33,782 bases of DNA from Akkermansia muciniphila (lineage in GTDB: Bacteria > Verrucomicrobiota > Verrucomicrobiia > Verrucomicrobiales > Akkermansiaceae), in assembly GCA_945888515.1 (NCBI GenBank), contig CAMDAD010000031.1, forward strand, positions 1 through 33,782, given 5' to 3'. The position numbers and the translations under genes are program-made. The stretch's first letter is position 1, and every line of letters begins with the position of its first letter. The notes beneath the pieces were generated by a model that saw only the letters and a program-made list of their open reading frames with translations, searched no databases and had not been told where the DNA came from. Shown here piece by piece: positions 1-33,782 of the stretch.

Positions 1-144
1 GTTTGGTTTTGCAGGCATAGAAATTGCAAAGAAACGCAGAAAATTACTGGTTTTGAGCATCTGATGGAGCGAGCAATGAAACATGACTTTCCGCGCGAAT
101 ATGCTTTCCATAGTAGTCTTATTTCGCTAGAAGAATACTCATGA
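1..144 (+). CDS. C-terminal end of an unidentified gene (partial)
   Basis: Frame 1 is open from the window edge to a TGA at 142-144, giving the last 47 residues of a protein that begins outside the window. The end reads HSSLISLEEYS. I do not recognise a family. The stop overlaps the ATG of the following RHS-tip gene as ATGA, which is the usual sign of translational coupling and is the main reason to take this short open frame seriously. The base composition is AT-rich like the next two genes and unlike the rest of the window. Forty-seven codons without a stop in AT-rich DNA could still be chance, so confidence is low. Confidence 0.35.
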   Translation, partial: VWFCRHRNCKETQKITGFEHLMERAMKHDFPREYAFHSSLISLEEYS

Positions 145-917
145 ATCAGTGGAGCGCGCCAACTGCACGAGACAGGCATATTTCCTCTCGGACGCGTGCT
201 CGCACCCATACTGGTGAACAACCAGCGCATCGCAGGCACCCCTCAAATACCCAAAAATCATCGAGAAAACATGCTTTTGGGGGTGTAATACCTTACTACG
301 GATACCGTTACTATGACCCTCTAACAGGCCGCTGGCCCTCCCGCGATCCGATTGGACCGAATTTTTTCACCAGTGAAGTCAATGTATACTCTTTCATCTT
401 AAACATGACAGGAAATGCCATAGACTTCCTCGGCCTCACAATAATCACTGGCACAAGAGATTTGGGTGGAAATTGCCTAGGGGGTGCGCTGATGAATGCA
501 TCAAATTACCATATGCAACCAAATCACACCCAAAACCCAAAAGATTCTTTCAAGGATGCTCTGGAAAAAGCTTTTCAACTTAAGTGCAAAGAAGTCGCAA
601 AAGCCGATGATTGCATGTGCAAGTGTAAAGAAGAGAAAATTTTAATAACCACATACAAAAACGACGATCCAAAAAACAAGGGTAAGAATCCTTTTACTGA
701 TCCGAAATTCGAATGGGGCAAACGTGACCCAAAAGACCCTAATATTCTACTTAGCGATATTCATGCAATTCGTGCCGATACGGGTTGTGGTAAAGATTAT
801 AAGCAGATTCCTCATGCACAAGATCCACTTCCAGGCCAACAGGGTTTCAATAAAAATATAAATTGGAAATTGTTTGATGGCAAACCGCTACTGTGCTGTT
901 GCTACGAAAAAAAATAA
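141..917 (+). CDS. Orphan RHS-repeat core tip with variable C-terminal domain
   Basis: The 258-residue product carries the RHS-repeat-associated core signature at about residues 52-98 (YYGYRYYDPLTGRW, then SRDPIG and NVYSF, ending at FLGL). In full-length RHS/YD-repeat proteins this core closes the repeat shell and is followed by a polymorphic C-terminal domain, often a toxin. Here the hundreds of YD-repeat residues expected before the core are absent: the first 50 residues are basic, low in complexity and not RHS-like, and the frame is closed upstream at 18-20. The roughly 160-residue tail is Cys- and Lys-rich (CMCKCKEEK; it ends in CCCYEKK) and contains DIHAIRAD, which loosely resembles a D-x-H-x-x-R tail seen on other RHS proteins. 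The start overlaps the preceding stop (ATGA) and the stop overlaps the next start (TAATG). It is most likely a displaced RHS tip cassette; the tail's activity is unknown. Confidence 0.7.
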   Translation: MNQWSAPTARDRHISSRTRARTHTGEQPAHRRHPSNTQKSSRKHAFGGVIPYYGYRYYDPLTGRWPSRDPIGPNFFTSEVNVYSFILNMTGNAIDFLGLTIITGTRDLGGNCLGGALMNASNYHMQPNHTQNPKDSFKDALEKAFQLKCKEVAKADDCMCKCKEEKILITTYKNDDPKNKGKNPFTDPKFEWGKRDPKDPNILLSDIHAIRADTGCGKDYKQIPHAQDPLPGQQGFNKNINWKLFDGKPLLCCCYEKK

Positions 918-1282
918 TGCACAACCAAATGAACACTTTTTATTATTCTGTAATATTAACTTTTGCTAGTCACCTCTGTGGTTGCTGTAATAAAATAAAT
1001 GATAAAACTGTAACGGTTGAATATGCTGATAGAGGACTATATTATTCTTCAAATGGAATACAATCATCAAATATTAGCGATTTAATCGGAGGGCTACACA
1101 AACCTAACTCCGTGAATGTTGTTATCAATACTAAATTAACTAGTGAGAGCATTATGAAAATTAGAGAGGAAATTAATTCATTAGGTATAACTGAAGTTAA
1201 GATTTCATGTAATGCTTCTAGTTTTCGTTTTGATTCGGTGGGTGGAGATGAGGCAATAACAAGGTCGGATATGTTGCAATAA
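917..1282 (+). CDS. Small predicted lipoprotein, candidate RHS-tail partner
   Basis: A 121-residue product if translation starts at the ATG at 917-919, which overlaps the RHS-tip stop (TAATG); an in-frame upstream start at 893 would give 129 residues. The N-terminus has a hydrophobic segment followed by SHLCGCC, in which LCGC is a passable lipobox, so the protein is probably exported and perhaps membrane-anchored. The C-terminal half (VNVVINTKLT, then REEINSLGITEVKIS) resembles the beta-strand/helix pattern of the ExbD/TolR periplasmic domain, where a short V-x-I strand precedes a helix and a 'lG..kv.i' strand. That likeness is by eye only. DNA is strongly AT-rich. Position directly behind an RHS tail, coupling and small size fit an immunity protein, but no function is shown. 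Confidence 0.55.
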   Translation: MHNQMNTFYYSVILTFASHLCGCCNKINDKTVTVEYADRGLYYSSNGIQSSNISDLIGGLHKPNSVNVVINTKLTSESIMKIREEINSLGITEVKISCNASSFRFDSVGGDEAITRSDMLQ

Positions 1283-1590
1283 TTGGTGGTATGGACCGAG
1301 GACATAGATAACACATAAAATTTCCGACATATTCTCTGGGGTTCTCTGGGGTCAGTGAAAGCGCCGGGATAAACCGGCTTGGAATAGAGAATGAAAGTAA
1401 GCGTAAATGAGGTCAGTCCTTGGAAACGAGTATTTTTTATTCCTGTTAGACACGAATTGTCGGTCGTGTGAATACTTTGGCTGCGATCTCTGGAGGCCGG
1501 GCTTGGTAACATTTTGATTTTCTGTCGACTAATATTTTCGGGAACAATGTCTGATTTTGCCATTTTTTCACACAGAGGCAGGAGCGCCAT
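1283..1590. other. Non-coding flank between RHS island and palindromic repeats
   Basis: No credible gene in either strand. The stretch contains a tandem copy of ttctctgggg around 1334-1353 and a small inverted repeat acacga/tcgtgt (1450-1455, 1464-1469). The composition shifts from AT-rich to the GC-rich background. It probably marks the boundary of the inserted RHS segment, but no attachment site or transposon end could be recognised. Confidence 0.4.
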
Positions 1591-1608
1591 GCCCCGCTGT
1601 GGCGGGGC
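1591..1608. repeat. GC-rich hairpin followed by T-run
   Basis: Perfect 7-bp stem gccccgc/gcggggc (1591-1597 and 1602-1608) with a 4-base loop. A run of seven T begins about ten bases later (1618-1624). The gap between stem and T-run is longer than in a standard intrinsic terminator, so it may be a poor terminator for the RHS-side genes or simply the first palindrome of the repeat cluster. Confidence 0.45.
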
Positions 1609-1654
1609 GGCGGGAGGTTTTTTTAGGGGATTTCGCAACACCATGTTCTCCCCT

Positions 1655-1712
1655 ACGGCAACGCCGTCTCCTCCTACAGCCCAGGGTTGGACGCGCTGCG
1701 GCCTACCCTGGG
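1655..1712 (+). repeat. 58-bp palindromic repeat, copy A
   Basis: The unit has two stems: acggc-aac-gccgt (1655-1667) and, after a cctacag spacer, cccagggt/accctggg (1680-1687 and 1705-1712) around a loop containing acgcgctgcgg. The reverse complement of 1832-1889 has the same order: the same 13-bp first palindrome, a nearly identical spacer ending gacag, and a diverged second stem. Compensating changes (cccaggg/ccctggg versus cccaag/cttggg) keep the stem paired, suggesting selection on structure or ongoing spread of a REP-like element. Confidence 0.75.
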
Positions 1713-1831
1713 GATCTCGCGCCAAAAACATTCTTCAACCTTGCAAAGGTTGCCTCATGGGGTTCACTCATCAATACCCATTCGTAGTAGGCAACCCGCT
1801 TCGGGGTTGGAAAATGTCTTCGATGAAATGA

Positions 1832-1889
1832 CCCAAGCTAGCTCGCTTCGCGTGCAACCTTGGGCTGTCATAGGAAACGGCGTTGCCGT
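1832..1889 (-). repeat. 58-bp palindromic repeat, copy B (inverted)
   Basis: Inverted relative of the element at 1655-1712. It contains the stem cccaag/cttggg (1832-1837, 1859-1864) and the palindrome acggc-gtt-gccgt (1877-1889). Together the two copies form a large inverted repeat of about 235 bp with a further small hairpin, caaccc/gggttg (1792-1797, 1804-1809), between them. Short open frames that cross this region are products of the repeat and not genes. Confidence 0.75.
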
Positions 1890-1932
1890 AAATTTTTGAA
1901 GTCAGTTGCGCTGGTTCATGCCGAACGATGAA

Positions 1933-2018
1933 GCGTCCTGTGAGGACGCGGATGGTGGGAGGTGGCTGAGTTACCCACGGTTGCACCGTGGGCTGGTATG
2001 CGTTGTCCTGTTAGGACA
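1933..2018. repeat. Cluster of three short palindromes
   Basis: Three hairpins follow the inverted pair: gcgtcc/ggacgc (1933-1938, 1944-1949), cccacgg/ccgtggg (1974-1980, 1986-1992) and tgtcct/aggaca (2004-2009, 2013-2018). The first and third share the core gtcctg-t-aggac, so they are probably copies of one small element. With the elements at 1591-1889 they make a mosaic typical of dispersed repeats next to accessory DNA. The next 120 bases, up to the end of the polyphosphate kinase gene, show nothing further. Confidence 0.6.
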
Positions 2019-2141
2019 GAGAGGTTTCCATGAATGAGGTTTCTTAGGGGTTATTGCACGCTCATGCTTCACTCGGGGCAAAAAAAGCTTGTCTCAGATT
2101 CTTACAGTCCGCGCTCGGTTTGCTCTACCGTTTCTATCACA

Positions 2142-4280
2142 TCAAGCACTGGGTGTGTGCGGTTCGAAGGTGAGAGAGCGCTCGTGTTCGCGGGCCTTGG
2201 CGAGGCGTTTAGCTTCGCGGAAAAAGTGCAACTGCGCGCGGAAAGGCTTCTCTCCCTTAGCAGGGGCGATCGGCGTGGACAGTCCAGTGAGCAGGATGAG
2301 ATGCGCGTTGCTGTTATCAGCAAAGCAGTTTTTAAGAATACCGATGAGACGGCGCTTAAGCACGACGTCCTCGATGGGAATCATCAGCTCGATGCGACGA
2401 TCGAGATTGCGCGACATCCAATCGGCCGAGGCGATGAAGACGGCGTTTTGACCGCCTTGATGGAAAGCGAAAATGCGGGCGTGTTCGAGGTAGCGGTCGA
2501 TGAGCGATACCACGCGGATGTTTTTCGAAAATTTCTTGTCGTTTGGCTTGAGGCAGCATACCCCGCGGATGTTGAGAGAAATTTGCACGCCGGCTTGGGA
2601 CGCCTTATAGAGCGCCTGAATGATGTCTGGATCCTGCAGTGAATTCACCTTCGCCATGATCCACGCGGGCTCGCCGAGCTTGGCGCGGTCAGCCTCTGAA
2701 GCGATCAACTCTAACAAACGCGGTTTCATTTGTGTGGGTGCAGGGACAAGGTGACGGAAGCGCAGTAGCTTCGATCGCCCCGTGAGAGCGTTGAAAAACA
2801 GAGAGGCGTCGTGCCCATAATCGGGGCGACATGTGAGATAGGAAATATCAGTGTAAAGCTTTGCTGTAGTCTCGTTGTAGTTGCCGGTGCCGAGGTGAAC
2901 GTAGCGCCGCAGTGAGCCCTCTTCACGGCGAACGACGAGGCAGATTTTCGCATGGGTCTTGAGACCTTTCACTCCGTAAACGATGGTAGCACCGGCGTTT
3001 TGCAATTCATCTGCACGCATGAGATTGCGGGCTTCATCAAAGCGAGCCTTGAGCTCCACGAGAACGGTAACCTGCTTGCCATTTTGCGCGGCGAGGATGA
3101 GGGCATCGATGATGCGTGATTTTTTGGCGGTGCGGTAGAGGACTTGTTTGATCGCGAGCACCTGCGGATCGACAGCGGCTTCTTCCAACAGACGTAGTAC
3201 GGGATCGAAGGACTGATACGGGTGGAACAGCAGCAGGTCCTTCTGCGAGATGGCCTCGAACATCGAGGCACCCGGTGCGATGTCCGGCGAATGCTGCGCG
3301 GGCCATTCCTCATCGCGGAGAGTGTGAAAGCCCGGAAGAAAGGCGAGGTCCATCAGGCTGGAGAGCCCCACCGGTCCGCGCGGGATGGTGTAAATTTCCT
3401 GACGCCCGGCTCCCGTGGCACTGCGGATGATGGCGATCAGTTCGCGCGGGCAAGAGATCGGGATCTCGACACGCACGGTATCGGCAAAGCGCCGCGCGGT
3501 CAGGACCTCTTCCATTTCATCGGCGAGGTCGTTAGTGTTGTCCTCGTCCACGGTGATGTCGCCATTGCGCGTGAGGCGGAACACACCTGTGGAAGTGACC
3601 GTTTCACCGGGGAACAGCGAGGAGGCATGCAACGCCACAAGGTCTTCTAACAAAATGAAAGTATTCGGGTTATTGGTCAGCCCGATGCGTCGACCTAACG
3701 ATTCCGGCAAGGGAATGAACGCATAGCGTTTTTCGTGAGTGTCTGGATTCTGAATTCGACAAGCCAGAATAGGCGTGAGTGCGGGCAGAGTCGGCGGAGC
3801 CTCGCCGGGATCGTAGGAGAGAGGCGTCAACACCGGCATGATGGCGTGCTCATAGGTCGCGCGCAGGGAGTTTTTCTGCGATTCGTTCAGTCGTGCGGGA
3901 TCGAGGAAATGGATGTCCTGTTTTGCCAGAAGCGGTAACAACACACCATGCAGCAAATGGTATTGATCATCCACGAACTGCAGCACGCGCTTGCGCAACA
4001 CTTCGAGTTGTTTCGTGGGAGTGAGACCGCTGGCATCGGGGGTCTTGCGACCTGCCCGCTGCAGTAAAATCAATCCGCCGATGCGCACTTGGAAAAACTC
4101 ATCGAGATTCGATGCCGTGATGGCAAGAAATTTCACCCGCTCCAGCAAGGGCACATCACTGCGCTGCGCCTGATGGAGCACTCGTTGATTGAACTCGATC
4201 CACGACAGTTCACGATTGAGAAAAGGGGTGACCATACGCGCAGAAAATAGTGGCAAATCCGCACTTTGCCAAGCATACAT
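2142..4280 (-). CDS. ppk1: Polyphosphate kinase 1
   Basis: PPK1 makes inorganic polyphosphate from the gamma-phosphate of ATP, reversibly, through a phosphohistidine intermediate. The 712-residue length is normal for the family. The N-terminal family signature NRELSWIEFNQRVL and ITASNLDEFFQVR are present, as are the catalytic-domain motifs KTHAKI with the presumed autophosphorylated His at residue 443 and LEHARIFAFHQGG with a conserved His at 600. These correspond in spacing to His435 and His592 of the E. coli enzyme. An internal ATG at 4233-4235 (residue 16) would place ELSW at residue 9, closer to the family's usual start; neither start has a clear ribosome-binding site. The gene stands alone, divergent from nagA, with no adjacent exopolyphosphatase or pho gene in view. 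A cytoplasmic or membrane-associated enzyme is expected. Confidence 0.95.
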   Translation of the reverse strand: MYAWQSADLPLFSARMVTPFLNRELSWIEFNQRVLHQAQRSDVPLLERVKFLAITASNLDEFFQVRIGGLILLQRAGRKTPDASGLTPTKQLEVLRKRVLQFVDDQYHLLHGVLLPLLAKQDIHFLDPARLNESQKNSLRATYEHAIMPVLTPLSYDPGEAPPTLPALTPILACRIQNPDTHEKRYAFIPLPESLGRRIGLTNNPNTFILLEDLVALHASSLFPGETVTSTGVFRLTRNGDITVDEDNTNDLADEMEEVLTARRFADTVRVEIPISCPRELIAIIRSATGAGRQEIYTIPRGPVGLSSLMDLAFLPGFHTLRDEEWPAQHSPDIAPGASMFEAISQKDLLLFHPYQSFDPVLRLLEEAAVDPQVLAIKQVLYRTAKKSRIIDALILAAQNGKQVTVLVELKARFDEARNLMRADELQNAGATIVYGVKGLKTHAKICLVVRREEGSLRRYVHLGTGNYNETTAKLYTDISYLTCRPDYGHDASLFFNALTGRSKLLRFRHLVPAPTQMKPRLLELIASEADRAKLGEPAWIMAKVNSLQDPDIIQALYKASQAGVQISLNIRGVCCLKPNDKKFSKNIRVVSLIDRYLEHARIFAFHQGGQNAVFIASADWMSRNLDRRIELMIPIEDVVLKRRLIGILKNCFADNSNAHLILLTGLSTPIAPAKGEKPFRAQLHFFREAKRLAKAREHERSLTFEPHTPSA

Positions 4281-4334
4281 GAGTTGGAATTCGAAGAATG
4301 ACCGTGATTCTTCTTCTGTGCGCCCACTAAAGGA

Positions 4335-4363
4335 TTCGTATCAGATTTTGCTCTTGCTATTAT
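4335..4363 (+). promoter_or_regulatory. Possible sigma-70-type promoter for nagA
   Basis: A TATTAT -10 (4358-4363) lies 17 bases after ttcgta (4335-4340), a weak -35. Transcription from about 4370 would leave a 27-base leader before the nagA ATG. The 116-bp region between the divergent ppk1 and nagA genes is the only place for their promoters. This is consensus matching by eye. Confidence 0.35.
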
Positions 4364-4396
4364 CTGCTTCTTTTCTTATTACAGAAACTTCAGTTT

Positions 4397-5536
4397 ATGA
4401 AAACCTTCATTCACCATGTCACAATCGTTTCACCGCAGCAGCGTCTTGAAGCGCAATCGATCCTGATCGAGGATGGCATGATTGCGATGATAGGCTCTGA
4501 TACTGTGGCCGCGGATGAAGTGATCGATGGAAGTGGATTGCTGGCGGTGCCGGGATTGTTCGACATCCATTGCCACGGCGCGGATGGCGCGGATGTTTGC
4601 GATAATTCGTTAGAATCGGTGCGTCACATCGCTCGGAAAAAATTGGCCGAGGGCGTGACCACGTGGCTGCCCACCACCCTTACCCAGCCGCGCGAAACAT
4701 TGCGCGAGATCGTCGGCAAAGTAGCGCAGTATCGCACGCAAGAGGATCTCACCCGCTGCCCCGGCCTGCACATCGAGGGGCCATTCATCAACAAGGAAAA
4801 AGCGGGGGCACAGAATCCGGAGTTCGTGCGGTTGCCCGACTGGGAGGAACTGCGTGGCTTGCATGACATCGCGCCAGCGCGGATCGTCTCGCTCGCGCCG
4901 GAAATGCCGGGCGCCGGAGAGTTGATCGCGATGGCGACTAAGGGTGGCATCGTTTGCTCCGCCGCCCACACCTCGGCCACCTATGCGCAGCTGTCTGAGG
5001 GCATCGCCGCGGGTCTGAAACATCTCACGCATTTCGGCAATGCGATGACGCCCCTGCACCATCGCGAGATCGGCGTAGTCGGCGGAGGATTGTATGACCC
5101 ACGCGTGAACATCGAACTGATCTGCGACACCATCCATCTCTGCCCGGACATGCTGCGGCTGATTTTCTCCGTGGTGCCGATCGAGCGACTGATGATGATC
5201 ACCGATAGTGTGGCGGCCTCGTGGATTGGCAATGGCATCATGCAACTCGGCGGTCTGGACGTGGTCATTGAAAATCACGTGGCGCGCCTGAAAGTGGGCG
5301 GTGCTCTCGCCGGCTCGACCTTGCTGGCAAACGAAGGCTTGCGCAACGTGGTGGAAGTCACAGGGCTGCCCATCGAAAAAGTCATCCAAGCAACTTCCTG
5401 GAATCAGGCGCAATCGTTAGGTCTCGCTGGATTCGGAAAAATCGAAGCCGGATATCATGCGGACATCACACTGTTGCGCCAGGATTTTTCGGTGGCACGC
5501 ACCATCGTCGCAGGTGAATCGCGCTTCATCGCCTAA
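4397..5536 (+). CDS. nagA: N-acetylglucosamine-6-phosphate deacetylase
   Basis: The product removes the acetyl group from GlcNAc-6-phosphate, the first cytoplasmic step in recycling amino sugars from peptidoglycan or chitin. It has 379 residues, as expected. Amidohydrolase features are visible: DIHCHG with the metal-site H58-x-H60, HIEGPF with metal-ligand Glu127 followed by a KAGAQN segment, AHTSATYAQ, HLTHFGNAMTPL, ELICDTIHL, and the catalytic ITDS. The C-terminus ADITLLRQDF is the usual return to the small beta domain. The DIHCHG form retains both histidines. No nagB, PTS or transporter gene is adjacent, so the pathway partner lies elsewhere. The stop is only 3 bases from the convergent dprA stop. 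Confidence 0.9.
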   Translation: MKTFIHHVTIVSPQQRLEAQSILIEDGMIAMIGSDTVAADEVIDGSGLLAVPGLFDIHCHGADGADVCDNSLESVRHIARKKLAEGVTTWLPTTLTQPRETLREIVGKVAQYRTQEDLTRCPGLHIEGPFINKEKAGAQNPEFVRLPDWEELRGLHDIAPARIVSLAPEMPGAGELIAMATKGGIVCSAAHTSATYAQLSEGIAAGLKHLTHFGNAMTPLHHREIGVVGGGLYDPRVNIELICDTIHLCPDMLRLIFSVVPIERLMMITDSVAASWIGNGIMQLGGLDVVIENHVARLKVGGALAGSTLLANEGLRNVVEVTGLPIEKVIQATSWNQAQSLGLAGFGKIEAGYHADITLLRQDFSVARTIVAGESRFIA

Positions 5537-5539
5537 TTC

Positions 5540-6643
5540 TCAGCGCCTGCAAAAACGAAAGCCCGGCAAGGCTTTCACTAGTCGCCGCATTTCCAGTTTC
5601 AGCAGTGTAGCGGTGACTGTTGCGGGTGGTAAACCCGTCTGGCTAATGATTCGGTCCACGCTCATTTCTTCGCTGCTGAGCACATGATAGACGGCAGCTT
5701 CATCTCCTCCGAGCAATGGCATTTCCTGCTGCGATTCTTCTACTATATTCATAGTACTTTTACCGAAGGAAAAGACGCCGAGGTCATCGATGATATGCGC
5801 GGGATCGGCAACCAGCGTAGCTCCATCGCGGATGAGTTGGTGACAACCGGCGGAGGTCGGCTTGTCGATGGGCCCAGGAATGGCATACACGGATTTACCG
5901 TATTCGCTGGCGAGATTCGCGGTAATCATCGCACCAGACCACGCGGGACACTCGGTCACCAATAGCGCCCGGCACCAGGCCGCGACGATGCGATTGCGCT
6001 GGGGAAACGTCTGCTTGTCCGGCTCGGTGTGGAGCGGAAACTCGGAAACAATCGCACCGTGACCGGTGGCGATTTTTTCAGCGAGCGCCATGTTTTCCGG
6101 AGGATAGATTTTAGCCAATCCCGAGCCGATCACCGCGATGGTCCGACCTCCCGCCGCGACGGCAGCCTCATGCGCTGTGGTATCAATGCCGCGTGCGAGG
6201 CCTGAAATGATCGTGTAGCCGGCGTGGGCGAGTTGATAAGAGAATTTTTTCGTCGCCTGCGTGCCATACATCGTGCTGCGCCGTGAGCCGACGACAGCGA
6301 TGGAATGCTTGTCGCGCTCCTCTAGCTGGCCCCAGACATACAAGACATTCGGCGCATCGTACACCTCGCGCAGCGGCGCGGGGTAGCCTTCATCGAACTT
6401 CGAGAGCAGGGTGAGCCCGCGCGATTTCACCTCGGCGAGCTCCTTGCTGACATCGCAGTGATCCTGCCAGCGATGCAAAATGGCCGCAGTTTCCTCCCCG
6501 ATGTTGTTGATACGACGCAGCACATCGATGGGCGCGCCCAGGACGGCGGAAGGAGAGGAAAAATGATCGAGTAATTTCTGCACGCGCACCGGGCCGATGC
6601 GTGGCAACAAGTTGAGGGCGACGAGAGCTTCGGTGTCAGTCAT
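5540..6643 (-). CDS. dprA: DNA-processing protein DprA
   Basis: DprA binds incoming single-stranded DNA in natural transformation and loads RecA. The start chosen is the ATG at 6641-6643, which overlaps the upstream gene's stop as ATGA and gives 367 residues; open sequence continues upstream but would lie wholly inside the neighbour. Visible parts: an N-terminal helix-hairpin-helix-like segment (LLPRIGPVRVQKLLDHF), the Rossmann-like core with AVVGSRRSTMYG, SGLARGIDTTAHEAA, GSGLAKIYPPEN, FPQRNRIVA and YAIPGPIDKPTSAG, and a C-terminal winged-helix-like DML1/DprA tail (VDRIISQTGLPPATVTATLLKLE). It is translationally coupled to a DUF2851 gene. Presence of dprA alone does not prove competence. Confidence 0.93.
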   Translation of the reverse strand: MTDTEALVALNLLPRIGPVRVQKLLDHFSSPSAVLGAPIDVLRRINNIGEETAAILHRWQDHCDVSKELAEVKSRGLTLLSKFDEGYPAPLREVYDAPNVLYVWGQLEERDKHSIAVVGSRRSTMYGTQATKKFSYQLAHAGYTIISGLARGIDTTAHEAAVAAGGRTIAVIGSGLAKIYPPENMALAEKIATGHGAIVSEFPLHTEPDKQTFPQRNRIVAAWCRALLVTECPAWSGAMITANLASEYGKSVYAIPGPIDKPTSAGCHQLIRDGATLVADPAHIIDDLGVFSFGKSTMNIVEESQQEMPLLGGDEAAVYHVLSSEEMSVDRIISQTGLPPATVTATLLKLEMRRLVKALPGFRFCRR

Positions 6644-8013
6644 GGTTGCCATTGAGAGAGTTGTTCCGGGAAAGGACAGTGCGCGCAATCGCTGGTATCT
6701 TCCAGACAAAAATCCCGATAGACCTGCAACAGCGCCTGCTGGTGCGCGAGCGATTTCTGCCACGGCTTCGCCAGCACTTCGCTGCCAAACAAACGAATGC
6801 CGGCACGACGCACGGATTCATTGCAGCTCAGGGCGCGGATGGCAGCATACGTTCCATAATCAAAATGCGTGTCATCCTGCAAGGCGAGCGGCGCAAGATG
6901 ATTGGCGATCCACTCCAGCGCCTGGGTTTTTCCAAACAGAGCGATGCCTTGCTCTGAGAATTTCGATGCGAGCGTGTGGTGGTGATTCCAGAACGGATGT
7001 GTCAGCGCTGCGAGCGCCTCCAGCAGTTTTTTGGAATGAAACGGACGCGCCAATGCCAGAGCGCGAAAAGTCGGCCAATGCCGCGCCAATACCGCGAGTG
7101 CGGCCACGCGACGGTGTGGATGATTCGCCGGGCGATGGCCGTGCATTTTCCATGGAATCTCGCGCGATGACTCAAACTGCGTGCGGTATTTCCACCAAGT
7201 TTCCCACAAGTCGCTGAGATACTCGCGCGTCGCTCCCCTTGCTTGCTCGTGGATCTTCGGATGCAAAAATCCCGCACAGCCGAACAGAATGGCCTCGGTT
7301 CCGTTAGGGATTTCGCGCAGTTTCGTTAGACTCGCTCGCTGAGCAAGTAGCTGCATCGCCAGTGCGTTAGAGCGATAACCAAGCGTCTGCGCCGCTGACT
7401 GAAAGAGAGCGGCATCGCGACCATGGACTTCGGCTGTTTGCAGTAAGCGTCGCGCTTTGGCCTGCGCACGGAATACGGCAGCCTCCTGCAAAAGATGGGC
7501 TATGTGCGCGGCCCCCATGTGTTGGAGCGGAGCCACACAGCGCCCTGCCCGCGCGATGGCCGTTTCACGGCGCGGACGTTGTAAGGCTATCGCAAGCGCT
7601 TCGTCATCGATCACCACTTGCGGGATCAGTTTGTGCTGGTCATTGCGGATGAAATGAGCGCGCCCCTCGCCACGAAAACTCACGTGCAAAACCACATCGC
7701 GATACGCTTGTTTGGTCGCATGTTGGTGATTTTCCCAATCGCTCGCATGGGGATCGAGTTCCAACGTGCCGTGATGTTCCTTGCCATCGATGGCGACCAT
7801 CACATGCTGAAAATCAGGCCCTGCTCCGCGATTCCATTCCCCGAATTGCATCACCCTCACCACCTCGCCCGTCGTGCTAACAAAGTCGCGGCCGAAGGCC
7901 CCAGAAAACCACAGCGCCTGCAATTCCATCTCTGCGGGCAAAACCAGCGGACTACTCTCCGCCACTACGGAGGAGGAACCCCACACTTGCTCTAACAATC
8001 CTTCGTAACGCAC
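6640..8013 (-). CDS. DUF2851 family protein
   Basis: A 457-residue protein matching the DUF2851 pattern: an early W (QALWFSGAF), then FGEWNRGAGPDFQ, GTLELDPHASDW and QAYRDVVLHVSF, followed by a long helical region and a C-terminal Cys cluster (CLEDTSDCAHCPFPEQL) that could bind metal. The N-terminal half has conserved Asn, Asp, Glu, His and Trp residues reminiscent of a nuclease-like active site, but the biochemical role of DUF2851 is unknown to me. The start is a GTG at 8011-8013 followed by RYEGLLEQVW, a typical beginning for the family. The stop overlaps the dprA start by ATGA, so the two are co-translated and may share a DNA-related role. Confidence 0.85.
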   Translation of the reverse strand: MRYEGLLEQVWGSSSVVAESSPLVLPAEMELQALWFSGAFGRDFVSTTGEVVRVMQFGEWNRGAGPDFQHVMVAIDGKEHHGTLELDPHASDWENHQHATKQAYRDVVLHVSFRGEGRAHFIRNDQHKLIPQVVIDDEALAIALQRPRRETAIARAGRCVAPLQHMGAAHIAHLLQEAAVFRAQAKARRLLQTAEVHGRDAALFQSAAQTLGYRSNALAMQLLAQRASLTKLREIPNGTEAILFGCAGFLHPKIHEQARGATREYLSDLWETWWKYRTQFESSREIPWKMHGHRPANHPHRRVAALAVLARHWPTFRALALARPFHSKKLLEALAALTHPFWNHHHTLASKFSEQGIALFGKTQALEWIANHLAPLALQDDTHFDYGTYAAIRALSCNESVRRAGIRLFGSEVLAKPWQKSLAHQQALLQVYRDFCLEDTSDCAHCPFPEQLSQWQP

Positions 8014-8099
8014 GACCTTATCCTGTCCGCCGAGACATATTTGTCAATTCCCGCCTTCGCAACAGGCAGGAACCACACGGAGAAAGGCCACCGCCTTAG

Positions 8100-9095
8100 T
8101 CACAGAATCAACATACAATCGCCGTAGCTGTAAAATCGATACTCTTGCTCCACCGCCTGACGATAGGCTTCCATGATCAACTCCCGCGAGGCCATGGCGC
8201 TGACGAGCATCAGCAAAGTGCTTTGTGGCAGGTGGAAATTCGTGAGCAGGGCATCGACCGCACGGAACTGATACGGCGGATAGAGGAAAATGTCCGTGCT
8301 GCCGTTGTGGTCGCCTGCAGGGATGCGCTCACCCGTTCCGGCGGATTTGGCGAGATGCTCCAGCACGCGCGTGACGGTGGTGCCGATCGCTATCGTACGC
8401 CCAGCGGCATTGATGGCCTCTGCCGTTTCTGAGGAAACGCGATAGTTTTCCGAATGCATCTCGTGCTCCTCGGGGCGCTCGGCTTTTACCGGACGAAAGG
8501 TGCCTACTCCCACATGCAAGGTGAGAAAAACGTGTGGCAGGCGCTCTAACATTTCCGGCGTGAAGTGCAGTCCGGCGGTAGGAGCAGCGATGGCTCCTTC
8601 GTTTTTAGCATAGACGGTTTGGTAGCGGTCGCGGTCTTCTGCTTCATCCTCGCGATTCATGTAATGCGGCAGCGCGAGATGACCGTGCTCGTAGATGTCG
8701 ATTTCCCGGTCCCACTCGATCAAGCGATCGCCATTGTCATAAACTTCCACCACTGAGCCGATCGCATCCGCCACCTGGATGGTAGCGCCCACGCGCATTT
8801 TTTTGCCGGGCTTCACCAGACAGCGCCACAAGGTCGGGCTGCTGCGATCCAGGCAGAGGATCTCGCTTTTACCATCCTTCGAAAACAAACGCGCAGGAAT
8901 GACCTTGGTGTCGTTTAACACAATCAGGTCGTTCGGTTTTCCATACTCGGGGAAATCGCGAAACATGCGGTGCTCGATGAGACCGGTAGCGCGGTGAATC
9001 ACCATCATGCGTGAGGCGGCACGATCCGCTAGTGGGCGAGAGGCGATGCGCTCCTCAGGCAAATGATAATCGAAGTCAGTGGTGCGGAGAGACAT
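8100..9095 (-). CDS. queA: tRNA preQ1(34) S-adenosylmethionine ribosyltransferase-isomerase
   Basis: QueA transfers and isomerises the ribosyl group of S-adenosylmethionine to preQ1 at tRNA position 34, giving epoxyqueuosine. The 331-residue protein begins LRTTDFDYHLPEERIASRPL, the family's standard N-terminus, and shows LIVLNDTKVIPARLF, GAIAAPTAGLHFT, LHVGVGTFRPV, HEMHSENYRVS, GTTVTRVLEHLA, FLYPPYQFRAVDALLTNFHL and STLLMLVSAM. All regions expected for an intact enzyme are present. It is the first gene of the minus-strand block, 86 bases ahead of the DUF2851 gene. Other queuosine genes (tgt, queG) are not in the window. Confidence 0.96.
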   Translation of the reverse strand: MSLRTTDFDYHLPEERIASRPLADRAASRMMVIHRATGLIEHRMFRDFPEYGKPNDLIVLNDTKVIPARLFSKDGKSEILCLDRSSPTLWRCLVKPGKKMRVGATIQVADAIGSVVEVYDNGDRLIEWDREIDIYEHGHLALPHYMNREDEAEDRDRYQTVYAKNEGAIAAPTAGLHFTPEMLERLPHVFLTLHVGVGTFRPVKAERPEEHEMHSENYRVSSETAEAINAAGRTIAIGTTVTRVLEHLAKSAGTGERIPAGDHNGSTDIFLYPPYQFRAVDALLTNFHLPQSTLLMLVSAMASRELIMEAYRQAVEQEYRFYSYGDCMLIL

Positions 9096-9197
9096 GCGGG
9101 GATGACAATGAATGTCCCTGCGCTTGGCAATGGAATTCTTGCACTTTAGTCAATTCCGTGATTGCAGCGCCCTGCCCGTTGTTTTAGAAACCTTGTC

Positions 9198-10529
9198 ATG
9201 ACAGAAATTGATGTTCGCTCCCGCTATCTGCGTATTTCGCTCATGATGTTCCTGCAATTTTTCACCTGGGGCGCGTGGTTCACGACTTTATTCATGGTAT
9301 TGGGGAAATACAACCTCGCCTCGATCATCGGTGACTCCTACGCCACAGCCCCGATTGCGGCGATCATCGCACCCTTGTTTCTGGGTTTGATCGCGGACCG
9401 CTTTTTTTCGTCGGAGCGGCTAATGGGCATCATGTTTCTCATCGGAGGTGTGCTGATGCAAATAGTACCATCCGCCATCACAGCTGGAAACGGGCAACTG
9501 GTCGTGGCCTTGTTTACCGGGCACATGCTTTGCTACATGCCAACACTCGGCTTGGGCAATACCATCGCTTTTTCTCATCTACCGCGCGATGTGTTTCCTA
9601 AAACCCGCGTGTGGGGCACGATCGGATGGATCGCTGCCGGATTGGTGGCAGGCTTCCTAGGATGGTCGGATAGCCTGAATCTGTTCCGCATGGCGGGTAT
9701 CGCCGCGCTGGTACTAGGCCTGTTTTGCTTCATCTTGCCGCATACGCCACCACCATCGCGCGGCAAGGCGTTGAACCTGCGCGCGCTCTTCATGGTGGAT
9801 GCCTTCCAACTGCTGGCCCGTCCGGCATTTTTTGTTTTTATGCTCTGTTCGCTGCTGATCTGCATTCCGCTTGCCTACTATTTTTCTAGTACTTCCGGAT
9901 TTCTCTCAAACATGGGCTTCCAGCAGCCGGCTTCGGCTATGGCCATCGGGCAGATGTCTGAGATCATCTTTATGCTGCTGGTTCCGTTTTTCTTCCGCAA
10001 GCTGGGCGTGAAGTGGATGATTATCGTGGCGATGCTGTGCTGGGTGTTGCGATATGCGCTTTTTGCCTACGGCGCGAGTCAGCAGTCGGTGGGCATGCTT
10101 TTCGCGGCGATCGCCTTGCATGGGATTTGCTATGATTTCTTTTTCGTGACCGGCTTCATGTATGCCGACCGCACCGCCCCCGAGGCCATCCGCGGGCAGA
10201 CGCAGGGCATGCTGGTATTTTTCACGCAAGGTGTGGGCATGTATCTCGGCTACAAACTGGCGGCAGCGGAGTTTGTGCCAGTGAAGGAAGCCTCCGATGC
10301 CCTAGGCACAGCGATCAGCACGGCGAAGCCCACGGAAGCCCTCAGCTACGCCCAACAACTAGGGCGCATGTTTGCGGCGGAAATTCCCCAAGTGGATGCC
10401 ACGGTGCTGACTTCCGCCGCGCAGCTGTGGAAAACCTACTGGATGTATCCTGCCATGCTGGCAGGCGGCATCGCGGTGCTGTTTTTTATCGCCTTCTGGG
10501 ATCGCTCGTCGCAGTCGGATGAGTCGTGA
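9198..10529 (+). CDS. NupG-like nucleoside:H+ symporter (MFS)
   Basis: An integral membrane protein of 443 residues with about 12 hydrophobic segments. The segments FLQFFTWGAWFTTL, CYMPTLGLGNTI, RVWGTIGWI, IGQMSEIIFMLLVPFF and WVLRYALFAYG match the arrangement in E. coli NupG/XapB, which take up nucleosides with protons (nucleoside:H+ symporter family). Related verrucomicrobial proteins are sometimes labelled only as MFS transporters, and the substrate here could be another ribosyl compound. The ATG at 9198 followed by TEIDVRSRY is preferred over an upstream start at 9162, because the first hydrophobic helix then begins near residue 10. It is divergent from queA. A loop near residues 355-410 between the last helices is longer than in NupG. 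Confidence 0.85.
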   Translation: MTEIDVRSRYLRISLMMFLQFFTWGAWFTTLFMVLGKYNLASIIGDSYATAPIAAIIAPLFLGLIADRFFSSERLMGIMFLIGGVLMQIVPSAITAGNGQLVVALFTGHMLCYMPTLGLGNTIAFSHLPRDVFPKTRVWGTIGWIAAGLVAGFLGWSDSLNLFRMAGIAALVLGLFCFILPHTPPPSRGKALNLRALFMVDAFQLLARPAFFVFMLCSLLICIPLAYYFSSTSGFLSNMGFQQPASAMAIGQMSEIIFMLLVPFFFRKLGVKWMIIVAMLCWVLRYALFAYGASQQSVGMLFAAIALHGICYDFFFVTGFMYADRTAPEAIRGQTQGMLVFFTQGVGMYLGYKLAAAEFVPVKEASDALGTAISTAKPTEALSYAQQLGRMFAAEIPQVDATVLTSAAQLWKTYWMYPAMLAGGIAVLFFIAFWDRSSQSDES

Positions 10530-10568
10530 GCAGTACCGCGCAATCTGTTTGCACGCCGGGCTTCTAAG

Positions 10569-11891
10569 ATGTATGCTATGCGTATCAACATGATGCGAAA
10601 TCGGAGTCTCGCCATCCTATTCACTCTGCTGCTAGGTGCCAACCCAGCGGCGGCGGTGATGTTTGGAGAAACAGCGAGCATCGCGCATAACACAACGACT
10701 CCCGGTGATAACTCCGGTTGGCAGTATGAAGGGACACTGGATGGCTACCTCGGCGTGCCGATCGCGCCGCACTTTTTTATTTCGGCAAAACACATCGGCG
10801 AGCACAACGTGGGTGACGTTTTCCAGTTTCATGGTGATACTTACACGACAATCGCCTCATACAGTAGCCCAAACACCGACTTGCGACTTTGGGAGGTGAG
10901 TCACGCAAAGCCGTTTCCGACCTTCGCACCGCTATCGAGCGGCGTGAACGACATCGGCGCTGTGGCGGCCGTGTATGGAAACGGCACGCAGCGCGGCGCA
11001 GCATTCAATCACAACGCCCAGCTCAAAGGCTGGCTTTGGGGGCCACGCGACTACGTGCCGCGATGGGGGCGCAATGTCGTGGAGGGGGTAGTCAATGGCG
11101 GCCCGTCGTTAGGGCCATTGCTCTACTGCAGCTTCAATCGAAATGGCATCCCCCACGAATGCCATCTCAGCGTGGGTGATTCCGGCGGAGGGTTGTTTGT
11201 GTTAGAGGATGGGCTCTGGCGGCTGGCGGGAATTCACTATGCCGTAGATGGAAACTTCCGCCGAAACGCTTCCGAGGGTGGCGGATACCCAGCAGCACTT
11301 TTTGACATGGGTGGATTGGAAGTGGGTAGTTCGTGGATTCCCATCGCCGAGGCAGATGAGGATGTGCCCTGCAGCTTTTATTCCTCCCGCATCTCCTCCT
11401 CTCTGGCGTGGATCACCAGCACCGCTGCTGGCTCTGGGGTGATTGCCACGGAATCATTCGCCGCATGGCAAAAACTCTATTTCACCCCCGCGCAGATCGC
11501 TCAATCTGCGGTCAGCGGTCCTCTTGCGGACTTTGACAAAGACGGCATCAATCATCTGTTAGAATTTGCTTTTCATCTCGATCCAATTTTTTCCGAGCCA
11601 AAAATCTTGGACGACGCGACCGGCTTTCGTGGTCTGCCTTTGGTGCGTAAAGAAACGATCAGTGATGAAGAACGCCTCACCATCGAATTCCTCCGCCGCA
11701 GAAATGACAATGGAGCCGCTCTGACCTACAGCCCTGAGTTTTCCTCGGATCTTCAGACTTGGGACGCGATTGGCACGGTCGAAGTCAGTGCAATCAACGA
11801 GCGCTGGGAGCGCGTCAAGGTCATCGATTCCATCACGCGTTCACAAATGTCTCGCCGTTACGGTCGGGTGCGGGTTACGATGCCACCATGA
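10569..11891 (+). CDS. Secreted trypsin-like serine protease
   Basis: A 440-residue protein with a signal peptide (hydrophobic core around residues 13-23, then ANPAAA). The catalytic triad of the chymotrypsin fold can be placed: His75 in FFISAKHIG, Asp104 in NTDLRLWEV and Ser205 in VGDSGGGLF. After the protease domain (to about residue 260) comes a Ser/Ala-rich linker with hydrophobic patches, then DFDKDGINHLLEFAF, a calcium-loop-like segment common near the C-termini of verrucomicrobial secreted proteins, and a beta-rich tail (YSPEFSSDLQTW). Start is uncertain: ATGs at 10569, 10578, 10590 and 10593 are in frame. The stop overlaps the next gene's start (ATGA). It probably acts outside the cytoplasm; the substrate is unknown. 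Confidence 0.8.
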   Translation: MYAMRINMMRNRSLAILFTLLLGANPAAAVMFGETASIAHNTTTPGDNSGWQYEGTLDGYLGVPIAPHFFISAKHIGEHNVGDVFQFHGDTYTTIASYSSPNTDLRLWEVSHAKPFPTFAPLSSGVNDIGAVAAVYGNGTQRGAAFNHNAQLKGWLWGPRDYVPRWGRNVVEGVVNGGPSLGPLLYCSFNRNGIPHECHLSVGDSGGGLFVLEDGLWRLAGIHYAVDGNFRRNASEGGGYPAALFDMGGLEVGSSWIPIAEADEDVPCSFYSSRISSSLAWITSTAAGSGVIATESFAAWQKLYFTPAQIAQSAVSGPLADFDKDGINHLLEFAFHLDPIFSEPKILDDATGFRGLPLVRKETISDEERLTIEFLRRRNDNGAALTYSPEFSSDLQTWDAIGTVEVSAINERWERVKVIDSITRSQMSRRYGRVRVTMPP

Positions 11892-12526
11892 GTGCATCCG
11901 AAGAGAACAAAACCAAGGGAACGCATTCCCCACCCGTATCCTTCGGATCATTGTCCGCATTCACGGGCAGTTATCTACTGGCTGCCATCCTGGCATCGCT
12001 TCGATTCGGCAATCGAGAATTTCTCTTCTACATCGTTACCATGCTAGTGCTCATCGCAGTGGTATTGTTGATCCATAAGCGCATGCCGCTGCGTGCGACG
12101 CAACTCTGGGCGCTCTCGCTATGGGGACTGGCTCACATGTGCGGTGGTCTCTTACCCATTCCGGAAAATTGGCCCATCGACGGCGGCCAACGCGTTTTGT
12201 ATAGCCTGTGGCTGGTGCCTGATTTGCTGAAATATGATCAACTGGTGCACGCCTACGGCTTCGCGATTACGACATGGCTGTGCTGGCACGGACTGTGTCA
12301 ACACCTGCGCACGAGATCAAACGAACCGGTATTCCCTTCCGTCGGTCTGCTGACACTTGCCGCTGCGGGAGGCATGGGTTTTGGCGCGCTCAATGAAGTC
12401 ATCGAGTTCATCGCCGTCCTCACCATTCCCCATACCAACGTCGGAGGCTATGAAAACACGGGCTGGGACCTGATCTTCAATCTCATCGGCTGCCTCATCG
12501 CCGCTGTAGTGATACGATGCCGTTAA
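11888..12526 (+). CDS. YjdF/DUF2238-like membrane protein
   Basis: A 212-residue membrane protein with about six hydrophobic segments. KYDQLVHAYGF, GGMGFGALNEVIEF and the late YENTGWDLIFNLIGC resemble the D-x-x-x-H, E-x-x-E and WD-x-x-x-x-x-x-G positions of the YjdF (DUF2238) family, whose function is unknown. Start chosen at the ATG at 11888-11890 because it overlaps the protease stop as ATGA; an earlier in-frame start would extend into the protease gene. Coupling to a secreted protease suggests that the two are made together, but I know of no functional link. Confidence 0.7.
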   Translation: MSASEENKTKGTHSPPVSFGSLSAFTGSYLLAAILASLRFGNREFLFYIVTMLVLIAVVLLIHKRMPLRATQLWALSLWGLAHMCGGLLPIPENWPIDGGQRVLYSLWLVPDLLKYDQLVHAYGFAITTWLCWHGLCQHLRTRSNEPVFPSVGLLTLAAAGGMGFGALNEVIEFIAVLTIPHTNVGGYENTGWDLIFNLIGCLIAAVVIRCR

Positions 12527-12631
12527 CAGCGCAAGGCAAGCATGGGATTTGCCATTTCTATCGCGTGAAAGCCCATTGTCCTCTCATTCCGACCGCAAAC
12601 AAAAAGTCTGTGGGATTTTCGCAAATCGTAG

Positions 12632-12660
12632 TTGCGTCGCCTTTGGATTAGAGTTAGTAT
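12632..12660 (+). promoter_or_regulatory. Possible promoter for the pseudopilin gene
   Basis: TTGCGT (12632-12637) and TAGTAT (12655-12660) are separated by 17 bases, about 75 bases upstream of the pseudopilin ATG. Both boxes are imperfect sigma-70 matches. The gene is isolated and has its own terminator, so a promoter in this 209-bp gap is expected. Confidence 0.35.
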
Positions 12661-12735
12661 TTACCATGTAACTGCGACATTTCAGTATTGTCAGAAGGTC
12701 GTAATTCCGATTCAATCCCACCACTACCCACTGCT

Positions 12736-13320
12736 ATGAGAAACCAAACCATCCGCCAGCATCGTGGCTTCACCCTCGTCGAATTGTTGATTGTCATCGC
12801 CATTATCATGGTATTGGCAGCCTTAGGCTTTGCCGGTGTGCAGTCCGCATTGAAAAAAGCCAGAACCGTACAAACGCTGAACCTAGTGACCAATACCTCG
12901 CAGGCCATTCATAATTTCTTTGATGAGTATGGCTCGCTACCGACCGCGAACGCGACTCCTGCTCCGATCAACACCAACTCGGCTGAGGGCGTCAATGTTC
13001 TGCGAGTGTTGCTGGCGCAGGAGGGTGTTGGTGACACTGCCCTCAACACCAAAGGCATTCGCTACCTCGATGTCAAAACGGCCAAGGCCCGCAAAGCTGG
13101 CGTGGAATTCGCTGCCGGCGGCACGGTCGTCACTGCGATGTATGATGCCTGGGGTGATCCCTTATACATGGCATTTGATGAAGATTACAACGACGAGATC
13201 CTCAATCCGATTCCCAATTCTCCGGCAGATCCGCAGATCATTCGGGGCATGAAAGCGATTGTGTATTCATACGGAGCCGACCGCACGGAAAGGTCCAAAG
13301 ACGACGTCCGCAGTTGGTAA
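12736..13320 (+). CDS. Type II secretion / type IV pilin-like protein (pseudopilin)
   Basis: The 194-residue product has a class III signal: a short basic leader (MRNQTIRQHRG), cleavage expected at G/FTLVELLIVIAI, and Glu at mature position 5 (FTLVE), the hallmark of prepilins processed by prepilin peptidase. The hydrophobic helix continues to about residue 40 and is followed by a charged helix (KKARTVQTLNLV). The C-terminal half contains DAWGDPLYMAFDEDYND and YSYGADRTERSKDD, resembling the DxWGxP...SxGxDG calcium-binding region of GspG-like major pseudopilins. The ATG at 12736 is chosen because upstream in-frame sequence would put an unsuitable leader ahead of the cleavage site. No other secretion genes adjoin; verrucomicrobia often carry many such orphan pseudopilin genes. 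Confidence 0.88.
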   Translation: MRNQTIRQHRGFTLVELLIVIAIIMVLAALGFAGVQSALKKARTVQTLNLVTNTSQAIHNFFDEYGSLPTANATPAPINTNSAEGVNVLRVLLAQEGVGDTALNTKGIRYLDVKTAKARKAGVEFAAGGTVVTAMYDAWGDPLYMAFDEDYNDEILNPIPNSPADPQIIRGMKAIVYSYGADRTERSKDDVRSW

Positions 13321-13349
13321 CGCAAGGCGCATAGACTTCCTTTTTTTTG

Positions 13350-13386
13350 ATGCCCCTACCGCCTCTGCGAGTAGGGGCATTTTTTT
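13350..13386 (+). terminator. Intrinsic terminator after the pseudopilin gene
   Basis: A perfect 10-bp stem atgcccctac/gtaggggcat (13350-13359 and 13371-13380) with an 11-base loop runs into seven T (13380-13386). It lies 30 bases after the pseudopilin stop and separates that gene from the cytochrome fusion gene. Confidence 0.85.
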
Positions 13387-13425
13387 CTCGGTCGTGAGAA
13401 AGATGAGATCAGGGCGCGGCGTAAG

Positions 13426-15867
13426 ATGACTGTTTTGCAAGCCCTTCGCCCATCATGGATTTTGACAGCTGGCTGCTTCGTCGCCAGCAGCGTCCTTGCC
13501 TGCGCGGACGATAAAATCACCTATGACGATCACGTTTTCCCGATACTGGAGCAATCGTGCCTGAATTGCCACAATCCCGATAAGACCAAAGGGGGGCTCG
13601 ATCTTTCTTCCTACACGAACACACTCAAAGGAGGTTCGGGAGGAAAAGTGGCGGAGCCAGGCGACACCTCATCGCCGTTGCTCACCTCCGTGATGCGCAC
13701 GGGCGAACTGAAGATGCCACCGGAAGGTGACGCGATCAGCCCCGCGCAAGTAGCCTTGATCAAGGCGTGGATTGAAGGTGGCTTGTTAGAAAACAAAAAC
13801 TCCAGCGCTCGTGCCGCCAAGAAGCCCTCCTTCCAAGCCAACCTCAATTCAGCGGCTGGACAGAAACCAGAAGGCCCACCGCCACTGCCGCAGCATGTGT
13901 TGTTAGAACCTGCCGTCACCGCCTCACGCGGTGCAGCCATCCACTCGATCGCCGCATCCCCTTGGGCTCCTCTCATTGCCATCAGCTCGTTGCGGCAAGT
14001 CATGTTAGTCCACACGGATTCGCTCGAGTTGGTGGGAATTCTCCCTTTCCCCGAGGGCGAGCCCGTCTCACTCACTTTTACCCCAGATGCCCGCTATCTC
14101 GTGATCGGCGGCGGCATCGCGGGAAAATCAGGCACTACCGTAACCTTCGATGTCACCACGGGTCAGCGCGTTCTCACAGCAGCAAAGGAATTCGATAGCA
14201 TCCTCTGCGCGGACATACGCCCTGGCTTTGATCTCATCGCTACCGGCTCGCCCTCGCGCTTGGTAAAACTCTGGAACACACAGACCAATGAGCAGCAGAA
14301 ATCCATCAAAAAACATACAGATTGGGTAACGGCGCTGGACGTTTCGCCTGACGGCATCCTTCTCGCCACCGGCGACCGCAATGGCGGCGTGCTCGTATGG
14401 GAGGCCGATAGCGGCGGCGATTTCCACACTCTCAGAGCCCATCAGGCCGCCATCACTCATGCGGCCTTCCGCGCTGACTCAAATCTGTTAGGCACTTCCT
14501 CCGAAGACGGCACGATCCGCCTGTGGGAAATGAATGGCGGCTCCGAGGTCAAAAAAATCGATGCTCACCCCGGTGGCGTGGCTGGCTTCGACTGGGCGCG
14601 CGACGGTAGTTTCGCAAGCACCGGACGTGATCAAAAAGTACGACTCTGGAAACCAGATTTCAACCTCATGCGCGAGCTCGGCAAAGTATCCGCACTGCCC
14701 ACAGCCATCGCCATCGATGCAGAAGGCAAGCGCGTTTTCGTAGGCGACGTCCACGGCCAAGTTCATGTCATCGATAGCAGCAACGCCCAGACCATCACAG
14801 TGCTGAAAAATAACCCTCCCTCCCTCGCCGAGCGTGTTCGCTTGATCGACGAGCGAATGGCCAGCCTGCCCAGCGAACAACAACAGGTGCAGCAGGAAAT
14901 CATAGGTGCCCAAGCGAAACACGACCAGCACCAACAGGCAATACAAGCGGCAGAGACCACCTTGCAGCAGAATCGCCAGGTCACCGCTCAAGCCCAACAG
15001 AAAGTCAACGAAATCAAAGGCAAACTCGAGGCCGTGCGCCATACACTTGCAACGAAAAAAGCCGAGCTTGATGGACAGCGTGCGCAATGTGCTACCGCGC
15101 AAGCCGCTCTTGATCAAAGTCGCCAACAACTGACCACCGCGCAGTCCGCCGGCGAGGGCGTCGCGATCGAACAAGCGCAAACCGCTGCGCGCGATGCTGA
15201 ATCGCGATTTCACCAGATCAATGCCACCATTCCACCTCTGGAGGCCGCCATCACACCTTTGCAGCAAGAGGAACAGAACCTGCTGACAGGTCTCCCCATC
15301 GCCGAAAAAGAACTCGCCACTGCTCAGGAGAAAATCGCTCCCTCGGAGGCCGCCGTGAAAGCACTGCGCGATGCCAGTGCTGCGATCGAACAAGCCCTCG
15401 CCACTGCCAAGCAAAAACAACAGGATCAACAAACCGAGCCACTGCGTCTGCGAAAATCTCGTCACCACTGGATTGCCGCACAAACCAATGCCCGCGCGCT
15501 AAGTGCCAAAAGAGAGGCATCGGAGAAACAAGACGCTTTTGAAGATCAGGCCTCTGCGTATGCCACCGCTGCCAAAGCGATCGAAACCCTCGCCACCTCG
15601 CGACTCCAAGAGGAGCAAACGCTTTCCACACTGATGAAAGAAACGCCACCGACCGAGGAAAAAGCCCACGCAGCGTGGCAGCAGCGCGTCAAGGATCAGA
15701 AAACAAAAACGACTCAATCGTTAGAATCGATGAAAAAAGCGGAAGCGGAATTGATGACACTGCGCAAGGAAATTGAAGCGCGGAGTCCCGAGCGGGTAAG
15801 ATCACTCACGACGAGTCAGCAGCTCCACGAGGAATACCAGCGGCAGCTCGCGGATAAAATCGAATAG
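13426..15867 (+). CDS. Cytochrome c (PSCyt1-like) / WD40 / coiled-coil fusion protein
   Basis: An 813-residue exported protein (signal peptide about 1-26, ending VLACA). Residues about 31-120 form a planctomycete-type cytochrome c domain: ITYDDHVFPILEQ, the single haem site CLNCH (Cys45, Cys48, His49), GGLDLSSY and KMPPEGDAI, which offers a candidate axial Met. Residues about 155-460 are WD40-like repeats (e.g. HTDWVTALDVSPDGILLATG, DGTIRLWEM, DQKVRLWKP), presumably a beta-propeller. Residues about 465-813 are highly charged, Gln/Ala-rich and heptad-like, predicted as long coiled coil. The PSCyt2 and PSD1 domains usual in larger relatives are absent. It precedes the exonuclease-like gene by 8 bases. 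A periplasmic scaffold or sensor is possible; the function is unknown. Confidence 0.85.
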   Translation: MTVLQALRPSWILTAGCFVASSVLACADDKITYDDHVFPILEQSCLNCHNPDKTKGGLDLSSYTNTLKGGSGGKVAEPGDTSSPLLTSVMRTGELKMPPEGDAISPAQVALIKAWIEGGLLENKNSSARAAKKPSFQANLNSAAGQKPEGPPPLPQHVLLEPAVTASRGAAIHSIAASPWAPLIAISSLRQVMLVHTDSLELVGILPFPEGEPVSLTFTPDARYLVIGGGIAGKSGTTVTFDVTTGQRVLTAAKEFDSILCADIRPGFDLIATGSPSRLVKLWNTQTNEQQKSIKKHTDWVTALDVSPDGILLATGDRNGGVLVWEADSGGDFHTLRAHQAAITHAAFRADSNLLGTSSEDGTIRLWEMNGGSEVKKIDAHPGGVAGFDWARDGSFASTGRDQKVRLWKPDFNLMRELGKVSALPTAIAIDAEGKRVFVGDVHGQVHVIDSSNAQTITVLKNNPPSLAERVRLIDERMASLPSEQQQVQQEIIGAQAKHDQHQQAIQAAETTLQQNRQVTAQAQQKVNEIKGKLEAVRHTLATKKAELDGQRAQCATAQAALDQSRQQLTTAQSAGEGVAIEQAQTAARDAESRFHQINATIPPLEAAITPLQQEEQNLLTGLPIAEKELATAQEKIAPSEAAVKALRDASAAIEQALATAKQKQQDQQTEPLRLRKSRHHWIAAQTNARALSAKREASEKQDAFEDQASAYATAAKAIETLATSRLQEEQTLSTLMKETPPTEEKAHAAWQQRVKDQKTKTTQSLESMKKAEAELMTLRKEIEARSPERVRSLTTSQQLHEEYQRQLADKIE

Positions 15868-15875
15868 ACTCGCAC

Positions 15876-16883
15876 GTGTCTGATGCCCCTGAAATCCGCC
15901 TCAGTCTCGGCACCGGTCTGCACTTGCGCGATGCCGATTTGTGGCTCGATCCGCGCTCCCCTCGCCCACGAGCCTTCGTTTCCCATGCCCATGCGGACCA
16001 CGTCGCTCGCCACCAACAGATCTTGTGCAGCCCCGTAACAGCGCATTTGCTGCAAGCCCGCTATCGCATCGCTCGGGACCGTCTGAGCATTCAGGAGTTT
16101 CACGAATGCCGGAACTGGGAGGGATTTCTCTGCACCCTCCTGCCCGCTGGTCACATTGCCGGCTCTGCGATGCTGCACATCGTCGACGAAAACAGCGGTG
16201 CCAGTCTCCTGTATACTGGTGATTACAAACTACGCTCCTCGCGCAGCGTCGAGCGTGCATCGTGGAAAACGGCGGACACGCTCATCATGGAGAGCACCTT
16301 TGGGCTCCCTCGCTACGTGCTGCCAACTGCCACAGCCATCGAGTCGCAGCTCTGTGACTTCGTCAAGGAATCGCTGGCGGAAGGACAAACGCCCGTCCTC
16401 TTGGGTTATTCGTTAGGCAAAGCCCAGGAAATTGCGGCCATCCTCGCGGCGCACGATATGCCTTTCGTCAATACGGCATCGGTCGCGCAAATGACGGAGG
16501 CCTGTCGCGCCGCCGGACTCGCACTGCCCGCCGCGACCCTGTGGCACGATGCGATCCCCCAAGGTCACGCCCTGATTGCACCGCCGCAGTTTCTCCGACA
16601 CAAAGATTTTTCGCGCATCTCCCGACCGCGCACTGCCATGCTTACGGGCTGGGCACTCAACCCCTCCGCTCGCTTCCGCTACGGTGTAGACGCGGCGATT
16701 CCTCTGTCGGATCATGCCGACTTCCCAGACCTGCTGCGCACGGCAGAGATCGTGCAGCCGCGCCGCATCATTACCGTCCACGGCTCTACGCGCGAGCTCG
16801 CCGCTAGCCTGCGCGCCAGAAACTTCGTCGCATGGAGCCACTTCGGCAATGACCAGCTCGAACTATTCAGTGATTTCCCCTGA
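15876..16883 (+). CDS. Metallo-beta-lactamase-fold exonuclease-like protein
   Basis: A 335-residue protein with the MBL-fold nuclease pattern: SHAHADH (His37, His39, Asp41, His42), LLPAGHIAGSAML, YTGDYKL, MESTFGLP, a TGWAL segment, SDHADF and VHGS near the end. The order matches the beta-CASP-type and 'ligase-associated DNA exonuclease' (Exo) group related to SNM1 and CPSF-73, which cut DNA or RNA using two zinc ions. No DNA ligase gene is adjacent, so 'ligase-associated' would be a family label only. The start is GTG at 15876 (no in-frame ATG nearby), 8 bases after the cytochrome fusion gene, which puts a cytoplasmic nuclease directly behind an exported protein. A second role in RNA processing cannot be excluded. 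Confidence 0.82.
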   Translation: MSDAPEIRLSLGTGLHLRDADLWLDPRSPRPRAFVSHAHADHVARHQQILCSPVTAHLLQARYRIARDRLSIQEFHECRNWEGFLCTLLPAGHIAGSAMLHIVDENSGASLLYTGDYKLRSSRSVERASWKTADTLIMESTFGLPRYVLPTATAIESQLCDFVKESLAEGQTPVLLGYSLGKAQEIAAILAAHDMPFVNTASVAQMTEACRAAGLALPAATLWHDAIPQGHALIAPPQFLRHKDFSRISRPRTAMLTGWALNPSARFRYGVDAAIPLSDHADFPDLLRTAEIVQPRRIITVHGSTRELAASLRARNFVAWSHFGNDQLELFSDFP

Positions 16884-16971
16884 GTTCATCTGATCGAGAT
16901 TGCTCGTAACATTGACGCTTCCCCTCATTACCCCACTGGATCGCCCTGAAAAACTTGCACAGAAAGAAGCA

Positions 16972-16999
16972 TTGCATTCATGATTGCCGATGTTATACT
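16972..16999 (+). promoter_or_regulatory. Probable promoter of the desaturase gene
   Basis: TTGCAT (16972-16977), a 16-base spacer and a good -10, TATACT (16994-16999). The predicted start of transcription near 17006 leaves a leader of about 39 bases before the ATG at 17045. This argues against the longer reading frame that begins at 16955, since that start would lie upstream of the promoter. Confidence 0.5.
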
Positions 17000-17044
17000 C
17001 TGTCGCCTCCCACAAGAAAACGATTCATCAACTTCAGATTGTCT

Positions 17045-18175
17045 ATGTCAACATTTCGCATTCCCTTTGAGAGGGTCAATTGGATCACCAGCACGTTCCT
17101 CATTGGCACCTTCCTGCTCGCCGTCACCGTCGTTCCTTGGTATGTCATCAAAATCGAACAGACTTGGTTCCAGTGGGCCATGTTTGCTTTCATGGTTCCC
17201 GCCACAGCCATGAGCATCACGCTCGGTTATCACCGGCTGTTCTCACACCTATCATTCAAAGCCAAATGGCCGGTGAAATTGTTCACCCTGATTTTCGGTG
17301 CCTGCGCCTTTGAAAATTCCTGCCTCGACTGGAGTGCCGATCACCGCACACACCACAAGCACGTCGATCATGATGAAGATCCTTACGATATTTCCAAAGG
17401 ATTCTTCTGGGCTCACATCGGCTGGCTGATGTTCAAACTTCGTCCCGAGCACCCCGCAACCAATGTCAATGACCTGCGCAAGGAAAAGCTCGTGATGTGG
17501 CAACACAGGCACGTGCAAACCATCGCTTTTCTCGTAGGCATCGTCGGCCCTGCCATCCTCGGTGGACTCTATAATCACTTTTTCACCGAGCTGCCCGTAT
17601 GGGAAGGCGCCTTAGGAGGGTTTCTGATCGCTGGTGTTCTCCGCGTGGTCGTGGTGCAGCACTCCACGTTTTTCATCAACTCGCTCTGTCACACCATCGG
17701 CAAGCGTCCCTACTCCACCAAACACTCCGCGCGCGACAGCATTGTCATGGCTTTTGCCACATTCGGAGAAGGTTATCATAACTACCATCACGAGTTCCAG
17801 CACGACTACCGTAACGGCGTGAAGCCTTGGCAGTGGGATCCCACCAAGTGGACGATCTGGACACTTTCCAAGCTCGGTCTTACTTCGAACCTCCGCCGCG
17901 TTCCTGACTCGAAAATTCTACTCGCGGAAATGGGCGAAGCACGCTTCCGCGCCGAAGAAAAACTCGCGGCGCTCAACGCCGCGCATCCCACCATGGTTGA
18001 TCGCGCCCATGTGATGCTCAACGAGCTCTGCCAGAACATTGCAAGCAACTACGCTGAACTGGAAAAAGCTGTCGCGGACCGTGTGGAAGTATCTCGCCAG
18101 ACGCTTCTCACTTGGCAAGCGGAAACCCGTGAACTAGCCCGCTGCGCGCGTTCGATCCGCTTGATGCAAGCGTAA
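17045..18175 (+). CDS. Fatty acid desaturase (acyl-CoA delta-9 type)
   Basis: A membrane di-iron desaturase of 376 residues that would introduce a cis double bond in fatty acyl chains, controlling membrane fluidity. The three histidine boxes are complete: HRLFSH (63-68), HRTHHKH (100-106) and HNYHH (245-249, within GEGYHNYHHEF), with the usual DEDPY after box two. Four hydrophobic segments lie at about 14-35, 41-60, 76-92 and 155-200. The C-terminal 90 residues (from about 287) are charged, helical and beyond the normal catalytic core (EMGEARFRAEEKLAALNAAH). The start MSTFRIPFERVNW is chosen over 16955 because of the promoter at 16972-16999. A strong terminator follows, so it is a single-gene unit. 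Confidence 0.92.
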   Translation: MSTFRIPFERVNWITSTFLIGTFLLAVTVVPWYVIKIEQTWFQWAMFAFMVPATAMSITLGYHRLFSHLSFKAKWPVKLFTLIFGACAFENSCLDWSADHRTHHKHVDHDEDPYDISKGFFWAHIGWLMFKLRPEHPATNVNDLRKEKLVMWQHRHVQTIAFLVGIVGPAILGGLYNHFFTELPVWEGALGGFLIAGVLRVVVVQHSTFFINSLCHTIGKRPYSTKHSARDSIVMAFATFGEGYHNYHHEFQHDYRNGVKPWQWDPTKWTIWTLSKLGLTSNLRRVPDSKILLAEMGEARFRAEEKLAALNAAHPTMVDRAHVMLNELCQNIASNYAELEKAVADRVEVSRQTLLTWQAETRELARCARSIRLMQA

Positions 18176-18200
18176 GACCCGCACCATCGTTTTTCTCACC

Positions 18201-18228
18201 GGGCCACTCGCAAGAGTGGCCCTTTTTT
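18201..18228 (+). terminator. Intrinsic terminator after the desaturase gene
   Basis: A perfect 9-bp stem gggccactc/gagtggccc (18201-18209 and 18214-18222), a gcaa tetraloop and six T (18223-18228), 26 bases after the desaturase stop. A textbook Rho-independent terminator. Confidence 0.92.
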
Positions 18229-18517
18229 ATCATTCTCTGGCAATCAGTGCCAATCGTCGCTGCGACGCGCTAGTACGATATGCGTGATGGGAAAAGAAAT
18301 CGTATCCATCGGTAGAAAGACGTCAGCAAATTGGATGCAATGAATGCCATTCGATAAATATGATTCATTATACAAATATGATTGATCATATCCATCATTG
18401 ATTCACCTGCATGTCGCGCCATCCATTTTGTTGCGTCTGTCCGTAAGAGCGTGAATCGTGAGGAAAGACACCATGATCATTTTGCCCTCTTGGATGAATC
18501 ACTACTTCTTGTCGCCA
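18229..18517. other. AT-rich non-coding stretch
   Basis: About 290 bases with no credible gene. Composition drops below the surroundings. A direct repeat aaatatgatt occurs at 18356-18365 and 18374-18383, within a run of similar gat/atc-rich words. No promoter or RNA fold was convincing. It adjoins the 3' end of an atypical methyltransferase gene and may be part of the same acquired or decaying segment. Confidence 0.4.
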
Positions 18518-19267
18518 TCAAAACTGTAATGATTCCCTCAATTGAATCGCCACTTTTTTGGCGATTCCCAAGTGGTTTCCGTGACTCTTGATCATTCGGT
18601 GAATCTTGTATGCCTTGGATACTTTGGCGAAAAATCGTTTCATTCTACTTTTTTCCTTCAGTTTTCCCGCTTTGTGCATGTGATAGAGCTCGATTTTTTC
18701 GCCGATGGCCCACTCCAATGCTGGCTTGCCCTGCTCAGATCCCTCTTGGTCTTGGATTCCCAAAAATGCGGTTGTCGGACTCGTGCGTTCAAGAATTTTT
18801 AGACCCGCGGATTTCACCAGATAATCGAATGAGTCGCGATCAAAATTGTAAATATGCCCATAATGGAATATGCTCCCTGGTGTCTTAACGCGACAATATT
18901 GCTCGAAATCTGGCACTGACACAAAGATGGTTCCCTCCTTTTTGAGCCATTGGGAGGCAAGACGGAGATGAGCGATCGGATCGCGCAGATGTTCAACCAC
19001 ATGATGAAGTCGTATGTGATCATACAACGCAGGTGGCGTGAAGTGATCGATTTCCCCGTTCACGATGGCAAGGCCATAACGCTTCTGGCAAAATTCAGCA
19101 TAATCTTTTGTTGGTTCTAGCCCTACCACATCTTTTCCAAGATCACGCATGAGATAAACAAACTCTCCACTACCGGATCCTATGTCTAACACCCGCTCTG
19201 CGTTTTGATAGTATTTCCAGAACTTCTGAATGTGCCGACTGATGAAAATCCTGTCGCTGCCAGGCAA
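18518..19267 (-). CDS. SAM-dependent methyltransferase, probably 5'-truncated
   Basis: A class I methyltransferase-like protein of about 249 residues. Motif I is VLDIGSGSGEF (residues 26-36), an acidic beta-2 end appears as VGLEPTKDY, LHHVVEHLRDP is the typical motif of the Methyltransf_23/11 group, and FVSVPDFEQY follows. The C-terminus is a basic helical tail. The first codon here is only a TTG. In-frame sequence continues upstream (RNVLQGRDRLLPGSDR) to a stop near 19325 and looks like coding sequence, yet has no ATG or GTG, so the gene may have lost its 5' end. GC is lower than in neighbours. Such enzymes often modify sugars or lipids in surface polysaccharide loci, but no such locus surrounds it. 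Probably a horizontally acquired remnant. Confidence 0.6.
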   Translation of the reverse strand: MPGSDRIFISRHIQKFWKYYQNAERVLDIGSGSGEFVYLMRDLGKDVVGLEPTKDYAEFCQKRYGLAIVNGEIDHFTPPALYDHIRLHHVVEHLRDPIAHLRLASQWLKKEGTIFVSVPDFEQYCRVKTPGSIFHYGHIYNFDRDSFDYLVKSAGLKILERTSPTTAFLGIQDQEGSEQGKPALEWAIGEKIELYHMHKAGKLKEKSRMKRFFAKVSKAYKIHRMIKSHGNHLGIAKKVAIQLRESLQF

Positions 19268-19439
19268 TAATCTATCTCGACCTTGCAGAACGTTCCTTGT
19301 CAGGCTTTTTTCACTTCGGAATGATCACCAGCGGATGCGGTCGCGTCGACGGCATAGATGAAAACCGCTCATACTAACAAAAACAACGCCCGTCATATGC
19401 AGGCATGGAAACTTGCGCTTTTCCCGCTCCAGTGCTTGC

Positions 19440-20732
19440 CTATGGCAGTTTCGCAAAATCGATCACGGGGTTTTTCTCTGGAGTCGACTGGCGTTCGAAC
19501 CACTGGTTGGCTTTCACGTGGTCGTTGAAAAACCCACCGTTGCGCATGAAAAAACCCGAACCTTCCGCGCCGCCGGCAAAGTCGAGACGATGCCCGCCCC
19601 CTCCCGTCGCATCACAAGTAAAGCGTGCGCGCGTCAGCTCATGCCACTGGCCTTCGGTATCGCACACCCACTGATTTCCATGCAGCGATCGGCGCTCACG
19701 GAAGCCATCTCGATCATAAAAGTTTTCCAAAAACGAGTGGAATCCAGTCAGGTGTTTATCCGTTTTGGGACGCGCAAAGCGCGCGATCAGCTCCCAGCCG
19801 TCCTTGCCCACCTCGCCAAACCACGCAGCATACACGGTGTTACCCTTGCCATCGGGATGGGCGGAATTGAGAAAACGATACGTGGTGCCAGATTTCCACG
19901 GATAGACCTTGAAGCTCTGACCGCCCGATCCCTCCCCGCCAAACTCACCACCCCTCACACCCTCGCCCTTGGCCAGCAACGTTACGCGATCAGCATCCGG
20001 AATGCTTTGAGGATCATTTGTGTGAAACGGGCTCCAGACCGAAAACAAGATCCAGCGCTCCGTGGCGCTTTTCACCTGAATGCCGAAATAGCCTTCGCCA
20101 AAACCATTGGCCATGTAATAGGAACCGGGAGGATCATCGCCAGGCTTCACGGTGATTTCACTATACGAGTAACTGATATTTTTTCCGCGCGGCATTTCAT
20201 AGCCCATGTGCACCGAGGGACCGCGACGTCCCCAGTAAAACATATTTCCCTCGTTATTTTTTACATAGGTTAACTGCAATCCATCCGTCGCTGAATGAAC
20301 TAACAAGTCGGATACTTGCGGATAGGATTCTCCGGACTTCGCCATGCCCTGCAGATCGATGCGCACATAGCCGGGTTGGGCGAGGGACAACTTGCCAATT
20401 TCCACGTCCTGCGCTGTCGCTCCTTTCACCTGAAAAGTCCAATGATTTCCCGCTGCACGCACTGCCAAGGTAGACTCTCCGGCGGGCGCTTGCATGCGCC
20501 CACGCAGCGAAATCTCACACGCCCGATCGACATAAAAATAGAGAGAAAATACCGTACTCGCATCGCGCCAGCGCGTTGTTCCGCGTTCGATCGCATCACG
20601 ACTGCCCGACGCCGATGCTGTGACGAAGCCATTTCCTGCCATGGGAATCGTCCATGGGGCCGCTTGCGAAAATCCACAGATCATCCCAATGGCGAGCAGA
20701 CGCAGCCATGTCTTGCAGTAAGTTCTCAACAT
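19440..20732 (-). CDS. Secreted DUF5077/DUF3472-like protein
   Basis: A 430-residue protein with a signal peptide (hydrophobic about residues 8-22, ending SQA/AP). The N-terminal part (about 25-150; FSLYFYVDRACEISLRGRM) resembles the DUF5077 carbohydrate-binding-like domain, and the remainder (YMANGFGEGYFGIQVKS, FSVWSPFHTNDPQ, GTTYRFLNSAHPDGKGNT, ELIARFARPKT, FLENF) fits DUF3472. This pairing is frequent in Bacteroidota and Planctomycetota/Verrucomicrobiota secreted proteins whose role is not established; binding to or acting on polysaccharides is a guess. An open frame of 286 codons on the opposite strand is a GC-driven shadow. It is divergent from the SMP-30-like gene across 102 bases. Confidence 0.8.
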   Translation of the reverse strand: MLRTYCKTWLRLLAIGMICGFSQAAPWTIPMAGNGFVTASASGSRDAIERGTTRWRDASTVFSLYFYVDRACEISLRGRMQAPAGESTLAVRAAGNHWTFQVKGATAQDVEIGKLSLAQPGYVRIDLQGMAKSGESYPQVSDLLVHSATDGLQLTYVKNNEGNMFYWGRRGPSVHMGYEMPRGKNISYSYSEITVKPGDDPPGSYYMANGFGEGYFGIQVKSATERWILFSVWSPFHTNDPQSIPDADRVTLLAKGEGVRGGEFGGEGSGGQSFKVYPWKSGTTYRFLNSAHPDGKGNTVYAAWFGEVGKDGWELIARFARPKTDKHLTGFHSFLENFYDRDGFRERRSLHGNQWVCDTEGQWHELTRARFTCDATGGGGHRLDFAGGAEGSGFFMRNGGFFNDHVKANQWFERQSTPEKNPVIDFAKLP

Positions 20733-20834
20733 CCATGGTGTAACGACGGCGTGCTATCTTTTTGTTTAAGCTGATCCATCCACCTCTTTTCGGGCATTGC
20801 AAATCAGAGCGATCAGGTTACGTTAACACGCAAG

Positions 20835-21794
20835 ATGAAACGACATTTTTTCACACTCTCATTGCTGTTGATGGTCCGCCTGGGCGCCCGAGAGAGCATC
20901 GAACGCTTGGATCCGCAGCTGGATGCCATCGTCGCGGCGGATGCTGTTGTCGAGACACTGTGCACCGGCTTTCAGTGGTCGGAGGGCCCAGTGTGGGAGG
21001 AAAAAGAACAGCGCCTGCTGTTTTCCGACGTGCCGCGCAATACAATTTATGAATGGCGCGAGGGCATGAAGGAGGCGGTAGTTTTTATGAAGCCCTCTGG
21101 CTACACGGGCGTGGCGGTCTATGGTCGCGAAGGCGGCTCCAATGGCCTGGCCTTTGATGCCAAAGGTCAGCTCGTGCTCTGCGAGCATGGCGATCGACGC
21201 CTTTCCTATCTCACGCCGATGGGCGGCAAGCGCACTCTAACGGATCACTACCAGGGCAAACGATTCAATTCCCCTAACGATCTCGTCATTGCCCAAAACG
21301 GCACCATCTACTTCACCGATCCACCCTACGGCCTGCCCAGCAAAGATCAGGAAACATTTCGTGAGCTCGACTTTCACGGGGTCTATCGTGTGGGTGCCGA
21401 TGGCATCGCTGTCTTGCTGGTCAGCGATCTCGATCGTCCCAACGGCGTGGCACTATCGCCCGATGAGAGCATCCTCTACGTTGCGCAGTCACATGCTCCC
21501 AAGCCCGTGATCATGGCCTACCCACTGCAGGGCGACGGCAAGATCGGAGAGGGGAAAGTTTTTTTTGACACCAAAGGCATGAAAGGCCCCGGCTCACCTG
21601 ATGGCATAAAGGTCAATGCCCAAGGCATCGTGTTCTCCACCGGTCCGGGCGGTGTGCTCATTTTAAGTCCGCAGGGGAAACTGTTAGGACGCATCCTTTG
21701 CGGACGTCCCACCGCGAATGTCGCCTTTGGCCCGAAGCAGAAATCGCTTTTTATCACCTCGCAGGATAGGCTTCTGCGGGTGGCACTTCGCTAA
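20835..21794 (+). CDS. SMP-30/gluconolactonase family protein
   Basis: A 319-residue protein with the six-bladed propeller pattern of SMP-30/gluconolactonases/LRE-like proteins: FQWSEGPVWEE near the N-terminus, GGSNGLAFDAKGQLVLCEHG, FNSPNDLVIAQNGTIYFTDP, RPNGVALSPDESILYVAQS and GSPDGIKVNAQGIVFST. The Glu of SEGP, the Asn of SPND and the Asp of GSPDG are the usual metal ligands. A short hydrophobic N-terminus (FFTLSLLLMVRLGARES) suggests export. The enzyme would open sugar lactones such as glucono-1,5-lactone, but family members act on varied substrates, so specificity is open. It is 12 bases ahead of a DUF2721 gene, with which it is probably transcribed. Confidence 0.88.
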   Translation: MKRHFFTLSLLLMVRLGARESIERLDPQLDAIVAADAVVETLCTGFQWSEGPVWEEKEQRLLFSDVPRNTIYEWREGMKEAVVFMKPSGYTGVAVYGREGGSNGLAFDAKGQLVLCEHGDRRLSYLTPMGGKRTLTDHYQGKRFNSPNDLVIAQNGTIYFTDPPYGLPSKDQETFRELDFHGVYRVGADGIAVLLVSDLDRPNGVALSPDESILYVAQSHAPKPVIMAYPLQGDGKIGEGKVFFDTKGMKGPGSPDGIKVNAQGIVFSTGPGGVLILSPQGKLLGRILCGRPTANVAFGPKQKSLFITSQDRLLRVALR

Positions 21795-21806
21795 CCATTT
21801 CTCTGT

Positions 21807-22229
21807 ATGGAGCTCACTCTCACCAGCCCTGCCGTTTTATTTCCGGCCATTTCCCTCTTGTTCCTCGCCTTCACAAATCGCTCCTTGCACTTGTCGGCCT
21901 TGGTGAGGAAATTGCACTCCGATTGGCTCCTCGGTCATGAACCCAGCCTACGTGCTCAGGTGGAAAATCTGCGTCAGCGCATCGAGCTCATCCGCTGGTG
22001 CCAGGCCGTGGGGATCGTGAGCTTGCTCGGCTGCCTCGCGTCCATACTTTCACTGATCGCTGCGCGCGAGCAGTTTTCTCTCTGGCTCTTCACTTTCAGC
22101 GTGGTGACGATGGCGATCTCGCTGCTGCTAGCGCTCTGGGAAGTGCTCCTCTCTGGTGGGGCGCTCAACATCTATCTGAATGAAATGGCTAGGCAACCGG
22201 ATCGCAAAACACCGCACGAGCCCCAATAG
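21807..22229 (+). CDS. DUF2721 family membrane protein
   Basis: A 140-residue protein with an N-terminal hydrophobic segment (about 5-25; SPAVLFPAISLLFLAFTNR), a charged helix (LRAQVENLRQRIELI), two further membrane segments (about 62-84 and 90-115) and a polar tail. This is the size and layout of DUF2721 proteins, with the 'L.f.NRs..L..lvR' turn after the first helix. No function is known for the family. It is close behind the SMP-30-like gene, so co-expression is likely. Confidence 0.75.
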   Translation: MELTLTSPAVLFPAISLLFLAFTNRSLHLSALVRKLHSDWLLGHEPSLRAQVENLRQRIELIRWCQAVGIVSLLGCLASILSLIAAREQFSLWLFTFSVVTMAISLLLALWEVLLSGGALNIYLNEMARQPDRKTPHEPQ

Positions 22230-22308
22230 CAGAGCCATCCACGCTCGTCTGTCGCCTCGGCGGCCTGTAAGAAATCCCGTCACTCGGACGTATGAATGAT
22301 ATCAACCT

Positions 22309-25300
22309 ATGAAATTGTTTCGCCTCACATTCCTCCTATTCACCGGCCTTTGGCTGATCTCCTGTCAAAAGCCCAGCACCTCGGGCCAGAAGGGTGTCGC
22401 ACCGGAACACACGTTTACCACTGATGCCGCAACATCCGCGCTCACTCCCGTCACGGCATTGCCCGAGGTCATTTCCTTCAACGAGCACATCCAGCCGATT
22501 TTTGCAGATACCTGCTACCATTGCCACGGCCCCGACTCCGGCACGCGCGAGCCTAAAAAAGAACCTCTTCGCCTCGATCGCGCGGAATATGCTTTTGCCA
22601 AACGCGAGAACGAACAACCTGTCATCAAGCCTGGCGATCCCGCGAACTCGATGATGATCCAACTCATCAAGGAAAAAGATCCGGATCTCATCATGCCTCC
22701 ACCCGAGTCGCACAAAGAAATCACAGCGCGCCAACTCGCCCTGCTGGAGCGTTGGATCGAGCAAGGTGCCAAGTATGAAGAGCACTGGTCTTTTATCGCA
22801 CCGAAAAAATCACCTCTGCCGGAGGTTGCACAAAAAAACTGGGTTAAGAATCCCATCGATGCCTTCATCCTCGAAAAACTCGAGCAAGAAAAATTCGCTC
22901 CGAACCCCGTGGAGAATCCCCGCCGTTTGTATCGACGCTTGAGCTTCGATCTCACAGGATTACCGCCCGCACCCGAGGCGATCGATTCCTTTGAAAAAGC
23001 CTTCGCTACCGATGCCGACAAAGCGATCGCGGACGCCGCGGACCTGATGATGTCATCGCCGCAAGGAGCCGAGCATTTCGCACGACACTGGCTTGATGCC
23101 GTGCGCTATGCCGACACGCACGGCATCCACATTGATAACTACCGCTCCATCTGGCCCTATCGGGATTGGGTGATCCAGGCCTTCCAGAAAAACATGCCAT
23201 GGGATCAGTTCACCATCGAACAAATCGGCGGCGACCTTCTTCCCCAAGCCACGCTCGATCAAAAAATCGCCACCGGTTACGGCCGTTGCATTCCCACTAC
23301 TGGGGAGGGAGGCGCGATTGCCGATGAATACTATGCCATCTACGCCGGCGATCAGGTTTCCACCACCTCTGCCCTGTGGTTGGGGCTTTCCACACAGTGC
23401 GCCGCTTGCCACGATCATAAGTTCGACCCCATCAGCATGAAGGAGTTCTATCAGTTGACGGCCTTTTTCCGCAACACGCCGATGTCCGCGCTCGATGGAA
23501 ATAACGCGATTCATCCGCCGAACATCTTCGCACCCGCAGCCTCGGATCGCCCGCGTTTGACAGAGATCACCGCAGAGCTTGCTAAGCAGGAAAAAATCCT
23601 AGCAGCCCGCGCCAAAAACGCCCGCGCTGATTTCGACAAATGGCTCGCTTCCCAACCTGTAGCACCAGCCGATGCGCCGGATCCTTCCTTGGTCTTCGCG
23701 CTGCCACTCAACGAGTCCGAGGGCCCTCTCCGCGGCACGCTCTTGGGCCAACCCTTCGAAAATGCAACGGTGGTGCAGCGCCGCGATGGCCCGTCGGGCA
23801 AAGCGCTGCTGGCCCACACGCAAGTCATTACCATCGGTGATATCGCAAACTTCAAGCGCTCCGACTCCTTCAGCTACTCGACTTTTATCTATGTGGAAGG
23901 CACGCCCAATGGGGCTGTCTTCGCACGCATGAATCACGCGGAAGAATACAGAGGTTGGGATTTCTGGCTAGAAAATGGCAAACCGTCCGTGCACGTCATT
24001 GATGCATTTCCCGCTACCGCGAGCAAAATCATCGCCAGTGAAACACTCGCTCCCGGGCAATGGCATCATGTAGCCGTGGTATTCGATGGAACGAAACCCT
24101 CTGACAAAACGCTCAGCATTTTCGTCAATGGCAAGCAGAGCAAGCACACCGTGTCTGCCAACAACGTGGGGCCAAACATCCAGACGGCCGTGCCCTTCAC
24201 CATCGGCGCACGCACTGGCGGCAGCAACATCATCGGCACGACGGCCCTCCAGGATCTGCGCATTTACAATCGGATAGTCTCGGCAGCAGACATCGCCGCC
24301 CTCGCTTCTCGCATGCCCATGGAAAACATCCTCGCACTGCCCGCCGATCAGCGCACTCCAGCACAGACGCAGTCACTTTATCAACATTTCCTCGCCAATC
24401 ACGACAGCGTAGGCAAACAAGCAAGGGACGTCATGGCGAACCTGAAAAAAGAACAGGAGCAACTCAATACGCGTGGTGCTCTCACACTGGTGATGCAGGA
24501 GAAACCAAATTCCGAACCCTTCGCCCACATGCTCAATCGCGGCTCCTATATGGACAAAGGAGAAAAAGTCGGCGTCGGCACGCTCCAAGTGCTTCACCCG
24601 ATGACCGATGCGATGCCGAAAAATCGTCTCGGCCTCGGCCAGTGGCTCGTCGATAAAAACAACCCACTGGTCGGTCGTGTGACCATGAATCGCCTGTGGG
24701 GTTATATTTTCGGCACCGCGATTGTCGAGACCGTTGAGGACTTCGGCATTATGGGCGCACGCCCCTCGCATCCTAAGTTGTTAGATTGGCTCGCGATCGA
24801 GTTCATGGATTCGGGCTGGAACTACCGGCACATGGCCAAGCTGATGGTCACTTCCGCCACCTATCGACAATCGGCCGCGGTCAGCGCGGAGAAACTCGAG
24901 CGCGATCCAATGAACCGTCTGCTTGGTCGCGCGCCTAGGTTCCGCATCGAGGCCGAACCCCTGCGCGACGGCATTCTCCAGCAATCACAACTGCTCGTAT
25001 CTCAAGTCGGCGGACCATCGGTCAAACCCTATCAACCCGAAGGCATCTGGGAAGCCGTAGCCATGGCACAATCGAACACCCGCCACTACGTGCAAGACAG
25101 CGGAGAAAAACTCTACCGCCGCTCGATGTATACGCTCTGGAAACGCACGGCTCCTCCCGCTTCCATGGAAATCCTCAACGCCCCTGGTCGCGAAGTCTTC
25201 TGTGTCCGTCGCGAGCGCACGAACACCCCACTGCAAGCCTTCGTCACCATGAACGACCCGCAATTCATCGAGGCCTATCGCCAACTCGCGTCGCACGCCA

Positions 25301-25566
25301 TGAAAGCAGGCAGCGATGCCACATCGCGCTATCATTTCATCGCCCAGCGTCTGTTAGGCCGTCAGTTGACTACCGAGGAAATCAGCACCTTGCAGCAAAC
25401 CCTGCAATCCGCTCAATCATACTACAGCGCCCACGCCGAGGAAGCCACCAAGCTCATCACCATCGGCGCCACCAAGACCGATGCCGCCCTCCCCCCTGCG
25501 GAACTAGCCGCCTGGACAGTCATCACCAGCCAGCTCTTCAACCTAGACGAAGCTTTGACAAAATAA
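22309..25566 (+). CDS. PSCyt1-DUF1549-LamG-DUF1553 cytochrome lipoprotein
   Basis: A 1085-residue protein typical of Planctomycetota/Verrucomicrobiota. The N-terminus is a lipoprotein signal with lipobox LISC (Cys19). Residues about 55-150 are the PSCyt1 cytochrome domain with haem site CYHCH (Cys69, Cys72, His73), PDLIMPPPESHKE and a conserved Trp (ALLERWIEQGA). Residues about 180-390 match PSCyt2/DUF1549 (NPIDAFILEKL, LSFDLTGLPP, HFARHWLDAVRYADTHG) and contain a second CxxCH, CAACHDHKFDP (Cys364, Cys367, His368). Residues about 461-665 form a LamG/concanavalin-like insert (FSYSTFIYVEG ... LQDLRIYNR). Residues about 755-1010 match PSD1/DUF1553 (NRLWGYIFG, GARPSHPKLLDWLA, ERTNTPLQAFVTMNDP). 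The downstream DUF1501 gene is its standard partner. It is proposed to act at the cell surface on polysaccharides, but this is unproven. Confidence 0.95.
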   Translation: MKLFRLTFLLFTGLWLISCQKPSTSGQKGVAPEHTFTTDAATSALTPVTALPEVISFNEHIQPIFADTCYHCHGPDSGTREPKKEPLRLDRAEYAFAKRENEQPVIKPGDPANSMMIQLIKEKDPDLIMPPPESHKEITARQLALLERWIEQGAKYEEHWSFIAPKKSPLPEVAQKNWVKNPIDAFILEKLEQEKFAPNPVENPRRLYRRLSFDLTGLPPAPEAIDSFEKAFATDADKAIADAADLMMSSPQGAEHFARHWLDAVRYADTHGIHIDNYRSIWPYRDWVIQAFQKNMPWDQFTIEQIGGDLLPQATLDQKIATGYGRCIPTTGEGGAIADEYYAIYAGDQVSTTSALWLGLSTQCAACHDHKFDPISMKEFYQLTAFFRNTPMSALDGNNAIHPPNIFAPAASDRPRLTEITAELAKQEKILAARAKNARADFDKWLASQPVAPADAPDPSLVFALPLNESEGPLRGTLLGQPFENATVVQRRDGPSGKALLAHTQVITIGDIANFKRSDSFSYSTFIYVEGTPNGAVFARMNHAEEYRGWDFWLENGKPSVHVIDAFPATASKIIASETLAPGQWHHVAVVFDGTKPSDKTLSIFVNGKQSKHTVSANNVGPNIQTAVPFTIGARTGGSNIIGTTALQDLRIYNRIVSAADIAALASRMPMENILALPADQRTPAQTQSLYQHFLANHDSVGKQARDVMANLKKEQEQLNTRGALTLVMQEKPNSEPFAHMLNRGSYMDKGEKVGVGTLQVLHPMTDAMPKNRLGLGQWLVDKNNPLVGRVTMNRLWGYIFGTAIVETVEDFGIMGARPSHPKLLDWLAIEFMDSGWNYRHMAKLMVTSATYRQSAAVSAEKLERDPMNRLLGRAPRFRIEAEPLRDGILQQSQLLVSQVGGPSVKPYQPEGIWEAVAMAQSNTRHYVQDSGEKLYRRSMYTLWKRTAPPASMEILNAPGREVFCVRRERTNTPLQAFVTMNDPQFIEAYRQLASHAMKAGSDATSRYHFIAQRLLGRQLTTEEISTLQQTLQSAQSYYSAHAEEATKLITIGATKTDAALPPAELAAWTVITSQLFNLDEALTK

Positions 25567-25587
25567 ACTCCCCACCTACTTTTTGTT

Positions 25588-27039
25588 ATGAACGATATTG
25601 ATCTCTTCAACTCTGCACTGACCCGTCGCCACTTTTTCCGCAAGAACGCGACCGGGCTCGGTTATGCCGCTCTCGCCTCTCTGCTCGGACAGGATGCCGT
25701 GGCTGCTGGTGCCAGTGAAATTCCACCCGCACTCGCGCAATTCGCTCCCAAGGCAAAACGAGCGATTTATCTCTCGATGATCGGCGCGCCCTCACAGTTC
25801 GAGATGTTCGATTACAAACCCAAAATCGAGTTCAACAAGGACCTAAAGGATTTCCTTGTCGCTTCGGGACAACGTCTTACCGGCATGACTTCGGGCCAGT
25901 CGCGCTTCCCAGCCGCACCATCGATTTTCAAATTCGCCCAACATGGCAAAGACGGCACCTGGGTTTCCGAACTTCTGCCTTGGACTGCAAAAATGGCCGA
26001 TGACATCTGCGTGATCCGCTCGATGCATACCGATGCCATCAATCACGAACCAGCGAATCAGCTCATGTATACCGGCAATATGGTCGGCGGGAAGGCTTCG
26101 ATCGGATCGTGGTTGTCGTATGGTCTCGGTTCGATGAACAACGACCTGCCCACCTTCGTCGTGCTGCACGCCTCACACTCCAACCCCGGCTCTAACGTGC
26201 AAGCGATTTCCTCCCGCCTGTGGGGCTCGGCTTTTCTTCCGGGCAAGTATGCTGGCGTGGCGCTGCGCTCCAAGGGCGATCCCGTGCTTTTCCTGCAGGA
26301 CTCACCCGGCGTTCCACGCGAGCTACGCCGCAAGATGCTAGATGGTCTTGCGACAATGAATCAGAAATCCTACGAAGCCGTTGGCGATCCCGAAATCCAA
26401 ACGCGCATCCAGCAATACGAAATGGCATTCCGCATGCAGACCAGTGTGCCTGAGCTCGCAGATACCAGCAAAGAAACCGAAGCCACCTACAACCTCTACG
26501 GCCCCGATGCGAAAGTGCCTGGGACTTTTGCCAGCTCGACTATGATGGCACGCCGTCTGTTAGAACGTGGCGTGCGTTTCGTACAGATCTTCCACCGCGG
26601 TTGGGACCAACACGGCAACCTACCTCACGACATCGCCGCCCAGTGCCGCGATATCGACCAAGGCAGCTACGGTCTCATTCAGGACCTCAAGCAACGCGGC
26701 ATGCTCGATGACACGCTCGTGATTTGGGGCGGTGAGTTTGGTCGCACGACCTACTCCCAAGGCAATCTCACCGAGACCACCTACGGTCGCGATCACCACC
26801 CCCGCGCCTTTTCAATCTGGATGGCGGGCGGCGGCGTGAAAGGTGGCTTCAACTATGGCGAAACCGATGAGATGTCCTTTAACATCATTTCTGGTAAAAC
26901 CCACGTGCGCGACCTCCACGCTACCATCCTGAATCAACTGGGCATTGATCACATGCGCCTCTCCTACAAATACCAAGGCCTCGACAACCGCCTCACCGGC
27001 GTCCTCCCCGCCCGGGTGGTGAAGGAGATTCTGGCCTAA
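25588..27039 (+). CDS. DUF1501 family, Tat-exported sulfatase-like protein
   Basis: A 483-residue protein with a twin-arginine signal ([19 protein letters not shown]), so it is probably exported folded. The DUF1501 body shows [103 protein letters not shown] and [13 protein letters not shown]. The D-Q-H, GEFGRT and DHH positions resemble the metal-site layout of the alkaline phosphatase/sulfatase superfamily, to which DUF1501 is related. It is 21 bases behind the DUF1549/DUF1553 cytochrome gene, the usual genetic pair, which suggests a two-component extracytoplasmic enzyme. The catalytic activity is not known. Confidence 0.94.
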
Positions 27040-27324
27040 CGAAACGCGCGAAGATCCATTTCCATCCTATCGCGCGGCAACTGAGAGGTATCGGCGACTG
27101 TATGGCCGTCGATGCATCTGGCATCCTTTTTTCTCGCTCAACCAATGCGCAGGAGATGTTGCCCAAATCGGTCCCGCCGCCATTTTTCAGATAAACGCAG
27201 CGCGCGGTTTCGCTACTGCTTTGTTGCCTGTCTGATGAGGTCATCTTCCCTGAACTTTTTGTAACGGATTCTCGACAAAACTCTGCCGACCACGCAATTT
27301 CAATTCAGCACCAACCTCAATCGC
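27040..27324. other. Intergenic gap before the MoxR operon
   Basis: These 285 bases separate the DUF1501 gene from moxR and must hold the operon's promoter. I see no convincing terminator, no clear -10/-35 pair and no small gene. Several gcgcg words occur without forming a good hairpin. Confidence 0.5.
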
Positions 27325-28431
27325 ATGGAACCAACACAGGATTTTGCCATACCGGCCTCACCTACTTCTGACTTCGGCTTCACACCCGTCACTGAGCCCG
27401 CCACCGTCACTGCTCCCGCTCCCGTCTCGCATGACGGCCTGCCTCAGGATGATGTGATGGCCATCGATGCACTTGGTAAAACCTACCAGGCCTTCTGCGA
27501 CGAACTCGGCAAAACCATCATCGGTCAGCAACAGGTCATCGAGAACCTCGCGATTTGCCTTTTCGCCCGCGGCCATGCCCTGCTGATGGGCGTTCCTGGT
27601 CTGGCAAAAACTCTTCTCGTTTCCTCGGTCGCACAGACTTTCGACCTCTCCTTCAACCGCATCCAGTTTACCCCAGACCTCATGCCTGCCGACATCACGG
27701 GCACGGATATCATTCAGGAAACAGGCATCGGTGGTCGCCGACAGTTCGAATTCATCAAGGGCCCCTTGTTTGCAAACATCGTCCTTGCCGATGAGATCAA
27801 CCGCGCCCCCGCAAAAACGCAATCGGCCATGCTCGAGGCCATGCAAGAGCAAAAAGTCACTGTGCTGGGGAATACCTACACTCTCACGCCGCCGTTCTTC
27901 GTCCTCGCCACACAAAATCCCATCGAACAGGAAGGCACGTATCCGCTTCCAGAAGCGCAACTCGACCGTTTCATGTTCCTCATCGAGGTGGGCTATCCCT
28001 CGGCCGACGAGGAAAAACGCATCGCCCGCGAGACCACCGGCGCGGCCAAAGGTCGCCTGAATCAGTTGCTCAGCGGAGAAAAAATCCTCGCCTTCCAGCA
28101 ACTCGTGCGCCGCGTGCCAGTGCCGGAGCACATTTACGACTACGCTGTTGCCATCGTTCGTAAAACACGACCCACAGAAGCGGATGCACCGGCATGGCTG
28201 AAAGAGCTTGTGGGCTGGGGTGCCGGTCCTCGTGCCGTGCAATATCTCATCCTCGGTGCCAAAGCCCGCGCCGCGCTCAAAGGCTCCTACATGGTGCGCA
28301 TGGAAGACATTGAGGCCGTGGCATCCCCCGTGCTCGCTCACCGCGTCATCACCAACTTCGCCGCTGAATCGCAAGGCATGACCTCGAAAAAAGTCGTCGA
28401 ACGCCTCGTCGCCGAAATGCGCGAGCAATAA
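27325..28431 (+). CDS. MoxR family AAA+ ATPase
   Basis: A 368-residue cytoplasmic ATPase of the MoxR group, which act as chaperones that activate or insert metal or cofactors into partner complexes together with VWA proteins. An unusual acidic/Pro-rich leader of about 50 residues precedes the core. Walker A is GVPGLAKT (89-96), Walker B VLADEINRAPAKTQSAMLEA, sensor 1 ATQNPIEQEGTYPLPEAQLDRF, and the C-terminal lid contains WGAGPRAVQYLILGAKA and VLAHRVITNF. It is the first gene of a four-gene or longer operon and ends 5 bases before the DUF58 gene. The start could be further downstream, because the leader is not conserved in the family. Confidence 0.95.
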   Translation: MEPTQDFAIPASPTSDFGFTPVTEPATVTAPAPVSHDGLPQDDVMAIDALGKTYQAFCDELGKTIIGQQQVIENLAICLFARGHALLMGVPGLAKTLLVSSVAQTFDLSFNRIQFTPDLMPADITGTDIIQETGIGGRRQFEFIKGPLFANIVLADEINRAPAKTQSAMLEAMQEQKVTVLGNTYTLTPPFFVLATQNPIEQEGTYPLPEAQLDRFMFLIEVGYPSADEEKRIARETTGAAKGRLNQLLSGEKILAFQQLVRRVPVPEHIYDYAVAIVRKTRPTEADAPAWLKELVGWGAGPRAVQYLILGAKARAALKGSYMVRMEDIEAVASPVLAHRVITNFAAESQGMTSKKVVERLVAEMREQ

Positions 28432-28436
28432 TCCTC

Positions 28437-29333
28437 ATGCCCACGCAGCTTCTCGATCACGATCTGCTAGTCCGGCTCGGAGCCATCCCGGTCGAGGCGC
28501 GTTTGCCCATGCTCGGCAACGTCGCGGGCAAGCATCGCTCGCCCCACCGTGGATCTTCGGTGGAGTTCGCAGAGTATCGCAAGTATGTGCCCGGCGATGA
28601 CACGCGCCTTCTCGACTGGAAAGCCTACGCCCGCTCGGATCGCTACTATATCAAGGAGTTCGAGGCTGATACCAACCTCCGCGCGTATTTCGTGGTCGAT
28701 AACTCCGGTTCGATGGCCTTTGCTGAAAAAGGCATGGCAAAGATCGAATACGCCAGTCGCATCGCCGCAAATCTCGCCTACCTGCTCGTCAATCAAGGCG
28801 ATGCCGCTGGTCTCTCCGTCTGCCGCGACAAACTGCACATCGAGATCCCTCCGCGCCGACGCCCCGCCCACTTGCAATTGATCAACCACACGTTGCAAGA
28901 CCTAAAACCCGAAGGCGAAACCGGCCTCGTTCAGGCATTGCATCAGATCGCGGAAAAAATCGGCCAGCGCGCCGTGGTGGTCATTCTCTCCGACCTCTTC
29001 TGCGACACCGCCGCTCTTGAAGACGCCTTGCAACACCTGCGCTACCGCAAGCACGATGTCTGCATGTTTCATCTCATGGACCCGCAGGAAATCGCCTTCC
29101 AGTTCGATAAACCGCACCGTTTCGTCGATATGGAGGACAACACCGTGCTCATCGTCGAGCCGAACCTCATCGCCGATGAATACCAAGAAGCCCTGCGTGA
29201 GTTTTTAACCAACGTCAAGAGCGCCTGCCACAACGTCCACGCCGATTACCAACTCGTCACCACCGATTCTCCTCTGGAACCTCTCCTCCGCGACTTCCTT
29301 CTCAACCGCTTGCCGAAGAAGGGGAAGAGGTAG
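28437..29333 (+). CDS. DUF58 domain protein (VWA-like MoxR partner)
   Basis: A 298-residue protein. The DUF58 signature SSVEFAEYRKYVPGDDTRLLDWKAYARSD lies at about residues 40-68 and is followed by a VWA-like fold with MIDAS-type DNSGSM (Asp88, Ser90, Ser92) and VVVILSDLFCD near residues 178-189. No membrane helix is seen, so it is probably cytoplasmic and works with MoxR, as in the widespread moxR-DUF58-VWA clusters. The gap to moxR is 5 bases. It is the first of three successive proteins with a D-x-S-x-S motif. Confidence 0.93.
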   Translation: MPTQLLDHDLLVRLGAIPVEARLPMLGNVAGKHRSPHRGSSVEFAEYRKYVPGDDTRLLDWKAYARSDRYYIKEFEADTNLRAYFVVDNSGSMAFAEKGMAKIEYASRIAANLAYLLVNQGDAAGLSVCRDKLHIEIPPRRRPAHLQLINHTLQDLKPEGETGLVQALHQIAEKIGQRAVVVILSDLFCDTAALEDALQHLRYRKHDVCMFHLMDPQEIAFQFDKPHRFVDMEDNTVLIVEPNLIADEYQEALREFLTNVKSACHNVHADYQLVTTDSPLEPLLRDFLLNRLPKKGKR

Positions 29334-29387
29334 GGTGAGTGTTCCTAGTTGTTAGTTATTCGTTTTCCCATTTTAGCTTTTTCTTCC

Positions 29388-31388
29388 GTGTCTTTCTACC
29401 AACAACCTCTGCTCTGGTTCCTCTGCGCCGCTGCGATTCCGGTGATCATTCACCTGTTGAATCGCCGCCGCCATAAGACCCTAGCGTGGGCCGCCATGCA
29501 GTTCCTGCTCAAGGCCACCCGCGAGTCGCGGGGGAAGAAAAAACTGCGCCACATCCTCATCCTCACCGCTCGCGCCCTGGGCATCGCCTGTCTCGCCACC
29601 GCCGTCGCGCGTCCGATGATCGGCGGCCTGCTCGGCTGGGGTGCCAGCAAGATGGATACGGTGATCCTCATCCTCGATCGCTCGGCATCGATGGAAACCA
29701 CCGCAGAAAATGCCACGTCCCCGCGCCGTGAGCTTGCGATCGACCGCGTGCGCGATGCGATGAAGTCGCTCGATGCCACTCGCCTCGTACTGATCGATTC
29801 CGCCACCGCTACCCCGCAGGATGTCCCCTCGCCGGAGATTCTCGCGGAAATCACCAACACCCGCGCCACGGATGCCGCCGCGAACATTCCCTCCTTGCTC
29901 CAGCGCGCGGCGGAGTTCATTCTCGAAACCCAACCGGGCAAAACGGAAATCTGGATCGCTTCCGACATGCAGTATGCCGACTGGGACAAGGATAACGAGC
30001 GCTGGGCCACCGCCATCGCGACCCTGCAAAGCGCTCCACAAAAACCGAGCGCGCGCGTTCTTTCGATCGGTGCGCCGTCCAAGACCAACATCTCGCTGCG
30101 GCTCCTTTCCTCCTACCGCAGCGCCGATGAGCTTTTGTTAGATCTGGAAGTGCAGCGCTCTGGTGATGCGATCACTCCCGTGAACTTGCCCATGACCGTA
30201 GCGCTCAATGGCGTGAAAACCACGGAGTCAATAACCATCCCGGGCCAGGTTCTGCGTTTCCAAAAACGCGTCAAGCTGGCGAAAAACCAGCAGGAAGGAC
30301 AAGGCTGGCTCAGCATCCCCGGCGATGCCAACCCGCGCGATAACACGGTCTATTTCACCTACGGCATAGCTCATCCCGTAAAAACATTGGTCGTCAGCAC
30401 CGCAGGCGAGTCCGCTTCTTACCTCGCCGCTGCTGCCGCACCACCCGGCTACTCCGGTCAATCCAGCGAAACCATTGCCCCCTCGCAGTTCCTCACGAAA
30501 ACCGCAGAGCTCGCCGATTTTTCCGCCATCGTCTGGGCCGCACCGCTGCCGCAGGAAGGAGCCGCGAAGGCGATCACGGACTTCATCAACAGCGGCGGTC
30601 ATGTGTTGTTTTTCCCACCGATGGAAAACAGCATGCTCAAATTTCAAGGCATCCAATGGTCCCCCATCAGCACCGCTCCCGAGGGCAAGTTTTTGATTCT
30701 CAAAGACTGGAATCATGACGATGGCCTGCTGCGCGACTCCCTCAATGGCGAGGCGCTCGCTGGGCAAACGTTCCGCGCGATCAAAAAGCAACTTGCCGAG
30801 GGTCCCGTCGGCACCAGCACCCCGCTCGCCTCGTGGGATGACAGCACGCCTTTCCTCAGCCGCATCGTGATGGAGCGCGGCACTGCTTGGTTCTTCGCTT
30901 CCACGCCGGACTACACCTGGAGCAATCTCGGTGATGCCCACTTGCTCCTCCCCGCCGTGCAGCGCGCCGTGCTCACCGGCTGCACGCGTTTCGATGCCGC
31001 ATTGCTCGCCGAGGTCAATCGCGGCGAGGCTCTGCCGCGCAATGCCGAGGTGCGCACGCGCATCGATGACTTCGGAGCCGATGCCACCAGCGACCCGACT
31101 TTCAGCGCCGGCGTCTATCGCCTCGGCGAGCGTGTCATCGCCGCCAACATTCCGCCCACCGAGCTCGATCCCCTCGCCCTGCAAAACAACGAGCTGAAGC
31201 CGCTCTTCGAGGGCGTACGCTATAGCACCTTCGAAGACACCGCCTCCTCCACCGCCGATAGCGAGGAGCGCGAAATTTGGAAGCTATTCCTCGGGGCCGT
31301 GCTGTTTTTCCTCATCGCCGAAGCCCTGCTGTGCCTCCCCAAAGCCGCCACTTCCGCCACCAAGCCCGCTTCGACCCAACCTGCCTAA
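29388..31388 (+). CDS. BatA-like membrane VWA protein
   Basis: A protein of about 666 residues. The N-terminus fits the BatA N-terminal domain: a hydrophobic helix with LLWFLCAAAIPVIIHLLNRR, then RESRGKKKLRHILIL and a second helix. The VWA domain starts near residue 93 with VILILDRSASME, giving a complete MIDAS (Asp97, Ser99, Ser101). The middle is beta-rich and probably periplasmic (about 215-480), and a membrane helix near the C-terminus (LFLGAVLFFLIAEALL) is followed by a short tail. The GTG at 29388 is preferred, since the family starts 'MsF..P'; a TTG at 29349 is possible. It sits between the DUF58 gene and a second membrane VWA gene. Metal or partner binding at the membrane is inferred. 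Confidence 0.88.
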   Translation: MSFYQQPLLWFLCAAAIPVIIHLLNRRRHKTLAWAAMQFLLKATRESRGKKKLRHILILTARALGIACLATAVARPMIGGLLGWGASKMDTVILILDRSASMETTAENATSPRRELAIDRVRDAMKSLDATRLVLIDSATATPQDVPSPEILAEITNTRATDAAANIPSLLQRAAEFILETQPGKTEIWIASDMQYADWDKDNERWATAIATLQSAPQKPSARVLSIGAPSKTNISLRLLSSYRSADELLLDLEVQRSGDAITPVNLPMTVALNGVKTTESITIPGQVLRFQKRVKLAKNQQEGQGWLSIPGDANPRDNTVYFTYGIAHPVKTLVVSTAGESASYLAAAAAPPGYSGQSSETIAPSQFLTKTAELADFSAIVWAAPLPQEGAAKAITDFINSGGHVLFFPPMENSMLKFQGIQWSPISTAPEGKFLILKDWNHDDGLLRDSLNGEALAGQTFRAIKKQLAEGPVGTSTPLASWDDSTPFLSRIVMERGTAWFFASTPDYTWSNLGDAHLLLPAVQRAVLTGCTRFDAALLAEVNRGEALPRNAEVRTRIDDFGADATSDPTFSAGVYRLGERVIAANIPPTELDPLALQNNELKPLFEGVRYSTFEDTASSTADSEEREIWKLFLGAVLFFLIAEALLCLPKAATSATKPASTQPA

Positions 31389-31403
31389 CAGATTTTCCAC
31401 CTA

Positions 31404-33635
31404 GTGAATTTCCATCTCCATCATCTGCATTTTTCGCCGACCCTGCCCGTGCTGATCACGGGCCTCGTCGCGATCCTGGTCGTGGGCTACCTCTGTGTGA
31501 TCGGCTACCGCCGCAGTCCTAACAAAAAACGCAGCGGCGTGCTGGAAACCCTGCGCTTTTTCATCACGCTGCTCGTCGTTGCCATGATGTGGCAGCCGGA
31601 GTGGCTCACGGTCATCACCCCCACCACCAAGCCGCGCATTGCTATTTTGTGGGATGACTCGAAGTCGATGCAGACCACCGATGCTGAACTGCCGTCGTTG
31701 TTGTCAGCGAAAAAGGAAATCGTCACCCGCGCGGAGTTCACCAAGCAAGTGCTGAACTCGAATCTCTGGAGCGAATTGTCTGCGGATGGGAAAAACGAAC
31801 TCATCACGCGCTCGTTCTCCTCACCACCGGAAAACGAGGCACTGCTCAGCTCCGCGGGGACCGATCTCACCACGCCGCTTGAAGACGTGCTCGAAAAGGA
31901 AAGCAACCTGCGCGCCGCGATCGTCATTTCCGATGGCGACTGGAACCTTGGCCAACCACCGGTTTCCGCCGCACAGAAGTTCCTTCTGCGCAAAATCCCG
32001 CTCTTCACTATTCCCGCGGGTTCGAAGGTGCGACTGCCCGATCTCGACCTACTCGCCGTCAATGCGCCCACCTACGGCATCGTCGGCGAGAACCTACAGA
32101 TCCCATTCACGATTCGCAGCAGCCTCGACCGCGAGGTCCGCACTACTGTGCGCGTTCGTGATGATGGCGGACGCGAGCGGACCAAGACCATCACCCTGCC
32201 TCCGAACAAAACCACCTACGACACCATCCTCTGGAAGCTGGAAAAAGAAGGCTCTTCAACGATGGAGTTATCTTTCCCCACTGCCCAGGGCGAGCTAGTC
32301 CCCACCAACAATGCGCGCAAATTCACCATCGCTGGGAAGCCGGAAAAAATCCGCGTGCTGGTTGTAGAATCGCTGCCGCGCTGGGAATACCGTTTCCTCC
32401 GCAATGCCCTCTCGCGCGATCCCGGCGTAGAGCTTTCCTGCCTGCTGTTCCACCCGCAGCTCGGCCTCGGCGGCGGCCCAGATTACATCGAAAAATTCCC
32501 GGATCAAATCGAGGACCTCGCGAAATACGACGTCATATTTCTCGGCGATGTCGGCATCGGCAATGACCAGCTCACGAAGGAACAATGCACCCTCATCCGC
32601 GGCCTCGTGGAGAATCAGGCCTCCGGCCTCGTCTTCCTTCCAGGACCCCAAGGAAACCAGTTTTCCCTGCTCGAAACGGATCTATCGGATTTGCTGCCGG
32701 TCACCCTCGATTCCTCGAAAAAAACTGGCATCGTCGAGACCAACGCCTCGCCTCTGGCCCTAACCTCCGATGGCGCTTCGTCATTGCTCACCATGCTCGG
32801 CGATACGGAAGAGGACAATCCCCTCGTTTGGCGCAGCCTGCCGGGCTTCTACTGGCATGCCCCTGTGGAGCGGGCCAAGGCCGGCACCACGGTGCTCGCC
32901 GTGCACGCGAACCGCAGCTCAGGGAACTACGGCCGCGTTCCGCTCATCGTCACCAAAACCGCCGGCAGCGGCAAAATCCTCCACATGGGCATCGATTCCG
33001 CCTGGCGCTGGCGTCGCGGCGTGGAGGACAAATACCACTACCGCTTCTGGGGCCAGGTCGCCCGCTGGATGTCCTACCAGCGCAACATGGCCGCCGGCCA
33101 GCGCGTGCGGATTTTCTATACTCCCGAACGACCCTCCCCTGGCGATACCGTCACGCTGCACGCGAATGCTTTCGATAAAAACGGAGCACCCTTACAAGAC
33201 GGCAAAGTCGCACTCTCCCTGATCTCACCCACCGGAGGCACCCGCATGCTCGACCTCGGCAAGGACGACAACTCCTGGGGCAGCTTCACCGGCCGCTTCG
33301 CCATCGATAGCCCAGGCGCTTGGAAACTGAGTGCCTCCATCGTGGACGACGACGCCAAACCCGTGGAAACCACTCTTCTCGCGCAAACTGTCGATCTCGA
33401 AAAAACCGGCCAACCCGCCCGCCCGGAAGTGCTGGAGGAAATGTCTCGCATCGCCCGCGCCCGCATGATCCAGCCCGATGCCCTACCCGACCTGATCAAA
33501 GAAATCACCGCCCTGCCCGAGCCGCGGCCCCTAGAAAACCGCATCCCCCTCTGGCACCACTGGGCCGTCATCACCACGATCATCACCCTGCTCGCCCTCT
33601 TCTGGATCGCCCGCAAATTCAACGGTCAGTTTTAG
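31404..33635 (+). CDS. Membrane VWA / GATase1-like protein of the MoxR operon
   Basis: A 743-residue protein starting at a GTG. Two N-terminal membrane helices lie at about 15-36 and 48-63, then a VWA-like domain starts with IAILWDDSKSM (D-x-S-x-S at 84-88), with VISDGDWNLGQPP further on. About residues 215-305 form a beta-sandwich-like region. From about 314 a class I glutamine amidotransferase-like fold follows (IRVLVVESLPRWEYRFLRNAL, YDVIFLGDVG, LVFLPGPQGN), without a visible catalytic Cys, so it is probably structural. A final membrane helix (WAVITTIITLLALFWIA) ends the protein. Such proteins occur downstream of batA-type genes in Planctomycetota and Verrucomicrobiota; the function is unknown. 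The start is 15 bases after the preceding stop. Confidence 0.85.
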   Translation: MNFHLHHLHFSPTLPVLITGLVAILVVGYLCVIGYRRSPNKKRSGVLETLRFFITLLVVAMMWQPEWLTVITPTTKPRIAILWDDSKSMQTTDAELPSLLSAKKEIVTRAEFTKQVLNSNLWSELSADGKNELITRSFSSPPENEALLSSAGTDLTTPLEDVLEKESNLRAAIVISDGDWNLGQPPVSAAQKFLLRKIPLFTIPAGSKVRLPDLDLLAVNAPTYGIVGENLQIPFTIRSSLDREVRTTVRVRDDGGRERTKTITLPPNKTTYDTILWKLEKEGSSTMELSFPTAQGELVPTNNARKFTIAGKPEKIRVLVVESLPRWEYRFLRNALSRDPGVELSCLLFHPQLGLGGGPDYIEKFPDQIEDLAKYDVIFLGDVGIGNDQLTKEQCTLIRGLVENQASGLVFLPGPQGNQFSLLETDLSDLLPVTLDSSKKTGIVETNASPLALTSDGASSLLTMLGDTEEDNPLVWRSLPGFYWHAPVERAKAGTTVLAVHANRSSGNYGRVPLIVTKTAGSGKILHMGIDSAWRWRRGVEDKYHYRFWGQVARWMSYQRNMAAGQRVRIFYTPERPSPGDTVTLHANAFDKNGAPLQDGKVALSLISPTGGTRMLDLGKDDNSWGSFTGRFAIDSPGAWKLSASIVDDDAKPVETTLLAQTVDLEKTGQPARPEVLEEMSRIARARMIQPDALPDLIKEITALPEPRPLENRIPLWHHWAVITTIITLLALFWIARKFNGQF

Positions 33636-33692
33636 CCTAAAGAGGAAAATGGAAATCTCGCCAAGACGCTGGAAGTGTAATAACGTAAGGGC

Positions 33693-33782
33693 ATGGAGCC
33701 GCTTGAGTCTTCGAATTCTACTCACCCAAAAGGTGAGTCAAAAAACACCTCAAAAACGCCACTGGGAAGCTGGCCACTCGAC
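33693..33782 (+). CDS. Start of a further gene in the MoxR operon (partial)
   Basis: An ATG at 33693 opens a frame that continues to the window edge for 30 codons. It is preceded by taagg, a possible short ribosome-binding site, and lies 57 bases after the previous stop in the same direction. The first residues are polar (MEPLESSNSTHPKGES) and tell nothing about function; they end PLGSWPLD at the edge. It could be a cytoplasmic tail of another membrane protein of the operon. Confidence 0.45.
   Translation, partial: MEPLESSNSTHPKGESKNTSKTPLGSWPLD

Follow-up and report, generated by a model that had tools for sequence, protein, structure and literature searches.

Orphan rhs-CT/rhsI modules of Enterobacteriaceae offer the closest described parallel to the locus reported here. 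According to the accessible sections of PMC3967940, such a module consists of a displaced rhs C-terminal fragment with a small immunity gene directly behind it and no delivery part. For the Salmonella pairs, the same sections report that toxin and immunity functions were demonstrated by test, and that recombination with the main rhs gene, for which a 522-bp stretch serves in Salmonella, can activate the module. They also give DPxGL as the motif that marks the start of the RHS tip. Polymorphic toxins whose immunity protein is exported, such as Tox-JAB-1 with Imm65, offer a further parallel: the toxin cassette stands alone, and its immunity protein is secreted or bears a lipobox; in the accessible part of PMC3482391, Imm65 is the only lipoprotein among the immunity proteins of the collection. 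Among the titles and abstract openings of the open-licence literature, we found no study of RHS cassettes in this phylum beyond a general survey and no immunity protein resembling ExbD or TolR.

The window, that is, the whole stretch of DNA analysed here, is an entire contig of Akkermansia muciniphila (bases 1-33782; 33,782 nucleotides). Close to its start, the forward strand carries a gene at 141..917 whose 258-aa product begins with a spacer (residues 1-50), continues with the terminal part of an RHS core (residues 51-99) and finishes with a Cys-rich tail (residues 100-258). The core residues, encoded at 291..437 on the forward strand, match the NCBIfam model TIGR03696 (Rhs_assc_core) at 35.4 bits against a cut-off of 32.5, and the match covers only positions 31-76 of the 76 in the model, namely the C-terminal part of the core. 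This core terminates in DFLGL, in the position of the DPxGL found in many RHS proteins. The candidate toxin tail behind it (438..914, forward strand) contains 9 Cys and 23 Lys among its 159 residues. Finally, the stop codon of the tip (TAA, 915-917) overlaps the ATG of the next gene (917-919) as TAATG. The preliminary description had named an RHS core with a Cys/Lys-rich tail and a gene coupled to it in this manner; both frames are present, and the core scores above its cut-off.

Two in-frame TAG stops (TAGTAG, 111..116, forward strand) separate the tip from any upstream shell, and its open frame begins right after them, at 117. In the whole assembly (3.36 Mb, 54 contigs, 97.5% complete), neither a PF05593 repeat at E <= 0.1 nor a second RHS core at E <= 1 (TIGR03696) was detected. 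Because of these in-frame stops and the lack of any other RHS core or RHS repeat in the assembly, the gene at 141-917 looks like an orphan RHS tip, as far as the 140 bp of readable upstream sequence show. The earlier suggestion that the tip is displaced and lacks a YD-repeat shell is supported on these grounds, as well as by the partial core.

The base composition of the cassette is a sign of horizontal gain, because the G+C content of 442..1282 (forward strand) is 36.0%, low beside the 841-bp windows across 2141-33782, whose mean is 56.5% and whose minimum is 44.6%. A core box of 62 bp, YYGYRYYDPLTGRWPSRDPIG, at 294..355 on the forward strand has a DNA-level match in 46 of 90 RHS-related loci (L003, L004 and L020-L107), at identities of 72.6-91.7%, and is a possible seam for tip exchange. 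When the rest of window positions 1-2140 was compared with the same 90 loci at E <= 0.01, nothing appeared but DNA of the tail, in L077 and in L098, which duplicates it. Since the core box alone is common to the loci at the DNA level, apart from that tail, the pattern would fit an exchange of tips through the core. The locus differs from the enterobacterial modules, as the accessible sections of PMC3967940 present them, in that its assembly lacks a main rhs gene and its seam is 62 bp, not 522 bp, in length. It differs also in that its partner looks exported and its toxin and immunity functions are putative.

Five clear relatives of the tail were found (L077, L099, L101, L102 and L106), each directly behind an RHS core that exceeds the TIGR03696 cut-off (56.7-79.4 bits). 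A search for the tail on full-length RHS proteins had been proposed as a check; one of the five, L099, belongs to an open frame that the tool counts as 1751 residues long, the last 635 of which were read. The tail of L077, a locus from an uncultured Verrucomicrobiales, terminates an RHS frame of 526 residues and is 55% identical over the tail; it was the single clear tail relative in a scan of GTDB genome contigs that gave 169 stretches and 121 relatives, with 78 loci taken on. The other relatives came from whole-genome profile searches, the genome sets of which overlap one another. L099 was recovered in a search in which 4 of 386 genomes were positive at E <= 0.01 (the genome of the window, those of L077 and L099, and one that was dropped), L101 and L102 in one with 4 of 387 (the own genome, those of L101 and L102, and again one dropped), and L106 in one with 4 of 384 (the own genome, those of L102 and L106, and G076). 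In the family of G441, one of 68 genomes carried the tail, namely G441 itself. Because so few genomes were positive in each search, the tail family is rare. L098, L104 and L105 duplicate L077, L099 and L102, respectively, and were counted once.

The alignment of the six members, including the window, has 13 invariant columns: N111, C112, G114, A116, P127, S136, C149, C158, N179, D206, H208, C252 and C253. The relatives have therefore in common an N-C-x-G-x-A motif, a D-x-H motif and several Cys; N111-C112, D206, H208 and four other Cys are invariant. A sixth, weak relative in G076 (L107; E 0.0044, or 0.0018 with the six-member profile) is a frame of 111 residues on the minus strand in which N-C-x-G-x-A-C-G and the P are present and D-x-H and an RHS core are absent; it is probably a remnant of the tail family, not a clear member, and was excluded from the five. 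Two further candidates, G478 (E 0.009) and G093 (E 0.002), were dropped for an internal stop in each, and weak matches from the GTDB contig scan (L062, L035, L078, L086 and L094) had no match to the tail profile. A search with the tail only found the window alone among the 57 nearest genomes; among 387 genomes of the phylum it gave the window and 15 more at E <= 0.1, which were judged from their alignments to be chance. Viral sequences scanned with the tip protein P0001 yielded two contigs that matched through the RHS core only; scans with the A1, A3, A6 and L101 tail queries returned no viral relative, and a viral DPWxDPW pattern scan gave no clear member encoded in 120 stretches among the matches listed. 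Three plasmid records matched by the core only, the plasmid searches gave no tail relative, and phages searched with the L077 tail gave no match.

Profile searches against Pfam, NCBIfam, PHROGs and PADLOC assigned no family to the tail, and the tip protein is without a Pfam match at E <= 1. The tails of L099, L101 and L102 likewise had no Pfam match at E <= 10 except one that was weak and unrelated. As the structure model of the tail has a mean pLDDT of 43.7, too low to use, the only guide to its enzyme class is a motif recognised by eye. With N-C followed later by D-x-H, the tail may tentatively be regarded as a Cys-His amidohydrolase or peptidase in which the other cysteines would be stabilising, a proposal in which we place less than even confidence. 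The tail is like DUF7689 (PF24738) in its early N-C and later H and, judged by eye, in the order of its small motifs; hhalign of the tail against DUF7689 scored 17.9 against 16.9 for the best of 100 shuffles, over 13 columns only. The papain-like Tox-PL1 toxins have the motif NC-H-DxQ in the accessible part of PMC3482391. The tail is like Tox-PL1, too, in its early N-C and later H; it differs from both families by many more conserved Cys, and it has no Pfam match to either. As a separate observation, an RHS frame in L250 (1-1689; 1821 residues by the tool's count) has a tail that matches DUF7689 and appears NlpC/P60-like by eye, while a DUF7689 gene in L251 (G097, a single contig, 99% complete) contains three in-frame TAG codons and is either broken or reads TAG as a residue.

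The candidate immunity gene at 917..1282 (forward strand; alternative GTG start at 893) encodes a protein of 121 aa, P0002, that is probably exported. Its N-terminus is moderately hydrophobic, with a best 11-residue Kyte-Doolittle mean of 1.66, below the lowest threshold of 1.8. Residues 20-23 read L-C-G-C, a non-canonical lipobox-like site. Export of P0002, perhaps as a lipoprotein, is plausible from these features; of the short exported lipoprotein described earlier, the gene and the lipobox-like residues stand, and the N-terminus falls short of the threshold. The likeness to Imm65 and Tox-JAB-1, as far as the accessible part of PMC3482391 goes, ends at the families, for the tail and the partner in the window match no Pfam model over cut-off.

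The gene directly behind each of the five related tails has 108-249 codons and an N-terminal hydrophobicity of 1.85-2.76, with starts chosen by the analyst. Homology to P0002 is evident for the partner in L077 (z 8.2, with 0 of 500 shuffles as good), and the partners of L099, L101, L102 and L106 have no detectable homology to it (shuffle z of -0.1, 2.1, -1.0 and -0.2). The L099 partner had at first been taken for a homologue from alignments and from a profile that contained it, and was rejected when 238 of 500 shuffles scored as well. The tail thus keeps an apparently exported neighbour, a gene that, with only one of five partners detectably homologous to P0002, has been swapped or has diverged past recognition. 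The linkage of the downstream gene to the tail, as earlier proposed, therefore extends to L077 and is not detectable as homology at the other four.

For the mature part of P0002, AlphaFold2 run on the single sequence gave a mean pLDDT of 74.1, with values of 78-87 in blocks across the first 70 residues. Foldseek against the PDB placed TolR (5by4; E 0.11, probability 0.96) first and ExbD (8vgc; E 0.13, 0.95) with it, and found nothing at E <= 0.001. The first five ranks of VIA-align are ExbD/TolR entries as well (Z 7.8, 7.8, 7.6, 7.5 and 7.3; rmsd 2.0-2.6 over 67-71 residues), at Z scores below 8, which by the tool's own note can reflect merely a common arrangement; ribosomal S11-like chains come next, from Z 6.7 downward. 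The ExbD family model PF02472, in contrast, does not match P0002 at E <= 1 or its mature part at E <= 10. In hhalign against ten ExbD domains, a hand-aligned trio reached 7.6% (best of 40 shuffles 2.6%), the pair 0.6% and the window partner alone 3.9%; the result for the trio is weak because it is built on a hand alignment with the L099 partner, whose homology failed the shuffles. Against ExbD, the window partner alone beat 60 of 60 shuffles, and 19 of 60 shuffles were as good as the L077 partner and 43 of 60 as good as that of L099. The ExbD/TolR likeness asserted earlier thus survives as the best match of a predicted fold and not in the PF02472 sequence model: the modelled resemblance is fair at the level of the fold and is not one of membership. 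P0002 differs from ExbD/TolR also in that a possible lipobox-like N-terminus replaces the membrane anchor and in that its neighbour is an RHS tip, with no ExbB-like gene as far as window positions 1-5536 show.

Tips without a shell were compared among loci related to the window. A core regex applied to L003, L004 and L020-L097 collected 75 tips with their 3' end in view, 43 of which have a closed 5' frame; 20 of these 43 have no more than 110 residues before the core, and in this comparison the window tip has 59. One cassette, with a tip of 47 residues ahead of the core, occurs in both L003 and L004. Under one fixed rule, 67 of 74 distinct tips have a next gene, and a hydrophobic N-terminus (>= 2.0) is found in 46 of these 67 against 27 of 152 controls, which are the genes that follow other frames in these loci (261 frames; Fisher 5.7e-13). 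These counts come from loci chosen for likeness to the window core, among which tips and loci are non-independent, and from a hydrophobicity measure that is no signal-peptide predictor. Shell-less tips with apparently exported partners are accordingly common among the sampled Verrucomicrobial RHS loci and of a kind already known, and a partner of this type is nothing unusual there. The hydrophobic next genes suggest the cell envelope as the site of action of many RHS tips in this phylum. We also note that the IMG/VR contigs L003 (1-5498) and L004 (101-2600) hold arrays of shell-less RHS tips, mostly followed by a small gene with a hydrophobic N-terminus, and that the cassette found in both has a lipoprotein-like partner of 111 aa.

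We consider it probable that the locus is a horizontally gained orphan RHS C-terminal toxin/immunity cassette that acts in the cell envelope, a reading based on layout, export and the known orphan pairs. The tail would be a toxin that attacks rivals in their envelope. There it would be bound by the partner, an immunity protein with an ExbD/TolR-like fold that would be exported and perhaps anchored to lipid. Having no shell, the tip would be undeliverable as it stands. It may instead be a reserve that recombination via the conserved core box could join to an RHS shell, and the partner may shield the cell from kin with the same tip. The toxin/immunity pair first proposed gains from the orphan tip, the recurring tail and the homologous pair at L077, and loses from the four non-homologous partners and from L107, which is without a core. 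The locus adds a family of RHS tails that has no name as yet, and its candidate immunity protein has an unusual predicted fold.

The position of the cassette raises a different possibility, since the contig begins 140 bp upstream of the tip frame and only this much can be read, and contig ends also host many of the loci from the scan of GTDB genome contigs. The tip could then be what remains visible of a longer RHS gene, its 3' end, with the shell absent from the assembly or decayed, and not a separate cassette. We regard this as unlikely: the two TAG stops lie in frame, a 97.5% complete assembly holds no RHS repeat and no second core, and nearly half of the related tips with a closed 5' frame likewise have no more than 110 residues ahead of the core. 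That the tail might be no toxin at all, and rather a secreted enzyme or a structural cap beside an unrelated small envelope protein, would agree with its lack of a toxin family and with the four of five relatives whose partners are not homologous to P0002. An overlapping pair behind an RHS core, with low G+C and a homologous pair at L077, is arranged as RHS toxins and their immunity genes are known to be, and we hold this explanation to be rather improbable.

The fold of the partner permits a more specific proposal, in which an exported ExbD/TolR mimic would serve as a decoy against a Cys-His tail that attacks or traverses the Ton/Tol motor of rivals, so that immunity would be built from the target. 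Both structural comparisons place ExbD/TolR domains first, and PF02472 finds 8 ExbD-family genes in the genome at E <= 1e-5, all elsewhere and none at the place of the partner. The sequence evidence for the likeness is nevertheless weak, given the hhalign values for the trio and the pair and the failure of L077 and L099 against shuffles; ribosomal S11 chains follow closely in the fold ranking, and the partners of the other members look unrelated by sequence. We therefore think a decoy very unlikely. Were it true, the cassette would represent a polymorphic toxin directed at energised envelope machinery, and the target would be directly testable if the shape of the partner mirrors it.

In the surroundings of the toxin/immunity cassette that we favour, six neighbours were scanned. 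Five are ordinary genes, encoding a polyphosphate kinase, an amidohydrolase, a WD40 protein, a PSCyt/PSD1 protein and a DUF1501 protein, and one is matchless. At the settings used, no inverted repeats were found in 1283-2140. A short palindrome lies at 1974-1994, in the non-coding DNA behind the cassette, and occurs as one copy in the window when up to 3 mismatches are allowed.
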